A DNA stretch of 64,000 bases from Candidatus Nitrosopumilus limneticus (lineage in GTDB: Archaea; Thermoproteota; Nitrososphaeria; Nitrososphaerales; Nitrosopumilaceae): assembly GCA_022117465.1 (NCBI GenBank), contig JAHCGZ010000001.1:186001-250000 (forward strand), written 5' to 3'. The translations under genes were made by a program, and so were the position numbers. This document shows, piece after piece, positions 1 to 64,000 of the stretch (positions are counted from its first letter, which is position 1; every line of letters begins with the position of its first letter). The notes below the pieces were generated by a model that saw nothing but the letters and a program-made list of their open reading frames with translations, searched no databases and was not told where the DNA came from.

Positions 1-1197
1 CAAAAGAAAATTATATCGATACAAACAACCAATAAACAAAACATACCAGATTCAATTGAAAATGGATTAAAAACAACGAAAAAACTAAAACCTAGAAAAT
101 TTTGGAACGGTTTACCAGAAAAGAAAGAACATATTCAACTGGAAGGAACATTTGATCAAAAATTGAAGCAAATTTCAGGTTCAAAAGCAACGGATATCGC
201 TCAAAATATGATCAATTTAACTGAAAACAAAAAAATAGACACAATTACAGGTTCATTAAACATAATTTATGAAAATTTTGAATTAATAAATACAAATGGA
301 TTAAATTTTAATGATGAATCCACATACATTTCAGGAATTATTAATGCAGAATCAGAACATGGTTCAACACCAGTTTCAGGAATTGGTCATGCATGTGGAA
401 GAACACTTTCAAAATTTTCCGCTGAACAAATAGGAGTAGACGCAAAAAACATGTGCATGAATTCAATTAATCCACAAAAAATTAATTCAGATTCATACAC
501 CATAATTTTTGATCCTTATTCAGTTGGAGAATTATTAGCATTTGTTGTAGCAGCAAATTTTAATTTTAAAACATTCAAAGAAAAAAAAAGTTGTTTTTCA
601 AATAATTTTAAAAAGCAAATATCTACAAAGGAATTTAATTTAATAGATGATCCACACATACCTGAGGGGATTGGAACAAAATCAATGGATGACGAAGGAG
701 TAAAAACAAAGAAAATAAAATTAATTGAAAATGGAATTTTTAAAAATATTTTTTCAAATATTTATGATAGCTACAAGGAAGGAGAAAATGAATCATCAGG
801 TAATGCCATACGAATGGGTTCGCCCATGGGGAGAAGTGCAGAACCAATTCCAATTTCAGCACCGCATAATCTCACAGTTATTCCAGGCAATAGTTCACAA
901 GAAGAAATGATAAAAGATACCAAAAATGGATTGGTAGTAGGAAGGTTATGGTATACGTATGCAGTTAATCCAATCAAAGGAGATTTTTCATGTACTGCAA
1001 GAAGTGGGGTCAGAATAATTAAAAATGGGAAAATAGTTGGACCAGGAAAATCTGTAAGAATCATTCATAATCTTCCAAATCTATTAAAGAATATTTCAGA
1101 TATTGGAAATGATCAAAGGAGGGTTATGCAATGGGCATCATTGCCATCAATTACCCCATCAATCAAAGTTGAAAATATCTCAGTTAATTCAATTTAG
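1..1197 (+). CDS. TldE/PmbA-type modulator of the TldD protease complex, 5' end cut by window
   Basis: The frame is open from base 1 to the stop at 1195-1197, so at least 398 residues are present and the true start lies off the window; the TTG at 163 is only an internal codon. The C-terminal half has typical TldD/PmbA features: a DPYSVGELLAF segment, IPEGIGTKSMDDEG, and GLVVGRLWYTYAVNP leading to CTARSGVRII near the end. I see no HExxxH zinc motif of catalytic TldD, so this is probably the non-catalytic TldE/PmbA partner; known TldD-TldE complexes digest unfolded peptides. A TldD gene just upstream would be expected. It is followed by a 239-nt gap with no clear gene. Confidence 0.85.
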   Translation, partial: QKKIISIQTTNKQNIPDSIENGLKTTKKLKPRKFWNGLPEKKEHIQLEGTFDQKLKQISGSKATDIAQNMINLTENKKIDTITGSLNIIYENFELINTNGLNFNDESTYISGIINAESEHGSTPVSGIGHACGRTLSKFSAEQIGVDAKNMCMNSINPQKINSDSYTIIFDPYSVGELLAFVVAANFNFKTFKEKKSCFSNNFKKQISTKEFNLIDDPHIPEGIGTKSMDDEGVKTKKIKLIENGIFKNIFSNIYDSYKEGENESSGNAIRMGSPMGRSAEPIPISAPHNLTVIPGNSSQEEMIKDTKNGLVVGRLWYTYAVNPIKGDFSCTARSGVRIIKNGKIVGPGKSVRIIHNLPNLLKNISDIGNDQRRVMQWASLPSITPSIKVENISVNSI

Positions 1198-1436
1198 CCT
1201 GAAATTTAGGCATAAATTATTTAAAAAAGAGGTATAAAATGCAAAATATAATCGGATGATGATCATATCAATAGTTTGATTAATTATTTCAGTTTTAAAT
1301 GCAATTAATAATGAAAGAGTAAAGATAACAAATTATAGATACCTACTAGTTTTAAAACAATTTAAAATACATTTTATTCAAATCGGATTCGATCTCTAGA
1401 TGGATTTATAATTATATCCTAAAGAGATGAAATGAT

Positions 1437-2414
1437 TTGTCTACAGATTCAAGTATTGTTACAATGGAGCTATGGATTCTATTTTTTGTAATGCTAGCTG
1501 TAACCGTTGCAATCGATCTTGGATTATTTCATAAAATTAAAAGAAAATTTAGCAAAACCAAATCAATTGAAACAGAACATGTAATGTCTACGAAAGAAGC
1601 ACTTGGATGGACACTCACCTGGATCTCTCTTGCAGGTATCTTTGCTGGAATAATTTACTTTACACTTGGCAATGATAAGATGATCGAATTTGTCACAGGA
1701 TATGCTCTAGAAAAATCACTTAGCGTAGATAACATGTTTATATTTTTGCTTGTATTTTCTACGTTAGGAATTCCTCACAAGTATCAACACCGAGTTCTCT
1801 CATATGGAATACTAAGTGCAATTGTAATGAGAATAGCCCTGATTCTTGTTGGGGCATCGTTACTAGATAATTTTCAATGGATGATCTATATTTTTGGAGG
1901 CATACTTTGGTACACTGCAATTAGGATGATTATTCAAAAGGAAGAAAAGAAAATTGAACTAGAAAAAAATATCGCAGTTAGAATTTTAAAAAAATTCATG
2001 CCAGTTAATCTTAGTATAGTGGATAACAAGTTCAGGACTTCAATCAATGGAGTAATGTATGCCACTCCATTGCTAGTTGCACTCGCAATTATTGAGTTGA
2101 CTGATTTGGTATTTGCCTTGGATTCCATCCCCGCGGTTTTAGCAATTACTCGAGATCCGTTCATAGTTATCACATCAAACATATTTGCAATTTTAGGTTT
2201 GAGAGCATTATACTTTTTAATCGGCGGTATGATGGAGAGATTCCACTATCTCAAGATAGGATTGATTGTGTTATTGCTATTTATTGGAACCAAGATGATC
2301 CTCTCAGACATTTACCATATTCCAACTGTGACTTCTTTGATTATTGTGTTTATAATTTTAGTAACCGTTATTGTTGGTTCATTACTAAGAAAACCAAAGA
2401 CTGCAAAGCAGTAA
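1437..2414 (+). CDS. TerC family integral membrane protein
   Basis: 325 residues, hydrophobic, with about seven to nine membrane segments. Hallmarks of the TerC family are acidic residues in membrane helices: VAIDLGLF near residue 28, LSVDNMFIFLL near 98, and ELTDLVFALDSIPAVLAI near 220. TerC proteins are linked to tellurite resistance and, in bacteria, to manganese export or metal loading of secreted proteins; the substrate here is not known. The start is uncertain: TTG at 1437 has GAGATGA 8 nt upstream, while ATG at 1464 (MELWILFF) would also give a complete first helix. It stands alone, with non-coding DNA upstream. Confidence 0.85.
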   Translation: MSTDSSIVTMELWILFFVMLAVTVAIDLGLFHKIKRKFSKTKSIETEHVMSTKEALGWTLTWISLAGIFAGIIYFTLGNDKMIEFVTGYALEKSLSVDNMFIFLLVFSTLGIPHKYQHRVLSYGILSAIVMRIALILVGASLLDNFQWMIYIFGGILWYTAIRMIIQKEEKKIELEKNIAVRILKKFMPVNLSIVDNKFRTSINGVMYATPLLVALAIIELTDLVFALDSIPAVLAITRDPFIVITSNIFAILGLRALYFLIGGMMERFHYLKIGLIVLLLFIGTKMILSDIYHIPTVTSLIIVFIILVTVIVGSLLRKPKTAKQ

Positions 2415-2498
2415 TGATCAAACCCGTTATTTGGTCTAGAATATGAAATTAGATGTAAAAAAACTACTCACATGGATCAAAAATAAACAAGTCAAAGA

Positions 2499-2531
2499 TT
2501 AATAAGGTAATGTACCGTACCATACAGTATA
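2499..2531 (+). promoter_or_regulatory. TATA-like box and TACNN operator-like repeat before winged-helix gene
   Basis: TTAATAAG at 2499-2506 sits 26-33 nt before the ATG at 2532, as for leaderless archaeal promoters. Between it and the start codon, TAC, TAC, TAC and TAT recur every 5 nt (2513, 2518, 2523, 2528). This spacing is seen directly. An autoregulatory operator is my inference. Confidence 0.4.
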
Positions 2532-2876
2532 ATGAAAGCAAGACTAACTTATGTCCCACTAGAGGTGGCAGATCAATTTGGAGACTTCATCATAGAAAGA
2601 GAAGAACAAGTTCTAGATGCAGTAAAAGCAAGAACCAGAGATTTCAGCACGTTATCTTTGTTAAAGTTGTTATATCAACTTAAAGGAAATCCTATGACAT
2701 TTTCACATCTGTATTCAAAATCAAAAATCAGAATGAAAAGATCATTTTTGAACTACCTACATCTTTGTGTGAATTATAACTTTATTCAAAAAGAAACAGT
2801 CGGACCAAATGTAATTTACACAATTACAGATAAGGGAAGATTAATGTTAAATCTGTTTATGCAGAAAAGTAATTAG
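2532..2876 (+). CDS. Small winged-helix DNA-binding protein
   Basis: 114 residues. After an N-terminal helix the sequence reads as a winged helix: LLKLLYQLKGNPMTFSHLY, then a recognition-helix region around MKRSFLNYLHLCVNYNFI, and a beta wing IYTITDKGRLML. The TITDKGR ending is typical of archaeal MarR/PadR-like or thaumarchaeal transcription-regulator wings. No ligand domain is present. It is followed 13 nt later by the PAC2 gene, so the two may be co-transcribed. Its own start is preceded by periodic TAC triplets, suggesting autoregulation (inference). The target is unknown. Confidence 0.75.
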   Translation: MKARLTYVPLEVADQFGDFIIEREEQVLDAVKARTRDFSTLSLLKLLYQLKGNPMTFSHLYSKSKIRMKRSFLNYLHLCVNYNFIQKETVGPNVIYTITDKGRLMLNLFMQKSN

Positions 2877-2889
2877 ATAGAGCATATGG

Positions 2890-3624
2890 ATGCAAACTGT
2901 GCAAAAAGAATTTCCAGAAGCTGAAGTATTTACAATTAAAAAAACAGAGTTTAAAAATCCAATAATTTTTGCAGGATTTGTAGGTGCGGGTCTTGTAGGT
3001 CCTGTAGCAATTAATCATATAATTAAAGAATTGAAAATGACAGAAATTGCAGTAATGAGATCAAAATATCTTCCACCATCAACAGTTTTTATGAAAGGTA
3101 GACTACGTCATCCATTTAGATTTTATGTAAATCCAGAAGGAACAATTTGTGCAATAATTTGTGAAATAACATTAAAAATGGAAGGAGTGTATTCGCTTGT
3201 ATCATCAATTTTAGATTGGGCAGAAAATAACGGATCAAAAGAAATAGTGATTTTAGATGGAATTGCAAGTACAAAACATGATGATAAAGCATATTGTGCA
3301 GCCGAAGAAGACTTGGTAAGAACAATGGCAGATAAAGATATCAGCTCAATCCCTCAAGGGTTCATTACAGGAATTCCTGGGGGCATACTAAATGAATGCC
3401 TAGTAAGAAAAATTAAAGGACTTGCACTATTGGCAAAAGCTAACAAAACAGAGCCTGATTCAGGAGCTGCTGCAACATTAATTGAAGCATTAAATCGGTT
3501 TTATGAGATGGAAATTGACACATCAGAACTTCAAAAAGAAAAAGAAAGAATTCATTCAGAATTCAGCGAATTATCTCAGAAATATCTAGAGCATAGAGAA
3601 GAGATATCTGGAATGTATATGTGA
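2890..3624 (+). CDS. PAC2 family protein (proteasome-assembly-chaperone-like)
   Basis: 244 residues. The N-terminal part, IIFAGFVGAGLVGPVAINHIIKEL, matches the start of the archaeal PAC2 family, which includes proteasome assembly chaperone 2 and archaeal homologues of unproven role. A middle segment, EIVILDGIAS, and a GFITGIPGGILNECL segment also fit the family. The last 40 residues are charged and predicted coiled coil. ATG at 2890 was chosen; an out-of-frame ATG lies 4 nt upstream. It follows the winged-helix gene closely and precedes purM by 51 nt. Function beyond the family name is inference. Confidence 0.8.
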   Translation: MQTVQKEFPEAEVFTIKKTEFKNPIIFAGFVGAGLVGPVAINHIIKELKMTEIAVMRSKYLPPSTVFMKGRLRHPFRFYVNPEGTICAIICEITLKMEGVYSLVSSILDWAENNGSKEIVILDGIASTKHDDKAYCAAEEDLVRTMADKDISSIPQGFITGIPGGILNECLVRKIKGLALLAKANKTEPDSGAAATLIEALNRFYEMEIDTSELQKEKERIHSEFSELSQKYLEHREEISGMYM

Positions 3625-3675
3625 TCGAAGTAGTAAGCAAATTCTTTTATTAATAATAAATGCGGAACAAACTAT

Positions 3676-4698
3676 ATGTCTTTAACATACAAAAAAGCAG
3701 GAGTAGATATTTCAAAAATCAAGCAAAGTCAAAAAGCTATTGGAAAATTAATTTCATCGACACATAAACTTCAGAAAAAAGTAAAGATATCTCATGGGTT
3801 TGGACATTATGCAGGAATTATAGAAATTCCAGGAGGAAAAATGTTAGCAACACATACAGACGGAGTAGGAACTAAAGTTGTAATTGCAAACATGATGAGA
3901 AAGTACAACACTATAGGAATCGATTGTGTTGCAATGAATGTAAATGATATAATTTGTATTGGTGCAACACCAATATCATTTGTAGACTACATAGCTGCAA
4001 ATAAAAATGATGTTCCAATATTTAAAAAAATTGTAGAAGGTTTAGTTACAGGTGCAAAAAAATCTGCAATGCCAATTGTGGGAGGAGAAACAGCAATCAT
4101 GCCAGACGTGATAGAAGGAAAAGGATTTGCATTTGATTTAGCTGGAATGGTAGTAGGGCTAGTAGAGAAAAAAGATCTCATCTTAGGAAATAAAATAAAA
4201 ACAGGTGACATAATTATAGGTGCAAACAGTACAGGGATTCATTCTAACGGGTATTCACTTGCAAGAAAAGCATTATTAAAAAAATATTCAATTAAAGATA
4301 AAATCAAAGGAGTAGGAATGATAGGAGATGAACTACTCAAACCAACAGAAATCTATACTAGTCCAGTTTTAGAAATGATTCAAAAATGTAAAATTAACGG
4401 TTTAGCACACATTACAGGAGGTGCATTTACCAAATTATTACGTCTCAAAAACATAGGATATCAGATAGATTCGTTACCAAAAATACCTCCTATCATGAGT
4501 TTAATTCAAGAACAAGGCGTAAAATCTGAAGAAATGTACAAGACATTCAATATGGGAGTAGGATTTTGTGTAGTTGCGCCAAAATCAGAAGCAACAAAAA
4601 TTACATCAATTTTTAAAAAACACAAGATCTCAAGCCAGCAAATAGGACAAATTGTTTCAAAAAAAGGGGTTTCAGTAAACTCAACAAAAATTACTTAA
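3676..4698 (+). CDS. purM: Phosphoribosylformylglycinamidine cyclo-ligase (AIR synthetase)
   Basis: 340 residues, the normal PurM length. It converts FGAM plus ATP to aminoimidazole ribotide in purine synthesis. The N-terminal YKKAGVDI motif, the glycine-rich TDGVGTK at 61-67, GIDCVAMNVNDIICIGA near 81-97, GGETA around 136, HSNGYSLAR near 190 and ITGGAFTKLLR near 255 are all family signatures. No other pur genes are adjacent, so the gene stands as a single unit after the PAC2 gene. The TATA-like stretch TTATTAATAAATG lies about 30 nt before the ATG. Confidence 0.95.
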   Translation: MSLTYKKAGVDISKIKQSQKAIGKLISSTHKLQKKVKISHGFGHYAGIIEIPGGKMLATHTDGVGTKVVIANMMRKYNTIGIDCVAMNVNDIICIGATPISFVDYIAANKNDVPIFKKIVEGLVTGAKKSAMPIVGGETAIMPDVIEGKGFAFDLAGMVVGLVEKKDLILGNKIKTGDIIIGANSTGIHSNGYSLARKALLKKYSIKDKIKGVGMIGDELLKPTEIYTSPVLEMIQKCKINGLAHITGGAFTKLLRLKNIGYQIDSLPKIPPIMSLIQEQGVKSEEMYKTFNMGVGFCVVAPKSEATKITSIFKKHKISSQQIGQIVSKKGVSVNSTKIT

Positions 4699-4771
4699 TT
4701 TAACAATAACAAAATAATTTTTAACTCAGAACTACCTTATATGACAAAATTGGAGGTTAGATTAGATAGTA

Positions 4772-6019
4772 ATGAGTGAAACACAATTTATTGAAACAAT
4801 AATTGGTGTAGGAATACTGCTGTTTGCAGCAAAATTAATGGCAGAGCTTTTCTTGAGATTAAAACTTCCAATTGTATTAGGAGAATTACTTGCAGGAATC
4901 ATAATAGGGCCTTTTGCATTAGGTGGATTGTTTGTTATTGATGGAAAACAATTAGTTCAGATAAATGATGAAATTAAGATACTTGGAGAGATTGGAGCAA
5001 TTATAATTTTATTTATGGCAGGATTGGAAATGACTCCAAAAGAATTTCTTAAAGGAGGGAAAGCATCATTTACTGTTGGGACGTTAGGAGTAGTAGTTCC
5101 ATTTTTTGCAGGCCTGATAATTTTTCAAATGTATGGGTTTGACGCATTACAATCAATGATGATTGCAACTGCACTGACTGCCACAAGTATTGCAATTTCA
5201 ATTCAAGTTTTAAGTGAATTCGGTAAAATAAAAACTCCAGAAGCTAGACTAATCATCGGAGCTGCGGTAATAGACGATATTTTAGCAATTGCAGTACTGT
5301 CAGTAGTAACAACAATTGCAAGTTCAGATGGAGGAGTCAGCGACATAGACATTACAGAAGTCACAATCACTATTCTAAAAGTACTAGGATTCTTTTTAAT
5401 AATGCTAGTAGTTGCAATTGTAGTAATACCAAAAATAATCACACCAAGGCTATGGAAAGCTAAAGGAAGTGTGGAAGGTATAGCAACAGCATCGTTTTTT
5501 GGCGCATCCGCAGTTGCAGGTTTAATTGGATTGTCACCGATTGTGGGAGCATTTGCAGTAGGAATGGCATTGTCAACTACCAAAGTGTTTGAGAAAATAG
5601 AAAGCTACATTGGAAAAATAGGTTTAATTTTTGCACCGTTATTTTTTGCAATTATCGGAGCACAGGTAGATCTTAGAGCAGTGGATTTGAATATTTTGAT
5701 TTTAAGTGGGGTGACAATTGTAATTGCAATTGTAACAAAATTATTTGGATGTGGATTACCTGCAATGCTATTTTTGAAAAGCAAGCAACAGGGAATGCGA
5801 GTAGGTATTGGAATGATTTCAAGAGGAGAAGTGGGATTAATTGTTGCAGGAGTAGGAGTGACGACAGGAATTCTTACATCAGATGTATATTCAACAATAG
5901 TAATAATGGTAGCAGTAACAAGCATCATCACACCAATTTGGTTGAAAATGGAGTACAGAAAAGAGCAAAAAAGTGACAATAATAAATCAAATAAAACACT
6001 AGAACAAAAATCAGAATAA
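4772..6019 (+). CDS. Kef/CPA2-type cation:proton antiporter
   Basis: 415 residues with about twelve membrane helices and a short charged tail. Family features are GELLAGIIIGPFALGG near 38, FMAGLEM near 88, and the acidic pair AAVIDDILAIAVLS in a mid-protein helix, where the aspartates are the expected ion and proton site. SRGEVGLIVAGVG near 345 is also typical. There is no C-terminal TrkA-N/RCK domain, so it is the short form. It probably exchanges Na+ or K+ for protons; the ion is not determinable from sequence. It has an ATG at 4772 and single-gene spacing before elp3 (29 nt). Confidence 0.9.
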   Translation: MSETQFIETIIGVGILLFAAKLMAELFLRLKLPIVLGELLAGIIIGPFALGGLFVIDGKQLVQINDEIKILGEIGAIIILFMAGLEMTPKEFLKGGKASFTVGTLGVVVPFFAGLIIFQMYGFDALQSMMIATALTATSIAISIQVLSEFGKIKTPEARLIIGAAVIDDILAIAVLSVVTTIASSDGGVSDIDITEVTITILKVLGFFLIMLVVAIVVIPKIITPRLWKAKGSVEGIATASFFGASAVAGLIGLSPIVGAFAVGMALSTTKVFEKIESYIGKIGLIFAPLFFAIIGAQVDLRAVDLNILILSGVTIVIAIVTKLFGCGLPAMLFLKSKQQGMRVGIGMISRGEVGLIVAGVGVTTGILTSDVYSTIVIMVAVTSIITPIWLKMEYRKEQKSDNNKSNKTLEQKSE

Positions 6020-6048
6020 ATTTTAACAGAGATATTTCAATAATAACT

Positions 6049-7635
6049 ATGAATAGGCTAGATCCAATATTATCTAAAGCATGTATTGAAATTACAGAGA
6101 ACCTTTTAACAATTAATCAACCAAGTAAAAAACAAGTTAAAGAAGAAATTATCAAAATTTGTACAAAATATGCATTAGAAAGAATTCCAAAAAATTATGA
6201 AATATTATCAATGGTAAGTAATTCAGATTTTGATAAATTAAAAACAGTACTGATAAGAAAGCCAGCTAAAACGGCATCAGGAGTATCAGTAATAGCATTA
6301 ATGCCAAAACCATATGCATGTCCACATGGAAGATGCACATATTGTCCAGGAGGAATTGAATTTAATTCACCAAACAGCTATACAGGAAAAGAACCATCAT
6401 CATTAAATGCAATTGAAAATGAATTTGATCCAAAATTGCAGATCATTTCTAAGATTAAAAAATTAATTGCATTTGGACATGATCCATCAAAAATGGAAAT
6501 TGTAATTGTAGGTGGAACTTTTTTATTTATGCCAAAAGATTACCAAAAAAATTTCATTAAATCGTGTTATGATGCACAAAATGGAATAGATTCAAAAAAT
6601 TTAGAAGAAGCCAAGTCAAATAATGAGCATGCACAAATAAGAAATGTAGGATTTACAATTGAAACTAAACCAGATTATTGTAAAAAAGAGCATGTGGATT
6701 TAATGTTAAACTACGGAGTTACAAGAGTAGAGATAGGAGTTCAATCATTACAGGAAAGAGTGTATAAAATTACCAACAGAGGACACGATTATAATGATGT
6801 GATAGAATCATTTCAAATTTCAAAAGATGCAGGATACAAAATTGTTGCACATATGATGCCAGGTCTACCCACTATGACACCAGAAGAAGATATTGCAGAT
6901 TTTAAAAAATTATTTTCAGATTCACAATTACGTCCAGATATGTTGAAAATTTATCCATCATTAGTAATTGAAAATACACCATTGTATGAAGAATACAAAG
7001 AAGGGAGATACATCCCATATTCAGATGAAGATATGATCAAAGTGCTAACAGAAGCAAAAAAGAATGTTCCAAAATGGGTCAGAATTATGAGAGTACAAAG
7101 GGAAATATCACCAAAAGAAATCATAGCAGGGCCAAAATCAGGAAACCTGAGACAAATTGTACATCAAAATCTTGCAAAACAAGGATTATCATGTAAATGT
7201 ATTAGATGTAGAGAGGCAGGATTAACAGATAAAAAAATAGACAATACAGACATAAAATTAAACAGAATAGATTATGATTCTTCAGGAGGAAAAGAAGTCT
7301 TCTTATCATATGAGGACAAAAATGAATCAATTTACGGATTTTTGAGATTAAGAAAACCAAGTATGAAGGCACATAGGGATGAAATCAATGATGACACATG
7401 CATAGTTAGAGAAATTCATGTATACGGTAAGTCTTTAAAATTAGGAGAAAAAATAACAGATGAAATTCAACATTCAGGATTAGGCAAAAATTTGATGAAA
7501 GAGGCTGAAAAAATATCTAAAGAAGAATTTGATGCAAAGAAAATATTAGTGATTAGTGCAGTAGGAACAAGAGAATATTATCAAAAAATAGGGTATTCGT
7601 TATATGGGCCATACATGTCAAAAATATTGAATTAG
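6049..7635 (+). CDS. Elp3-type tRNA uridine(34) modification enzyme (radical SAM plus GNAT)
   Basis: 528 residues. Archaeal Elp3 builds the cm5-type side chain on wobble uridine of tRNA from acetyl-CoA using SAM. The 4Fe-4S cysteines are C91, C96 and C99 (CPHGRCTYCPGG). Radical-SAM strands include IVIVGGTFLFMP, GFTIETKPDYC and TRVEIGVQS. The C-terminal acetyltransferase domain has HSGLGKNLMKEAE as acetyl-CoA loop and GTREYYQKIGYSLYGPYMSK at the end, as in Elp3. It is followed 9 nt later by lysS, whose tRNA substrate carries a modified U34, so the pairing makes sense. Confidence 0.95.
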   Translation: MNRLDPILSKACIEITENLLTINQPSKKQVKEEIIKICTKYALERIPKNYEILSMVSNSDFDKLKTVLIRKPAKTASGVSVIALMPKPYACPHGRCTYCPGGIEFNSPNSYTGKEPSSLNAIENEFDPKLQIISKIKKLIAFGHDPSKMEIVIVGGTFLFMPKDYQKNFIKSCYDAQNGIDSKNLEEAKSNNEHAQIRNVGFTIETKPDYCKKEHVDLMLNYGVTRVEIGVQSLQERVYKITNRGHDYNDVIESFQISKDAGYKIVAHMMPGLPTMTPEEDIADFKKLFSDSQLRPDMLKIYPSLVIENTPLYEEYKEGRYIPYSDEDMIKVLTEAKKNVPKWVRIMRVQREISPKEIIAGPKSGNLRQIVHQNLAKQGLSCKCIRCREAGLTDKKIDNTDIKLNRIDYDSSGGKEVFLSYEDKNESIYGFLRLRKPSMKAHRDEINDDTCIVREIHVYGKSLKLGEKITDEIQHSGLGKNLMKEAEKISKEEFDAKKILVISAVGTREYYQKIGYSLYGPYMSKILN

Positions 7636-7644
7636 TGATAAGAA

Positions 7645-9234
7645 ATGTCAGAAGAAAAAATTATCGGTAAAGGCACATGGATAGATAAATTAGCAGCAGA
7701 ATTAATTGAACGTGAAAAAAAACTTGGGAGAAGTTTAGAACTAATTAGAGTAGAAAGCGGTTTAGGAGCTTCAGGAATACCACATATTGGAAGTTTAGGT
7801 GATGCAGTTAGAGCATACGGAGTAAAGCTAGCATTAGAAAATCAAGGATACAAATCAGAATTAATTGCATACTCAGATGATTTAGACGGATTAAGAAAAG
7901 TTCCAGATGGAATGCAGGAATTTGGTTTAGAACAGCATATTGGAAAACCAGTATCGTTAATTCCAGATCCTTATGGTTGTCATGATTCATATGGTATGCA
8001 TATGAGCAGTATTCTTTTAGATGGATTAGATAGAGTTGGAATAAAATATGAATTTAGAAGAGCCAAAGACACATACAAACAAGGATTACTAAAAGATCAT
8101 ATTCACATAATATTACAAAACAGTGCAAAAATTGGAGATGCAATTTCAGAATTAGTAGGACAAGAAAAATATCAAAAATACTTACCATATTTTCCAGTTT
8201 GTGCACAATGTAATCGACTCTACACTGCAGAAGCTTCAGAGTACATCAGCGAGGAAAAGAAAGTCAAATACAAATGTCATGATGCAGAAATTGGCTCAAA
8301 GATGATCAAAGGTTGTGGTCACGAAGGAGAGGCAGATATTACAAAAGATTTGGGAAAATTAGCATGGAAAGTAGAATTTGCAGCACGTTGGGCTGCATTT
8401 GACATTAGATTTGAAGCATATGGAAAAGACATCATGGATTCTGTAAAAGTAAATGATTGGGTTGCAGATGAAATTTTACAAGTACCACATCCTCATCATG
8501 TAAAATATGAAATGTTTTTAGATAAAGGGGGTAAAAAGATTTCAAAATCACTAGGAAATGTAATTACAGCACAAAAATGGTTAGAATTTGGAAGTTCAAA
8601 ATCAATTCTATTATTACTATACAAAAGAATTACGGGTGCAAGAGAATTAGGATTTGACGACATACCAGGATTGATGAGTGAGTATAACGAACTTGAAGAT
8701 ACTTACTTTGGAAAAATAAAAGTGGATAATCAAGCAAAACTAACAAAATTAAAAGGTCTATACGAATATGTGAATTTACTTAATCCACCAAAACAATCAA
8801 GTACACATGTAAATTATAGACTTTTAATTGAATTAACAAGAATTTTCAAAGAAAATAGAAATGAAAGAGTGATGAAAAAACTAATTGATTATGGAGTAAT
8901 AAAAAATCCAGAGCCAGAAATTGAAAAATTAATTGAAATTGCAGGAAATTATTCAGATGAGTTTAACGAGCATGAAAAGATAGAAGTGAATATAGATGAT
9001 GCATCTAAAAAAGCACTAGGACTGTTGGTTACAGCATTACAAGAAGAAGTGGAATCAGAGGATATTCAAAATACAGTATACCAAATTGCAAAAACAAATA
9101 ATGTTGAACCAAAAGATTTTTTTAAAATATTATATCAAATATTGCTTGGAACATCTAGAGGACCAAAAATAGGTCCATTCATCACAGACATCGGCAGAAA
9201 ACAAGTTGCTAAAACACTTTCAGAGTATATTTGA
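7645..9234 (+). CDS. lysS: Lysyl-tRNA synthetase, class I
   Basis: 529 residues. This is the class I lysine enzyme typical of archaea, charging tRNA-Lys in the cytoplasm. The HIGS signature is at residues 47-50 and KISKS at 298-302. DDLDGLRKVPDG near 74 and a zinc-type cluster (CAQC, CHD, GCGHEG, about residues 187-227) are also as expected. It probably forms an operon with elp3 upstream. The stop codon overlaps or abuts the start of the next small gene, which suggests translational coupling. Confidence 0.96.
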   Translation: MSEEKIIGKGTWIDKLAAELIEREKKLGRSLELIRVESGLGASGIPHIGSLGDAVRAYGVKLALENQGYKSELIAYSDDLDGLRKVPDGMQEFGLEQHIGKPVSLIPDPYGCHDSYGMHMSSILLDGLDRVGIKYEFRRAKDTYKQGLLKDHIHIILQNSAKIGDAISELVGQEKYQKYLPYFPVCAQCNRLYTAEASEYISEEKKVKYKCHDAEIGSKMIKGCGHEGEADITKDLGKLAWKVEFAARWAAFDIRFEAYGKDIMDSVKVNDWVADEILQVPHPHHVKYEMFLDKGGKKISKSLGNVITAQKWLEFGSSKSILLLLYKRITGARELGFDDIPGLMSEYNELEDTYFGKIKVDNQAKLTKLKGLYEYVNLLNPPKQSSTHVNYRLLIELTRIFKENRNERVMKKLIDYGVIKNPEPEIEKLIEIAGNYSDEFNEHEKIEVNIDDASKKALGLLVTALQEEVESEDIQNTVYQIAKTNNVEPKDFFKILYQILLGTSRGPKIGPFITDIGRKQVAKTLSEYI

Positions 9235-9236
9235 TC

Positions 9237-9431
9237 ATGGTTCACGGAGAACATAACAAAAGTAGAAACAGTGGAGGATTTGCATTAATAATTTTAGGAG
9301 CATTAATGTTAATAATTGGACCACAAGAAGCAATTGTTCCAAAAAGTTTGAGCATCATAGTATGGATTGCAGGTATAATTATTGGAGGAATTGGATTTTA
9401 TCTAAAATTTATTAAAAATAGGGTAAAATGA
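9237..9431 (+). CDS. Small two-helix membrane protein
   Basis: 64 residues from ATG 9237, which is 2 nt after the lysS stop; an in-frame TTG at 9231 overlapping lysS would add two residues. The sequence is a charged N-terminus (HGEHNKSRN) followed by two hydrophobic helices, FALIILGALMLIIG and IIVWIAGIIIGGIGFYL, and a basic tail. I do not recognise a family. It may be membrane-anchored cargo of the lysS transcript or simply co-transcribed. Confidence 0.6.
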   Translation: MVHGEHNKSRNSGGFALIILGALMLIIGPQEAIVPKSLSIIVWIAGIIIGGIGFYLKFIKNRVK

Positions 9432-9474
9432 CAATGAAGAAAGGTTCAAGTTTTGGAAAAAACGTGCATAGATA

Positions 9475-10233
9475 ATGGGATTTTTTACTAAAAAGAAAAT
9501 AATAGTGGAAGAACCCAATGAATCTACATTAAAAGAAGAATCAGAAACTGAAGTAGAAACACTTCAAAATGAATTTAAAGTAAAACAAGAAGAAATTACA
9601 AAAATTACAGAAAAAATTCAAACAGTCAAAGAAGAATATGATACAACAGTTAGTAATTTAATGTTAATAAAAAAAGAGTTTAACCAAAAAAAAATGGAAT
9701 TGGATGTAATACAGAGAGAGTATAGAGAAATAAGAGAGAAAATTAAAAACTCTCAACAAATTAAAGATACAAAAACAATTAATGAATTCAATAAAACTGA
9801 AACAGAATTTAAAAAAATTAAAGAGGAATTAGATAAAATGAAAAAAGAACATAGTCAGATTAAGGAGGAAATTGTAAAAGGAGAATCATCGTTACATGGG
9901 ATAAGAAAACAGCAAGTAGAAGTAGGAAAAGAATTAGATGAAGCAAATTCCAGATTATATAATGCAAAACAAGAATTAGATAGAAAAGATCAATTTCAAG
10001 ATACAAGTATCTTAACACCAAAAGAAAAAAAAGATATCAAAGGAGATAATTCCAATGGAAAAACTAATGCAAGTGTAATTGAAGCTGCAAGTATAGTTGT
10101 AGGATCATTAAAATCAAAATTAACTAAAGCAGAAAATGAATTAGAACAAATGCAGAAACTATTAGAAGAAGAAAGAGAATCACATAGAAAAACACGACAA
10201 GAATTAATTAAAATTCAATCATCGAAAAATTAA
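9475..10233 (+). CDS. Long coiled-coil protein of unknown function
   Basis: 252 residues. After a basic start (MGFFTKKKIIV) nearly the whole chain is heptad-like, rich in Glu, Lys, Gln and Ile, from about residue 18 to 165. It is broken by a short Asp/Gly/Asn linker, and a second coiled coil runs from about 205 to the end. No signal peptide or membrane helix is seen. Such proteins are easily matched to SMC-like or myosin-like entries by composition alone, so no function is assigned. It is the last gene in the elp3-lysS direction, 43 nt after the small membrane protein. Confidence 0.7.
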   Translation: MGFFTKKKIIVEEPNESTLKEESETEVETLQNEFKVKQEEITKITEKIQTVKEEYDTTVSNLMLIKKEFNQKKMELDVIQREYREIREKIKNSQQIKDTKTINEFNKTETEFKKIKEELDKMKKEHSQIKEEIVKGESSLHGIRKQQVEVGKELDEANSRLYNAKQELDRKDQFQDTSILTPKEKKDIKGDNSNGKTNASVIEAASIVVGSLKSKLTKAENELEQMQKLLEEERESHRKTRQELIKIQSSKN

Positions 10234-10277
10234 ATCAAAATTATAAGATGACACAAAAATACTTAGAATCATAATTG

Positions 10278-10421
10278 TTAACAAGAATCATCTTTATGTC
10301 TGTAATTGTAATGACATCTCTTATTACAAAACCATTCAAGACCAGATAAATATTGTACATTGTCAGACTTGCCACAAAAAGTGCATTTCGTAAAATGTTT
10401 TATTCTTTTTTCATTGGTCAT
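10278..10421 (-). CDS. 47-residue zinc-knuckle microprotein
   Basis: This frame encodes MTNEKRIKHFTKCTFCGK and continues to a CNKRC pair and HKDDSC end. The four cysteines (CTFC then CNKRC) in a CxxC-x(17)-CxxxC arrangement, plus histidines, suggest one small zinc-binding site like an FCS or zinc-beta-ribbon fold. It starts at the ATG complementary to 10419-10421 and ends at TAA. It is convergent with the coiled-coil gene. It resembles three other tiny zinc proteins in this window in design, though not closely in sequence. Confidence 0.6.
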   Translation of the reverse strand: MTNEKRIKHFTKCTFCGKSDNVQYLSGLEWFCNKRCHYNYRHKDDSC

Positions 10422-10545
10422 ATTAAAAAAAGCCCTACCGGTAATTTGAACGAATATTTATTAAATTAATCTAGAACATACCAATTTTTCAAGTATTATA
10501 ATGAAGAAAGGTTATTGTGGTTTGTTTTAGCCCTGAATTTGGTCT

Positions 10546-10644
10546 CTAACGCATGAATTCTGCCATTTCAATAGAGAAAAAGAAGAATCCAATGCAGCCT
10601 CCAATCATTGCAATCCATGCAACAACTTGCTGCTTCCTAGTCAT
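10546..10644 (-). CDS. 32-residue single-helix membrane protein
   Basis: The peptide begins MTRKQQVVAWIAMIGG and continues as one strongly hydrophobic helix ending SIEMAEFMR. A longer in-frame version starting at 10827 exists, but its extra part lies opposite the coding strand of the divergent gene at 10727 and is not protein-like, so I chose the ATG at 10642-10644. The basic N-terminus suggests the helix inserts N-in. I recognise no family; single-helix proteins of this size may be subunits of respiratory or transport complexes. Confidence 0.5.
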   Translation of the reverse strand: MTRKQQVVAWIAMIGGCIGFFFFSIEMAEFMR

Positions 10645-10726
10645 ATTCAAAAAAATATCAAAGTCATTATTGAATCTAATTGATAATTTTAGATATTTAT
10701 AATTAGAATGACGATAAAGAAAGACA

Positions 10727-10882
10727 TTGGCAAGTATAAGAGATATTGGAAAATTATTTGTCTTTATAGTAGGTGGGTTAGTAGCCATAATAGTTGGCTC
10801 ATTTATGATTAGAGGCACCATGCACATGTGGGATAATGTTGATGATGAAAAAAAGGATACTGGAAATAGAACTAAAAAGTAG
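10727..10882 (+). CDS. 51-residue single-helix membrane protein, TTG start
   Basis: The frame from TTG 10727 to TAG 10882 encodes a short start (ASIRDIGK), one hydrophobic helix (LFVFIVGGLVAIIVGSF) and a hydrophilic, charged tail (MHMWDNVDDEKKDTGNRTKK). There is an in-frame stop 10 nt upstream, and no ATG lies before the helix, so TTG is the only sensible start. It is divergent from the 32-residue membrane protein; the 82-nt gap holds AT-rich boxes suitable for two promoters. Function unknown. Confidence 0.55.
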   Translation: MASIRDIGKLFVFIVGGLVAIIVGSFMIRGTMHMWDNVDDEKKDTGNRTKK

Positions 10883-10903
10883 TAATTTCAAGTAAAAATA
10901 GAA

Positions 10904-11203
10904 TTGTTTCAAGACTCCACAATTAGAAAATCATTAGATAATTACATTAAAAGAAGAATTAAAGAGATACCTAGTGAAATTGAACAGACTTTCCCAAACA
11001 TCAAAAAAATTTGGAAGTGTAATGATGAATTAGATTTTCTTTATGGATATTACGTTGGAAAAATTGAGGAGGGAGCATTACACTACTTACTCAAAGCAAC
11101 ACGAGCATCAGCAGGAGGATATGTAGATACATTTGAGATTAGAGGAATAATTGAAGAAAATAAAATAGAATTACTAAGTACCATAAAAAGTACATTAAAT
11201 TAG
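10904..11203 (+). CDS. Hypothetical protein, 99 residues
   Basis: It starts at TTG 10904, 21 nt after the preceding small membrane protein gene. The sequence is soluble: a helical N-terminal half (SLDNYIKRRIKEIPSEIEQ), a central GYYVGKIEEGALHYLL segment, and a C-terminal EIRGIIEENKIEL helix. No metal motif, signal or membrane segment is visible, and I do not recognise the family. Confidence 0.6.
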   Translation: MFQDSTIRKSLDNYIKRRIKEIPSEIEQTFPNIKKIWKCNDELDFLYGYYVGKIEEGALHYLLKATRASAGGYVDTFEIRGIIEENKIELLSTIKSTLN

Positions 11204-11237
11204 TGAACTAGAAATACTTCGTACATTAATCAAAAGT

Positions 11238-11411
11238 ATGGTGGGACCACGAGATGGAGGATTTGGATTTGATCAATCTAAAAAATATACTGAAGTTGAA
11301 AACATCGAAGAAATATGTGTTCAATGTCAAGCAGGTCAACATAAAAAATGCCTTAAAAAATCAAATGAGCAAGAAGTATGTGAATGCGAACATTGTATGA
11401 TTTATGGTTAG
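11238..11411 (+). CDS. 57-residue cysteine-rich microprotein
   Basis: ATG 11238 to TAG 11411 encodes an N-terminal MVGPRDGGFGFDQSKKY followed by a compact Cys/His region: CVQCQAGQHKKC and then CECEHC near the end. Six cysteines and two histidines could bind one or two zinc ions. A similar CxxC-x-H-x-K-C pattern is seen in small RNA or DNA-binding knuckles, but no family is recognised. It lies 34 nt after the 99-residue hypothetical gene on the same strand and is convergent with the carbonic-anhydrase-like gene. Confidence 0.6.
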   Translation: MVGPRDGGFGFDQSKKYTEVENIEEICVQCQAGQHKKCLKKSNEQEVCECEHCMIYG

Positions 11412-11426
11412 AGATAGAAAAGAAAT

Positions 11427-11795
11427 CTATAGTGAATGTGGAGCAAAGTTCTCATCAATCCAAATACCAATTACATCAGCATCTAAATTCCAAGAATTTA
11501 CAATCTCCACACTTTTTTTGATATGAGTAAAATGTTCTTCCTTAGAAACAGGATTTCCAGCACATCCAAAATGTCCAGAAATAATAATATGCGAAGATTT
11601 ATGATTAGAGATAGAAATCATTACACTGTTTTTAATAGATTCAATATTACCATCAGAAATTACTTTATCAATACCGGGTGCAGTAATAATGTCAACAAAA
11701 TCTACAGAATATTTTTTTTTAATCCAATTAATCATAGGAAGTTGAATTCTACCATCCATACAACATAAAGAAGTAGCAAAAGATTTTTCACTCAT
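11427..11795 (-). CDS. Beta-carbonic-anhydrase-like protein
   Basis: 122 residues, shorter than typical beta-carbonic anhydrases (over 160). The fold's zinc ligands appear to be kept: CCMDGRI near residue 12 gives the Cys-x-Asp-x-Arg motif, and GHFGCAGNP near 74 gives the His-x-x-Cys pair. The region between (ITAPGIDKVI and IIISGH) matches the central beta strands. Short versions of this family are common in archaea and may not hydrate CO2, so enzyme activity is inference. It is a single gene with an ATG at 11795. Confidence 0.7.
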   Translation of the reverse strand: MSEKSFATSLCCMDGRIQLPMINWIKKKYSVDFVDIITAPGIDKVISDGNIESIKNSVMISISNHKSSHIIISGHFGCAGNPVSKEEHFTHIKKSVEIVNSWNLDADVIGIWIDENFAPHSL

Positions 11796-11874
11796 AATTA
11801 ATTCAATTATTTCTAAAATAACTACAAATATTAAATTTTTGAAGGATTTATTGATGTTTGATCCATATTAATAA

Positions 11875-12432
11875 TCATAATTTTGAAAATCTAAAACAAT
11901 CAATAGTATGATCATTTACCATACCTACGGCTTGCATTAGTGCATAACAAATTATAGGTCCAACAAAAGTAAATCCACGTTTTTTAAGATCCTGACTTAA
12001 TTTTTCTGAAATTTTAGTATACGTGGGTATATCAGAATATTTTTTGAATTTATTTCTAATAGTTTTATGATGAACAAATCCCCACAAATATTTATCAAAA
12101 GATCCAAATTCTTTTTGAATTTTGATAAACTGTAGAGAGTTATTAATAGCAGAATTAATTTTAAGTTTATTTCGAATAATATCCTTATTTTGTATTAATT
12201 TTTTAACATCATTTTGAGTGTATTTTGAAACCTTAATTACATCAAAATTCGAAAACGCCAAACGATATCCATTTCTACGATTAAGAATTATACTCCAAGA
12301 TAATCCTGCTTGAGCTGCCTCTAAAATTAAAAATTCAAATAATTTAACATCATTATGTTGAGGAATTCCCCATTCCTTATCATGGTAAGTAATATTTGGT
12401 TCATTTTTTGCCCAATCACATCTTTTTTTCAT
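11875..12432 (-). CDS. tag: DNA-3-methyladenine glycosylase I
   Basis: 185 residues, the usual Tag length. It removes 3-methyladenine from alkylated DNA. The N-terminus MKKRCDWAKNEPNITYHDKEWG carries the Cys and the YHDxEWG motif of the family. FLILEAAQAGLSWSIIL near residue 30 is the classic Tag helix, and GFTFVGPIICYALMQAVGMVNDH near 153 contains the C-terminal zinc-site region. TATA-like sequence lies in the 50-nt gap shared with the divergent membrane-protein gene at 12485. Confidence 0.95.
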   Translation of the reverse strand: MKKRCDWAKNEPNITYHDKEWGIPQHNDVKLFEFLILEAAQAGLSWSIILNRRNGYRLAFSNFDVIKVSKYTQNDVKKLIQNKDIIRNKLKINSAINNSLQFIKIQKEFGSFDKYLWGFVHHKTIRNKFKKYSDIPTYTKISEKLSQDLKKRGFTFVGPIICYALMQAVGMVNDHTIDCFRFSKL

Positions 12433-12484
12433 GATTAGAGTGTTAATTAATACAAAATATTAGTTCCTAATCATTAAAGAAATC

Positions 12485-13126
12485 ATGAAATTAAATAAAC
12501 AGTTACTACAAATTAATAGGAATTTCATAATTTGTTTTATTACTTCTGCGTCAATATCAGCAGTAATTGCTCAGATGTTAGCAGATTATGAAAAGTATCA
12601 AATTGCAACCATAACAATGATTATTGGATACATCATATACTTTGGATTATTTTTAAGCTTGTTTTACATTGATAACCAAAAAAGATACAAGACTATGGAA
12701 TCAGGATTAATTAAAAAAGAATTATTAAAAATAATCTCATCATTTGGAGTGGGTGAGATAATATATCTAGGAATCAGATGGCCAAGTTTATATTATTTTT
12801 TAGAAATGGATATTGAACCATTCTTGGCATCAATTATTTCAGAAATAATATCAACAACATGTTATATGATATCAGTGACAGTATTTCTTAGAAAAACCAA
12901 ACATTCTAGTTATTTACAAAATTGGGCGACTAAATCAGTGGATGTTACTAGTCCAATTATTTTTCCATTATCAGTTACTGCAAGTTTTCTAATTTTTTTA
13001 CTAGTCATTCTTTGTGCTGCATCTAAAATGGATTCATCAAAATTAATGGTAATTAATGGGGATGACATAATTTTTTCTACTGGAGTGTCAGATGATAAAT
13101 TATGTGATACAATTTTTGTGGCATAA
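12485..13126 (+). CDS. Membrane protein with doubtful C-terminus overlapping a CBS gene
   Basis: The first 140 or so residues contain four hydrophobic helices (ICFITSASISAVIAQML, TITMIIGYIIYFGLFLSLF, a segment near 85, and ISEIISTTCYMISVTVFL) and then a basic KTKHSSY tail; they look like a complete small membrane protein. The remaining 70 residues lie directly opposite the CBS-domain gene on the other strand (216 nt overlap) and look like its complement. I think the natural end was near 12910 and the stop has been lost or misread. No family recognised. Confidence 0.5.
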   Translation: MKLNKQLLQINRNFIICFITSASISAVIAQMLADYEKYQIATITMIIGYIIYFGLFLSLFYIDNQKRYKTMESGLIKKELLKIISSFGVGEIIYLGIRWPSLYYFLEMDIEPFLASIISEIISTTCYMISVTVFLRKTKHSSYLQNWATKSVDVTSPIIFPLSVTASFLIFLLVILCAASKMDSSKLMVINGDDIIFSTGVSDDKLCDTIFVA

Positions 13127-13308
13127 TCTCTATCAGTAATAATACCAATAATATGATTATTTTTCTTTACAAGAACAGCACCAATTCCACCGTTTTCCAT
13201 CATCTTTGCTACTTGAAATACAGTAGTTTCAACATTGACAGAAATTATGACTTTAGTCATTATGTCTTTGATTAGAATTGAAGAATTTTTAAAATCCTCA
13301 CGACCCAT
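12910..13308 (-). CDS. CBS-domain pair protein
   Basis: 132 residues made of two CBS domains and little else. The first covers about residues 14-68, with VKKNNHIIGIITDRDYATKIV at its end; the second about 75-130, ending in GKIIGLVTSTDLV. Pairs of this type bind adenine nucleotides and usually regulate a partner protein; the partner here is unknown. The ATG at 13306-13308 begins MGREDF. The gene's 3' part overlaps the doubtful tail of the membrane protein on the other strand. The tRNA-Arg gene follows upstream by about 70 nt. Confidence 0.88.
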   Translation of the reverse strand: MGREDFKNSSILIKDIMTKVIISVNVETTVFQVAKMMENGGIGAVLVKKNNHIIGIITDRDYATKIVSHNLSSDTPVEKIMSSPLITINFDESILDAAQRMTSKKIRKLAVTDNGKIIGLVTSTDLVAQFCK

Positions 13309-13376
13309 TGTCGTTCTAAAACAAGATATTATTTAAGAATAAATCAAATTTCATTAAATTACTAAAATAGGAGAAA

Positions 13377-13451
13377 CGGGCACGATCGGATTTGAACCGA
13401 CGACCTAGCGCTCCGCAAGCGCTTGCTCTATCCAAGCTGAGCCACGTGTCC
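13377..13451 (-). tRNA. tRNA-Arg(GCG)
   Basis: On the minus strand a 75-nt cloverleaf folds: acceptor GGACACG/CGTGCCC, D stem GCTC/GAGC, anticodon stem AGCGC/GCGCT with loop TTGCGGA giving anticodon GCG (reads CGC/CGU arginine), T stem GTCGG/CCGAT with loop TTCAAAT, discriminator G. CCA is not encoded. A20 in the D loop fits arginine identity. The acceptor stem has an A3-C70 mismatch; all other pairs are Watson-Crick or G-U. No intron. Confidence 0.93.
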
Positions 13452-13524
13452 ATGGACATTTTAAAGAGGACACTTAATTTGGATTACTATTACTGATAGA
13501 AATTTTGTTAGATTTAATGAATAA

Positions 13525-14238
13525 TTATACTTCTTTTTCTGCTTTGTTAACATAGATGTATGTCATTAAAACTCCTGCAATGATGCCACCAATAATTGGA
13601 CCAATCCAGTATATCCATTGAACTTCCCATAAACCAATATCACCTGAAATTAATGCAGGAGAAAATGATCTTGCAGGATTCATGGATGCACCAGTTAATG
13701 GTACACCGATTAAGTGTAATAAGAAAACCATTCCACCAATTGCTGCACCATAAACACTCTTTGGGGCTTTTTTATGAACGGCAGTCATAAAGATTACAAC
13801 TACTAAGAAGAATGTGAAAATTATTTCTAAAACTACAGCAGATATTACACTACCATTAATTATCTCACTTGGTCCACCATGAGCACCCCAGAAAACTTGT
13901 TTACCAATTTCTGGAAATATTATTGCCAATGTAGCTGTTGCAATAACTGCACCAATTATTTGGAATAGAATATATCCAATACCATCTTTGACTCCAATTT
14001 TTTTTGTAATCATCATTGGAATTGTTACTGCAGGATTAATGTGAGCTCCTGAAATGTGACCAAATGTATATACCATTAATGCAATTACACCGCCGTGAGC
14101 CAATGAAATGAAAATTACTGCTTCAGTGGATAATCCGTTACCATACCATGCTGCAGCTAAAATTACTGATAAAGGACCAAAAAATACCAGTCCAAATGTT
14201 GCGATTGCTTCAGCAAGCCATGCGCGTGAATTAACCAT
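13525..14238 (-). CDS. Aquaporin / MIP family channel
   Basis: About 237 residues and six membrane helices. Both pore half-helices are present: HISGAHINPAVT in the first half and TGASMNPARSFSPAL in the second, each with the Asn-Pro-Ala motif. The arginine after the second NPA is the filter residue. It should conduct water or small neutral solutes such as glycerol or ammonia; in an ammonia oxidiser ammonia is an attractive but unproven cargo. I chose the ATG at 14236-14238 (MVNSRAW). A longer start at 14271 would overlap the TATA-like box at 14261-14268. Confidence 0.93.
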   Translation of the reverse strand: MVNSRAWLAEAIATFGLVFFGPLSVILAAAWYGNGLSTEAVIFISLAHGGVIALMVYTFGHISGAHINPAVTIPMMITKKIGVKDGIGYILFQIIGAVIATATLAIIFPEIGKQVFWGAHGGPSEIINGSVISAVVLEIIFTFFLVVVIFMTAVHKKAPKSVYGAAIGGMVFLLHLIGVPLTGASMNPARSFSPALISGDIGLWEVQWIYWIGPIIGGIIAGVLMTYIYVNKAEKEV

Positions 14239-14260
14239 AAAACAATGCCCCAGAGATTTC

Positions 14261-14268
14261 AATATAAA
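14261..14268 (-). promoter_or_regulatory. TATA-like box for the aquaporin gene
   Basis: TTTATATT on the minus strand, 23-30 nt before the ATG at 14238. The spacing fits a leaderless transcript and argues against the longer upstream start. Confidence 0.5.
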
Positions 14269-14360
14269 CAATTGGATTATGATTCGATCATAGAGAACAT
14301 AATAGAACCATGGTGAAAATAGGGGATTCTATATATACAAATTTTTTTGAAAGAAAAATA

Positions 14361-14819
14361 ATGATAAAAGAAGGAGACACTGTTCCAAGATTTTCATTAA
14401 ATGATTCAAATGGAAATAAAGTAAAATCAATTGATTTTAAAGGGAAAAAACATGTCATTTACTTTTATCCAAAAGATTTCACGCCAGGATGCTCAACACA
14501 GGCAGATGAATTTTCAACAGAGTATAATCATTTTCAAAAGAATAAAATTGAGATTATTGGTATCAGCCCTGACGATGTAGATTCACATAAAAAATTCTGC
14601 AGTAAAATGGGAATCAAATATTTTCTACTATCAGACACAGAAAAGGAAGTTTCAAAAGCATTTGATGTATGGGGAATGAAAAAATTCATGGGAAGAGAAT
14701 ACATGGGAGTAACTAGAAGTTCATTTTTAGTAAATGAGAAAGGAAAAATTTTCAAAATTTACCCTAAAGTAAAACCTGCAGGACATGCAAAAGAAGTACT
14801 AGAAGATTTTATAAAATGA
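14361..14819 (+). CDS. Peroxiredoxin, Bcp/PrxQ type
   Basis: 152 residues from ATG 14361 (MIKEGDTVPRFSLND), the usual PrxQ start; an in-frame ATG at 14310 would add 17 residues. It reduces hydrogen peroxide and organic peroxides. The catalytic motif is KDFTPGCSTQADEFS, with the peroxidatic Cys. PrxQ proteins often have a resolving Cys five residues later; here that position is Asp, so this may work as a 1-Cys type or use the Cys in HKKFCSKMG. The C-terminus GHAKEVLEDFIK is standard. Divergent from the aquaporin gene. Confidence 0.92.
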   Translation: MIKEGDTVPRFSLNDSNGNKVKSIDFKGKKHVIYFYPKDFTPGCSTQADEFSTEYNHFQKNKIEIIGISPDDVDSHKKFCSKMGIKYFLLSDTEKEVSKAFDVWGMKKFMGREYMGVTRSSFLVNEKGKIFKIYPKVKPAGHAKEVLEDFIK

Positions 14820-14833
14820 AAATGAAGAAAAGG

Positions 14834-15664
14834 TTAGAAACCTTTTGGTAACGTGCCTTTAGAAGATTTATGAGATTCTGCTTTTGCTTCAAATCCCTTT
14901 GGTAATGCACCACCTTTCTTGTTAGAAGATACATCTGCCTGAGCTTCTGCTTCAGCGACTTCTGTTACTGCGTTTGCAATATCAATTTTTTGTTGTTCCA
15001 ATCTTTTCAAATAATCAGATTCGTAATCAGATAATTTATCGTTTTTAGATTTACCGTCATTGCCTGATTTAATTTTTTGTGGAGGTGCTTGTTCAGTAAC
15101 TTTTGGTTTTGTAACTTCTTGAGCAGTATCTTTTAAAACGACACCCTGTAGAGTCATAGATACACCACTAAAACTTCCAAATCTTTTTTCTGATGGATGA
15201 TATGCAAGTCTAGCTCTTGTTGCAAAGTATTGTTCTGATGGTTGTGTATAACCAGTAACTGTTGCTTTTTGATCATTCCAGTTTTTGGTTGGAATTTTTC
15301 CTACTGGTGCATAACCTCTAACAAAGTATCTGTTAGGTGCTGGTGAATATCCAGTAACTTTTGCTCTGTACTGATGGAAATCAGTCATTGGAGCATTCAT
15401 GTATGCATTTTCTAATGCATCTTGAAAAGTTGTTGGAGTTTCAGCTGGTTTTGGAGTCTCCGTTAGTTTTGGTTCAGAGTCTTTTGGCAAAGTTGGTTGT
15501 GGTTTTGCTGTCTCAGCAGGTTTTACCTCAGCAGGTTTTACCTCAGCAGGTTTTACCTCAGCAGGTTTTGGTGTAAGCTGAGCAGATAATTGATTTAATT
15601 TTGCTTCTAATTCGGCAATCTTGTTTTCAAGATCTTTTTTTGTTTGCTTTTTAGCAGCTGCCAT
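14834..15664 (-). CDS. Repeat-rich protein with VTGY and LPKGF motifs, unknown function
   Basis: 276 residues in four parts. Residues 7-32 are a coiled coil. Residues 33-75 are a Pro/Ala/Lys linker with perfect KPAEV repeats. Residues about 97-175 hold tandem units: YRAKVTGYSPAPNRYFVRG and KATVTGYTQPSEQYFATR, with a third weaker copy ending in HPSEKRFGSF. The last 30 residues have two LPKGF motifs (GALPKGF and GTLPKGF) separated by a Lys/Ser spacer. No signal peptide or membrane helix is present. I do not recognise a family. The tail and repeats suggest binding to a nucleic acid or another protein. Convergent with the peroxiredoxin gene. Confidence 0.7.
   Translation of the reverse strand: MAAAKKQTKKDLENKIAELEAKLNQLSAQLTPKPAEVKPAEVKPAEVKPAETAKPQPTLPKDSEPKLTETPKPAETPTTFQDALENAYMNAPMTDFHQYRAKVTGYSPAPNRYFVRGYAPVGKIPTKNWNDQKATVTGYTQPSEQYFATRARLAYHPSEKRFGSFSGVSMTLQGVVLKDTAQEVTKPKVTEQAPPQKIKSGNDGKSKNDKLSDYESDYLKRLEQQKIDIANAVTEVAEAEAQADVSSNKKGGALPKGFEAKAESHKSSKGTLPKGF
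15514..15568. repeat. 15-bp tandem repeat (KPAEV codons)
   Basis: CAGCAGGTTTTACCT is repeated exactly three times plus a partial fourth within the coding region of the VTGY protein. It encodes the KPAEV linker repeats. Identity at the DNA level indicates recent expansion by slippage, so copy number may vary between strains. Confidence 0.9.
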
Positions 15665-15731
15665 CTATCCATAATTATAATTCGGGGTTTAAGTATATTT
15701 GGTTTGAACTAGATGTGAAGAGATGATCAAT

Positions 15732-15739
15732 TTTATATG
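15732..15739 (+). promoter_or_regulatory. TATA-like box for the Cys-rich gene at 15761
   Basis: TTTATATG lies 22-29 nt before the ATG at 15761, which fits a leaderless start there rather than at the in-frame ATG at 15737, which overlaps the box. Confidence 0.5.
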
Positions 15740-15760
15740 TTCAATTTTATCATCTCCAAT

Positions 15761-16135
15761 ATGGACGACTTTGAAAAAGAATATCCAGATTTTGATTGGA
15801 AAAATACACCAGCATACAAACATCCAGGGGGAAGAAACTGTCCATGTCCAAAACATGAATACATTAGAGAGCAAATCAATTTTACAAAGCAAGTTAATGA
15901 AAAAGGGAGAGAACCTTCCAAAATTACACTCAAGTTTTGTCCAGATCACTATAGAGTGTATATCAATGAAGTAATACCAGCAATGCCACTAAAATATAGA
16001 ATCTTAACAAAAATTGCGCTAAAATTAGGAGCAATTCAAATTGAGCAACTAAAATACATGGAATCAGAGTTGTGTTTTTACTGTAAATTTGGTTCTGGCG
16101 GTCATGACAGAAAAACAGAATTACCTCCAATGTAA
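15761..16135 (+). CDS. Cys-rich probable zinc protein, 124 residues
   Basis: It starts at MDDFEKEYPDFDW, chosen from the TATA spacing. Cysteine pairs are spread through the chain: NCPCPKH near residue 27, KFCPDH near 59 and LCFYC near 104, with a final GGHDRKTELPPM. This could be a zinc-structured domain using Cys and His. Between them lies a mostly helical segment (LKYRILTKIALKLGAIQIEQL). No family recognised. It is divergent from the repeat-rich gene, so the two may share a regulatory region. Confidence 0.65.
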   Translation: MDDFEKEYPDFDWKNTPAYKHPGGRNCPCPKHEYIREQINFTKQVNEKGREPSKITLKFCPDHYRVYINEVIPAMPLKYRILTKIALKLGAIQIEQLKYMESELCFYCKFGSGGHDRKTELPPM

Positions 16136-16167
16136 ACAGTGACAAAATTAATTAAAAATCTAGTTAA

Positions 16168-16175
16168 GCTTATAC
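16168..16175 (+). promoter_or_regulatory. TATA-like box for ubiD
   Basis: GCTTATAC lies 23-30 nt before the GTG at 16198; there is no Shine-Dalgarno sequence before that start. Confidence 0.4.
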
Positions 16176-16197
16176 CTGATTTAAGAAAAGATTCATT

Positions 16198-17640
16198 GTG
16201 CCAATACAAGATACACAAGAATTTATCAAAGAACTTGAAAAACAAGGGGAATTAAAAAGAGTCAAAACTCAAGTAGACCCAGATTTAGAAATTGCAGAAA
16301 TTTTAAGAAGAGAAATGTATTCAAATGGTCCAGCAATTCTTTTTGAAAATGTAAAAGGTCACAGTATACCAGTTTTAGGTAATGCGTTTGGTTCAATGAG
16401 AAGATTGGAGATAGGACTTGAAATGACTGACTTTACACAAATAGGTCATCGTATTACAGATATGACAAAAATGGATATGCCATCAGGGTTTTTAAATAAA
16501 ATTAAAAAATTACCAGAACTTTCAAAAATGGCAGCATCGTTTCCAAAATCAGAATCCAGTGGATTAGTTACAGAATTTACATCAACAAATGCATCATTTG
16601 ACGATTTACCAATAATAAAATCATGGCCTAATGATGCAGGACGATTTATAACATTGGGATTAATTGCGACAAAACATCCTGAAACAGGAGTTAGAAATTT
16701 AGGAGTTTATAGAATGCAAATCATAGATAAAACACATGCATTAATGCATTGGCAAAAACACAAGAGAGGTGCAAATCATGGAGATATTGCAAAAGACAAA
16801 GGAGAGAAAATTCCTGCAGCAATAATTTTTGGTGGAGAACCTGCAACAATATTTTCCTCAATTGCACCAGTTCCAGAAGGATTAGACAAATATCTATTTG
16901 CAGGAATTACTAGAAAAGAAGGAATTAAGATAGTAAAATGTAAAACAATTGATTTAGAGGTTCCAGCAAATGCAGAAATTGTTTTAGAAGGATATGTTGA
17001 CCCTGCAGATATCAGAGATGAAGGACCATTTGGAGATCACACAGGATATTACACACCAGTAGAACCATATCCAACATTTACACTAACAGGAATAATGAGA
17101 AGAAAAAATCCCGTTTATATTACAACAGTTGTAGGTAAACCAATTTTAGAAGATGCATATATTGGAAAAGTTATTGAACGTTCATTTTTACCACTCGTTC
17201 AAATGTTTCATCCAGAAGTAGTAGATTTTAGTATGCCAGCAGCAGGATGGTTCCAAGGATTTGCAGTCATCTCAATTAAAAAAAGATATCCAGGTCAAGC
17301 AAAAAAAGTCATGATGGGATTATGGGGAATGGGACAATTATCACTTACAAAGATGTTTGTTGTAGTTGATGAAGATATCAACGTACATGATATTGATGAC
17401 GTAATATGGGCAATAACCACAAGAGCGGATGCAGCAAGAGATACAATAATTATTAACAATACACCGACAGATACTTTAGATCCAGCATCTCCATTAGTTA
17501 ATTTAGGTTCTAAAATGGGGATAGATGCAACACAAAAAACAAAAGAAGAAGGCTACATGAGAGAAATTCAACAACAAGTCAAAGTAGATGAAAAAACTAA
17601 GAATTTAGTGGATTCTAGATGGTCAGATTACGGATTATAA
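16198..17640 (+). CDS. UbiD family prenyl-FMN-dependent decarboxylase
   Basis: 480 residues, GTG start. UbiD enzymes decarboxylate aromatic or unsaturated acids using prenylated FMN. The N-terminus (FIKELEKQGELKRVKTQVDPDLEIAEILRR), AILFENVKG near 47, GVYRMQ near 180 and the catalytic stretch DEGPFGDHTGYYTPVEPYP near 274, with the Glu-Arg-Glu region nearby, are clear. Convergent with mqnC and overlapping it by 6 nt. In the futalosine pathway a UbiD-like enzyme (MqnP/L role) removes the carboxyl of 1,4-dihydroxy-6-naphthoate, so menaquinone synthesis is the best reading of context; this is inference. Confidence 0.9.
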   Translation: MPIQDTQEFIKELEKQGELKRVKTQVDPDLEIAEILRREMYSNGPAILFENVKGHSIPVLGNAFGSMRRLEIGLEMTDFTQIGHRITDMTKMDMPSGFLNKIKKLPELSKMAASFPKSESSGLVTEFTSTNASFDDLPIIKSWPNDAGRFITLGLIATKHPETGVRNLGVYRMQIIDKTHALMHWQKHKRGANHGDIAKDKGEKIPAAIIFGGEPATIFSSIAPVPEGLDKYLFAGITRKEGIKIVKCKTIDLEVPANAEIVLEGYVDPADIRDEGPFGDHTGYYTPVEPYPTFTLTGIMRRKNPVYITTVVGKPILEDAYIGKVIERSFLPLVQMFHPEVVDFSMPAAGWFQGFAVISIKKRYPGQAKKVMMGLWGMGQLSLTKMFVVVDEDINVHDIDDVIWAITTRADAARDTIIINNTPTDTLDPASPLVNLGSKMGIDATQKTKEEGYMREIQQQVKVDEKTKNLVDSRWSDYGL

Positions 17641-18753
17641 CAGACAGATAGGATTATAGAAATTATCTCTTTCTTCAACTTGATAACCAATTTGATGTAT
17701 AGCATCAACAATTATTTTATCAGTTAATTCAGTGGAACGAGCACCAGTACAAGATACAACTTCTTCACCAATAAGAGTACCACCAAAATCATCAGCACCA
17801 TATTGTAAAGCAAGTTGTGCCATACCAACTCCATTAGTTAACCAAGAGGATTGAATGTGTGGAATCAAACCATGTAAAACCAACCTAGAAATCGCAATCA
17901 TTTTTAAAAGTTGAATTCCTCCAGTTCCATAATCAACAATACCCTCGGCTTGCATCAGAGTATTATTTGGTTCAAAGTTCCACGGAATAAAAGCCATAAA
18001 TCCATTGGTTTTTTCTTGTAATTTTACAATTTTAGAAAAGTGCTCAACAATATCATTATTGTTTTCAACACTACCATACATCATTGTAGCAGAGCCAGGA
18101 ATCCCCATAGAATGGGCTTCATCCATAATTCTAATCCAATCAGCACTAGAAATTTTCTTTGGACTAATAATCTCTTTAACAGAATCAGTTAAAATTTCAG
18201 CACCAGCACCAGGGATAGATTGCAAACCTGCATTTTTTAATCTAGATAAAACTTCTTTTGTTGAAGATTTTTCAACTCTGGCAATCATATCAATTTCAGA
18301 TGTAGATAATCCATGCACACCAATAGTTGGAAATTTTTTACGAATCATTTTAAATGCATCTTCATAATATTCAATTTTTAAATGTGGATTATGTCCACCT
18401 TGAATTAGAACTTGACGAATTTTAAACATATCATAAGATGTTTTTACACGAGTTTCAATTTCATCAAGAGATAAAGTGTAGGAATCTACAGACCCAGGAG
18501 ATCTATAAAATGCACAAAATTTACAATCAGTGATACAGACATTAGTATAATTTAAAATGATATTATTTACAAAAGATGCTTTATTGCCAAATTGTTTTTT
18601 TGTCAAGTAACCTGAAACTAATCCCATTAAATGAATATCATTAGATTCTAAAAGTCTTAAAATATCTTCAGAGCCAGGCCTGATACCTTTGAGAGAATTT
18701 TCTAAAATATCTCTAATATCACTTTTTTGTATCTGCTCAGTAGTCTGACTCAA
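17635..18753 (-). CDS. mqnC: Dehypoxanthine futalosine cyclase (menaquinone synthesis)
   Basis: 372 residues. A radical SAM enzyme that closes a ring on dehypoxanthine futalosine. The cluster motif is CITDCKFCAFYR (CxxxCxxC), followed by QVLIQGGHNPHLKIEYYE and IGVHGLSTSEIDMIA, then SIPGAGAEILTDSV, as in MqnC/MqnE/CofH proteins. MqnE and CofH are relatives, but the IPGAGAEIL segment and MYGSVE/PWNFEPN segments favour MqnC. It is divergent from the aroA' gene. Other futalosine genes (mqnA, D, E) are not in the window. Confidence 0.9.
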   Translation of the reverse strand: MSQTTEQIQKSDIRDILENSLKGIRPGSEDILRLLESNDIHLMGLVSGYLTKKQFGNKASFVNNIILNYTNVCITDCKFCAFYRSPGSVDSYTLSLDEIETRVKTSYDMFKIRQVLIQGGHNPHLKIEYYEDAFKMIRKKFPTIGVHGLSTSEIDMIARVEKSSTKEVLSRLKNAGLQSIPGAGAEILTDSVKEIISPKKISSADWIRIMDEAHSMGIPGSATMMYGSVENNNDIVEHFSKIVKLQEKTNGFMAFIPWNFEPNNTLMQAEGIVDYGTGGIQLLKMIAISRLVLHGLIPHIQSSWLTNGVGMAQLALQYGADDFGGTLIGEEVVSCTGARSTELTDKIIVDAIHQIGYQVEERDNFYNPICLL

Positions 18754-18898
18754 TTATTATTCATTCTTTAGAATTTCTATTTAATTCTTGATAGAAAGTG
18801 AAATTAAAAATTAATCAAAAATTCATCCTAACTTTAAAAGAATTTGAGCATGTATCCACACGTTATTTTTAAGTAGGGCTGAAAGAATAAAACAAAAC

Positions 18899-19681
18899 AT
18901 GGTAACAGCAACTCAAATTAGATTAAATCGAGTTATGAGAAAAGGAAAGATGCTATGTATTCCAATGGATCATGGTATTTCAAATGGACCTATTGAAGGT
19001 CTTGAAGATCCAGCCTCCATAATCTACAGATGTGAAGGACATGGACTTACTAGTGTTATTATCAATAAGGGAATTCTCAAATCATTACCAAAACCACCAA
19101 AGATAGGAATTTTAGTTCATTTTTCAAGTAGCACTATATTATCATTAACACCAAATCGTAAAATGTTAACAGGTACAGTCAAAGAAGCTGTGGCATTAGG
19201 GGCAGATGGAGTTTCACTCCACATCAACATTGGAGGTAAAGAAGAACCAGAAATGTTAGAGCAACTTGGAATGACATCAGATGAATGTCACAGATGGGGA
19301 ATGCCACTTTTAGCAATGATGTACCCTAGAGGAGAAAATATTCCAAATCCACATGACCCAGAAATAGTTGGACATGTAGCAAGGATTGGCGCTGAATGTG
19401 GTGCGGATATTGTTAAGACATTATACACAGGAGACATAGATTCATTTGCAAAAATTGTAAAAAGTACACCAGTTCCAATTGTAATTGCAGGTGGACCTAA
19501 AGCAAAAACAGATTTAGATATTCTTCAAATGACCGAGGACGCCATAACTGCAGGAGCTAAAGGAGTGACATATGGTAGAAACATCTTTGCACATAAAGTA
19601 CCTGAAAAAATGGTTGAGGCATTAGCTGAAATAATTTTTAAAAAGGGAACAGCAAAGGAAGCAATGAAAAGAATTGAGTAA
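18899..19681 (+). CDS. 2-amino-3,7-dideoxy-D-threo-hept-6-ulosonate synthase (archaeal shikimate entry)
   Basis: 260 residues, a class I aldolase-type barrel. It makes the precursor that replaces DAHP in archaeal aromatic synthesis, from aspartate semialdehyde and a ketose phosphate. [19 protein letters not shown] near residue 13 and [12 protein letters not shown] near 220 are the family signatures; the Schiff-base lysine is in [10 protein letters not shown] near 175. It is the first gene of the aromatic cluster and overlaps the next gene by 8 nt, so they are translationally coupled. A TATA-like TTTTTAAG lies about 30 nt before the ATG. Confidence 0.95.
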
Positions 19682-20735
19682 AATAAGAGAATTAATAATT
19701 TTACCAAAAGTAAATCAGGCACAATTATTAAAATTTTTGCCGCAGTTGGAAGATGAAGGAATTAAAACAGTTTATCTGGATCCTAAAAAATTAGGTAAGA
19801 AAAAAACAAAATTACAAACAATATCCACATCAAATTCTTCAAATTATGTAATATTAGAAAAAGAGGGAGCAACTAAACCAAAAGGAAAAAAAGTAGGAAT
19901 AAAGTTTGAAGTATTATCAAATTCAGATATTGAGAATGTTTTAACAATTTCAAAAAAAGGACTGGATTTTGTAATAATTGAAGTAAAAGATTGGAAAATT
20001 ATTCCATTAGAAAACATAATTGCTAAATTACATAAAATACATACTAAAATTTTTGCCATTGCAAGAACAACTCAAGAAGTAAGAAAGATGTTTTCAATTT
20101 TAGAAATTGGGGTAGATGGAGTAATTTTTAGTACGTCATCAATTAATGAAGTTAAAGAAGCAATGGTGTATCTAGGAACTAAAAGTTTTGATATGAAACC
20201 AGCTAAAATACTTGAAATTAAAGAAGTTGGAGATGGCGAACGGGTATGTGTAGATACAGCATCCATATTACATAAAGGGGAAGGAATGTTAATTGGAAGT
20301 AGATCAAATTTCTTATTTCTTGTTCATAATGAATCAGTTGGATCATCATTTACGTCACCAAGACCATTTAGAGTAAATGCTGGAGCAGTTCATTGTTACA
20401 CTTTATCACCAGATGGAACAACAAATTACTTATCAGAAGTTGAAACAGGATCTGAAGTTTTAATTTTAAATTCTAAGGGAAAGGCCAGAAGGGTAACTGT
20501 AGGAAGGGCAAAAATTGAAAGAAGACCAATGCTAATGATAAAAGCTTCAGTAGGAAAAGAGATAGGAGGAATTATTGCACAAAATGCAGAGACAATTAGA
20601 TTTGTCAAACCAAATGGACAACTTGTATCAGTAACACATCTAAAAAAAGGAGATGTAATAATGGCTCATTCCAAACCAGCAACAGGTAGACATTTTGGAA
20701 TGGAAGTTTCAGATGAGTACATATTAGAAAAATAA
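19674..20735 (+). CDS. 3-dehydroquinate synthase II
   Basis: 353 residues, TTG start overlapping the upstream gene by 8 nt. It oxidatively deaminates and cyclises the ADH product to 3-dehydroquinate. Typical segments are FVIIEVKDWKIIPLENIIA near 100, GVDGVIFSTSSINEV near 147, the region GVCVDTASILHKGEGMLIGS (GERVCVDTASIL) near 190, and RPFRVNAGAVHCYTL near 223. The N-terminal 60 residues are less conserved. It is followed 1 nt later by aroD. Confidence 0.95.
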   Translation: MSKIRELIILPKVNQAQLLKFLPQLEDEGIKTVYLDPKKLGKKKTKLQTISTSNSSNYVILEKEGATKPKGKKVGIKFEVLSNSDIENVLTISKKGLDFVIIEVKDWKIIPLENIIAKLHKIHTKIFAIARTTQEVRKMFSILEIGVDGVIFSTSSINEVKEAMVYLGTKSFDMKPAKILEIKEVGDGERVCVDTASILHKGEGMLIGSRSNFLFLVHNESVGSSFTSPRPFRVNAGAVHCYTLSPDGTTNYLSEVETGSEVLILNSKGKARRVTVGRAKIERRPMLMIKASVGKEIGGIIAQNAETIRFVKPNGQLVSVTHLKKGDVIMAHSKPATGRHFGMEVSDEYILEK

Positions 20736-20736
20736 G

Positions 20737-21408
20737 ATGAAACACAAAACTTGTATATCAATTGCAGAAAATTCACCAAATAAAATTAGTAATAAATTAA
20801 AAACTGCATTAAAAAAATCAGATTATGTAGAAGTCAGATTAGATTTTTTAAAAATTGAACAAATTCCAAAAGCACTAGAAATAATTAAAAAAGATCTGAA
20901 CAAAATAGTTTGTACATTAAGACCAAAAGCAGAAGGAGGTAAATTTTCAGGTAGTGAAGAAGAAAGATTATCCATAATAAAATTAGTTGCAGAATACAAT
21001 CCATTTTTATTAGATGTAGAATTTAACACATTAAAGAAAAATAAAGATTTAGTGAAATATCTAAAATCAACAAAAACAAAATTACTAGTTTCTTGGCACG
21101 ATTTTAAAAAAACACCAAAATCAATAGAACTAAAAAATAAGATTAAACAAATGAGTAAATTTTCATCCAATGTAAAAATTGTTAGTACTGCAAAATCCAC
21201 AGAGGATTCAATCAGAATGTTAGAATTGTATGACAACAAAGGAAAAAATAATTTAATTTCATTTGCAATGGGTGAACCAGGTAAAATATCAAGAATTTTA
21301 TGCCTATATCTTGGAAGTCCTTACACCTATGTATCATTAGGAAAAGCAGTTGCACCAGGTCAATTTAGCATAGATGAGATTAAAAAAATTATCAATCTAA
21401 AAAAGTAA
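20737..21408 (+). CDS. aroD: 3-dehydroquinate dehydratase, type I
   Basis: 223 residues. Removes water from 3-dehydroquinate to give 3-dehydroshikimate through a Schiff base. YVEVRLDFLKIEQIP near 30, TLRPKAEGGKFSG near 62 and the VSWHDF motif near 120 (with the catalytic His) are present; the Schiff-base lysine is in NVKIVSTAKST near 145. FAMGEPGKISRILCLYLGSPYTY near 180 is the characteristic C-terminal strand. Adjacent to aroB' (1 nt) and 42 nt before aroE. Confidence 0.94.
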   Translation: MKHKTCISIAENSPNKISNKLKTALKKSDYVEVRLDFLKIEQIPKALEIIKKDLNKIVCTLRPKAEGGKFSGSEEERLSIIKLVAEYNPFLLDVEFNTLKKNKDLVKYLKSTKTKLLVSWHDFKKTPKSIELKNKIKQMSKFSSNVKIVSTAKSTEDSIRMLELYDNKGKNNLISFAMGEPGKISRILCLYLGSPYTYVSLGKAVAPGQFSIDEIKKIINLKK

Positions 21409-21450
21409 ATAAAAATTTAGTTTAAATCAATCATATTACTAAAAAATAAC

Positions 21451-22272
21451 ATGGGAAAAAGTTTTGCAGTAATAGGAGATCCTATTGATCATTCTTTATC
21501 TCCAAATATTCACAGTGCAGCATTTAGAGAATTAAATTTGGATTCATCATATATTGGATATAGAATTCCAAAGGGAGAATTAGAAAGTGGCATTCAAGGT
21601 TTAAAAAAAATAAAAATTAGTGGATTTAACGTAACCATACCACACAAAATAGAAATGATGAAATATTTAGATACAATGGATGAGTCATGCAGTATAATTG
21701 GTGCAGTAAACACAGTTGTAAATAATGAAGGAATATTGAAAGGATATAATACAGACATGGATGGTTTTTTAGAACCATTAAAGAAAAGGAATATTTCAAT
21801 TCAAAATAAGAACATATTACTAATTGGAGCAGGGGGAGCTGCAAGAGCAATAGTTGCAGCAATGGCTAAAGAAAAAGCATCTAATGTAGACATAGTAAAC
21901 AGAACAATATCAAATGCAAATAATTTATCAGAGTTTGCAACAAAGATTGGTCTCAATACAAATACAAAAAAAATAGAACAAGCAAGTGAAGGTATAGAAA
22001 ATTACGACATAATAATCAATTCAACAGCAATAGGATTGAAAAATGAATTAAGTCCAATATCATTTGAAGGAGTAAATGAAAAAACAGTAGTTTACGATAT
22101 TGTTTATGCACCAATAAATACAGATTTTATTAAAAAAGCAAAAGAGAAAAAATTAGAAGTGATTTATGGCTACGAGATGCTTCTAGGACAGGCCACGAGA
22201 GCATTTGAAATTTGGCACGGAATGAAAGCGCCTTATATCGCAATGAAAAGAGCACTATTAGGAGGATTTTGA
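21451..22272 (+). CDS. aroE: Shikimate dehydrogenase
   Basis: 273 residues. NADPH-dependent reduction of 3-dehydroshikimate. The substrate loop is IGDPIDHSLSPNIHSAAF near 8, GFNVTIPHK near 58 carries the catalytic lysine, and the NADP fold has LLIGAGGAARAIVAA near 125. The tail GYEMLLGQATRAFEIWHG is standard. The TGA stop overlaps the ATG of the shikimate kinase by 1 nt. Confidence 0.96.
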   Translation: MGKSFAVIGDPIDHSLSPNIHSAAFRELNLDSSYIGYRIPKGELESGIQGLKKIKISGFNVTIPHKIEMMKYLDTMDESCSIIGAVNTVVNNEGILKGYNTDMDGFLEPLKKRNISIQNKNILLIGAGGAARAIVAAMAKEKASNVDIVNRTISNANNLSEFATKIGLNTNTKKIEQASEGIENYDIIINSTAIGLKNELSPISFEGVNEKTVVYDIVYAPINTDFIKKAKEKKLEVIYGYEMLLGQATRAFEIWHGMKAPYIAMKRALLGGF

Positions 22273-23126
22273 TGGCAAAAGTAAAAGCTACAGTCCATGG
22301 TGCAGTGTCACTAGTAAGTGCAATTGCGAATAAAAAAGGGGCAACATTAGGAATTTCATTAAAAGTAGAAGCCATAGTAGAAACATCTGAAGGAAAAGGA
22401 ATTACAATTCAATCTGAAAATAAAAATCTTAGTTCACGATTAATCAATAAAACAATTGAAAAAATTGTAACAAAAAAAGATTTGGAGAAAAATAAAATAA
22501 CAATAACATTGACCTCAGAAATTCCAACAGGATATGGATTAAAGAGTTCAAGTGCAATATCATCAGCTGTTGCATTAGCATGTTCAAAAATATTTAACCC
22601 AAAACTGACAGATCACCAGATATTACTAGCTGGAGTAGAGGCATCAATTGAATCGAAAGTAAGTATTACTGGTGCATATGATGATGCATGTTCTTGTTAT
22701 TATGGAGGATTCAATGTAACAAATAATGAAAAAAGGGAGAGATTACATTTTGAAAAAGCACCAACAAATTTAATTGCAGTTATTTTTATTCCAAAAAATA
22801 GAAAAAGAGGGAATATAAAAAAATTAAAAATATTATCAACAATTTTTAATAATGCATGGGAATTAGCAAAAGAGAAAAAATATTGGGAATCTATGACAAT
22901 TAATGGACTAGCAACATCATCTATTCTAAATTCTGATCCTAAAATAATTGTTAATTTAATTGAAAAAGGAGCACTAGGAGCATCAGTTTCAGGAAATGGT
23001 CCATCAATTGCAGCAATTGTGAAAAAAGAAAACGAAGTAAATATTAAAAAAATATTTGAGACACTGGAAGGAAACATAATTGTTTCAAAAATAAATAACA
23101 TGAAGGCAGAAGTACATGAACTGTAG
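22272..23126 (+). CDS. Archaeal-type shikimate kinase (GHMP family)
   Basis: 284 residues from the ATG at 22272, which overlaps aroE's stop; an upstream in-frame ATG at 22212 lies inside aroE and is not needed. It phosphorylates shikimate at the 3-hydroxyl. The GHMP ATP loop is SEIPTGYGLKSSSAISSAVALA near 95, and ASVSGNGPSIAAI near 255 is the C-terminal GHMP motif. This is the non-homologous archaeal replacement for bacterial AroK. It overlaps aroA by 11 nt. Confidence 0.95.
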   Translation: MAKVKATVHGAVSLVSAIANKKGATLGISLKVEAIVETSEGKGITIQSENKNLSSRLINKTIEKIVTKKDLEKNKITITLTSEIPTGYGLKSSSAISSAVALACSKIFNPKLTDHQILLAGVEASIESKVSITGAYDDACSCYYGGFNVTNNEKRERLHFEKAPTNLIAVIFIPKNRKRGNIKKLKILSTIFNNAWELAKEKKYWESMTINGLATSSILNSDPKIIVNLIEKGALGASVSGNGPSIAAIVKKENEVNIKKIFETLEGNIIVSKINNMKAEVHEL

Positions 23127-24384
23127 TGTAGAAAAATCAAAAATTAAAGGCGAAATAAATTGTCCTTCAAATAAAAGCTACACACACAGAGGTATTTTTC
23201 TTGCATCGCTTGCAGGAAATAATAGTAAAGTAGAGAACGTGTTGCTATCAGCAGATACAAAAGCAACCATTGAAGCATGTAAAAAATTTGGAGCAATAAT
23301 TGAAGTCAATAATTCATCAATAATTGTGAAAGAAGCAATAAAAATAGGCATAAAAGTACCAGAAATTGATACTCAGAATTCAGGTACAACAATTAGAATT
23401 GCGATAGGAATAGCCAGTTTATTTTCAGAAGAAATTACTTTAACAGGAGATGAAAGTATACAAAAAAGACCAATGCAGCCATTACTAGATGCATTATCAA
23501 GTATTGGGGCAAGATGTAGTTCAAATGATGGAAAACCACCAGTTAAAATCCAAGGAAGAATTTCTGGTGGAGATGTAACAATTCCAGGAAATTTATCTAG
23601 TCAATTTATTTCATCATTATTAATAACAGCCCCCTTAACAAAAAATGGAATTAATCTAACAATTGAAGGAGATTTAGTTTCAAAACCATATCTTGATGCA
23701 ACAATAGTGACAATGAAAAAATTTGGGGTATCAGTTCAAACATTAATTCCATATAAAAAATACAATATAACACCACAGATTTATAAAAATGCAACATTCT
23801 CTGTTCCAATTGATTTCTCAAGCTTAGCACTACTACTTTCATTTACAGTTCTAAATGGAGAAGATATCGTAATCAAAGGAAATATTGGGAACTTACCTCA
23901 AGGTGATGAAGCTTTCATTGATTTTCTAGAACAATTAGGAGTATCAGTTACAATTAATGAAAATGAAATAAAAGTTAAATCGCCTGAAAAATTAAAAGGA
24001 GGTAAATTCGATTTAAGAAACTCACCAGATCTTTTACCACCATTAGCAATATTATCATTAATTTCATCAAAACCAATAGAAATTGTTAATGTAAAACATG
24101 CAAGATTAAAAGAAACAGACAGAATTGCAATTCTTGCAAGAGAATTACCAAAAATTGGAATTAAAGTGCTAGAAAAAGAAGATGGTTTGATTTTAGAATC
24201 AGGCGGTAATCTTATAGGAGCAAAACTAGATTCAGAAAACGATCATAGATTATTCATGGCATTTTGTATTGCCGGGACATATATTGGAAATTGTATTGTG
24301 ACAGATTCAAAATCAGTAGAAGTATCATATCCAAATTTTATAGAAGAAATGAATAGATTAGGCGCAAAAATTCAAAGAATATAG
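23116..24384 (+). CDS. aroA: 3-phosphoshikimate 1-carboxyvinyltransferase (EPSP synthase)
   Basis: 422 residues. Joins phosphoenolpyruvate to shikimate-3-phosphate. NCPSNKSYTHRGIFLASLAG near 15 holds the catalytic Lys and Ser, NSGTTIRIAIG near 90, KRPMQPLLDAL near 115, SSQFISSLLI near 160 and the HARLKETDRIAIL loop near 325 are all present. The 11-nt overlap with shikimate kinase suggests coupling. A 145-nt AT-rich gap separates it from aroC. Confidence 0.97.
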   Translation: MNCSVEKSKIKGEINCPSNKSYTHRGIFLASLAGNNSKVENVLLSADTKATIEACKKFGAIIEVNNSSIIVKEAIKIGIKVPEIDTQNSGTTIRIAIGIASLFSEEITLTGDESIQKRPMQPLLDALSSIGARCSSNDGKPPVKIQGRISGGDVTIPGNLSSQFISSLLITAPLTKNGINLTIEGDLVSKPYLDATIVTMKKFGVSVQTLIPYKKYNITPQIYKNATFSVPIDFSSLALLLSFTVLNGEDIVIKGNIGNLPQGDEAFIDFLEQLGVSVTINENEIKVKSPEKLKGGKFDLRNSPDLLPPLAILSLISSKPIEIVNVKHARLKETDRIAILARELPKIGIKVLEKEDGLILESGGNLIGAKLDSENDHRLFMAFCIAGTYIGNCIVTDSKSVEVSYPNFIEEMNRLGAKIQRI

Positions 24385-24502
24385 AAAAATTGTAAAAAAA
24401 TACACATGAAATCATAAAAAATCAAGATGATAGAAAAATCATCAATTTTAATGATAATAATACATCTTCAAAATAGGCGAATTTTTAATAACCCAAGAGG
24501 AA

Positions 24503-24510
24503 TTATAAAC
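24503..24510 (+). promoter_or_regulatory. TATA-like box for aroC
   Basis: TTATAAAC lies 20-27 nt before the GTG at 24530, suggesting that aroC and the following genes have their own promoter inside the aromatic cluster. Confidence 0.45.
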
Positions 24511-24529
24511 ATCGCTTAACATAGGTATT

Positions 24530-25627
24530 GTGTTGTCAGGAAATTCTATTGGTCAGCGACTTGTTTTAACAAGTTTTGGTGAAAGTCATGGAAGATCAAT
24601 TGGTGCAGTTTTAGATGGATGTCCCGCAGGTTTGGAAATAGATGAAAAAGAAATACAAGACATGTTAAACTTAAGAAAACCAGGTCAAAATTTAATTTCA
24701 ACACAAAGAAAGGAAGGAGATATTGTAGAAATAGTATCAGGAGTATTTAGAGGATTTACAACAGGTGCACCAATTACAATGTTAATTTGGAATTCCGATC
24801 AAAAATCAAAAGATTATGACGATTTAAAAACAAAATTAAGACCAGGCCATTCAGATTATCCTGCAATGATAAAATACAATCAATTTAATGATCATCGAGG
24901 GGGAGGAAGATTTTCAGGAAGATTAACTGCAACACATGTAATGGGAGGAGCTATTGCAAGAAAATTACTTAAAGTTACACTGGGAATTCAAACAAATTCA
25001 TTTACGTTACAAATTGGAAAAATAAAAATGGAAAAAGAATTCAATGAGAAAATGGCAAAAACAATTTATAAAAATGAAGTGAGATGCCCAGAAGAAAAAA
25101 CAGCTAAAAAGATGAGAGAAGCAATTCTAGATGCAAGAAAAAAAGGAGATTCTCTAGGAGGGATAATTGAATCAATTACAACAAATGTGCCAGTAGGACT
25201 TGGAGAACCCATTTTTAGTTCATTAGAATCAGATTTGAGTAAAGCAATTTTTTCAATTCCATCAGTAAAAGGAGTAGAATTTGGTTCAGGATTTCAAGGT
25301 TCACAATTATTTGGTTCACAAAATAATGATTTGTATACAATAAAAAAAGGGAAAATTATAACAACGACAAATAATTCAGGAGGGATACTAGGAGGAATTT
25401 CAAATGGAATGCCAATTACAATGAGAATTGCATTTAAACCAGCTTCATCAATTGCTCAAAAACAGAGTACAATTGACATTAAAAATAAAAAAGATACAAT
25501 ACTGCAAGTAAAAGGAAGACATGATCCGTGTGTAGTGCCAAGAGCAGCACCAGTAGTTGATTCACTAGTAGCCTTAACGATTGCAGATCACGCACTTATC
25601 ACTGGTGCAATTAAACCCAGTTTATAA
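24530..25627 (+). CDS. aroC: Chorismate synthase
   Basis: 365 residues, GTG start (TTG three bases later is an alternative). Eliminates phosphate from EPSP using reduced FMN. SFGESHGRSIGAVLDGCPAGL near 16, the RKPGQNLISTQRKEGD region near 48, and DHRGGGRFSGRLTATHVMGGAIA near 119 are signatures. RHDPCVVPRAAPVVDSLVAL near 325 completes the family pattern. It is followed 4 nt later by the chorismate mutase-aminotransferase gene, so the product is used by the next enzyme. Confidence 0.97.
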   Translation: MLSGNSIGQRLVLTSFGESHGRSIGAVLDGCPAGLEIDEKEIQDMLNLRKPGQNLISTQRKEGDIVEIVSGVFRGFTTGAPITMLIWNSDQKSKDYDDLKTKLRPGHSDYPAMIKYNQFNDHRGGGRFSGRLTATHVMGGAIARKLLKVTLGIQTNSFTLQIGKIKMEKEFNEKMAKTIYKNEVRCPEEKTAKKMREAILDARKKGDSLGGIIESITTNVPVGLGEPIFSSLESDLSKAIFSIPSVKGVEFGSGFQGSQLFGSQNNDLYTIKKGKIITTTNNSGGILGGISNGMPITMRIAFKPASSIAQKQSTIDIKNKKDTILQVKGRHDPCVVPRAAPVVDSLVALTIADHALITGAIKPSL

Positions 25628-25631
25628 AAAA

Positions 25632-27000
25632 ATGGCAGACATTAACGAACTTAGAAACAAAATGGATGCAGTTACATTGGAAATGATCAATTTACTAAAA
25701 ACTAGAACAAATATTGCAAAAGAAATTGGCGAAATTAAAAAAAATATTGGAAAAGAAGTAACTGATGAAGAGCGTGAAGATGCATTACGTGGAAAAATTA
25801 TACAGGTATCTAAAGAAATAGGATTAGATGAAACATTAGCATCAAAATTTTTAAATTTTTTATTAAATGAATCAATAAAAGTGCAATCAGTAAATAAGCA
25901 ATCACATATCTCAATTTTCTTAAAAGCAAAAGCACTAGAACAAAATGGAGAAAAAATAATACATATGGAAGTAGGAGAACCAGATTTTTCCCCTCCAGAT
26001 ATTGTTAAAAAATCACTTTCAGAAGTTTATGATAAAGGATTTATGAAATATGGAGAAGCAAAAGGAATGCCAATTTTTAGAGAGGCACTTGCAAAATATG
26101 TTTCAAAAAAATTTAGTGTTAATATCATACATGAAAATATTATAGTAAGTCCAGGCGCAAGATTTTCAATTTTTTTCAGCTATTACCACTTTATTAAATC
26201 CAGGAGATGAAATGATCGTAATTGAACCAGCATGGCCAGCATACAAAGATTGTGCATTAAACGCAGGAATTAAAGTAAGAACGATTAATACAACATTAGA
26301 AGAAAAATGGGAGCCATCAATTAGACAAATCAAAAATATAATTAATTCAAATACAAAAATGATTGTTCTAAATTATCCAAATAACCCGACAGGTAAAATT
26401 TTACCAGAAAAATTGCAAGACAGTATTATTGAGGTAGCAAAAGAAAATAATCTCTATGTGTTAAGTGATGAAATTTATTCACAATATGCAAAAACAAATT
26501 GGAAGAGCATTCTAAGTTATAATTATGAAAAAAGTATTGTTACTCAATCATTTTCAAAATCACATGCAATGACAGGGTTTAGAGTAGGTTATGCAATTGC
26601 ATCTAAACAAATTATAGAAAAAATGGCTAAATTAGAGTCACTTTGTTTAACAAGCGTTTCAGAACCTATCCAATATGTTGCAATGAAGGCATTAGATGCA
26701 GACACAACAAATAATTCCAAATTAATTCAAAATCGACTTGAACTCTTATCTAAAAAAGCCAAAGAAATAGGACTAGAATTCATGATTCCGGATGGAACAA
26801 TGTACATTTTTGCAAAAATCAATCAAAAGGACTTTGATGGAGCAAAATTTGCCAATAATGCACTGGAAAAGGGTATTGCAGTAGCACCAGGTGAAGGATT
26901 TGGAAATTATAAGAATTTTATCAGAATAGCAGCATGTCAAGATGAAAAAACACTAATGGAAGGAATGGTTATACTGGGCAATATAATGAGTGGTAAATAG
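25632..27000 (+). CDS. Chorismate mutase fused to prephenate/aspartate aminotransferase (one-base frameshift)
   Basis: Two frames join into one gene of about 455 residues. Residues 1-85 are an AroQ-type chorismate mutase (INELRNKMDAVTLEMINLL). From about residue 95 comes a class I aminotransferase with HMEVGEPDFSPP, NYPNNPTGK, LSDEIYSQ and SFSKSHAMTGFRVGYAIA, the last carrying the PLP lysine. The frame breaks at the seven-T run 26170-26176: removing one T gives RFSIFSAITTLLNPGDEMIV without a gap. Whole length is 3n+1. The likely role is chorismate to prephenate to arogenate, feeding TyrA next. A true null gene is unlikely since all motifs are intact; see findings. Confidence 0.85.
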
Positions 27001-27851
27001 TGAAAAAACTTACAGTTATTGGCGCAGGAGGACAAATGGGTAAATGGTTTACAGAATATTTTGTGGGTTCAGAGTATGAAGTAACCGGATACGATACAGA
27101 AAATAAAAATTTTGGAAAAAATGTTTTAGTGTCAGAATCTCTAATTGGTGCAATTTTAAAAGCAGATTATGTTGTTTTATGTACACCAACAAGAAAAACA
27201 CCAGAGATAATTAGACTGATTGCAAAAGAAATGAAAAAAGGAACATATCTTATTGAAATATCATCAGAAAAATCTAAAGTAGTTGCAGCATTATCAAAAA
27301 TGCCAGATAAAATCAATCCAATTTGTATTCATCCAATGTTTGGTCCAGGAGTAAAAACGATTAAGGGTCAAAATATTATTTCTGTTCCAGTTAAGGATGC
27401 AAAAAAAGAATTAACAGTTGCAAAGGAATTATTTGATGGAGCAAATTTTGTTACAATAGATTCAATTGAACATGATAAAAAAATTGCAGTAATTTTAGGA
27501 TTAACTCATTTAATGAATTTAGTTTTTGCAAATATTATATCCAAAGATGAAAAAATGTTATTAACAGAAAAAATGTCAGGTACAACATTTAGAGTACAAA
27601 AAATATTGGCAGAAGGCATTATGACTGAAACACCAGAATTAATTGAAACAATAATTGCAAATCCAGAAATAAGAAGAGTCGCAGAAGAATTATGGAAGGA
27701 TGTAGGAAGATTGCTTACATCAGTTCAAGAGTCAAAAACTGAAGAAGTAATTGAATATATTAAAAGTTGTCAAGAAAGATTATCTAAGCATACAAACCTT
27801 GATGAATCATATAAAAAACTTTCAAAAATGGTAAAATCTATTGAAAAATAA
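27000..27851 (+). CDS. Prephenate/arogenate dehydrogenase
   Basis: 283 residues, GTG start overlapping the previous stop by 1 nt. The N-terminal NAD(P) fold has KLTVIGAGGQMGKWFTEYF. CIHPMFGPGVKTIKGQNII near 103 is the conserved TyrA substrate loop with its His. The helical C-terminal dimerisation region contains LGLTHLMNLVFANI near 160 and TFRVQKILAEG near 196. Because an aminotransferase with a mutase domain precedes it, arogenate rather than prephenate may be the substrate; that is inference. It ends the aromatic cluster. Confidence 0.92.
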   Translation: MKKLTVIGAGGQMGKWFTEYFVGSEYEVTGYDTENKNFGKNVLVSESLIGAILKADYVVLCTPTRKTPEIIRLIAKEMKKGTYLIEISSEKSKVVAALSKMPDKINPICIHPMFGPGVKTIKGQNIISVPVKDAKKELTVAKELFDGANFVTIDSIEHDKKIAVILGLTHLMNLVFANIISKDEKMLLTEKMSGTTFRVQKILAEGIMTETPELIETIIANPEIRRVAEELWKDVGRLLTSVQESKTEEVIEYIKSCQERLSKHTNLDESYKKLSKMVKSIEK

Positions 27852-27856
27852 ATACA

Positions 27857-28261
27857 ATGCGTTCAACAAGAATAGTAACATCATTTATTAAAAATAATAA
27901 TAAAATTCTAGTTTTAAAAAGAAGCAACAAAGTTAAAACAATGAAAGGCTTATGGTCAGGAGTTAGTGGTATTATTGAAAATAATGAAAAGCCATTAGAT
28001 AGAGCAATAATTGAGATTTATGAAGAACTAGGGATTCAAAAGGATAAAATAATTATTCTGAAAAGTAAAGAAAATATAAAAATTTCTTCACCACAATATG
28101 AAAATCATGAATGGGAAGTATTTTCATATTTATTTGAAACAAAAGAAACAAAAATCAAACTTAACTGGGAAAATTCAGAATTTAGATGGATTAGTGCTAA
28201 CGAATTAAAAAATTATGAAACAGTACCCAATCTTAATCAAATACTAATCAATTTGTTGTAA
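27857..28261 (+). CDS. Nudix hydrolase
   Basis: 134 residues, one Nudix domain. The box runs GIIENNEKPLDRAIIEIYEE then LGI; it keeps the Gly and the metal-binding Glu residues but has Ile where the consensus has Arg before the Glu. Substrate cannot be told; members cleave nucleoside diphosphates linked to another group. It follows tyrA by 5 nt and its 3' end overlaps the 3' end of thiC (18 nt) on the other strand. Confidence 0.88.
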   Translation: MRSTRIVTSFIKNNNKILVLKRSNKVKTMKGLWSGVSGIIENNEKPLDRAIIEIYEELGIQKDKIIILKSKENIKISSPQYENHEWEVFSYLFETKETKIKLNWENSEFRWISANELKNYETVPNLNQILINLL

Positions 28262-29573
28262 ATTTTCATTTTTTTTATCATATTTTTTTTGTTGAGGTAA
28301 CATCACGTAAACACATGCACCACCACACATTGTACAAGGTACATTATTGCCAGGATGTTGTCCAGTTCTATAATGAATTTTTGCAGCTTGCTCAGGATCA
28401 ATAGATAATGCAAGTTGTTTTTCCCAATCCAATGTTCGTCGGGCTTCAGTCATCGCCATATCCCACTTAATGGATTTATCACGCATTTTAACTAAATCAC
28501 CAGCATGAGGCTGCAATTCTGTATGCAATCAATCCAGCTTTAACTTCTTCAGCATTTGGTAATGCCAAATGTTCGGAGGGAGTTAGATAACACAAAAGAT
28601 CAACACCCTCACTTGCAGAAATTGCAGCACCAATTGCACTTGCAATATGATCATGACCAGATGCAATATCAGTAACCAAAGGACCAAGTACATAGTAAGG
28701 AACATCACCAATAAGAGATTTAGCTAATCTAACATTTGCAGCAACTTCATTTAATGGGACATGACCTGGACCTTCAACCATAACTTGAATGTCATTTTCA
28801 TGAGCTCTCTTAGTTAATTGAGAAATATTGATCATTTCCTGCACCTGTAGTTCATCATGTGAATCTAAAATGGATCCAGGCCTTAATGCATCACCAAGAC
28901 TAAATGTGACATCATATTTTTTGGCTATTTCCATCATGTAATCATAATGAGTGATATAGGGATTTTCCTTATCATGTTTCAACATCCAAGCAGCAGTGAT
29001 TGTACCACCTTTACTCACAACACCACCATAACGTTGAACTTTGAGAATTCTTTTTGCAATATCTTTTGTAATTCCACAGTGAACAGTAGTATAGTCAACT
29101 CCATCTTTTGCATTATTTTCAAATGCCTTGATAAAATCATCTTCAGTTAAATTCAAAGGATTTTTGTGAACTTCAACACCATAGTTGTAAGCTTCGTAAA
29201 TTGGAACAGTTCCAAAAGTAATTGGTGCAGCTTCCATCAGTGTTTGACGTATTTTTTTAACATCACCACCATCACTAAGATCCATTATAGTGTCAGCATG
29301 ATACTTTATTGCAACTTTAGCTTTCTCTACTTCTTCCTCAAGGTTAACATTTAATGTAGAAGTTCCAATGTTTACATTAACCTTAGTTTTTAGACCTTTA
29401 CCAATTCCTACATTGTGTATATTTTGCGGTCTGACATTATTACTGGGAATAATTATAGATCCCTTTGCTATTTTTGGAATTAACCAATCAAGTGAGACAT
29501 CCTCATCTTTTGCAACTTGTTTCATTTCATCAGTTGCCACTCCTCTTCGAGCAGAAGTCATTTGAGTTCCCAT
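28244..29573 (-). CDS. thiC: Phosphomethylpyrimidine synthase ThiC (one-base frameshift)
   Basis: Two minus-strand frames make one ThiC of about 442 residues; total length is 3n+1. It converts aminoimidazole ribotide to HMP-P with a SAM radical. Present are [20 protein letters not shown], the barrel segments [43 protein letters not shown] and [13 protein letters not shown], and the Fe-S cysteines [15 protein letters not shown]. The break is near 28509-28510: removing one G of the + strand GG restores [13 protein letters not shown]. The cysteines come after the break. AIR made by PurM (3676) is the substrate, and ThiD-ThiN lies upstream. Confidence 0.9.
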
Positions 29574-29691
29574 AAAGTTATGTACACTTCACCTGATTTA
29601 AACAATCGTCAAATTAATTTAAAAAATAGGGTTTATAGAAATTAACAGTATATTAATAAAATAATCAAGTACTAATTTTTAAAAAACTAAC

Positions 29692-29784
29692 ATGGGTATT
29701 AAAACAATTAGAGAATGCATCCATTGTGCAAGAAAATTTCATAGTATCAAAGATGAATTTTGCTCTAATGATTGTATAAAATAG
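29692..29784 (+). CDS. 30-residue zinc-knuckle microprotein
   Basis: ATG 29692 to TAG 29784 encodes a peptide beginning MGIKTIRECIHCARKFHS and ending CSNDCIK. Two Cys pairs (CIHC and CSNDC) in a CxxC-x(12)-CxxxC layout could hold a single zinc ion, as in the short C2C2 knuckles. It lies alone between thiC and the 63-residue zinc protein. Length and isolation make it easy to miss; coding is inferred from the Cys pattern only. Confidence 0.5.
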   Translation: MGIKTIRECIHCARKFHSIKDEFCSNDCIK

Positions 29785-29831
29785 ACCGCAACTTAAGATT
29801 GTTAATTATAATCAAATTTATTTTCAAGAAT

Positions 29832-29922
29832 AAAGTTTTCGAATTTAATTTTAAAAATTTTTTTCAAAATAGGCTCAATAATACATTAGAATCAGAGGAA
29901 TTTGAAAAAAGTTTTCGAATTT
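29832..29922. repeat. Direct repeat AAAGTTTTCGAATTT, two copies 76 nt apart
   Basis: The 15-mer is seen at 29832-29846 and 29908-29922, in the otherwise non-coding AT-rich stretch 29785-30023. Each copy contains the palindrome TTCGAA. It may be a protein site or chance in AT-rich DNA; nothing else is seen in this stretch. Confidence 0.4.
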
Positions 29923-30023
29923 TAGAAACTCTATAAAGTACTTCAGGTTGAAAAGAAACTAAGATTGATAATAATTTAATTCAAAAATTTTAGATTGTGA
30001 TGAATTATTTTTAGAAAAATTCA

Positions 30024-30215
30024 TTATCTAGGAGGACTCCAAGTTTCTTCAATATCATTATCCATATTTTCAGAAACAAAAATTTTTTTTCCACATTTAA
30101 AACACTGCCAAAGAAATTTTCCATCTTTTTTTTCTTGATATTGCATAGGAAGTAAACAATTTGTACATTGAAATTGATCTGGAATTGAGTCATCAATCAA
30201 AGGAAGTTTACTCAT
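30024..30215 (-). CDS. 63-residue zinc-ribbon protein
   Basis: It begins MSKLPLIDDSIPDQ and contains a classic zinc ribbon: QCTNCLLPMQYQ then QCFKCGKKIFVS (CxxC-x(17)-CxxC). The acidic tail is DIEETWSPPR. Such ribbons occur in archaeal RNA polymerase subunits, TFS and many regulators; here the protein is too short for those and I assign no role. The start was chosen at 30213-30215 over a longer in-frame ATG, because the added residues are hydrophobic and not ribbon-like. Divergent from thiD. Confidence 0.6.
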   Translation of the reverse strand: MSKLPLIDDSIPDQFQCTNCLLPMQYQEKKDGKFLWQCFKCGKKIFVSENMDNDIEETWSPPR

Positions 30216-30315
30216 AAAATAAAAAAAACATTCAACTATAAAACACATATCATTTTATAAATTAAAAAAAGAGAAGAATAGAAAAATAGATTAGTGCTGA
30301 CTTGTACTAAAGGAT

Positions 30316-31614
30316 GTGAATTTATTATCAATAGGTGGTTCAGATCCATCAGCAGGTGCAGGGATTCAAAGTGACATTAAGACATTTTCAACATTTAATG
30401 TGTATGGGTTAACAGTGATTACAGCAATCACAGGACAGAATACATCAAATTTTGGAATGGTGGAACCGGTATCAAAAAAAATTTTAGAAAATCAATTAGA
30501 ATCAATAATGAAAGATTTTAAAATAGATGGAATAAAAATTGGAATGTTATATAATTCAGAAATTATAAAAACAATTCATCAATATCTGAAAAAATTAGAA
30601 ATTCCTATTGTAGTTGATCCAGTAATTAAATCCACAACAGGCGGAATGCTTATAGAAAAATCAGCTATTGTTGATTTTAAAAAATTGATAATACCTCTTG
30701 CTACAATTATTACACCTAACAAGTTTGAGGCAGAAATACTAACAAAAAGTAAAATTAATTTTAAAAATACGCCTGAAAAAATTGCCAAAATGATTCAAAA
30801 AATGGGAGCAAAAAATGTGGTCATAACAGGAATAGAAACAGGAGATAAAAAAATATCAGATTTTGTTTTAGAAAAAAATAAAAAATATTTTCTGGTGGAT
30901 GAAAAAATTTCTAAAATAAATCGAGGGAGCGGAAATATTCATTCGGCAGCAGCATTGTATGCAATTGTTAAAAATAGAAGTATAAAGGAAGCATTAGAAT
31001 TTGCTAAAAAAATTACATTGGATTCAATTAAAAATTCACAAAAAGTAGGAAAAGGAATTCCAATTACAAATATAATTAAAGAAGATAAAATAAAAAATGA
31101 ATTATTAATTTCAATAAATGAATTTACTAAAATAAAAAATATTTTTCAAAATATACCAGAATGTCAAACAAATTTTGTATATTGTAGACAAAAACCTAAA
31201 TCAATTCAAGATGTGCTTGGAATTTCAGGAAGAATTGTTAAAGCGGGAAAAGAAGTAGTTATTGCAGGTAATTTAGAATATGGAGGATCAAAACATGTTG
31301 CAACTGCATTATTAGTAGTCAATAAAAAATATATAAAAATTAAATCTGCAATAAATCTAAAATATAAAGAGGAAACAATTTCTAAAATAAAAAAATCTCA
31401 ATTAACTACATATGATTATGACAGAAATCTTGAACCAAAAAATGTAAAAAAAAATGGTTCAACTATAGAATGGGGCATTAAAAATGCTATTAAAAATGCA
31501 AAAAAACCACCAGATATAATTTTTCATAAAGGAGATATAGGAAAAGAACCAATGATTATAGTATTTGGTGAAACCCCAGATGCAGTCGTAAAAAAAATCT
31601 TAAAAATTATTTAA
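30316..31614 (+). CDS. thiD: HMP-P kinase fused to ThiN thiamine-phosphate synthase
   Basis: 432 residues, GTG start. Residues 1 to about 250 are ThiD: LLSIGGSDPSAGAGIQSDIK at the start, VIKSTTGGMLIE near 107 and NRGSGNIHSAAALYAIV near 210. Residues about 270-432 are a ThiN domain with ISGRIVKAGKEVVIAGNLEYGGSKHVATALL and a C-terminal IIFHKGDIGKEPMIIVFGETP. It phosphorylates HMP-P and then joins it to thiazole phosphate. Together with thiC, this covers the pyrimidine half and coupling step of thiamine synthesis. Archaeal ThiDN fusions are known. Confidence 0.94.
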   Translation: MNLLSIGGSDPSAGAGIQSDIKTFSTFNVYGLTVITAITGQNTSNFGMVEPVSKKILENQLESIMKDFKIDGIKIGMLYNSEIIKTIHQYLKKLEIPIVVDPVIKSTTGGMLIEKSAIVDFKKLIIPLATIITPNKFEAEILTKSKINFKNTPEKIAKMIQKMGAKNVVITGIETGDKKISDFVLEKNKKYFLVDEKISKINRGSGNIHSAAALYAIVKNRSIKEALEFAKKITLDSIKNSQKVGKGIPITNIIKEDKIKNELLISINEFTKIKNIFQNIPECQTNFVYCRQKPKSIQDVLGISGRIVKAGKEVVIAGNLEYGGSKHVATALLVVNKKYIKIKSAINLKYKEETISKIKKSQLTTYDYDRNLEPKNVKKNGSTIEWGIKNAIKNAKKPPDIIFHKGDIGKEPMIIVFGETPDAVVKKILKII

Positions 31615-31662
31615 AAAAGAAGACAAGTTTATCCTTGAACATAAATACTCAAATTCAAAATA

Positions 31663-32379
31663 ATGTTTGTGAAAGCAATAATTCTTGCAGGTGGATTAGG
31701 TACAAGACTAAGACCATTAACAAATGATAAACCTAAACCCATGTTACCAATTGGAGAAAAACCAATTCTAGAACATCTAATAGCTTGGACAAAAAAAGCT
31801 GGAGTTAAATCAATTGTTCTATGTGTAAGTTATCTTAAAGAATCAATTCAAGATTATTTTGAGGATGGAAAGCAATTTGGAGTTAAAATCGAATATGCAA
31901 TATCAGATATACCTTTAGCTACAGCAGGTCAATTGAAGACAGCTGAGAAATTTATTCAAGATGATTTTGTTTGCCTGTATGGAGATTCAATTTTTAATTT
32001 TAATCTAAGAACTATGATAAAACAACATTCGAGAAAAAAACCATTTGTCACAATCAGTTTAAATGAATTTAAAACAAATTTACCTTATGGAGTAATTCAA
32101 ACATCTAAAAATGGAAGAGTGTTAAATTGGAATGAAAAACCAGAAATAAAAGCAAATGTGAATATGGGTTGTTATGTAATGAATCCAAAAATTTTCAATT
32201 TAATTCCAAAAAATAAACAATATGGAATGGATGACGTAATAAAAAAAGCAATCAATAAAAAAAAAGTAGTTGACAGTTTTATTACAAAAAATGGATTTAC
32301 AGATATAGGAAACAAAGAATCATACAACCAAGCATGTGAAGAATACAATAAAAAACAAGGAAAAATTAGAAATGAATGA
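31663..32379 (+). CDS. Sugar-phosphate nucleotidyltransferase
   Basis: 238 residues. AIILAGGLGTRLRPLTNDKPKPMLPIGEKP at the start is the nucleotide-binding loop of this enzyme class, and YGDSIFNF near 106 holds the metal-binding Asp. It activates a hexose-1-phosphate with NTP; glucose-1-phosphate or mannose-1-phosphate are candidates. It overlaps the GNAT gene by 8 nt and lies near a GalT-like gene, so the group may act in surface-sugar synthesis (inference). Confidence 0.92.
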   Translation: MFVKAIILAGGLGTRLRPLTNDKPKPMLPIGEKPILEHLIAWTKKAGVKSIVLCVSYLKESIQDYFEDGKQFGVKIEYAISDIPLATAGQLKTAEKFIQDDFVCLYGDSIFNFNLRTMIKQHSRKKPFVTISLNEFKTNLPYGVIQTSKNGRVLNWNEKPEIKANVNMGCYVMNPKIFNLIPKNKQYGMDDVIKKAINKKKVVDSFITKNGFTDIGNKESYNQACEEYNKKQGKIRNE

Positions 32380-32809
32380 ACTAATTATAAGAGAATTGGA
32401 AGAAAATGATTTCAAAAAAGGATTTCTACAAGCATTAGATACGTTAAGAGAAACTAGCAGTATGACGGAGAGCAAAGCAATGGAAATCTTTAAACAAATT
32501 AAGTCAAATCCAAAACACATTATAGTTGTGGCAGAAATAAATGAAAAAATTGTGGGGTCTACAACTCTTTTAATTGAGCCTAAATTTATTCATCAAGGAG
32601 GAATTGTAGGACATATAGAAGATGTAGTAGTAACCAAAGAGTTTCAAGATAAAAAAATTGGTCAAAAAATTATCAAATATGTTTTAGAACTTGCAAAAAA
32701 TCACGGATGTTATAAAACAATCCTAGATTGTTCAGATGATCTAAAAGTATTCTATGAAGGAATTGGATTCAAACAACACTCAAATGAACTAAGATTTGAT
32801 CACATCTAG
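32372..32809 (+). CDS. GNAT acetyltransferase, possibly glucosamine-6-phosphate type
   Basis: 145 residues from ATG 32372 (MNELIIRELEENDF); the longer start at 32336 is inside the upstream gene. The CoA loop is EFQDKKIGQKIIKYVLELA and the C-terminal strand is CYKTILDCSDDLKVFYEGIGF, with the preceding GHIEDVVV strand. This order resembles eukaryotic GNA1, which makes N-acetylglucosamine-6-phosphate. Position behind a sugar nucleotidyltransferase supports that role, but it remains inference. Confidence 0.85.
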   Translation: MNELIIRELEENDFKKGFLQALDTLRETSSMTESKAMEIFKQIKSNPKHIIVVAEINEKIVGSTTLLIEPKFIHQGGIVGHIEDVVVTKEFQDKKIGQKIIKYVLELAKNHGCYKTILDCSDDLKVFYEGIGFKQHSNELRFDHI

Positions 32810-33246
32810 AAAAATTCTTTTTTTGGACGTTTTTTACGTTTTAGAATTAATGAGACACCAAAAGCCATAACAGGTGCAGATAATATGGTAAATAGGATTG
32901 GAAGATATTTTACTGCATCAGTCAAATAACTATCTCGAATAGAATCAATCATAGAATATGAAATAATATTACCTACAAGCAAAATTATTCCGCCAACAAT
33001 AATTAAAATTCCAATTTGTTTAGACCCATAATTCCTAGACATGATAAAAGCCACTGCAGCTAAAATTCCAGCTGGTGCAACGCCGATTGAGACGAATTGA
33101 ATTAATTTTGGATCGGGTTCAAAACCTTGTGCAACTACAGCATCTTCAGGAACCGTATTCATAAAATTATATACAGAAATCATTTCACCAGCAAACATTG
33201 TAAAAAGAGCTACACTAGTTACTGCAAGCCATTTTTCAATTGCCAT
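32806..33246 (-). CDS. Four-helix membrane protein
   Basis: 146 residues. Four hydrophobic helices can be counted: around 7-28 (LAVTSVALFTMFAGEMISVY), 47-68 (FVSIGVAPAGILAAVAFIM), 73-98 (KQIGILIIVGGIILLVGNIISY) and 112-135 (LPILFTILSAPVMAFGVSLIL), followed by a basic KRKKRPKK tail. No catalytic or ligand motif is visible and the family is not recognised. It is convergent with the GNAT gene and sits 42 nt from the GalT-like gene on the same strand, so they may be co-transcribed. Confidence 0.65.
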   Translation of the reverse strand: MAIEKWLAVTSVALFTMFAGEMISVYNFMNTVPEDAVVAQGFEPDPKLIQFVSIGVAPAGILAAVAFIMSRNYGSKQIGILIIVGGIILLVGNIISYSMIDSIRDSYLTDAVKYLPILFTILSAPVMAFGVSLILKRKKRPKKEFF

Positions 33247-33287
33247 AACCTAGAGTAAATGGATTTGATAAATAAACCATTCAGAAA

Positions 33288-34304
33288 TTAAATAATACCA
33301 ACAAGATTAGCTAATTCTTTTCTACATGCAGCACCTAATTTTTCAGCAGCCTCTTCTGGGGAAATATCATTTAAGAAAATACCATATCCACGTTCTAATC
33401 CAGACCAGGATTTAGTGATAGGATAAATTTCAATGTGCCAATGAATTTGTCGAGTATTTTTCTTTTCAGGAGAGAGATGGAAAACTAAATTGTATGCAAC
33501 ATTTTTAATAGTTTTTGTTAGTCCACCCAAAGTTGCTCTTAAAATCAGAGATAAATCATTAATTTCTTTTTGAGTAATTTTTGAAAAACTTGTAGAGTGT
33601 TTTTTTGGAGAAATCCAAAACTCATAGGGATATGAAGGAGCCCAAGGAGAAAAAGCAATAAATCCATCAGTTTGGAGAATTTGTCGAGGTCCGCTTAATT
33701 CTTCATTAATGGTTTGACACATATGACAAACACCTTTTTCATTCAAGATTTTATGAGATGCCTCAGTCTCAGCATCAATAATAGGAGGAATCATAGAGAG
33801 AGTAAGAATATTCAGATGAGGATGAGGATTAGTATTACCAGCAAGTTCACCATCATCACCATAAATTGAAACATATGTTACACCTTTTTGAGTATAAAGC
33901 CACCTCAATCTATCTTGCACAACAACTAGAACGTTAGACCATTGTTCTGGCTCAATTGTTGCAAATGTATCTTTTGGATTTGGAGATGCAACTATTACAT
34001 AATGATATCCATATGCGGGTTCACTGTAAAAGGGTTTTTCAGTGTAAGAATTTTCAGTTTCATTAGAAACAATAGGATTTTTACTTTCAAAAACACGAAT
34101 AGACCAACCTTCAACAAAATCATCATCATTGTCCTGAAGACGCTGTAACATTCCATCTTTTTCAACAAGAGACAAAACTGAAGGATTGGTCATGGATTCG
34201 TTTCCAGGAGCAAAAGGATTTTTTTTAGAATCAATGATCTTTCCATCTTTTTTGGAAACAATCATGAAACGCTCAGAAACATAATCTTTACGCATATCAC
34301 CCAT
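33288..34304 (-). CDS. GalT-like hexose-1-phosphate uridylyltransferase
   Basis: 338 residues of the HIT-like fold. PFAPGNESMTNPS near 26 and NPHPHLNILTLS near 160 are N-terminal features. A CHMC zinc pair lies near residue 195, and RQIHWHIEIYP near 290 is the His-x-His catalytic strand with its following segment. It would exchange UMP between UDP-glucose and hexose-1-phosphate; the sugar used is not known. Archaeal homologues often sit with sugar nucleotidyltransferases, as here. Confidence 0.82.
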   Translation of the reverse strand: MGDMRKDYVSERFMIVSKKDGKIIDSKKNPFAPGNESMTNPSVLSLVEKDGMLQRLQDNDDDFVEGWSIRVFESKNPIVSNETENSYTEKPFYSEPAYGYHYVIVASPNPKDTFATIEPEQWSNVLVVVQDRLRWLYTQKGVTYVSIYGDDGELAGNTNPHPHLNILTLSMIPPIIDAETEASHKILNEKGVCHMCQTINEELSGPRQILQTDGFIAFSPWAPSYPYEFWISPKKHSTSFSKITQKEINDLSLILRATLGGLTKTIKNVAYNLVFHLSPEKKNTRQIHWHIEIYPITKSWSGLERGYGIFLNDISPEEAAEKLGAACRKELANLVGII

Positions 34305-34387
34305 AATGGTAACTGAAAGTTTGTGTATGTTAAAATGTTTACTAAAATCAAATGAAAAAAAGATTAAACAAAAAAGAAAAATTATTT

Positions 34388-34396
34388 TTTAATTTA
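34388..34396 (+). promoter_or_regulatory. TATA-like box upstream of the apgM region
   Basis: TTTAATTTA lies 30-38 nt before the ATG at 34426. If it is used, transcription would start close to that ATG, giving apgM a leader of roughly 60 nt rather than a leaderless start. Confidence 0.35.
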
Positions 34397-34425
34397 ACAT
34401 AGAATTTCCAAAGAAAATAGAAAAA

Positions 34426-34488
34426 ATGATCGTAAATGAATTGCAAGATTTAAAACAGAGATCAGGAGTTTGGAAAAACAGAGTTTAA
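34426..34488 (+). CDS. Possible 20-residue leader peptide before apgM
   Basis: ATG 34426 to TAA 34488 encodes MIVNELQDLKQRSGVWKNRV. The stop is immediately followed by the apgM ATG. A TATA-like box stands about 30 nt upstream of this ATG rather than upstream of apgM. The peptide is basic and soluble, with no match that I recognise. It could be a real coupled micro-ORF or simply 5' leader; coding status is unproven. Confidence 0.3.
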   Translation: MIVNELQDLKQRSGVWKNRV

Positions 34489-35787
34489 ATGGATAATTCT
34501 AACATACATGTGATTTATGTTCTTTTAGACGGGGTAGGAGATCTCCCACATCCAGATTTAGATGGAAAGACACCCTTAGAAGCTGCAAATACACCAACGT
34601 TAGATAAAATTGCAAGAAATGGTTCAATTGGAGAAGTTATTTCAGTTGGAAAAGGGATTGCGCCAGAATCAGATATTGCGGTTTTCAACATGTTAGGTTA
34701 CAAATTTGAACATGCAGATTATGTAGGTAGAGGAGTAATAGAAGCAATAGGAATTGGAATTGATTTTAAAGATGGAGATTTGGCATTAAGAGGAAATTAT
34801 TCAACATTAGATAAAGAAGAGGTGATTATAGATAGACGTGCAGGCAGACATATTGAAAAAGAAGATGCAGATGGAATTGCAAAAGAATTAGAACAAAAAA
34901 TTAAATTTTCAATTCCAGATACCAAAATTGTAGTTGCCCCAACTATTGGTCACAGAGTTACAGTTAGAATCAGATGCACAAATAAAAAATTATCATCAAG
35001 AATTACAAACACAGATCCAGCATATACCAACATAGGCGGTATGGGAGTTGCAAAAGCAGTAGGTGATTTTTTAAAAATTGAAAAATGTTTACCCTTAGAA
35101 GATAACGACAGTGCTAAAGTTACAGCAAAATTAGTAAATGAATTTTCAGAACAATCAATAAAAATTATGAAAGAGAGTGCAATAAATAAAAAACGCCAAG
35201 AACAAAATAAAAAACAATTAAGTTGTATTTTACTTAGAGATGCGGGTAACAAATACCCAGATGTAATACCAATTAATCAAAAACATCAAATGAAATTTTC
35301 ATGTATAGTTGATATGCCAGTGGAACTTGGAATTTCAGAAGTTCTTAAAATGGAAGCATTTGAAGCAGGAGGTTTAACTGACTATGAAGAAAAAGCAAAA
35401 GTTGCTGCAAAAGCAATGGAAACACATAATGCAATTTATGTTCATCTTAAAGGACCAGATGAATTTGGTCATGATGGAGATGCCATAGGTAAAATGAAAA
35501 ATATAGAAGAGATTGATCAAAGATTTTTTAAAACACTTGTAGAAAATATTGATTCAAGTAAAGTTGCAATAATTATTTCAGCAGATCATTCTACTCCATG
35601 TATCAATAAAGGACATAGTGATGATCCAGTACCAGTTGTAGTTTCAGCAGATTTTATTAAAAATGATGGTACAACAAGAATGACTGAAAAACAAGCAAAA
35701 AAAGGAAGCATAGGATTACTCCAAGGTTCAGAGGTAGTTACAAAATCTTTACAATTAATTAGATCTCAAATAAAACCAAATCATTAA
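34489..35787 (+). CDS. apgM: 2,3-bisphosphoglycerate-independent phosphoglycerate mutase, archaeal type
   Basis: 432 residues. Interconverts 3- and 2-phosphoglycerate. VLLDGVGDLPHPDLDGKTP near the start holds the metal site; AANTPTLDKIARNGSIG follows, then APESDIAVFNMLGY with the phosphoserine. Near the C-terminus are HLKGPDEFGHDGDA and IIISADHSTPC, the remaining metal ligands of the alkaline phosphatase superfamily. Its 3' end overlaps the DUF309 gene by 29 nt. Pgk at 59489 provides the neighbouring step of glycolysis/gluconeogenesis. Confidence 0.96.
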   Translation: MDNSNIHVIYVLLDGVGDLPHPDLDGKTPLEAANTPTLDKIARNGSIGEVISVGKGIAPESDIAVFNMLGYKFEHADYVGRGVIEAIGIGIDFKDGDLALRGNYSTLDKEEVIIDRRAGRHIEKEDADGIAKELEQKIKFSIPDTKIVVAPTIGHRVTVRIRCTNKKLSSRITNTDPAYTNIGGMGVAKAVGDFLKIEKCLPLEDNDSAKVTAKLVNEFSEQSIKIMKESAINKKRQEQNKKQLSCILLRDAGNKYPDVIPINQKHQMKFSCIVDMPVELGISEVLKMEAFEAGGLTDYEEKAKVAAKAMETHNAIYVHLKGPDEFGHDGDAIGKMKNIEEIDQRFFKTLVENIDSSKVAIIISADHSTPCINKGHSDDPVPVVVSADFIKNDGTTRMTEKQAKKGSIGLLQGSEVVTKSLQLIRSQIKPNH

Positions 35788-36364
35788 TTTTTTGCATTTC
35801 AACAGATTTTTTCCTAATTCTTTCAACATCAATTGAATGATACATAGATGGGGAACTACCTAATTTTTCTAAAGCTCTAGTTAACATTGCAACACCAATA
35901 CTTAATTCATTTTCTTGAGCATGTGCAAATGCAACAGCCACCAATATTATTCCTTGAACCAATTCTTTTTCACGACCAAAACATTGTTTCCAAACAGCTT
36001 CAAAAGATTCATGGCATTCCCAAAATCTTTCACTATTAAAATAAAAAATTCCATCTTTAATACCTTGATCCATTTCAATTTTTTCTTCAACTACATGACG
36101 AATATTATCTAAATCCCCTATAGGAGATAATTTTTTAACAAGTATGTTTACGTCGTCTGTTTCAATAGCCACATCAAATTCAATGAAAGTTGTAGCAATT
36201 CTAGCAAGCCTGACATGTGCATTCATTCCAAATATTAGATCTCTAGCTTGATGAAGAATTTCACGTGAATTTATTGGGACATATTTTTCATTTTTTAAGT
36301 GAATTAGATATCTTTCCACGTAATTAATAGAAACTATTTTCTTAAATTTCTTATGTAAGTTCAA
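35759..36364 (-). CDS. DUF309-domain protein
   Basis: 201 residues. The second half has the DUF309 signature: YFNSERFWECHESFEAVWKQ, then KELVQGIILVAVAFAH, with conserved Glu, Cys and His residues. The N-terminal 100 residues are helical and less familiar. DUF309 proteins have no proven role; the metal-like ECHE pattern is striking. Convergent with apgM and divergent from S24e, with only about 40 nt to the S24e ATG. Confidence 0.8.
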   Translation of the reverse strand: MNLHKKFKKIVSINYVERYLIHLKNEKYVPINSREILHQARDLIFGMNAHVRLARIATTFIEFDVAIETDDVNILVKKLSPIGDLDNIRHVVEEKIEMDQGIKDGIFYFNSERFWECHESFEAVWKQCFGREKELVQGIILVAVAFAHAQENELSIGVAMLTRALEKLGSSPSMYHSIDVERIRKKSVEMQKINDLVLFEI

Positions 36365-36369
36365 CTAGG

Positions 36370-36377
36370 TTTATATG
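36370..36377 (+). promoter_or_regulatory. TATA-like box for the S24e-S27ae operon
   Basis: TTTATATG lies 25-32 nt before the ATG at 36402. The box itself contains the in-frame upstream ATG at 36375, so the shorter start at 36402 is preferred. Confidence 0.5.
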
Positions 36378-36401
36378 AAATATACAAAGGATTTTGGATA
36401 C

Positions 36402-36737
36402 ATGTCAATTATTCAGACAATTTCAGATGTCAATAATAGCTTCTTATCTAGAAGAGAATTAACTTGTGATTTTGCAGGATTAAGTGGTAAATTAAAGACC
36501 ATGGAAGCAACAGATATGATTACAAAGGAATTCAAGTTGGATGGCAAAGTTGTAGTTCCTATGAGATTAAAAACTCATGTTGGCATGTCAAAAGTAACTG
36601 GAATTTTCTATGTTTATGATGATGAAGTATTAGCAAAAAAGCACATTAACCCAACCATTTTCGCTAGAGTAGAAAAAATTAAAGCAAAAATTGCTGAAGC
36701 TGAAAAAGCAGCAGGTGGAGAGGAAAAAACAGAATAA
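36402..36737 (+). CDS. Ribosomal protein S24e
   Basis: 111 residues from MSIIQTISDVNNSF; the frame is open to 36375 but the extension overlaps the promoter box. S24e signatures are NNSFLSRRELTCDFAG near the start and VVVPMRLKTHVGMSKVTGIF in the middle, with an acidic tail AEAEKAAGGEEKTE as in other archaeal S24e proteins. It sits in the small subunit. It overlaps the S27ae gene by 1 nt, the usual archaeal pairing. Confidence 0.92.
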   Translation: MSIIQTISDVNNSFLSRRELTCDFAGLSGKLKTMEATDMITKEFKLDGKVVVPMRLKTHVGMSKVTGIFYVYDDEVLAKKHINPTIFARVEKIKAKIAEAEKAAGGEEKTE

Positions 36738-36931
36738 TGCCTGCAGTAAAAAAAGCTAACAAAGGTAAAAAAGGTTCTAGTCCAAAAGTTTATGCATATT
36801 TTAAAATTAATGGAGACAAATCTACTCGAGTTAGAAAAAATTGTTCAAGATGTGGAAAGGGAGTATTCATGTCAGAACATAAAGATAGAAACACATGTGG
36901 AAAATGTGGATTAACAGAATTTAAACAATAA
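36737..36931 (+). CDS. Ribosomal protein S27ae
   Basis: 64 residues. A basic N-terminus (MPAVKKANKGKKGSS) is followed by the zinc finger: NCSRCGKGVFMSEHKDR then TCGKCGLTEF. It binds the small ribosomal subunit. Start overlaps the S24e stop by 1 nt (TAATG), so the two are coupled. Confidence 0.95.
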   Translation: MPAVKKANKGKKGSSPKVYAYFKINGDKSTRVRKNCSRCGKGVFMSEHKDRNTCGKCGLTEFKQ

Positions 36932-36956
36932 AAAAAATATTTTACATAAATTATAA

Positions 36957-37667
36957 TTAATATAATCTTTTTTTACGTATTTTAAAGCTTTTTTCTTCTA
37001 ATTGTTTTATTTTTGTAAGAAACTTAGAGTCAAGTTTAATCTTAGCTAAAGATTCTATAGACAATTTTACATTGTTAGAATCTAACGGGATATTAGATTT
37101 AGGTAAATTTCTATCAGCCCAAAATTTTATCACTTTATTCTCAAGTTTATAATCACGAAACCCAGCAGGGAATTTCTTAGTAATGTGATTTAACAACGTT
37201 ATATCTTTAAAAACAACTCGTGGTTCAAATAATCTTGTTTCATCACCATATACACTTTCAAATAAATTTCCAGAAATTTCATCAGAAAGTAATTCCATTT
37301 TTGAAATTTTTCTAATTAATTCTAAAAAATGTAAAAATTCATGAGCTAAAATAGCATGAATTGTACCTTTTAATCCATAAGCAACTAGGGGAGCAGAAAT
37401 TTGAATTACAACTTGAAATTTTTCTTCAAATACAACAGGAATAGTTCTAGCAAAAAGAATACCATACTCAAATGAATTGGAATGATTTGCAGAAAGTACA
37501 AGAGACGGCTCTACATATGCAACTGGATATTGAATTCCAGATGCCTTTTCTATTCGATTTATTCCATCAACAGTAATAGAAAAACGCTTCAAGACTAAAT
37601 CATAAACATCATCAGGAATAAGTCCCTTAGAATGTGCATCTCTAAAACGTACTAAGGGATCCAACAT
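36957..37667 (-). CDS. Zincin-like protein with HExxH motif
   Basis: 236 residues. The segment ILAHEFLHFLELIRKI near 110 has a HExxH zinc-protease motif. Downstream sequence LLSDEISGNLFESVYGDE offers an acidic third ligand (Asp or Glu). No signal peptide or membrane helix was seen, so it would be cytoplasmic. The rest is not recognised. Convergent with S27ae; an apparent ATG start at 37665-37667 (MLDPLVRFRD). Confidence 0.7.
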   Translation of the reverse strand: MLDPLVRFRDAHSKGLIPDDVYDLVLKRFSITVDGINRIEKASGIQYPVAYVEPSLVLSANHSNSFEYGILFARTIPVVFEEKFQVVIQISAPLVAYGLKGTIHAILAHEFLHFLELIRKISKMELLSDEISGNLFESVYGDETRLFEPRVVFKDITLLNHITKKFPAGFRDYKLENKVIKFWADRNLPKSNIPLDSNNVKLSIESLAKIKLDSKFLTKIKQLEEKSFKIRKKRLY

Positions 37668-37702
37668 GAATTCTCAATTAATTTAGTGTAAAAACGTTGA
37701 TT

Positions 37703-37804
37703 TTATGAAGATCGTGGTTTTCCAGACTTTGCTTTCTTTACTTTACGAGTATTTGCTTTTTGATCAGCATGTCTTTGATGTTTACCTTTTTTTCTCATTG
37801 GCAT
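37703..37804 (-). CDS. 33-residue very basic protein
   Basis: The frame encodes MPMRKKGKHQRHADQKANTR and continues to KPRSS, with about 13 Lys/Arg. The composition suggests a small nucleic-acid or ribosome-associated protein. It lies 35 nt before pus10 in the transcription direction's downstream side, between pus10 and the zincin-like gene. Alternative start at the second Met two residues later. Not recognised as a standard ribosomal protein. Confidence 0.5.
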   Translation of the reverse strand: MPMRKKGKHQRHADQKANTRKVKKAKSGKPRSS

Positions 37805-37839
37805 GTAAATTTACGATATTTGGGAGTAGTTATTTGTTA

Positions 37840-38985
37840 TCATTGTAAATCAATACTGTGAAAATCAAACTCAATACACTTACATTCACAATTAAGAAGT
37901 TCAGAAAGATTAGGAGTAACATCTCCACCCTCAATGAATCGTCTAATAGGTAATCCACCTTCTACCCGAATAGATAAAGAAAAATTATGTAATGAATTTT
38001 TTTTATAATCTATAGAAAAGACTTGTTTTTCAAAACGTTTTCCAGATTTATCATAAACAATAACTGGATCATTAAGAATATTTTTTAGTGTTTTAAGATA
38101 TTTTGAATAAATAGTAGTTTTAGAAGAAATTTCCATTTGAATTAATGAGCTAAACTTTATTGGGTTTTTAGGAAATGTATCAATAATTTTGAAATTTCTG
38201 AGAATTAAAGAATCAAGATTAAGTGATGTGGATTTTGATTTACGTTTCTTAGGATTTTGAAGTTTGACAAAAAATGGTCTACCACTACCTAAAACTAGGC
38301 TAGAATTATCTTCACCACCAATCCAAGTAAATTTTGCAGTTGTACCACCAAATTTTTTAAAAATGTATCGAGAAATTATTCCCTCAACACTATCAAAATT
38401 GGAAATACCATGAAATTGACAAGTACTACAACCCTTGCCACTACAATTTATACAAGATTTTTGTTTTTGTGGGATTCCTCTCAATGTTTTTACATACCTA
38501 CCAGAAAAAGTAATAGATTTTGAGCGTAATTGGCAAGATTCATTTTTTAAATTAAACAGGAAGGTAATTTCAGGATCAATAGAGTCAATTACTTTTTTTG
38601 TTTTTTTAGAAAAAGATTTACTCAGTTCTTTTGTAATATCAGTTTTTACACTATCAATTCCCATTAATTTGTAATGTGATCGAATATAATCATCCCTATC
38701 AATTATAGACGGTTTAACAGTAGTTCCAACACTAAATGTATCATAAGAATAATCACATTCAGAATCAAGCATAATTTTTAAAAAATAATCTAAATTATCA
38801 AATAAATTCTTACAAATAAAACATTGTTGAAAGGGTTTAAAATTTTTCTTTAATTTTTTACCAAGAAGTTTATTTGAAAAAGTATGTAATTGTTTAGAAA
38901 ATAATCTACCTAAACAATGATCACATAATTCATGTTTTTTTAGAATTTGTCTTGCTACTGGAATAATTTTTTGGTACTTAGACAT
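37840..38985 (-). CDS. tRNA pseudouridine synthase Pus10
   Basis: 381 residues. Makes pseudouridine 54/55 in archaeal tRNA. The N-terminal zinc region has ELCDHCLGRLFSKQL and QQCFICKN, and a further Cys cluster (SCINCSGKGCSTCQ) sits near 180. The catalytic domain includes WIGGEDNSSLVLGSGRPFFV with the active Asp, and EGGLPIRRFIEGGDVTPNLS near the C-terminus. It is followed downstream by the small basic gene; upstream by SRP54. Confidence 0.9.
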   Translation of the reverse strand: MSKYQKIIPVARQILKKHELCDHCLGRLFSKQLHTFSNKLLGKKLKKNFKPFQQCFICKNLFDNLDYFLKIMLDSECDYSYDTFSVGTTVKPSIIDRDDYIRSHYKLMGIDSVKTDITKELSKSFSKKTKKVIDSIDPEITFLFNLKNESCQLRSKSITFSGRYVKTLRGIPQKQKSCINCSGKGCSTCQFHGISNFDSVEGIISRYIFKKFGGTTAKFTWIGGEDNSSLVLGSGRPFFVKLQNPKKRKSKSTSLNLDSLILRNFKIIDTFPKNPIKFSSLIQMEISSKTTIYSKYLKTLKNILNDPVIVYDKSGKRFEKQVFSIDYKKNSLHNFSLSIRVEGGLPIRRFIEGGDVTPNLSELLNCECKCIEFDFHSIDLQ

Positions 38986-39007
38986 TTTTAAAAATAGATT
39001 TAAAAAA

Positions 39008-40333
39008 TTATCCCAAACCCATTTTTCTAAGAGTACCTTGCATTTGACGACCTTTTGAAGCCTTCATTAAATTCTTAGAATTTTTATAATTTTTGAGTAA
39101 TTCCTTAACTTCTCCTTCAGGCCATCCAGAACCACGTGAAATTCGTTTTATTCTAGAGGAGTTAAGTAAATCAGGATCTGCTTTCTCGTCTTTATTCATA
39201 CTTTGAATTATGTATCGCCATTTTGAAACTCTTCCTTCCATTTGATCAACTTGATCCTCCTTCACCATACCAGACATTCCAGGCATACTATCAAGAAGTC
39301 CTTTCAATGAACCAACTTTAGTGACCTCCTCTAATTGATAAAAGAAATCATCCATATTCATTTTTCCGCTAGAAATTCGTTTCATTCTAACATCATCACC
39401 TTCATTTTCTAATCTTTTTGCTAAATCTAATACTGCTTGAATGTCACCCATTCCAAGTAATCTACCAACAAATCTAGTTGGAGAAAATTTTTCTAAATCA
39501 TCAATTCGTTCGCCAGTACCAATGTACATTATTTGAGCACCAGTTGCAGCAGATGCTGCAAGTGCACCACCGCCTTTTGCAGAACTATCCAATTTGGATA
39601 TTATAATACCGCCAACTGGAATTGTTTTATGAAATGCTTCAGCTTGATTGAAACATTGCTGGCCAATAGTTCCATCAATTACAAGTAAAGCTAAATCAGG
39701 TTCTGCAACTTTATTAATTCTACTCATCTCCTCAAGCAAATCATGTTCTTCCTTATGTCGACCTGCAGTATCAATGATAATTACATTAAGAGATTGACTA
39801 GCAAAATGCTTTAATCCATTTTGAACAATATTTGGAGAATCCTTATTATTTTCTTCACCATAAACTTCAACCCCTGATTTTTCACACATCATTTTAAGTT
39901 GAACCAAAGCACCTGGTCGATATGTATCAGCACCTACAACGCCAACTTTTAGATTCTGTCCAGTTAAAAATTTAGCAAGTTTTGATGCAACAGTAGTTTT
40001 TCCACTTCCTTGAATTCCAAGTAGAATAATTTTATTTTGTTTCCCAGGAATAAAATTAAAATTAGATTCACTTCCTAGTAATTTTGATAATTCATCATAT
40101 AGAATTTTAACAATATGATCTTTACGTGAAAGTCCAGGAGGAGGTGTTTCATTTAACGAACGTTCTTCTAATCTTTTAGTAATATCAAGTACTAATCTCA
40201 CATTAACATCAGAGGTTAATAGTGCTCTTTGAACATCTTTACAAAGATCCTTAATTAACTCCTCATCTATGCCTGAAGATTTAAGAATTTTTTTGATTGC
40301 TTCACCTAAACTATTTTTTAAACCATCAAGCAT
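39008..40333 (-). CDS. Signal recognition particle GTPase SRP54
   Basis: 441 residues, full length. N domain about 1-90, then the G domain with ILLGIQGSGKTTVASKLAKF (P-loop), GVVGADTYRPGALVQLK, IIDTAGRHKEEHDLLEEM and IISKLDSSAKGGGALAAS. The Met-rich M domain follows from about 300 (MSGMVKEDQVDQMEGRVSKW). It targets membrane proteins with 7S RNA and SRP19, whose gene is at 46158. It overlaps the diphthamide ligase gene by 8 nt. Confidence 0.97.
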   Translation of the reverse strand: MLDGLKNSLGEAIKKILKSSGIDEELIKDLCKDVQRALLTSDVNVRLVLDITKRLEERSLNETPPPGLSRKDHIVKILYDELSKLLGSESNFNFIPGKQNKIILLGIQGSGKTTVASKLAKFLTGQNLKVGVVGADTYRPGALVQLKMMCEKSGVEVYGEENNKDSPNIVQNGLKHFASQSLNVIIIDTAGRHKEEHDLLEEMSRINKVAEPDLALLVIDGTIGQQCFNQAEAFHKTIPVGGIIISKLDSSAKGGGALAASAATGAQIMYIGTGERIDDLEKFSPTRFVGRLLGMGDIQAVLDLAKRLENEGDDVRMKRISSGKMNMDDFFYQLEEVTKVGSLKGLLDSMPGMSGMVKEDQVDQMEGRVSKWRYIIQSMNKDEKADPDLLNSSRIKRISRGSGWPEGEVKELLKNYKNSKNLMKASKGRQMQGTLRKMGLG

Positions 40334-41015
40334 TGAAATCTAACTCCGCATCTAGTATTTCAAACCTTCCTCTATACCCATCCCAATTTTTTGTAAATTT
40401 ATTAATTTTAATGGGATTAGAAAAAAGAGGACAATCAATTACAAAAGTTTCAGACTCTCCACCTTCAAAATTTAAATTGAATCCAAATTTATCAGATAAA
40501 TTATTTAAAATTTCAATATCAGATTTTAAAATTAATTTTCCCAACCACTGTTCATCTAATCCATCAGAAGAAACAGTAATCATCATAAAATGAAAATTAG
40601 AATCAAGTAATTCATTCATGTATTTTTTTGGCTCAAGATCCCATAATGGAGCAATAGAAATCAAATTTAATTTTGTACATAGATTTTCAAATTTTTCTTT
40701 TTGAAATTTACTTTTAATTCCTCCATGAACTAATCCATCAATTTTAAATTCATCTTTTGCATTTTGTAATAATTTTTCTATAGCAATTAACTCATCATTA
40801 ATTTCATCAGAATTAGAATGAATAATTAATTGTGGAATTTTCAGTGATACTGATTGTAACTCAGTCCATTTTAAATTGGGATAGTGTAAAAGATGACTTT
40901 CTTCGGATTTTGGGAATACACTTAGTAAACATACGACATCATGACCTTGTTTTTTAGCAAGATGAATAGCATATGTGCTATCCTTTCCACCAGAAAAAAG
41001 ACAAGCTAATTTCAT
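40326..41015 (-). CDS. Diphthine-ammonia ligase-like ATP pyrophosphatase
   Basis: 229 residues. The N-terminal LACLFSGGKDSTYAIHLAKK is a PP-loop, and VHGGIKSKFQKEKFENLC near 115 is typical of Dph6/MJ0570-type enzymes, which amidate diphthine on elongation factor 2. PLWDLEPKKYMNELLD near 140 and GEGGESETFV-type segment FEGGESETFVIDCPLF near 190 fit. It is coupled to srp54 by an 8-nt overlap. Confidence 0.9.
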   Translation of the reverse strand: MKLACLFSGGKDSTYAIHLAKKQGHDVVCLLSVFPKSEESHLLHYPNLKWTELQSVSLKIPQLIIHSNSDEINDELIAIEKLLQNAKDEFKIDGLVHGGIKSKFQKEKFENLCTKLNLISIAPLWDLEPKKYMNELLDSNFHFMMITVSSDGLDEQWLGKLILKSDIEILNNLSDKFGFNLNFEGGESETFVIDCPLFSNPIKINKFTKNWDGYRGRFEILDAELDFNA

Positions 41016-41217
41016 AGTTTAATTAAAAAAATCAATCTAATAAAACTCTAGAATTTATTAAAAGAGATGCCTCAATACTCATAATCGTCATCATAAATCA
41101 GACGGCTTTTCCAATAATCATCAGCATCTAAAATAGTTTATAATACATATGATTTTAGTGCTATGATTAAACACAATAATCAAATCAAAATTTAAGAATA
41201 TTTGTAAAATTATGAAT

Positions 41218-41631
41218 CTAACCAGTTTTGATACTCATAATTTTTGTGTATTGCATTACAACCCAATATTCAACATTTAGTCCATTTACTATTTTTCCTT
41301 TAATTTCATCATCAATCATACCAATATCGATTGTTTCAAAGGTTTCAGAATCCATAACTTGTGTGGTATCGCCATTAATTGAAATAATTTGTCCAACTCT
41401 CTTGTTAATCATCGGAATGTGAATTTGCATGCTGACCGGACCTACATGAGGTCTATTTTTTCCATCAAAGATACCTTGACCAACTATTCTAGCTTTTGCA
41501 GCACCATGTTTTCCAGGTTTTGATGTATCATATTCAATTATTTTACAAGGTTCTCCACTTGGTTGGTCAGTGTGAGGAAGTAAAATGTAAGAACCGATTT
41601 TTAATGACCCCAAATCAGATGGTTTACTCAT
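41218..41631 (-). CDS. Translation factor aIF5A
   Basis: 137 residues. N-terminal SH3-like domain with the SKPGKHGAAKA loop; K41 in this loop is the site of hypusine modification. An OB-fold domain follows (VGPVSMQIHIPMINKRVGQII). It promotes peptide-bond formation at proline-rich stretches. A TATA-like TTAAATATT lies about 20-28 nt before the ATG. Confidence 0.95.
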   Translation of the reverse strand: MSKPSDLGSLKIGSYILLPHTDQPSGEPCKIIEYDTSKPGKHGAAKARIVGQGIFDGKNRPHVGPVSMQIHIPMINKRVGQIISINGDTTQVMDSETFETIDIGMIDDEIKGKIVNGLNVEYWVVMQYTKIMSIKTG

Positions 41632-41650
41632 AAAAAACAGTTTTTGCTCG

Positions 41651-41659
41651 AATATTTAA
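41651..41659 (-). promoter_or_regulatory. TATA-like box for aIF5A
   Basis: TTAAATATT on the minus strand, about 20-28 nt before the ATG at 41631. Consistent with a leaderless promoter. Confidence 0.4.
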
Positions 41660-41662
41660 CTT

Positions 41663-42274
41663 CTACTTTAGCTTATCAAGAATTGAAAGACTCAATAAAT
41701 TGGATATTCTATATCCCTTTCGTGTAACATCACGTTGTGTTTGATCACAGTATTTTTTTACACTTTGATGACTTTTTTCACTAGCAACTTCAATCACAAT
41801 CATATTTTTAGAATAAGGAAAAGTAAATTTTGATGGAATAGAACAAGTAGTAGTCATGCTTGCAAGTCCAGCAACTTCAATTTTTTCTCTTTTTACTAGC
41901 AGGTTTGCAATTTCTATTAGATCTTTATCATCTTCACCATATTCGAAATAGTATATTGAAATAAAATTAGTATGACCCAAAACATCTCTTTCAAAAAGTT
42001 CATCATTGATTCTAAATACAAATGAAGTTTTTTCTTGAATATGATTAGATAATTCTTTTTCAATTATAGTATCATCTTTGAATTTAGCTAGCAAATAATG
42101 ATTAGCAAATGTGGAGAAATAGGATTGACTATCATTAGAAAAACTACCTGTAACAAAAAATAGTTTTTCAATATTTTTAGAATTAGCCCAAGATTCTTTT
42201 AGTTCAAGTGAATCACGATTGTGCAGATAAGGAGCACATACATATCCAGAATAAGTTAATTTTAATTTAGACAT
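41663..42274 (-). CDS. Hypothetical protein, 203 residues
   Basis: A soluble mixed alpha/beta protein. Features I can see are a possible N-terminal beta start MSKLKLTYSGYVCAPYLHNRD, a central GHTNFISIYYFEYGEDD and a C-terminal basic helix CDQTQRDVTRKGYRISNLLSL. No metal or catalytic motif and no membrane segment. Family not recognised. It lies 31 nt upstream of aIF5A on the same strand and is divergent from the tRNA-Tyr gene. Confidence 0.6.
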   Translation of the reverse strand: MSKLKLTYSGYVCAPYLHNRDSLELKESWANSKNIEKLFFVTGSFSNDSQSYFSTFANHYLLAKFKDDTIIEKELSNHIQEKTSFVFRINDELFERDVLGHTNFISIYYFEYGEDDKDLIEIANLLVKREKIEVAGLASMTTTCSIPSKFTFPYSKNMIVIEVASEKSHQSVKKYCDQTQRDVTRKGYRISNLLSLSILDKLK

Positions 42275-42373
42275 TATGTTATTGGAAATTTTTAAAAGTA
42301 TTTATCCATATATAAAATGAATATTAAAAAAAGCACTATAGTTTTTAAGAGCATTAACATTCATAATTTTTGT

Positions 42374-42497
42374 CCCGTGGTAGCTCAGCCTGGTAGAGCT
42401 TCCGGCTGTAGTTGTTGGCTTAAGATGGCTGACCGAAAAACAGCATATCAGGCATACAGAAACCGGGTTGTCGAATGTTCAATTCATTCCCGCGGGA
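42374..42497 (+). tRNA. tRNA-Tyr(GTA) with 50-nt intron
   Basis: Exons fold into acceptor CCCGTGG/CCGCGGG, D stem GCTC/GAGC, anticodon stem TCCGG/CCGGG, loop C-T-GTA-G with A38, and T stem GAATG/CATTC with loop TTCAATT. The anticodon GTA reads tyrosine codons. A 50-nt intron at 42412-42461 lies between positions 37 and 38, the standard archaeal site. Discriminator A; CCA follows directly at 42498-42500, by encoding or chance. Confidence 0.93.
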
Positions 42498-42581
42498 CCA
42501 CAAACTTTTGAGATAATAAAAATAATAAAAAAAGTAGACTAGAAAAAATAGATGAAATCTTAATTAAAAAACTTAAATTTC

Positions 42582-42773
42582 CTACTGTATTTTTTTGACT
42601 TTTTGTGCTGCTGGGCCTTTTTGTCCTTCACCGATTACAAACTCGACTTTATCGCCTTCGTTGATAAATCCATCAACGTCAGATTTGTGAACGAACATGT
42701 CGTCTCCACCTTCTCTTTCGATAAAACCAAAGCCCTTAGTGCGGTTGAACCATTTTACGGTACCTTGTTCCAT
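42582..42773 (-). CDS. Cold-shock domain protein
   Basis: 63 residues, a single CspA-type OB fold. [15 protein letters not shown] carries RNP1 and [11 protein letters not shown]2; both bind single-stranded RNA. The ending [10 protein letters not shown] is typical. Csp proteins are rare in archaea but known in Thaumarchaeota. A TATA-like box is seen at 42797-42804. Confidence 0.95.
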
Positions 42774-42796
42774 TAAGTCTGGTGAATTATATTCAT

Positions 42797-42804
42797 TATA
42801 TTAA
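42797..42804 (-). promoter_or_regulatory. TATA-like box for the cold-shock gene
   Basis: The minus strand reads TTAATATA here, 24-31 nt before the ATG at 42773. It overlaps the region just downstream of the aIF1A gene, which ends at 42823. Confidence 0.4.
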
Positions 42805-42822
42805 CTAAGTTATATCAAGAAA

Positions 42823-43134
42823 CTAGAAATCTTTTGCAATGTGGTTATTGTCTTTTAGCCATTCCACTTGAGGTAATGTAAATCTCCAAACAATATCTCC
42901 ACGTCCGTCCTTGTCAAAATCCCAAGGAGCGATAATTACAATGTCATTATCTCTAATCCAAACTCTGCGTTTTAATTTACCTCTAATTCTTCCTCTTCGG
43001 GTAAGATTATCATCACATTTTATCATAACATTTTCTCCCCCCATCATTTTTAGCACTCTACCAAATATTTCACCCTCTTCAGGAAGACGCATTTCCTTTA
43101 AAGCACTTTCATTTTTTACTTGTCGCTTACCCAC
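42823..43134 (-). CDS. Translation initiation factor aIF1A
   Basis: 103 residues. The OB fold has EIFGRVLKMMGGENVMIKCDD and GRIRGKLKRRVWIRDNDIVI, and the ending DIVWRFTLPQVEWLK is typical of archaeal eIF1A homologues. It binds the ribosomal A site during initiation. A TATA-like TTATATGG lies about 22-29 nt before the ATG. Confidence 0.95.
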   Translation of the reverse strand: MGKRQVKNESALKEMRLPEEGEIFGRVLKMMGGENVMIKCDDNLTRRGRIRGKLKRRVWIRDNDIVIIAPWDFDKDGRGDIVWRFTLPQVEWLKDNNHIAKDF

Positions 43135-43155
43135 ATGATAACTAAACTAAGTTAC

Positions 43156-43163
43156 CATATAAC
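43156..43163 (-). promoter_or_regulatory. TATA-like box for aIF1A
   Basis: TTATATGG on the minus strand, 22-29 nt before the ATG at 43134. No Shine-Dalgarno sequence is present. Confidence 0.4.
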
Positions 43164-43255
43164 TTGTGAGGTTTTTAAAAAAAATCAAAAAATAGAATTC
43201 AAAAGAAATTTCATCAAGCATAATCAAATAATCATAAAAATTTTAGAATTTTAGA

Positions 43256-44308
43256 TTAAGGATTAATTACAGCACGTCCAAGAATTTTTCTTGCTTTAAG
43301 ATCATTTAATGCAGAATTACATTCATGAAGAGTATATCTTTTAGATATAATAGGATTAAGAATACCTTTTCGTGCAAGTGAAAGTAATTCCACCATATCA
43401 TCATAATTTCCAGTATATGCACCCTGTATTGTAATTGATTTTAGAGGAATTGTTACCAAAGATAATTCAATAGAACCACCAAATAATCCAACAAGAACTA
43501 AATTTCCTCTTTTTCTCAAAACCGCAAAATCAAGCTTTGCAGTTGGTGGAGCATTAACAAAATCAACTACACTATCCGCACCTTTATTATTACAAATAGT
43601 CATAATTTTTTGAACAACGTCAGAATCTTTAGAATTAACAGTAAAATCAGCACCCATTTCTTTTGCAGTAGCTAATTTTTGTTCATCAAGATCAACACAA
43701 ATAATTTTAGCATCAGTAATAGCATGAGCAATTTGAACACCCATCAATCCCAAACCGCCAGCACCAACAATAACAAGAAATTCAGGTGAATTACTATTTG
43801 CTTTTTTAATTGCTGTGTATGCAGTTAATCCAGAACATGCAAGTGATGTTGCAGCATCAGGATCAACGCCATCAAGTTTTGCTAAATATTTAAAATTTGG
43901 AATTAAAGCGTAATCAGAATATCCGCCATCTTGAAAAACACCCAATGATCTAGGCGTATCACACAAGTTCTCATTTCCAACTTTACATGCAGGACAATTT
44001 CCACATCCAATCCAAGGAAAAACAAGTACCATGTCACCTTTTACAATACCTGAAACATTACTACCAACATCCTCAACTGTGCCAACAATTTCATGACCAG
44101 GAGTTACGGGATATTTTACTCCCCTATCAGTAACTTTCATGAATTGACCATCACCAAGATCATAACCGCCTTCCCACAGGTGTAAATCACTATGGCATAC
44201 ACCAACAGAACGAACTTTAATCAATACTTGTTCTCCTTCAGGTTTTGGAGTTTCAAATTCATGCACTGAGAGAGGCTCGTTAGGAGCAGTTATTCTTGCA
44301 GATTTCAT
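43256..44308 (-). CDS. Zinc-dependent alcohol dehydrogenase (MDR family)
   Basis: 350 residues. Catalytic zinc ligands are in SVGVCHSDLHLWEGG near 37 and TPGHEIVGTVEDVGS near 70. The structural zinc loop CGNCPACKVGNENLC near 96-112 has four cysteines. The NAD fold has VIVGAGGLGLMGVQIAHA near 180, followed by an acidic VDLDEQKL, which favours NAD over NADP. Substrate unknown. Divergent from scpA. Confidence 0.9.
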   Translation of the reverse strand: MKSARITAPNEPLSVHEFETPKPEGEQVLIKVRSVGVCHSDLHLWEGGYDLGDGQFMKVTDRGVKYPVTPGHEIVGTVEDVGSNVSGIVKGDMVLVFPWIGCGNCPACKVGNENLCDTPRSLGVFQDGGYSDYALIPNFKYLAKLDGVDPDAATSLACSGLTAYTAIKKANSNSPEFLVIVGAGGLGLMGVQIAHAITDAKIICVDLDEQKLATAKEMGADFTVNSKDSDVVQKIMTICNNKGADSVVDFVNAPPTAKLDFAVLRKRGNLVLVGLFGGSIELSLVTIPLKSITIQGAYTGNYDDMVELLSLARKGILNPIISKRYTLHECNSALNDLKARKILGRAVINP

Positions 44309-44403
44309 AATGAAAAAAATTAATCTTTACAATATAAGAGTTGACTGGAAGTAAGAAAAAAGTAAAGCCATTAGATATTATTGATTAATGCGTCAGTGAA
44401 GCT

Positions 44404-45084
44404 GTGAGTGAATCTCAAACACCAAACAGTATTGCACAAGAACCAATCAATATATTATTTGATCCAAAAGCAATTGGGAAAAAAGATGTTTGGGAAATAG
44501 ATCTAATTCAAATTTTAAATTTATTAGCAAAGATTCTAGAAAAAACAGGTAGAAAGGATCTTAAAGTTGCAGGAATGGCAGCATTATCATCGTCATTAAT
44601 TTACAGAATGAAGGTTGAAAGTATTTTTGCATTACAAAGAGCAGCTATGGAGAAAAAACCAATATTCCAAAGAACAGATGTGGATATAGAATTAATTGAT
44701 ATTCCCTATAGGCATGAATCAACTTACCCAGTTTCATTAGATGATCTGTTAGGATTACTACAAAATCTTATTGGTACAATAGCAAATCCGCAATCAAGAA
44801 GAAATAGAAAATTGGAAATAGAACCAATTGAAGCACCAGACTTTCAAGAATTTTTTATTTCACTAGAGAGTATTATTGGAAAATATGAGGATCTAATTAT
44901 TAAAAAAATTACAGATACAGGATTTGGATTACTACAAAATATTATTGCGGATCTGGATCAAATTGATTCAATAAGATGTTTCTTTGCAGCATTATTTTTA
45001 GCCAGAGATCAAAAGGTAGACTTAGAACAACAAGATGACGATATCAAAATTATACTCATACGAGAAGAAACAACAACTGAATAA
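44404..45084 (+). CDS. scpA: ScpA-like kleisin subunit of a condensin complex
   Basis: 226 residues, GTG start. ScpA bridges SMC heads in chromosome condensation. INILFDPKAIGKKDVWEIDLIQILNLLAKIL near the start and LKVAGMAALSSSLIYRMK are the N-terminal SMC-binding part, and the C-terminal segment IRCFFAALFLARDQKVDLEQ is the winged helix. The order of scpA and scpB with a 43-nt gap matches bacterial operons. The SMC gene itself is not in the window. Confidence 0.88.
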   Translation: MSESQTPNSIAQEPINILFDPKAIGKKDVWEIDLIQILNLLAKILEKTGRKDLKVAGMAALSSSLIYRMKVESIFALQRAAMEKKPIFQRTDVDIELIDIPYRHESTYPVSLDDLLGLLQNLIGTIANPQSRRNRKLEIEPIEAPDFQEFFISLESIIGKYEDLIIKKITDTGFGLLQNIIADLDQIDSIRCFFAALFLARDQKVDLEQQDDDIKIILIREETTTE

Positions 45085-45127
45085 AATGGAGAAAGTGTCT
45101 TAAAACTTAATTTTATAAGAGAAAAAA

Positions 45128-45718
45128 ATGGTCAAAATTGAAAATACAGATGAAGCAACTGCAAGAATAGAGGCAGCACTATATTCATCAGGAAGACCTC
45201 TCACAATAGAAGACATAATCAGAGCATCAGGCACAGAATCAAGAACAAAAACATTAGAATTACTTGAAACAATTATGAAAAAAACAAAAACGGTATTCAA
45301 AGCATTGGAGATTACAACATTGCCAGATGGATCATATGTAATGCAATTAAAACCAGAATACAGTTCAACAGTCAAAAAATATGCATCAAAACCAGTTTTA
45401 CCAAATGCAACTTTAAAGACATTATCATATATTGCATATATGCAACCAATAGCATCAAAACAACTTGTTGAAACTAGAGGTTCGGGAGTTTATTTACATC
45501 TAAAAGAATTACGACAACTAGATTACATTACTCATCAAAATGTAGGTAGATTAAAAATTTACACAACAACTGAAAAATTCCAAAAATATTTTGGAATTCA
45601 AGGAGATGTAGAAGATTTAAAATCAAGATTATTTTCTAAAATAAGAAAAACAGCAACTAGAGGAGAGACAAGCTCAACACAACAAATTACAACAAAATCA
45701 GAAATAGATAATTTGTGA
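45128..45718 (+). CDS. scpB: ScpB-like condensin subunit
   Basis: 196 residues. Two winged-helix domains: ATARIEAALYSSGRPLTIEDI at the start, then PNATLKTLSYIAYMQPIASKQLVETRGS in the second. The region GRLKIYTTTEKFQKYFGI near 140 is typical of ScpB. Last residues are Ser/Thr-rich and disordered. It follows scpA and precedes S8e by about 55 nt. Confidence 0.9.
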   Translation: MVKIENTDEATARIEAALYSSGRPLTIEDIIRASGTESRTKTLELLETIMKKTKTVFKALEITTLPDGSYVMQLKPEYSSTVKKYASKPVLPNATLKTLSYIAYMQPIASKQLVETRGSGVYLHLKELRQLDYITHQNVGRLKIYTTTEKFQKYFGIQGDVEDLKSRLFSKIRKTATRGETSSTQQITTKSEIDNL

Positions 45719-45743
45719 TTTAAGGCTAATTTCTGGCGTTTTG

Positions 45744-45750
45744 TATAAAT
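45744..45750 (+). promoter_or_regulatory. TATA-like box for S8e
   Basis: TATAAAT, 23-29 nt before the GTG at 45773. This supports GTG 45773 over the in-frame GTG at 45755, which is too close to the box. Confidence 0.5.
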
Positions 45751-45772
45751 TAGAGTGATTCAACTAATTTTT

Positions 45773-46156
45773 GTGAGAAAATCAGTAGAAAATTTAGCAA
45801 CCAGTAAAATAACTGGAGGAAGAAGAGTTCCACTTAGAATTAGAAGAAAATATGAAATAGATAGATATCCAAACGAGGCAGTTAATGGAGCTCAACAAAC
45901 AATAACAAGAAGAGTTCGTGGAAATAATAATAAAGTTGCTTTAAAATCAATTGATTTTGTTAACTTAGCAACAAGTAATACTAAAGTAATTAAAACAAAA
46001 ATTATCAAAGTTATAGACAATACAACAAACAACGATTACAAAAGAAGAGGAATTATCAGTAAAGGTGCAATTCTAGAAACAAAAGAAGGTAAATGCAAAG
46101 TTGTTTCTAGACCGGGACAAACAGGAATAGCTAACGCAGTTTTACTTAAACAATAA
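45773..46156 (+). CDS. Ribosomal protein S8e
   Basis: 127 residues from GTG 45773 (RKSVENLATSKITGGRRVPLR), chosen from TATA spacing; an upstream in-frame GTG adds six residues. KITGGRR near the start and GIISKGAILETKEGKCKVVSRPGQTG at the end are S8e signatures. Small-subunit protein. Followed 1 nt later by srp19. Confidence 0.93.
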   Translation: MRKSVENLATSKITGGRRVPLRIRRKYEIDRYPNEAVNGAQQTITRRVRGNNNKVALKSIDFVNLATSNTKVIKTKIIKVIDNTTNNDYKRRGIISKGAILETKEGKCKVVSRPGQTGIANAVLLKQ

Positions 46157-46157
46157 A

Positions 46158-46457
46158 ATGAAAGATTACGAGCATGTAGTAGTCTGGTTGGATTATTTTA
46201 ATAGAAATTTAAAAAAAGCAAAAGGAAGAAGGCTGCCATTAGAAAAATGTATTTTTGACCCATCATTAAAGGAATTAACTGATGCAACAACAGCAGCAGG
46301 ATTTGAGATAACAGAATCAGATGACAAAGTTAGATTTCCAAAAAGACCATTTGTGAGATCAGGTTATATTGTATTGCCAAAAGGATCCTCAAAGACAATT
46401 ATTCTTAACAAAATTTCACAAAAACTTGTTTCAAAAAGAGCCAAGCTAACAAAATAA
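46158..46457 (+). CDS. Signal recognition particle protein SRP19
   Basis: 99 residues. VVVWLDYFNRNLKKAKGRRLPLEKCI at the start is the SRP19 fold that clamps 7S RNA; the rest has KRPFVRSGYIVLPKGSSKT. It prepares the RNA for SRP54 (39008). 1 nt after S8e, suggesting co-transcription. Confidence 0.94.
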   Translation: MKDYEHVVVWLDYFNRNLKKAKGRRLPLEKCIFDPSLKELTDATTAAGFEITESDDKVRFPKRPFVRSGYIVLPKGSSKTIILNKISQKLVSKRAKLTK

Positions 46458-46531
46458 AATCAATTCTAGCTCTTAGCTAAAGTAAAGTTGACAGAAGTCT
46501 ATGATAGTGTAAGCATTATCAGTATTATTAA

Positions 46532-46801
46532 TTGCAGGAGGTAGGCGAAATAATGCACCTAGCCGGAAGTGGCAGGGTAATCATTCAACTATCAAAAGAA
46601 CTAGTTGAAGGACAGATACTCTGTGACGATAAAGGAACTAGAGTTGCAAAAGTAATGGAACTAATTGGCCCAATAAAAAAGCCGTTTGCATCAGCAATGC
46701 CGCTGACAAATAATATCAACAAGTTTATTGGAAAACGTGTTTTCATGTTTGAGCAATCTTCTGCAAATAAACCAAAAAAATTTAGGAGAAATAGAAGATG
46801 A
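46532..46801 (+). CDS. H/ACA RNP protein Gar1
   Basis: 89 residues. Part of the box H/ACA RNP that makes guide-directed pseudouridines. The Gar1 strand pattern is EVGEIMHLAGSGRVIIQL and VAKVMELIGPIKKPFASAMPL, with a Lys/Arg-rich tail. TTG at 46532 was chosen because the family's VGEVLH-like start lies before the internal ATG at 46553. The GGAGGT at 46536-46541, which could pass for a Shine-Dalgarno site of that ATG, would then be coding sequence. It overlaps tfb by 4 nt. Confidence 0.9.
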   Translation: MQEVGEIMHLAGSGRVIIQLSKELVEGQILCDDKGTRVAKVMELIGPIKKPFASAMPLTNNINKFIGKRVFMFEQSSANKPKKFRRNRR

Positions 46802-47751
46802 ACATATTACAAACCCAAAACTGTCCTGAATGTAAATCATCGTTAGTTGATGACATGCAGAATGGTGAAATAATCTGTTCTGGTTGTGGAATAGTTGTCG
46901 ATGACCAGATTGCAGACTGTGGTCCAGAAACAATAAGTTCGAATCTCGAAGATAAAATGAAGCTTGCAAGAGCAACAGGACAAACAACCTATTCTCAACA
47001 CGATTTGGGAATAACAACTGAGATCTCAATGAGTACAAAAGACTTCAGTGGAAAAACAATAAACCATGAAGTTGCAAATCAAATGAATCATCTCAGAAAA
47101 TGGCAACAAAGAGTAAGAGTATCAACACCAAAAGAAAGACGACTTTCTAATGTTTTATCAAAAATGGGCGAAACATGCGAATCACTTAATCTTTCAAAAA
47201 ATGTGTTAGAAACTACTTCAATAATATACAGAAACTTAGACGGACACATTGAAGTCAAAGGAAAATCAGTGTCTTGTATTACAGCAGCAACAATATACAT
47301 GGCATGTAAACAATGTGACGTAGTAAGATCATTAGAAGAAATTTGTCGAGGAATTGTCCCAGCAAAAGATGTTAAATCAAAAACAAAACTTGCAGCAAGA
47401 TACTATAGAACCATGGTAATGGAAATGGGAGCATTAAAAGCTCCTGTCTTAACTATGGACAAATACATCTCAAAGATAGCAAATATGACACAAACAGAGG
47501 TTAGAGTAGAAAGACTAGCCTTGGAAATTGCTGAAAAAACAAAAGATAGTAGCATTTCAGATGGTAAGTCTCCAAATGGAATAGCTGCGGCATATCTGTA
47601 TGTTTCATCAGTATTACTTGGACAAAATATTCTACAAAAAGATGTTTCAAGTGTAGCAGGAGTCACAGAAGTCACTATCAGAAATAGATGTAAAGAGATT
47701 CTAACAAGTCACAAAATCAAAATTACTTTGAGACCATCTCTGGCCAAATAA
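46798..47751 (+). CDS. Transcription initiation factor TFB
   Basis: 317 residues. The zinc ribbon uses C9, C12, C27 and C30. Two cyclin folds follow (about 115-200 and 215-300): ETTSIIYRNLDGHIEVKGKS, CITAATIYMACKQ and IAAAYLYVSSVLLGQNI. It recruits RNA polymerase to TATA-bound TBP. The 4-nt overlap with gar1 is a long-standing archaeal arrangement. Other TFB genes are likely elsewhere in the genome. Confidence 0.97.
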   Translation: MNILQTQNCPECKSSLVDDMQNGEIICSGCGIVVDDQIADCGPETISSNLEDKMKLARATGQTTYSQHDLGITTEISMSTKDFSGKTINHEVANQMNHLRKWQQRVRVSTPKERRLSNVLSKMGETCESLNLSKNVLETTSIIYRNLDGHIEVKGKSVSCITAATIYMACKQCDVVRSLEEICRGIVPAKDVKSKTKLAARYYRTMVMEMGALKAPVLTMDKYISKIANMTQTEVRVERLALEIAEKTKDSSISDGKSPNGIAAAYLYVSSVLLGQNILQKDVSSVAGVTEVTIRNRCKEILTSHKIKITLRPSLAK

Positions 47752-47754
47752 TAT

Positions 47755-47765
47755 CCCCCCCCCCC
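47755..47765. repeat. C11 homopolymer after tfb
   Basis: Eleven consecutive C starting 4 nt after the tfb stop, followed by TTTTCATTTTATTTT. In DNA of about one third G+C this is very unusual. T-rich DNA after it may act as a terminator. Confidence 0.85.
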
Positions 47766-47846
47766 TTTTCATTTTATTTTAAAAATCCAGATTAGGATTA
47801 GCTAAATTTCCTCTGTAATATATAGAGAATTAAAATTATTCGAGGG

Positions 47847-48617
47847 GTGGTAGTATTAGAAATTATAGATTTACACGTTGCGATAGACGGTAAAGAAATT
47901 CTTAAAGGAGTTAATCTAAAAACAGGACCTGGCGAAGTACATGCCATTATGGGACCAAACGGTTCAGGAAAAAGTACATTATCATATACATTACTTGCAC
48001 ATCCAAAGTATCAAGTTACTAAAGGAGACATACGGTTAGACGGTGAAAGTATTTTAGAATTGACTGCAGATGAAAGAGCAAAAAAAGGATTATTCCTGGC
48101 ATTCCAATACCCAACTGAAGTTTCAGGAGTTGGATTTTCACACTTTCTAAGAACAGCATATAACTCTCTAAGTAAAGCAATGGAAGGTGATGATAGAGAA
48201 GTATTCATCACAGTAAGAGAATTCCAAAAATATCTTAAGGAAAATATAGCTAAAGTTGGATTGAGAGAAGAATTTCTTTCAAGATATCTTAATGAAGGAT
48301 TTTCAGGAGGAGAGAAAAAACGTGCAGAAGTATTGCAGATGGCAGTTTTAAAACCTAAAATTTCAATTTTAGATGAACCAGATTCAGGATTAGATATTGA
48401 TGCAGTTCAATCAGTTGCTCAAGCAATCAGTAAAGTTTCAACTAAGGATGCAACAGTGATTATAATTACTCACTATGCTAGAATTTTAAAATTCTTAGAC
48501 AAATTAGATTACGTACATGTATTTGCACAAGGTAAAGTACTTCAAACAGGAGATGCATCTCTTGCAGATAAATTAGAAGCCGAAGGTTATGAGTGGGCTT
48601 TAGAAAAAGCAGTATAA
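47847..48617 (+). CDS. sufC: SufC Fe-S assembly ATPase
   Basis: 256 residues, GTG start. An ABC ATPase driving the SufBCD scaffold. Walker A is GPNGSGKST at 36-44, signature GFSGGEKKRAEVLQMA near 150, Walker B ISILDEPDSGLDIDAV near 172, and the SufC-typical ALFLAFQYPTEVSGV-like segment FLAFQYPTEVSGVGF near 90. It lies apart from the sufD-sufS cluster at 61-64 kb, 14 kb away. A possible TATA box (AATATATAG) is about 25-32 nt upstream. Confidence 0.96.
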   Translation: MVVLEIIDLHVAIDGKEILKGVNLKTGPGEVHAIMGPNGSGKSTLSYTLLAHPKYQVTKGDIRLDGESILELTADERAKKGLFLAFQYPTEVSGVGFSHFLRTAYNSLSKAMEGDDREVFITVREFQKYLKENIAKVGLREEFLSRYLNEGFSGGEKKRAEVLQMAVLKPKISILDEPDSGLDIDAVQSVAQAISKVSTKDATVIIITHYARILKFLDKLDYVHVFAQGKVLQTGDASLADKLEAEGYEWALEKAV

Positions 48618-48632
48618 TTAAAATAAAAAATC

Positions 48633-49307
48633 ATGTCAGAAAATAATCAACAGTATTTTTTTAATTTCTCATTTTTTAAAGTTGATCCCAAATGGAGATG
48701 GATGGCAGATTTAGCAAAAGAGGAATCAGCAAAGGAAGTAGAAAACATCATAAATAATTCAAAAATAATGTTTAGATCATATTCAAATTTAGGTCTACGT
48801 AATGATACAGATTTTTTATTTTGGTTTGCAGCACCGACAGTTGAAGAAATTCAGATAGTGATTGAAAAATTATACAAAACAGTATTTGGAAAATACATCA
48901 TTCCGTCAATGACATATTTGTCATGTACGCGACCATCTCTGTATGTAAAAGACCAAAAAACTTTAGGTTTCATTACAGGTAATAATCCCAAAAAACATGT
49001 CATAGTGTATCCATTTACAAAAACTAGAGAATGGTATCTTTTACCAAAAGAAAAACGCCAAGAAATTATGGATGAACATATAACAGTAAGTAAAAAATAT
49101 CCACAAATAATACTCAATACAACATATTCATTTGGAATTCATGATGAAGATTTCATGTTAGCATTTGAGGTGGATGACATCAGAGACTTTCAAGATTTGA
49201 TAATGGATTTAAGAGAAACTCAAGTTTCAACCTATGTAAAAAATGACATTCCAATGATTGTATGTGTAAAAAAAGACATCATTCCATTAATTACAAGTTT
49301 AGGGTAA
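48633..49307 (+). CDS. Chlorite dismutase-family heme protein
   Basis: 224 residues. The family fold is shown by WRWMADLAKEESAKEVENII near 23, SNLGLRNDTDFLFWFAAPTVEE near 50 and YPFTKTREWYLLPKEKRQEIMDEHI near 130, which holds the conserved Tyr/Trp-rich segment. It could be HemQ-like (coproheme oxidation) or an O2/peroxide-binding heme protein; the exact role is open. I could not assign the heme-ligand His with confidence. Directly downstream of sufC (15 nt) and near the heme cluster at 50.7-54.8 kb. Confidence 0.85.
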   Translation: MSENNQQYFFNFSFFKVDPKWRWMADLAKEESAKEVENIINNSKIMFRSYSNLGLRNDTDFLFWFAAPTVEEIQIVIEKLYKTVFGKYIIPSMTYLSCTRPSLYVKDQKTLGFITGNNPKKHVIVYPFTKTREWYLLPKEKRQEIMDEHITVSKKYPQIILNTTYSFGIHDEDFMLAFEVDDIRDFQDLIMDLRETQVSTYVKNDIPMIVCVKKDIIPLITSLG

Positions 49308-49385
49308 ATATCTAAAACTAAAAATCATTTATGAAAATTTCGGATAAACATAAATGATGAAATTTAAATAAAAAGGTGATAAAAA

Positions 49386-50384
49386 TTGAATTACAATAAA
49401 CTAGGAAAATCAGAGATTAAAGTATCAGAATTAGGATTTGGTGCGTGGTCTATTGCACTAGATTGGTGGGGTAAAAAAATTGAAGAAGATGAAGCAAAAA
49501 GAATGCTCAAAAAAGCATATGATTTAGGAATTAACTTTTTTGAAACAGGAGACATGTATGGAAAAGGAAAAAGTGAAAGACTCATTGGTGAAGTTTTCAA
49601 AGACATGAGACATGAAGTTGTTTTATCTACAAAATACGGATATGATTTTTCACAAGTTGAACAAATTGGACATAAGGAATTACCTCAAAAGTTTGATAAA
49701 GATTTTACTAAAAATGCATTAAGAAATAGTTTGGAAAGATTACAAACAGATTATTTAGATATTTACGGATTACACAATCCAAAATTGAATCACATTAGAG
49801 ATAATTCAATTTTTGATGTACTAGATAGTTTTGTTAAAGATAAATCAATTAACACATACCAAGTAGCTTTAGGCCCTGCAATTGGATGGACACAAGAAGG
49901 CTTAGAAGCTATGGAAAGACCAAATCTCAGTGCAGTTCAAACAGTTTACAATATTTTGGAACAAGCACCAGGTAATGAATTAATGAAAAGAGCAGAAGAA
50001 AAAGATGTAGGAATTCTAGTTAGAGTTCCAGAGGCATCAGGAATATTAACTGGAAAAGTAAATGCTGAAACAAAAATTGATGAAAAAGATCATAGATCAG
50101 TAAGAAAAGGTGAATGGATAAAGGAATCATTAGAAAAAGTTGAAATGCTTAAACCAATTGCAGAAAGAAACGATTTGACCATAACAGAATTATCAATGAA
50201 ATTTATTATGTCAAAAAAAGGATTCGCGTCAGTATTTCCTACAATAGTGAGTGAAGAAGAAATTGTAAACTATGTCGAAATGACCAAAGGAGGGTATATT
50301 TCAGCAACAGATATGAAAGAAATTGATGATTTATTCAACACATGGCCATCTTATGAATTAAAAACAACACTACAAGCAAACTAA
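49386..50384 (+). CDS. Aldo/keto reductase
   Basis: 332 residues, TTG start (NYNKLGKSEIKVSELGFG). NADPH-dependent carbonyl reduction. GINFFETGDMYGKGKSERLIGE near 49 holds the catalytic Asp and Tyr, LSTKYGYD the Lys, and DYLDIYGLHNP near 121 the His. The ending is KFIMSKKGFASVFPTIVSEEE. Physiological substrate unknown. Confidence 0.92.
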   Translation: MNYNKLGKSEIKVSELGFGAWSIALDWWGKKIEEDEAKRMLKKAYDLGINFFETGDMYGKGKSERLIGEVFKDMRHEVVLSTKYGYDFSQVEQIGHKELPQKFDKDFTKNALRNSLERLQTDYLDIYGLHNPKLNHIRDNSIFDVLDSFVKDKSINTYQVALGPAIGWTQEGLEAMERPNLSAVQTVYNILEQAPGNELMKRAEEKDVGILVRVPEASGILTGKVNAETKIDEKDHRSVRKGEWIKESLEKVEMLKPIAERNDLTITELSMKFIMSKKGFASVFPTIVSEEEIVNYVEMTKGGYISATDMKEIDDLFNTWPSYELKTTLQAN

Positions 50385-50391
50385 GTCATAA

Positions 50392-50730
50392 ATGAAAAAA
50401 TCAATTGATTATGAAAAAACATTAGAAATTATTGAGAGACTGAAACTTGCCAAAATTGGTAAATATGAAAAATGGGAATCAATGATAAAAAAAATAAAAA
50501 ATAAACAAATTCTAAATCCAGATGAGTTAAAATATTATTCAAATTTAACTAGAATCTATAAAAATTTAGAGATCACAAGTAGAAGTAAAATTTATCATAC
50601 TAAATTATCATTAGAGGATGAAAAACTACCATGTAGCCAATGTGGAAAAGATTCTCTATACTATTGTAACATGAATGATCAATATTTTTGTAATATTCAC
50701 GTTGTAGGACATGATAAAAATGAAATTTAA
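50392..50730 (+). CDS. Hypothetical protein with C-terminal Cys-His cluster
   Basis: 112 residues. The N-terminal two thirds are helical and Lys-rich (YEKTLEIIERLKLAKIGKYEKW). The last 35 residues hold a probable zinc site: LPCSQCGKDSLYYCNMNDQY and FCNIHVVGHDK, reminiscent of a small B-box or FYVE-like knuckle. It follows the aldo/keto reductase by 7 nt. Family not recognised. Confidence 0.65.
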   Translation: MKKSIDYEKTLEIIERLKLAKIGKYEKWESMIKKIKNKQILNPDELKYYSNLTRIYKNLEITSRSKIYHTKLSLEDEKLPCSQCGKDSLYYCNMNDQYFCNIHVVGHDKNEI

Positions 50731-51770
50731 GCAGCAGTATCTTCTAAACTAAATGAGTTTTCAACAAAATATTCAACTCGGGTTTTTTTAAATTCACGAG
50801 AACTGAAAAGGATTTTGTATTCATCAACATCAATTTGATTTTGGATAATTTTAGCGACATCATTTGCTTCAGTATGAGTTTTACAATGAATCATAGAAAA
50901 TACATTATATGGCCAATCATCATAAGTTGGACGTTCATAACAGTGGCTAACTTGAGGAAATGAACCCAATGTTTCACCAACAGAAGTGATTCTATTTTCA
51001 GGAACTTTCCAAACAATCATACCATTTGCAGTGAATCCAACTTGCCTATGTCTAAGTATAGCTGCAAATCTTCGCAATACACCAATACTCTCATAGTGTT
51101 TCATTTTTGCAAATAATTCGTCTTCAGTTATTCCAAGATTTGTGGCTGCTTTTACAAAAGGTTCGTCAATAATATCCATATCCTTTTGTAATTCACGAAT
51201 AAAATCTTTGTCTTGTTCTGTTGGTTCAAATTTTATATTTTTAATTTCTTTCTTATCCTCAGTTGGCGCAATCTCATGTTTTTGATTATCAATCATATCA
51301 AGTTTAACACCAATTTTGAATAATTGTAAAGTTGGAAGCATTCTAACTTTTTTAATTCCTTTAAGAACATTAAATTTTTCAAGTTCACTATTCAAATCAG
51401 CACCTGGAGGAACAGCTAAAGTAAACCAAAGATTAAACTGATGATCACGTTCATAATTATGACTTACTCCAGGATGACGATTAATTTGATTTGCCACATA
51501 ATCTAATTTATCATGTTCAATTTCCATTGCAACTAATGAACTAGTATAACCTAGTTTTCTAGTATCAAAAATAGCACTAAGTTGTCTTAAGACACCAATT
51601 TTTTTAAGATTGATTAATTTTTCTTTAATAATTTCAGGACTTGTGTTAAATTTTTTAGCAATATCATCAAAAGGTCTAGTAACTAATGGAAAAGTCCACT
51701 GAATTTCATTTAGGATTTCCTTATCAAATTCGGTCAAAGAAGACAATAAATGGATTAATCGGTAATTCAA
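50727..51770 (-). CDS. Siroheme decarboxylase, fused AhbA-AhbB type
   Basis: 347 residues in two Lrp/AsnC-like halves: residues about 10-155 and 185-335. Each half has a winged helix followed by a HNYERDHQFNLWFTLAVP or HCYERPTYDDWPYNVFSMIH segment, the hallmark of NirDL/AhbAB proteins. In other archaea AhbA and AhbB are separate subunits removing two acetate carboxyls from siroheme to make didecarboxysiroheme, a heme precursor. The neighbours SirC, HemA and HemB support a tetrapyrrole role over a regulator. Confidence 0.85.
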   Translation of the reverse strand: MNYRLIHLLSSLTEFDKEILNEIQWTFPLVTRPFDDIAKKFNTSPEIIKEKLINLKKIGVLRQLSAIFDTRKLGYTSSLVAMEIEHDKLDYVANQINRHPGVSHNYERDHQFNLWFTLAVPPGADLNSELEKFNVLKGIKKVRMLPTLQLFKIGVKLDMIDNQKHEIAPTEDKKEIKNIKFEPTEQDKDFIRELQKDMDIIDEPFVKAATNLGITEDELFAKMKHYESIGVLRRFAAILRHRQVGFTANGMIVWKVPENRITSVGETLGSFPQVSHCYERPTYDDWPYNVFSMIHCKTHTEANDVAKIIQNQIDVDEYKILFSSREFKKTRVEYFVENSFSLEDTAA

Positions 51771-51839
51771 TTAAAAATGTAGCTAGTATTTTAGACACTA
51801 ATTTTTAATAGATAAATAGAAACTGGGTGTCTTGAATCG

Positions 51840-52492
51840 ATGATAATTAATCTAAATCTTGAAGGTAAAAAAATTATTGTTGTGGGTGGAGGAAATGAGG
51901 CAGAAAAAAGAATAAAATCACTATTAAATGAAAAATGTGAAATTATAGTAATTAGTGATAGTATAAATACACAAATTTCAAAATTAGTAAAACTAAAACG
52001 AATTAAATTTAAAAAACAAAAAATTGAAAATATAAAATTCATCTCAGAATTAAATCCAGATTTAATAATTACAACTACAAATGATACAAAAATTAATCAA
52101 AAAATTATCAATTATGCTAAAAAAAGAATACAATGGCATATAGTTCAGATAATCCTGAAGATAGTGATTTCTCAAATCCAGCAATTATTGATTTTGAAAA
52201 AATGATTCAAGTTGCAATTTTTACAGGAGGTAGGAGTCCAATAATGTCAAAAAAGATTAAATCAAAAGCTGAAATTGCCCTGAAAAAAATTATTTCGAAA
52301 GAAGATATTGCACAAATTAAAATTCAAAAAATATCACGAAAACTAGCTAAAGAGATCATACCTAATCAATTTGAACGAAAAAAGTGCCTAAAGAGTATAA
52401 TGAATGATAGTCATATTGATCAGTTAATAAAAGACGGTCACATAAAAGAAGCTGAAAAACAATCTAGAGAGATAATAAAAAAATGGAAATGA
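51840..52492 (+). CDS. Precorrin-2 dehydrogenase SirC/Met8-like (one-base frameshift)
   Basis: Two frames of one gene of about 217 codons; length is 3n+2. The N-terminal NAD fold LNLEGKKIIVVGGGNEAEKR is typical of SirC/CysG-N, and the second part gives YSSDNPEDSDFSNPAII and IFTGGRSPIMSKKIK. The frame breaks in the seven-A run 52119-52125; one more A restores NYAKKKNTMAYSSDN. It oxidises precorrin-2 to sirohydrochlorin, feeding the AhbAB branch. Its 3' end overlaps hemA by 10 nt. Confidence 0.85.
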
Positions 52493-53754
52493 ATCAAAAA
52501 ATAATAAACGCACGTGTGACATTTCGTAATTCACCAATTCATATTTTAGAAAAATTTACTATTAAAAATGTAGAAAATGCATATGAAGAATTCAAAAAAA
52601 ATTCAGAATTAGACGAATGTGTAATAATTCAAACTTGTAATAGAATTGAATTATTTGGAAAAACAAAAACAGATAATTTAGAAAAAATTAAGAAAACTTG
52701 GGCAAAAATTACAGGTTTAGATGAGGAAATATTTCAAGAAAATATGGAATTTGTAGAAAATCAGGAAGCTTTACATCATCTTTTGAAACTAACGTCAGGT
52801 TTAGATTCAATGGTATTAGGTGAAGAACAAATTTTAGGTCAAATAAAAAATTCAATAGCATCAGCTAGAGAATCTAAGGCATCAGGTCAGCATCTTAATA
52901 CATTATTTGATAAAGCAATCAGAATTGGTACAAGAATAAGAAATTCTTCTGGAATTGGAAAAGGTGGAATATCAGTTGGATCGATGGCAGTAAAACTTGC
53001 AGAAGAAAATATCGATGAATTAAAAACAAAAGAAATTCTTTTGATTGGAACAGGAGAAGTATCAACCCTTGTTGCAAAATCATTACAAAGAAGAGGATAT
53101 TCATTCAATCTTACAAGCAGAACACTTGGTAGATCAGAAACATTTTGTGAAACAATGGGAGGAAATCCAGTTAAATTTGAAGAAGTTCTTTCAGGATTTA
53201 ACAAATATGATCTAATATTTGTTGCAACAACTGCACCATATTTTCTTGTAACACAACAAAGAATTGCAGATGCTATGAAAAACAAGAACAATGGAATGAT
53301 GATACTAGATTTATCAAATCCAAGAACAGTAGATGAAAAAGTTGCAAATATTATTGGTGTTAAATTAATGAATTTGGATCAAATTGCAGAAATGGTAGAA
53401 AAAAATGTGAATTCTAGACTAACTAAAGTGAAAACAATTGAAAATATAATTAGAGAGGAAGTATCAGTATTAGAAGCCTCAATGAAAAGATTAGATGCAG
53501 AACCACTTGTAACAGATGTATTCAAAAATATCGAGAATATCAGAGAAAAGGAATTCAATAAGGCATTACAGATGCTAGATGAAAAAGATGAAAAGAAAAT
53601 TAAAATTATTGAAGAATTAACAAAGGCAGTTGTAGAAAGCATTGTATCAACACCAATGAATAATATCAGAAAAGCATCTGAACAAGGTCAAGCAGATTTA
53701 ATAGAGTTGGCAGGTAAGCTTTTTGACTATAAAAAACAAAATCAGGCAGACTAG
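52483..53754 (+). CDS. hemA: Glutamyl-tRNA reductase
   Basis: 423 residues. First step of C5-pathway tetrapyrrole synthesis. VIIQTCNRIELFG near 45 holds the catalytic Cys, GLDSMVLGEEQILGQIK near 105 and ISVGSMAVKLAEENI near 165 are signatures; the NADP fold has ILLIGTGEVSTLVAKSL near 185. The C-terminal helix bundle is present. Start ATG 52483, or the ATG two codons later. Confidence 0.97.
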   Translation: MEMNQKIINARVTFRNSPIHILEKFTIKNVENAYEEFKKNSELDECVIIQTCNRIELFGKTKTDNLEKIKKTWAKITGLDEEIFQENMEFVENQEALHHLLKLTSGLDSMVLGEEQILGQIKNSIASARESKASGQHLNTLFDKAIRIGTRIRNSSGIGKGGISVGSMAVKLAEENIDELKTKEILLIGTGEVSTLVAKSLQRRGYSFNLTSRTLGRSETFCETMGGNPVKFEEVLSGFNKYDLIFVATTAPYFLVTQQRIADAMKNKNNGMMILDLSNPRTVDEKVANIIGVKLMNLDQIAEMVEKNVNSRLTKVKTIENIIREEVSVLEASMKRLDAEPLVTDVFKNIENIREKEFNKALQMLDEKDEKKIKIIEELTKAVVESIVSTPMNNIRKASEQGQADLIELAGKLFDYKKQNQAD

Positions 53755-53785
53755 GATTATATTTTAGCCAAAATTAATTTTAATC

Positions 53786-54766
53786 ATGTCATTTCCAATT
53801 AAACGACTCAGAAGATTAAGAGTTTCAGAAAAAATGAGAGAACTAGTTCAAGAAATAACATTAACACCAAAAGACTTTATTTGTCCAATATTTGTACAAG
53901 AAGATCTTAAAACAAGAATCAAGATTGAATCAATGTCAGAAATTGAAAGATTACCATTACAAGATGTCAATGAGGAAGTCAAAACAATAATAGAATTAGG
54001 AATTCCTGCAATCATGTTATTTGGAATTCCAACACAAAAAGATGAAGCAGGTAGTTCAGCTTTTGATGATAATGGAATTGTTCAAAAAGCAATTAGCCAA
54101 ATTAGAAAAGAATTTGGAAATGAAATTGTAATTATGGCAGACGTCTGTTTATGTCAATTTACATCTTCAGGTCATTGTGGGATTATTAAAGGAAATAAAA
54201 TTGATAACGACATAAGTTTAGATACACTTGCAAAAATCGCTGTAAGTCAAGCTAAAGCAGGTGTAGATACAGTATCACCATCAGCAATGATGGACGGTCA
54301 AGTTGCAGCAATAAGAAAAGCTTTAGACAATGAAGGATTTACAGATGTATCGATAATGTCACATTCAGCAAAACATCGTTCAAATTTTTACTCACCATTT
54401 AGAAATGCTGCAGAATGTGCACCAAAATTTGGAGATAGAAAAACATACCAAGTTCCATTTACAAATGCAAGAGAAGCAATGAGAGAAGTAGAAACGGATA
54501 TCAATGAAGGAGTAGATATTGTCATGATAAAGCCAGCATGGTCATATTTAGATTTAATTGCAGAAACTCGAAGAAAATACAATGTTCCAATATCAGCATA
54601 TAGTGTATCTGGAGAATACGCATTAGTGAAAGCTGCATCCCAATTAGGATATGTAGATGAAAAAGATATCACATTAGAAATTCTTTATTCAATTAAAAGA
54701 GCAGGTGCAGATATGATAGTAACATATTTTGCAAAATCAGCCTCAAAATTCCTTAAAGAATCATGA
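53786..54766 (+). CDS. hemB: Porphobilinogen synthase
   Basis: 326 residues. Joins two aminolevulinates. FICPIFVQEDLKTRIKIESM near 32, MADVCLCQFTSSGHCG near 118 (zinc-binding Cys cluster), and lysines in MSHSAKHRSNFYSPF and VDIVMIKPAWSYLD are the active-site residues. It overlaps the next gene by 4 nt. Confidence 0.97.
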   Translation: MSFPIKRLRRLRVSEKMRELVQEITLTPKDFICPIFVQEDLKTRIKIESMSEIERLPLQDVNEEVKTIIELGIPAIMLFGIPTQKDEAGSSAFDDNGIVQKAISQIRKEFGNEIVIMADVCLCQFTSSGHCGIIKGNKIDNDISLDTLAKIAVSQAKAGVDTVSPSAMMDGQVAAIRKALDNEGFTDVSIMSHSAKHRSNFYSPFRNAAECAPKFGDRKTYQVPFTNAREAMREVETDINEGVDIVMIKPAWSYLDLIAETRRKYNVPISAYSVSGEYALVKAASQLGYVDEKDITLEILYSIKRAGADMIVTYFAKSASKFLKES

Positions 54767-55074
54767 GAAACGATGAACGTTTTGAAATACAAAGAGCTTT
54801 TGACTTGTTGCCACATGTTGTTGGGGCAAGTTGGACAGTAGTATGGTTTAGAATGCAAGGAATTAGAAAACCTACAAGAGAAGAATTTAGAGAAAAAACA
54901 TTAGAATATTTGAAGATGACAGAACCACTTTTTGAATCATATCCAAAAGATGAGAATTTTACTGAAATTTGTAAATACATAGAATTTAGAAAAAAACAAG
55001 AATATGAGAAAATAATTTTAGGCGAAAATAAAGAAATTGAAACTAGATATGACAGATATGTAGATTATGGTTAA
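54763..55074 (+). CDS. Hypothetical protein, 103 residues, coupled to hemB
   Basis: MRNDERFEIQRAFDLLPHVV begins the protein, then ASWTVVWFRMQGIRKPTREE. Helical and soluble, rich in Glu and Lys in its second half. ATG overlaps the hemB stop by 4 nt, so it is probably co-translated with it. No motif known to me; a tetrapyrrole role is only suggested by position. Confidence 0.6.
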   Translation: MRNDERFEIQRAFDLLPHVVGASWTVVWFRMQGIRKPTREEFREKTLEYLKMTEPLFESYPKDENFTEICKYIEFRKKQEYEKIILGENKEIETRYDRYVDYG

Positions 55075-55691
55075 AGCTCGCATTTTAGTTGTTTTAAAAA
55101 TACTTTTAAAACTTTAGTTCTTTTTTTTGCTTCAGTTTTACCAGATTTTGTATTCATCATAGATTCTAATTTAAGTAATTTATTAAAAAAATGATCAATA
55201 GCCCATAGATTATCATCAGGAGTTCTGGTATTACAAAAAGGATCGTTAATATTATAAAAAGATCTGTTCAATGAACCGCTAGTAGCAAAAACTCGTGCAA
55301 TACCAATAGCACCTAAAGCATCAAGTCTATCAGCATCTTGTAATATTTTTCCTTCAAAAGTTTTAGGAACTTTATTTTGAGAAAAACTATGTTCAGCAAT
55401 TGCATCAGAAATAATAATAATTTCTGCATCAGTAAAATCATATTTTTTTAAAATTAATTTTGATTTTTTTGCACTTTCGATATTAGAAAATTTAGAACGT
55501 TTACTAGATTTTGGATATGAAACAATATCATGTAATAATACTGCACTAAGAACTAATTTTTGATCTGCTTTTTCTTTTTTTGCAATTTTTTTGGCATTAT
55601 TATATACTCGCATAATATGTCCAAAATCATGCGCAGGATCATTATCAATTATTTTGATTACTTCGTTTTTAATAGAATTAAGAACGTCCAT
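55071..55691 (-). CDS. HD-domain phosphohydrolase
   Basis: 206 residues. AHDFGHIMRVYNNAKKIA near 20 and VLLHDIVSYPKSSKRSK near 50 are the HD metal motifs, with IAEHSFSQN near 100 and DADRLDALGAIGIARVF near 125 completing the ligand set. Likely acts on nucleotides or a phosphodiester; substrate unknown. It lies 0 nt from the next gene upstream, 55692. Confidence 0.85.
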   Translation of the reverse strand: MDVLNSIKNEVIKIIDNDPAHDFGHIMRVYNNAKKIAKKEKADQKLVLSAVLLHDIVSYPKSSKRSKFSNIESAKKSKLILKKYDFTDAEIIIISDAIAEHSFSQNKVPKTFEGKILQDADRLDALGAIGIARVFATSGSLNRSFYNINDPFCNTRTPDDNLWAIDHFFNKLLKLESMMNTKSGKTEAKKRTKVLKVFLKQLKCEL

Positions 55692-56309
55692 TTATAATCT
55701 CCAAATTTTTGGTTTAATGAATTTTATTTTCCTTTGAGTTAGTAAAACAGTCCAATTAATACATGCAAATAAGATAATTGTTCCAATACCAGCTACATCA
55801 ATCAATAAAATTCCAACTAGACGATCCTCAAATATTTCTAGAAATGGTCTTAATACAGCATTACCAAAATATATCATAATAATATAAGAAATAGTTCTAC
55901 CAATCCAAAATCCAATATAGATGCCAATACTCTTTGCACGCATTAGACCATAGGTAATAAATAAAATATTACTAGGAAGAGGAGTTGCTCCAAACAAAAA
56001 GGATGCAACCAGATATCCATATTTTTTCTTATTCAAATAATTTCCAATTGTATCAAGATTAGATTGTTGTTCTTCTCCAACAAATTTTCGAAATAATCCA
56101 CTGATTTTTTTTAGAAAAAATCTACCAATTGTAGCTCCAGTTCCACCAACTATTGCTAAAAGTACTATGTTCAAAGTAGGATCAAGAAGATAAAATGATG
56201 TTAAAATTATCCATGTAGGAGGTACTAGAATTGGAATTGTACTTATTCCAATCAATACAAAAAAAATTCCAAAATATGAAAATTCTCCAAATAGTTCAAA
56301 AAATTCCAA
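55692..56309 (-). CDS. VTT/DedA-like membrane protein
   Basis: 205 residues, about five hydrophobic stretches. SFLFGATPLPSNILFITYGLMRA near 105 resembles the re-entrant core of the VTT/SNARE-associated (DedA) family, with the FGATPLPSN loop. Such proteins are linked to phospholipid scrambling or transport. Basic C-terminus (KFIKPKIWRL). Adjacent to the HD gene with no gap. Role unproven. Confidence 0.7.
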   Translation of the reverse strand: MEFFELFGEFSYFGIFFVLIGISTIPILVPPTWIILTSFYLLDPTLNIVLLAIVGGTGATIGRFFLKKISGLFRKFVGEEQQSNLDTIGNYLNKKKYGYLVASFLFGATPLPSNILFITYGLMRAKSIGIYIGFWIGRTISYIIMIYFGNAVLRPFLEIFEDRLVGILLIDVAGIGTIILFACINWTVLLTQRKIKFIKPKIWRL

Positions 56310-56466
56310 TATTATTCAATTATTGTAAAAATATTTTATTTCTAAACCCTTGTATCCATATTTAGTCAACAGATAATATAATAATTTAATGAAAAATTCA
56401 AAAAATTACATGTTTTTACAAAAAATATCCATGTTTGATAACAAATAGGATCAATCATGCAATATC

Positions 56467-56474
56467 TTTATAAG
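56467..56474 (+). promoter_or_regulatory. TATA-like box for the C2H2 microprotein
   Basis: TTTATAAG lies 22-29 nt before the ATG at 56496, consistent with a leaderless promoter and so with the tiny gene being real. Confidence 0.45.
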
Positions 56475-56495
56475 CAATTTATGACTATATAAGGT

Positions 56496-56618
56496 ATGTC
56501 GGATTTAATTTGGAAGTGTTATAGATGCAATCTTTTGTTCAAGGATAATGAGATGGCACAAATGCACAAGAATATTACAAATCACTCAATAACAAAAGTG
56601 AAAACAATAGTTGCATAA
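56496..56618 (+). CDS. 40-residue C2H2-type zinc-finger microprotein
   Basis: ATG 56496 to TAA 56618 encodes MSDLIWKCYRCNLLFKDNEM followed by HKNITNH. The spacing C-x2-C-x(12)-H-x5-H is close to a single classical C2H2 finger. A TATA-like box is correctly spaced upstream. Single-finger proteins of this size occur in Thaumarchaeota; target unknown. It lies alone in the gap before tRNA-Leu. Confidence 0.6.
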   Translation: MSDLIWKCYRCNLLFKDNEMAQMHKNITNHSITKVKTIVA

Positions 56619-56652
56619 TTTTTTGAATTAATTAGTTCTTTTAAGATAATAG

Positions 56653-56753
56653 TGCAGAGGGTGGGATTTGAACCCACGAACTCCTAAGAGAAGGGATTTC
56701 CTATATTAGAGATCTTGAGTCCCTCTCGTTTGACCAGGCTTCGATACCTCTGC
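56653..56753 (-). tRNA. tRNA-Leu(CAA) with 16-nt intron
   Basis: Minus-strand gene with acceptor GCAGAGG/CCTCTGC, long variable arm (CTC/GAG stem), T stem GTGGG/CCCAC, loop TTCAAAT and discriminator A. Anticodon stem AGGGA pairs with TCCCT only after removing a 16-nt intron at 56698-56713, between G37 and A38. The anticodon is CAA. Mature length 85 nt. CCA is not encoded. Confidence 0.94.
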
Positions 56754-56861
56754 AACAATACTTGATAATTCCAATATTTTTCAATTACTATTACAATTCT
56801 TGATCTGTGTTTTTACGAATTTTAACAAAGCCTTATAATTGCAAGTTTTATTGAAATTCAC

Positions 56862-57176
56862 ATGTCAGAATCAATATGTATTTCAGAAGCAAAAAAAATG
56901 CGTAGTGGAGTTAATGTCGAAGCTGAAGTTATTGGCAAAACAGAACCAAGAACTGTAAATCTCAAAACAGGAGGAACAGTAGATGTCTGTGATGCAACAA
57001 TATCTAATTGTGATGGAAGCGAAGCCAACCAAATGAAACTTACATTGTGGGGTGACGATATTAAGGCAGTCAATATGGGAGATACAGTATTAATAGAAAA
57101 TGGATATACTAACGAGTTTAAAGGTGTGGTATCTTTAACCAAAGGAAAATTTGGCAAGATGACTGTTAACTCTTAG
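56862..57176 (+). CDS. OB-fold single-stranded nucleic-acid-binding protein (RPA-like)
   Basis: 104 residues. An OB fold is indicated by GVNVEAEVIGKTEPRTVNLK, CDATISNCDGSEANQMKLTL and WGDDIKAVNMGDTVLIENGY. It resembles single-domain archaeal RPA/SSB proteins that bind ssDNA. Possibly an abundant protein. ATG after a 20-nt AT-rich stretch; the TATA-like GCCTTATAATTG is about 30 nt upstream. Confidence 0.85.
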   Translation: MSESICISEAKKMRSGVNVEAEVIGKTEPRTVNLKTGGTVDVCDATISNCDGSEANQMKLTLWGDDIKAVNMGDTVLIENGYTNEFKGVVSLTKGKFGKMTVNS

Positions 57177-57472
57177 TAATTTTGTTTATTTTATAATTTA
57201 TTTTTTAAATTTATTATAGTAATTATGATATCGAACATGATAATTACAATTCCAATAATAAATAAAAATCTAAAAATTAATTGAGGTAGAATTATTTTAT
57301 CATGGATGCATCAGAGTCTAAAATATCAATATGATTAAAGAAAAAATAACAATCAAAGAAAGTGAAAATAAACTAAAACCAATGAATGTGATTATATGTC
57401 CACGTTTATTCGTATAAAATTAGAAACTGCAATCACCATTAACATATAGAAAAGTTTGGATTTCTAAAAAAA
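57177..57472. other. Gap with no supported gene; possible broken 36-residue membrane peptide on minus strand
   Basis: Very AT-rich. On the minus strand 57191-57303 reads as a one-helix peptide (FLFIIGIVIIMFDIIITII) if one A is added to the AAAA run just after ATG 57301-57303. Without that base no start codon is in frame. Nothing else is recognised. Confidence 0.4.
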
Positions 57473-58243
57473 TTAACGATAAGTTTTCTTTGCTGGTCTT
57501 CTTTTAGATGCAGTTTTCTTTGCTGGTCTTCTTTTAGATGCAGTTTTCTTTGCTGGTCTTCTTTTAGATGCAGTTTTCTTTGCTGGTCTTCTTTTAGATG
57601 CAGTTTTCTTTGCAAGATAATCTTTTAATTTTGATGATGCGTTACCCAATGCTTTAGTTATTCTTTCTTCATCTTTAGTTTGTTTTTCAATTTCTTTCAT
57701 TACTTTTACAATATTTTGATGATTAAAATTAACGGTAGTTCTAAGTGTAGGTTTAGATTTAGTTTGTTTTTTAATTTGAGTAGTAATTTTAGATTTAATA
57801 ACATCAAATGTAGAAACTTGTTCAGTTATTTTTTTAAGAGTTTGATGTCTATTTTTAATTTCAGAGATTAATTCTTGAATATGATCGTTTAATGAGCGTA
57901 ATTTATCCTCTGCATTTTGCTTTTCTTCAGGGCTCTCAGCAAATTCAATTTCTTGTTCTACTTGCTCAACTGATTGTTTTTCAGTATTAAGACGTTCTTC
58001 GGCAGCAGATACCAATCTATTGATACTTTCAACTTGAGCATTCTTTCTAGTAAGATTTTCTGAAACATCTGAAATATTCTCTTTTTCATATTCAATTTGT
58101 TTAATCATTTTTTGTAAACCAGTTGCAGAACGCTTTTCTGCAAATTGAAGTTGTTTGAGTTGATTTTCCGCATTTTGTTTAAGTTTTGTTGCTTGATTCC
58201 TCTTTTTTCTCATTTCAAGAATTGTTTTTTCTAGTGGTGTCAA
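57473..58243 (-). CDS. Coiled-coil protein with histone-H1-like repeat tail
   Basis: 256 residues, TTG start. Residues 1-145 are charged coiled coil (MTPLEKTILEMRKKRNQATK onwards), 146-205 a linker, and the last 47 are near-perfect repeats of KKTASKRRPA, four full copies. This Lys/Ala/Ser/Arg/Pro composition matches H1-like nucleoid tails in bacteria. A DNA-compacting or RNA-binding role is inferred. The ending KKTYR follows the last repeat. In-frame ATG at Met 11 is an alternative start. Confidence 0.75.
   Translation of the reverse strand: MTPLEKTILEMRKKRNQATKLKQNAENQLKQLQFAEKRSATGLQKMIKQIEYEKENISDVSENLTRKNAQVESINRLVSAAEERLNTEKQSVEQVEQEIEFAESPEEKQNAEDKLRSLNDHIQELISEIKNRHQTLKKITEQVSTFDVIKSKITTQIKKQTKSKPTLRTTVNFNHQNIVKVMKEIEKQTKDEERITKALGNASSKLKDYLAKKTASKRRPAKKTASKRRPAKKTASKRRPAKKTASKRRPAKKTYR
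57481..57613. repeat. 30-bp tandem repeat coding the H1-like tail
   Basis: The unit CAGTTTTCTTTGCTGGTCTT plus CTTTTAGATG occurs at 57511, 57541 and 57571 exactly, at 57481 with one change, and partly at 57601. Exact DNA identity over 30 bp implies recent duplication, so copy number is likely to vary. Confidence 0.95.
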
Positions 58244-58378
58244 TAACTGACAACAATAAATCGTTCATTAAGTTGTTAATATGATTAGGATTTGACTTTT
58301 CGGTTAAGAAAATTAACCAATTTAGATCGCGAAATATCTAATTTTAAAAAATATTAGTGATGATATTTTAAGAAAACT

Positions 58379-58690
58379 ATGGATTTTCACCCAAAAAATT
58401 TACCAATATCAAAAACATATATCGTAAAAAATGAAAATGATGCAATAAAAGCTGTTGAGGACATGGTAAATTTAGGATTTAAAGAAAAAAAAGAGGGTTT
58501 CAAAGTTTTAATGCCAAAAGAAACAAAAATTGCAAAAAGAATAGGATATACAATTACAACAGGAGTTACAAAGGGACTAAGAGAGAAAAATGAAACTAGG
58601 GATGTTAAGTATTGGACATATCATCATGATGACGAACATTTTGCAATTGTGCTAATAGATAATTCAGTTTTAACAGAATTAGGGTTTTGA
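58379..58690 (+). CDS. Hypothetical protein, 103 residues
   Basis: MDFHPKNLPISKTYIVKNEN begins the protein; DAIKAVEDMVNLGFKEKKE follows, then GYTITTGVTKGLREKNETRD and a His-rich YWTYHHDDEHFAIV. Alpha/beta, soluble, no known motif. The HHDDEH patch could bind a metal. It overlaps the PAP2 gene by 12 nt at 3' ends. Confidence 0.6.
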   Translation: MDFHPKNLPISKTYIVKNENDAIKAVEDMVNLGFKEKKEGFKVLMPKETKIAKRIGYTITTGVTKGLREKNETRDVKYWTYHHDDEHFAIVLIDNSVLTELGF

Positions 58691-59362
58691 TTTATTAAAA
58701 ATTTGATATAATTTTGTTCTATTTGCCATAACACCAGCTAACATTACTCCAATTACAGTACCACCAATTACATCCATTGGAAAATGTTGTAAAACATACA
58801 ATCTACTAATAGATATCATTGCAGGATAAATAAATATGAAATATGCACCACGAGGAAATCTCTCAGATAGTGCATATCCCAAAATAATTGCAAATATCAT
58901 GGATCTAGCTGCATGTCCAGAAGGATATGATGCATCAAACCCACCTTCACAAAATAATGCAAATGTATCATGGCTGATTTGAACAGGAAATTCAACTCCA
59001 ATGTATTTAAAATCAGGCCTATCTCGGTCAACACCACATTTTATGTATCCTGTAAGAAGAGTAGAGATTACAATTAGAATCAAAAGAGTGATTCCAATTC
59101 TACGAGTTTTTGGAATTAATAAAACAATAATTGCAAATATCATCATGTTGAAAACATCTCCACTCTCAGTAACATATTGCATAAAAATATCAAGTGTAGG
59201 ATTTCCAACATTTTCCGAAAAGAATAAAATTATATTTTGATCAAAATCTTCAGTAAATTCAGAAAGTACAAAAGCAGTTAAAATAAGAAAAAGAGCAGTC
59301 AATAAAACAAAAGAACGGGAACGAATATCAAAAAGCCAGTTTTGCAATTTATTAAACCTCAA
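58679..59362 (-). CDS. PAP2-superfamily membrane phosphatase
   Basis: 227 residues, TTG start. Membrane helices at about 18-35, 68-85, 90-108, 160-178, 185-200 and 208-218. The phosphatase motifs are all present: KCGVDRDRP (KxxxxxxRP), ASYPSGHAARS and SRLYVLQHFPMDV. Such enzymes hydrolyse lipid or isoprenoid phosphates at the membrane. Substrate unknown. Confidence 0.9.
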   Translation of the reverse strand: MRFNKLQNWLFDIRSRSFVLLTALFLILTAFVLSEFTEDFDQNIILFFSENVGNPTLDIFMQYVTESGDVFNMMIFAIIVLLIPKTRRIGITLLILIVISTLLTGYIKCGVDRDRPDFKYIGVEFPVQISHDTFALFCEGGFDASYPSGHAARSMIFAIILGYALSERFPRGAYFIFIYPAMISISRLYVLQHFPMDVIGGTVIGVMLAGVMANRTKLYQIFNKSKP

Positions 59363-59488
59363 GTATACTTATCTTAATTTCTATTAATACAATCCCTTCA
59401 AAAATATAATTCATAGTAGGCAAATAAATTTCAACAAAATAATTGTGATCGGCTCAAAGATTTTAAGCTGGGAAATAATAGAAAGCAT

Positions 59489-60700
59489 GTGAAGATACTC
59501 ACATTAGACGACTTTGATCTAAAAGGTAAAACAGTGTTTGTAAGAATGGATATGAATTGTCCAATAGATCCAGAAACAGGTGAAATTTTAGGTACCAAAA
59601 GAATTGAAGAGACAATTGAAACATTAGAATCATTAAAAAATTCCAAAGTAGTTGTAGCATCTCATCAAGGAAGAGTTGGAAATAATGAATATACAGGAAT
59701 GAGCAAACATGCAAAAGTTCTTGAAAAATTAATGGGTAGAGAGATCAAATATGTTGAAGATACTATTGGAGAAGCAGCACAAAATGCAATTAAAAATTTA
59801 CAAGATGGAGAAATATTACTTTTAGATAATCTCAGATTATGTGCTGAAGAAAATTATGAATTTACGCCAGAAAATGCAGCAAAAACAATGATGGTTACAA
59901 GATTATCCAAATTATTTGATTTTTGTGTATTAGATTCATTTCCAAGTGCACACAGATCACATCCGTCTATTGTAGGATTTGCACAGGTATTACCATCATG
60001 TGCAGGAAGAATTGTAGAAAGAGAAATAAGAAATTTGGATAAAATAATGACAGTAGCAAAATCACCACACATAGTTATTCTAGGAGGTTCCAAAATACCA
60101 GATAGATTAGAAGCTATCAAAGCATTAATTCAAAATGGACGTGCAGATCATATTTTAGTAACAGGATTAATTGGAAATGTGTTTTTACGGGCTCAAGCCA
60201 GAATAAAATCACCTTTAGAAATTAAAAACGAAGATGAGGTGGTGGCAAAAGCACATTCATTGATAGGAGATTATCCAGATGTTTTTGCAACTCCAGTAGA
60301 TATTGCGATTGATAAAGATGGAGAACGAGTGGAAATGGATGTCAGAGAAATCAGTAAAGGTGATAAAATTTTTGACTTAGGTCCCAAAACAATAGAATAT
60401 TATTCAAAATTAATTTCAGGGGCAGGAACTGTATTCATTAGTGGTCCAGCAGGATTTTTTGAAAAAGAGCATTTCAAATATGGAACTAAAGAAATACTTA
60501 AAGCAGTTGCAAATTCAATGGCAACAACAATTGTAAGCGGAGGACATTTGACAACAGCATTAAAACAACAAGGATTAGCAGATAAAATAAATCATATTAG
60601 TACAGCAGGCGGTGCATTGGTACTATATCTAACAGGAGAGAAACTTCCAATGATGAAAGCGTTAGAAGATTCTGCAATAAAATATAGATCTAAAGGGTAG
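59489..60700 (+). CDS. pgk: Phosphoglycerate kinase
   Basis: 403 residues, GTG start. TVFVRMDMNCPIDPETGEIL near 15, SHQGRVG near 58, FVAHRSHPSIVGFAQ-like SFPSAHRSHPSIVGFA near 150, VILGGSKIPDRLEAI near 195 and the phosphate-binding GGHLTTALKQQG near 349 are family features. Partners apgM (34489) in lower glycolysis/gluconeogenesis. Convergent with the 115-residue gene, overlapping by 11 nt. Confidence 0.96.
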   Translation: MKILTLDDFDLKGKTVFVRMDMNCPIDPETGEILGTKRIEETIETLESLKNSKVVVASHQGRVGNNEYTGMSKHAKVLEKLMGREIKYVEDTIGEAAQNAIKNLQDGEILLLDNLRLCAEENYEFTPENAAKTMMVTRLSKLFDFCVLDSFPSAHRSHPSIVGFAQVLPSCAGRIVEREIRNLDKIMTVAKSPHIVILGGSKIPDRLEAIKALIQNGRADHILVTGLIGNVFLRAQARIKSPLEIKNEDEVVAKAHSLIGDYPDVFATPVDIAIDKDGERVEMDVREISKGDKIFDLGPKTIEYYSKLISGAGTVFISGPAGFFEKEHFKYGTKEILKAVANSMATTIVSGGHLTTALKQQGLADKINHISTAGGALVLYLTGEKLPMMKALEDSAIKYRSKG

Positions 60701-61037
60701 ATCTACAAGAAGGATTTGGACAAATTCTTTCTTCAGAAATTCCTAAATGAATATCATAATTACATGAATTACAATGAAATTTTTCAACGAGTTCAAATAA
60801 TTTTAAAAAGATAGTAGTAAAATTTTGTGCAATACTTCGAACTAAACGAGAATCACAAATATCATTAAACAAAGATTCAGTATCGTCAATTATCCAAGAA
60901 GGATTGACATCACCATTAGATTTTAAAATTTCAAAAACTTCATCATTAGTAAATTTTTTGTTAACATCATTAAATTTTTCAAAAATTATTTTTCGTATTT
61001 GTAATTCAATAGGAGTTGAAGGAGTAAAATCACTCAT
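60690..61037 (-). CDS. Hypothetical protein with C-terminal zinc ribbon
   Basis: 115 residues. N-terminal helical region (PIELQIRKIIFEKFNDVNKKF) that could be a winged helix, then HCNSCNYDIHLGISEERICP and NPSCRSTL, which pair four cysteines as a ribbon. Suggests a DNA- or RNA-binding regulator. It is 1 nt after the sufU stop, so it may belong to the suf transcript. Confidence 0.7.
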   Translation of the reverse strand: MSDFTPSTPIELQIRKIIFEKFNDVNKKFTNDEVFEILKSNGDVNPSWIIDDTESLFNDICDSRLVRSIAQNFTTIFLKLFELVEKFHCNSCNYDIHLGISEERICPNPSCRSTL

Positions 61038-61038
61038 A

Positions 61039-61482
61039 TTAGTACAGATTCTCAGCCTCAGTTTTTAGCGTATCTATACCATCAGAATTTTCAAGATGAG
61101 TTCCAAGATAAGTATACAATGCAGACTTGAGTACCTTTAGAGATAATAATGCACATTTAATTCTAACAGCTTGTAAATGTTCAAGACCTAATTCGCTTAA
61201 AATATCATGTTTTTGAATTTTTCTAACATCATCAAGAGATTTTCCCTTGGTAATTTCAGTTAAAACTGAACTACAAGCCATACAAATGGCGCATCCTCTT
61301 CCGTGAAATTTAATATCAGTAACTTTATGATTATCAATTTTCATATCAATATCAATACTATCGCCACATAATGGATTGGAATCATGAAACGTAACGTCAT
61401 GATTTTCAATTTCTCCATAGTTGAGAGGATTTCTTGAATAATCAACTATCATTTCATGATAAATATCAGTACCACTACTCAT
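61039..61482 (-). CDS. SufU/IscU-like Fe-S scaffold
   Basis: 147 residues. NPLNYGEIENHDVTFHDSNP leads to LCGDSIDIDM with the first Cys; HGRGCAICMACSSVLTEITKG and VRIKCALLSLKVLKSAL supply the others. It accepts sulfur from SufS; SufU forms also act as a zinc-based sulfur carrier. Overlaps sufS by 4 nt. Confidence 0.92.
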   Translation of the reverse strand: MSSGTDIYHEMIVDYSRNPLNYGEIENHDVTFHDSNPLCGDSIDIDMKIDNHKVTDIKFHGRGCAICMACSSVLTEITKGKSLDDVRKIQKHDILSELGLEHLQAVRIKCALLSLKVLKSALYTYLGTHLENSDGIDTLKTEAENLY

Positions 61483-62723
61483 AACTTAAACACCTTTGCC
61501 ACAATCTTTAATGAATTGATTAAGGCATCAACATCCTTCTTTGTATTATAAATATAGAAACTAACTCTAGATGTTGCAGATACATTCAAACGCTCCATTA
61601 ATACTTGAGCGCAATGATGTCCGGAACGAAGTGCTATACCTTCTTGATCAATTATTTGAGCAACATCATGTGGATGTACATCTGCAAAATTAAATGAGAT
61701 CACGCCACCACGTTTTGTAATGTCATTTGTGCCATAAATTTTAAGTCCAGGTATTTTTGCAAATTCTTCAATAGCATATTTAGTTAATTCAATTTCATGT
61801 TGTCGTACATTATCCATTCCAATTTTTGTAAGATAATCAATTGCTGCACCAAATCCAATGACGTCTGCAATATTTGGAGTTCCTGCCTCAAATTTGTAAG
61901 GTAAATCATTCCAAGTTGTTTCATACTTGTGAACTTCTCGAATCATGTCACCACCACCATGAAATGGATTCATTGTTTGTAATACAGATTTTCTAACCCA
62001 TAAAACACCAATTCCAGTTGGAGCCAACATTTTATGTCCGGAAAAAGCAAAGAAGTCACATCCCAAAGTGTCAAGATCAACTTTCATATGAGGTACTGCT
62101 TGCGCACCATCAATTAATGTAGGTACACCTGCAGCCTTACATTTTGCAATAATTTTTTCAGCATCAGTAATGGTTCCAAGAACATTAGACACCAAACTAA
62201 AAGCTACAAGTTTAACCTTACCAGTTTTAAGATATTTATCAAGATCATCTAAAATTAATTGCCCATCATCATTCATTCCAATGTATTCTAATTTTGCACG
62301 TTTTTCTTGTGTTAGTAATTGCCAAGGTACAATATTACTATGATGTTCATATTCAGTGGTGACTATAATGTCACCTTCATTAATTTGAGATCTTCCCCAT
62401 GCATATGCAACTAAATTAATTGCTTCAGTTGTCCCTCTAACAAAAATTATTTCTTGTCTATTTTTTACATTTATGAAATTTGCAATTTTATCTCTGGCAG
62501 ATTCATATGCTTCAGTTGATTCTTCAGCAAGAGCATAAACTGCGCGATGGATATTTGCATTATGATTTCTATAATAATCTGTAATAGCATCAATTACTTG
62601 ATTTGGTTTTTGAGTTGTTGATGCATTATCCAAATAAACTAAAGGCTTGTTATCCCTAACAGTTCTTTTTAATATAGGAAAATCTTTTCTAATATTTTCA
62701 AGGGAGAATTCTGCACTTTGCAA
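61479..62723 (-). CDS. sufS: SufS cysteine desulfurase
   Basis: 414 residues. PLVYLDNASTTQKPNQVIDA near 30, TTEYEHHSNIVPWQ near 125, DGAQAVPHMKVD near 205 and FFAFSGHKMLAPTGIGVLW near 225 (PLP Lys) are SufS/CsdA signatures; ALRSGHHCAQVLMERL near 375 holds the active Cys. Takes sulfur from cysteine for cluster assembly. Confidence 0.97.
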   Translation of the reverse strand: MQSAEFSLENIRKDFPILKRTVRDNKPLVYLDNASTTQKPNQVIDAITDYYRNHNANIHRAVYALAEESTEAYESARDKIANFINVKNRQEIIFVRGTTEAINLVAYAWGRSQINEGDIIVTTEYEHHSNIVPWQLLTQEKRAKLEYIGMNDDGQLILDDLDKYLKTGKVKLVAFSLVSNVLGTITDAEKIIAKCKAAGVPTLIDGAQAVPHMKVDLDTLGCDFFAFSGHKMLAPTGIGVLWVRKSVLQTMNPFHGGGDMIREVHKYETTWNDLPYKFEAGTPNIADVIGFGAAIDYLTKIGMDNVRQHEIELTKYAIEEFAKIPGLKIYGTNDITKRGGVISFNFADVHPHDVAQIIDQEGIALRSGHHCAQVLMERLNVSATSRVSFYIYNTKKDVDALINSLKIVAKVFKL

Positions 62724-62726
62724 TAT

Positions 62727-63044
62727 TTAGATCTCCACAAAGATTTCGCTATTATTAATTTTAACTGGATATACTTTAAGAGCAGTTTCTGCAGGCAGAT
62801 TATTTGGTTTACCAGTAACTAAATTAAAAACAGAAAGATGTAATGGGCATCTAACACCTTGATCATTAAGGAACCCAGTAGAAAGGTCTGCATCAGCATG
62901 TGTACAAATTAAGTCAGTTGCATGAATCGTACCACCAATATTTGCTATCAATAATTTTCTACCATCTTGAACAAAACCAAAAAGTTCACCTTTCTTTACT
63001 TGATCTAAATTACATGCTTTAATCCATTCAGACAAAAAAATCAC
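62727..63044 (-). CDS. Rieske-type 2Fe-2S ferredoxin
   Basis: 105 residues. The cluster ligands are CTHADADLSTG and VRCPLHLSVF (C-x-H ... C-x2-H). No membrane anchor, so soluble. Placed between sufD and sufS with a 4-nt overlap to the former, which suggests a link to Fe-S assembly, possibly electron supply; it also resembles the ferredoxin part of dioxygenases. Confidence 0.92.
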   Translation of the reverse strand: MIFLSEWIKACNLDQVKKGELFGFVQDGRKLLIANIGGTIHATDLICTHADADLSTGFLNDQGVRCPLHLSVFNLVTGKPNNLPAETALKVYPVKINNSEIFVEI

Positions 63045-64000
63045 CTATACTTGTAGTGTTGTTCAATTTCAGAATTTTCATCATAACGAGTTTCTTCAAT
63101 TTCGACAAACTTTGCTAGCTCCTCATCTGTATTTATACCGAGTTCGCGATTATCCCATTTTGATTCGATAAGATATGCAATCCATGCTCTAACTTGAAAA
63201 GACATCTTTCTTGAAAGTGGTTCTAAGAAACCTTCAACAATTGTTCTTTCAGCCTCTTCTTGAGTTAAACATCTAGTTTTAAGATAGAAGATTTGTTCCT
63301 CATCAATTTGTGCAACAGATGCAGAGTGAGTTGCTTTAACATCATTAGTAAATATCTCTAATCCAGGAATTGCCTCAGATTTAGCATCTTTATCTAAGAG
63401 AATTGAACGACCAGATAAGAAAGAATTTGATTTAGATGCATTTTCTTTAATTCTAATCATTCCTTTGAAAATGGATTTTGATTTATTTCTAAGAATAGAT
63501 TTTTCAACTACACGCCCTTCAGTAGATGGGCTTTCATGAGTTACATTAGTTTGAATATCAAATGATTGTTCATTATTTCCAAAAATAACTTCAGAGTCAT
63601 TTGAAGATGCACCTTTACCATTAAGGAAATATTCAATTTTGTAACGAGATAACATCGATCCAAATAATCCAGAATACCAATTTACTTTTGCATCTTGTGC
63701 TAAATCAGTACGTTTGGTTGAAAAAGTAACAGCACTTTGATCTAACATTTGTAATGTAGTTACATCCAATTGAGCATTAGGTCCAACACTTGTATTCATT
63801 AATTCAAGATATGCTTGTTGAGTTTGAATATTTGGGGAATATAATTCTTGGACAATTGTTGCTTTACTACTTTCATCTGCAAAAATAATATTTCTAGAAA
63901 TTGTGGAATGTCCATCTTCTGAAAGACAAGTCAAAAAATGAATTGATCTGTCTATAATGAGATTACGTGGAATGTGTATGAATATTCCAGAATTAAAAGC
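63041..64000 (-). CDS. sufD: SufD Fe-S assembly scaffold, 5' end cut by window
   Basis: The frame remains open to base 64000, so the N-terminus lies beyond the window; about 319 residues are visible. The beta-helix core appears in KVNWYSGLFGSMLSRYKIEYF and ILRNKSKSIFKGMIRIKENA. ATHSASVAQIDEEQIFYLKT with the conserved His, and ERTIVEGFLEPLSRKM, match SufD rather than SufB. The next gene upstream outside the window is likely sufB. Confidence 0.93.
   Translation of the reverse strand, partial: AFNSGIFIHIPRNLIIDRSIHFLTCLSEDGHSTISRNIIFADESSKATIVQELYSPNIQTQQAYLELMNTSVGPNAQLDVTTLQMLDQSAVTFSTKRTDLAQDAKVNWYSGLFGSMLSRYKIEYFLNGKGASSNDSEVIFGNNEQSFDIQTNVTHESPSTEGRVVEKSILRNKSKSIFKGMIRIKENASKSNSFLSGRSILLDKDAKSEAIPGLEIFTNDVKATHSASVAQIDEEQIFYLKTRCLTQEEAERTIVEGFLEPLSRKMSFQVRAWIAYLIESKWDNRELGINTDEELAKFVEIEETRYDENSEIEQHYKYR

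Follow-up and report, generated by a model that had tools for sequence, protein, structure and literature searches.

A predicted helical-hairpin protein with a replaceable H1-like basic tail in the Nitrosopumilus family of archaea

Results

A single gene with a perfect 30-bp tandem array

The window, the whole 64,000-nucleotide stretch of DNA that was analyzed, contains a minus-strand gene whose product combines a conserved helical part with a basic tail built from tandem repeats. The gene at 57473-58243 is a single-gene unit flanked by one convergent and one divergent neighbor. The features of this locus are as follows.

57473..58243, minus strand: whole coding sequence, 256 aa, TTG start, stop codon at 57473-57475
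57611..58243, minus strand: conserved helical part, residues 1-211 (AlphaFold2 mean pLDDT 94.6; alignment of relatives)
57476..57610, minus strand: basic tail, residues 212-256; four identical KKTASKRRPA units followed by KKTYR; net charge +23
57482..57613, minus strand: 30-bp tandem array (TRF, 4.4 copies, 100% match)
58267..58272, minus strand: CTTAAT element at -29 to -24 from the TTG; probable TATA-like promoter of a putatively leaderless mRNA
56862..57176, plus strand: OB-fold protein, convergent neighbor; Ssb-like, 19.1 bits versus the Pfam cut-off of 24
58379..58690, plus strand: 103-aa protein, divergent neighbor; no match in Pfam

The array at 57482-57613 received a TRF score of 264 without indels, far ahead of the other arrays in the window (13 rows). 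The initial annotation had proposed a 30-bp tandem array encoding a basic repeat tail at 57473-57640, and this array was recovered here; the span given for it holds the array but also takes in the stop codon and approximately 27 bp of the helical part. The four repeats are present as described, but the term near-identical was too weak, since the DNA of the four KKTASKRRPA units is fully identical (distinct/total units, 1/4). Among the 96 open frames of at least 100 codons in the window, Lys and Arg reach 52.5% in the best 40 residues of the tail gene versus 32.5% in the runner-up, and the tail is the most basic stretch within the window. A search of the window's genome with the tail found no tail-like sequence elsewhere.

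The start codon at the aligned position in 95 relatives is TTG in 74, ATG in 17, and GTG in 3, with one row mis-set. Additionally, a TTAA motif lies about 25-30 bp upstream at a constant distance in 40/40 archaeal rows, as compared by eye with several rows representing the same species; the 41st row is from Micromonospora and is unrelated. Judged from these alignments, a rare start codon (TTG, 58241-58243) is conserved on a probably leaderless mRNA.

The gene is conserved and syntenic across the family

With the whole protein as the query, the gene was found in 32 of 61 relatives, all of the window's genus. With the helical part as the query, 210 of the 250 family genomes gave a match, covering 19 of 22 genera, and a 32-row profile located it in 101 of 110 genomes that were at least 95% complete (15/17 genera). 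In an order-wide sample of 151 genomes, all 33 matches fell inside the window's family and none outside it, and of the 118 genomes without a match, at least one (G268) belongs to the family. The initial annotation had likened the tail to bacterial H1-like nucleoid tails; the host family, however, consists of ammonia-oxidizing archaea, and the named relatives that carry the gene are Nitrosopumilus and marine group I thaumarchaeota. What began as one repeat thus becomes an unnamed archaeal protein that occurs throughout the family and whose H1-like tail is replaceable.

Across the family, the hairpin-tail gene is present in single copy and in a conserved gene order, namely PGK, PAP2, the 103-aa protein, the hairpin-tail gene, and the OB-fold protein. 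Among the 59 gene-bearing stretches, which exclude a 60th stretch without the gene (L106), the 103-aa protein and PAP2 each occur in 59, PGK in 56, and the OB-fold protein in 53; a VTT/DedA-like protein is also among the neighbors in the syntenic block. The sequences were taken from 79 matching genomes fetched as 80 stretches (G084 twice), and the others are loci from the searches. In three genomes (G066, G268, and G269), other genes occupy the syntenic site and the gene is truly missing, which indicates that some lineages can do without it. In G016 and G073, the contig stops at this site. The 103-aa neighbor (58379-58690) is as conserved as the hairpin-tail gene and is retained even where that gene is lost; it was located in five of the nine genomes that miss the gene in the 110-genome profile search. 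In the finished genome G143 (L071), an in-frame TAG lies within the helical part, reflecting either a pseudogene or a sequence error.

No family in Pfam, NCBIfam, or the PDB covers the protein (window protein; 32 members for Pfam and NCBIfam), and the PDB sequence search returned weak coiled-coil matches only, with a best E of 0.031. A viral origin was rejected because a profile scan of viral contigs found no relative, and a Micromonospora match (L041) was dropped because its likeness lay in low-complexity tail composition only. In the literature, we found no report of the protein in Nitrosopumilus, which is weak evidence of absence given the thin coverage of subscription journals and supplements.

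A long antiparallel hairpin is predicted upstream of the tail

AlphaFold2 modeling of residues 1-211 with 32 homologues places helices at residues 3-100 and 105-210, with a mean pLDDT of 94.6 and a pTM of 0.64. Based on this model, residues 1-211 are predicted to form one long antiparallel α-helical hairpin, which would be about 15 nm long if both 100-residue helices are straight. The N-terminus of the model opens directly with a charged helix, and both chain ends lie at the same tip of the predicted hairpin, where the tail departs. When the tail was included, residues 219-249 and 252-256 were unstructured, with pLDDT below 50, and the tail is accordingly modeled as disordered from residue 219. 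The initial annotation had attached the tail to a coiled coil, and a helical part upstream of the tail is indeed predicted with high confidence. In the model, the helices are accounted for inside a single chain as an intramolecular hairpin and do not in themselves support the oligomeric scaffold of the initial annotation, although oligomers may form.

Foldseek places the antiparallel arm of Pyrococcus Smc first among the fold matches (E 5.5e-4, TM 0.74), and this arm aligns over 209 residues with a Z of 15.3 and an rmsd of 2.7. Unrelated hairpins score nearly the same Z, and the Smc match therefore means only "long antiparallel hairpin". Similarly, SMC sequence models match 29 of 32 members, and at 20-25 bits in the member shown versus cut-offs of 567 and 729, these matches read as a generic coiled-coil signal.

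Tail composition is kept while the repeat units are replaced

Length statistics were based on 72 whole, gap-free genes out of 95 rows; the remaining 23 were excluded because their tails are cut by a contig end or a run of N, and the internal TAG of G143 (L071) led to its omission. Across the 72 genes, the tail measures 18-458 aa (median 69) and its Lys and Arg share is 34-62% (median 54%). This share is at least 46% in 70 tails, and the last residue is K or R in 62. The pooled composition is 39.8% K, 12.6% R, 18.9% A, 7.9% T, 6.8% S, and 6.1% P, with acidic residues at approximately 1% of all tail residues, and the net tail charge, +23 in the window, ranges from +9 to +223 across relatives. 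The H1-like basic make-up proposed from a single tail therefore extends to the family. Moreover, five short whole tails of 18-32 aa (G148, G181, G093, G009, and G187) indicate that a long tail is not required everywhere. Whole proteins of at least 290 aa account for 30 of the 72, including the 313-aa protein of G145, which we take to be N. maritimus SCM1.

The lowest Lys and Arg share (34%) belongs to G065, in which an Ala/Glu/Arg repeat is mixed with KKPAA repeats. This locus (L150) is strongly diverged and carries long Ala/Glu/Arg helical repeats together with a 15-bp KKPAA array that has one non-repeat interruption. The largest tail found, of 458 residues, lies in a 680-aa open frame of G101 (L149); its units are of two interleaved kinds, the first around SSSKTKAAPKRKRPSRK, the second longer and Gly-containing.

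At least two exact DNA copies of a unit occur in 54 of 91 tails, and all 54 periods are divisible by 3. These periods fall into 16 classes from 15 to 114 bp, and along a tree of the helical part the class label changes 25 times; both numbers are upper readings because the 60- and 66-bp periods could be the 30- and 33-bp ones counted double. Compared with a shuffled mean of 34.4, the 25 changes indicate that the period label is clustered yet often replaced. Basic tails also exist without clear arrays in some lineages, e.g., G238, G240, and G254. Within arrays of the 30-bp class, the mean unit likeness is 94.5% (degenerate edge units counted) versus 82.4% when modal units are compared from genome to genome; the corresponding values are 93.1 versus 71.8 for the 33-bp class and 93.5 versus 81.9 for the 36-bp class. 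The units of the window and of G198 differ at a synonymous proline codon that all copies of the window array share, as expected if arrays are rewritten whole. The expansion had been called recent, which holds for the present array, with units that are identical inside it and differ between relatives at synonymous sites as well, but the tail itself belongs to a family-wide conserved protein. Collectively, what selection appears to preserve in the tail is its charge, its disorder, and its frame, not a particular sequence.

Tail length changes between near relatives

Each species is represented by one genome in the collections, and near relatives carry 3, 4, and 10 repeat copies. The tails of G006, G023, and G151 measure 111, 41, and 51 aa and those of G083 and G100 measure 95 and 35 aa, with the first 585 bp being 94-97% identical in each group. 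In a further group (G089, G090, G096, and G093; first 585 bp 92.5-96.6% identical), the tails measure 88, 66, 55, and 28 aa, while one near pair, G178 and G200, has equal tail lengths. The initial annotation had predicted length change between strains from DNA-level identity; the fast change seen here is between near-relative genomes of different species.

Assembly probably affects these lengths, and contigs often end in the array. The contig start lies within 250 bp of the tail side in 26 of 71 minus-strand matches versus within 250 bp of the gene start in 1 of 79 plus-strand matches (Fisher p = 6e-9 over the 150 matches listed, relatedness uncorrected). The median tail is 101 aa in 21 single-contig genomes versus 64 aa in 51 drafts (Mann-Whitney one-sided p = 0.002, relatedness uncorrected), so short-read assemblies probably undercount repeats. 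Single-contig relatives have the same kind of tail, and the tail is therefore not an artefact of the window's assembly.

Discussion

Ammonia-oxidizing archaea of the Nitrosopumilus family are among the most abundant cells in the ocean. In N. maritimus, histone is reported at less than 0.06% of the proteome (PMC7613761), which raises the question of what packs their DNA. The computation presented here establishes the conservation of the protein, a predicted hairpin, a disordered basic tail, and fast turnover at constant composition. Based on sequence comparison and modeling, a rod with a basic disordered tail that is conserved as charge fits a sequence-independent nucleic-acid binder.

The closest known systems are bacterial. 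HbhA of Mycobacterium, the heparin-binding haemagglutinin, is a demonstrated nucleoid-associated protein that binds DNA independently of sequence, and its tail is both required and enough for this (PMC10665949). As in HbhA described there, a Lys/Ala/Pro-rich tail with short repeats follows a helical, coiled-coil part in the archaeal protein. In contrast, HbhA carries a hydrophobic stretch at its N-terminus and its coiled coil spans 81 residues (PMC10665949), where the archaeal protein has a 211-residue hairpin, and the archaeal tail is a fast-changing perfect tandem array. HbhA was compared through the Pfam and NCBIfam (32 members) and PDB searches only, and no HbhA-like family was among their matches. 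Moreover, the KPAA tail of AlgP binds DNA and varies in repeat number among isolates (PMC9239181). AlgP and PhaF of Pseudomonas share with the archaeal protein a helical N-terminal part and a disordered basic tail of tandem repeats whose number changes, here between species; however, they are tied to polyphosphate and PHA granules (PMC9239181), whereas the archaeal gene can be present without either granule system.

The tail composition also resembles that of H1/H5 and chlamydial Hc2-type proteins. Unlike H1/H5, the archaeal protein has a predicted two-helix hairpin instead of a winged-helix globular domain; the window protein has no linker-histone match in Pfam up to E 1, and its Hc2 score (PF07382) is 15 bits versus a cut-off of 40. 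The predicted hairpin resembles SMC arms in being an antiparallel coiled coil, with Pyrococcus Smc as the best fold match, but the ATPase head and hinge are absent and only a 211-aa hairpin and the tail are present. Based on the family models and the predicted hairpin, membership in the linker histones, Hc2, phasins, and SMC was rejected.

We consider it fairly probable that this protein is an architectural, sequence-independent nucleic-acid binder of the Nitrosopumilus family, most likely a part of the nucleoid and comparable to HbhA and AlgP. In such a mechanism, the hairpin of about 210 residues would serve as a spacer and contact surface, the disordered positive tail would neutralize and hold the DNA backbone as the tails of H1, HbhA, and AlgP do, and two or more molecules could bridge or compact DNA. 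Tandem duplication and loss continually rewrite the units and the length of the tail; because selection appears to keep charge, disorder, and frame rather than sequence, a change in tail length could quickly tune affinity. What we infer from these features is that DNA is the ligand, that the molecules bridge it and self-associate, and that length does the tuning.

A broad proteomic screen of 2022 for archaeal nucleoid proteins limited its candidates to less than 290 aa (PMC7613761). The archaeal protein is like these candidates in being a single-gene unit and in being basic and lysine-rich, but the G145 protein, at 313 aa, lies beyond their size range (PMC7613761). A role left vacant by the scarce histone is plausible. 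The window's genome has one histone gene and four Alba genes, and Alba may therefore fill this vacancy instead. A bolder version, in which the protein would be the main chromosome organizer of marine ammonia-oxidizing archaea, i.e., a lineage-specific linker-histone-like rod replacing the nearly absent histone, with a fast-mutating tail-length dial that varies from cell to cell within a population and determines how compact the DNA is, appears doubtful.

Against the nucleoid reading, short tails suffice in some genomes, some lineages do without the gene, and Lys/Ala/Pro tails also bind rRNA, polyphosphate, heparin-like glycans, and membranes. In a first alternative, what the tail grips would be not the chromosome but rRNA, mRNA, or a condensate, with the hairpin gathering partners. 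Lys/Ala-rich tails are found on ribosomal proteins too, Mycobacterium RplV, a 23S rRNA binder, has AKKA repeats (PMC10665949), and tail composition alone cannot separate DNA from RNA. However, no RNA-binding domain was found in the protein; none of its neighbors (PGK, PAP2, the 103-aa protein, the OB-fold protein, and the VTT/DedA-like protein) is translational, and the OB-fold neighbor leans toward single-stranded DNA, though below cut-off, which makes an RNA or ribosome scaffold unlikely. A much weaker candidate for the ligand is some other polyanion, for example the surface of the membrane, filaments of cell division, or glycans of the cell envelope. The HbhA tail binds sulfated glycans as well (PMC10665949), long helical hairpins are frequent in membrane-remodeling proteins, and PspA is the fold match at rank 18; against this, a charged helix is predicted at the very N-terminus, and apart from the membrane proteins PAP2 and VTT/DedA-like, no envelope or division neighbors were found in the syntenic block.

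The pairing of a helical part with an H1-like tail in PhaF and AlgP (PMC9239181) also raises the idea of a granule-to-nucleoid tether, in which the hairpin would coat a PHA or polyphosphate granule and the tail would tie DNA. A class III PHA synthase scores above cut-off in the window's genome and in about 101-102 of 110 genomes. However, the protein is kept in seven of the eight genomes without a PHA synthase match (G151, G180, G021, G080, G101, G112, and G123). Among these, G101 and G112, the latter presumably Nitrosopelagicus brevis, are single-contig genomes. Conversely, PHA synthase is present in G065, where the protein is divergent, and in G066, G268, and G269, where it is missing. PPK1 was found in none of the 110 genomes and PPK2 in 11 of them, and no phasin match was obtained in Pfam (E up to 1 for the window protein and up to 0.01 for the 32 members). 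Since the protein is kept without PHA synthase and PPK1 and PPK2 are scarce, tethering to PHA or polyphosphate as a general role is refuted by these distributions across the 110 genomes, and tethering in any form seems improbable to us. We give similarly little weight to mutational expansion without function, by which slippage-grown repeats would make the tail mere baggage on a coiled-coil protein. The wide spread of copy number among near relatives and the lack of conservation of the unit sequence would agree with it; in contrast, the basic, nearly acid-free make-up persists in 70/72 tails despite differing units, the frame is kept in 54/54 exact arrays, and basic tails persist in the array-less lineages (G238, G240, and G254). 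We rejected a purely neutral repeat, given that unrelated units preserve both composition and frame.

Returning to the nucleoid reading, the protein is a good candidate, on the analogies and comparisons above, for a missing DNA-organizing protein in some of the ocean's commonest microbes. It is conserved, syntenic, and unannotated, and in 30 of 72 whole genes it reaches or exceeds the size cut-off used in the only broad screen (PMC7613761), which makes the question directly testable; 72 whole natural tail variants are already available. The family also provides a clean case in which selection appears to hold tail charge and disorder while sequence, period, and length are repeatedly replaced.

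Other features of the window

A second perfect array, of 15 bp with 3.9 copies (TRF), lies at 15512-15569 in a minus-strand frame that encodes Lys-Pro-Ala-Glu-Val repeats after a short helical-looking start; these repeats contain acidic residues, unlike the H1-like tail. In addition, Rfam identified tRNA genes at 56653-56753 (101 bp) and 42374-42497 (124 bp) that were missed by ARAGORN and probably contain introns.
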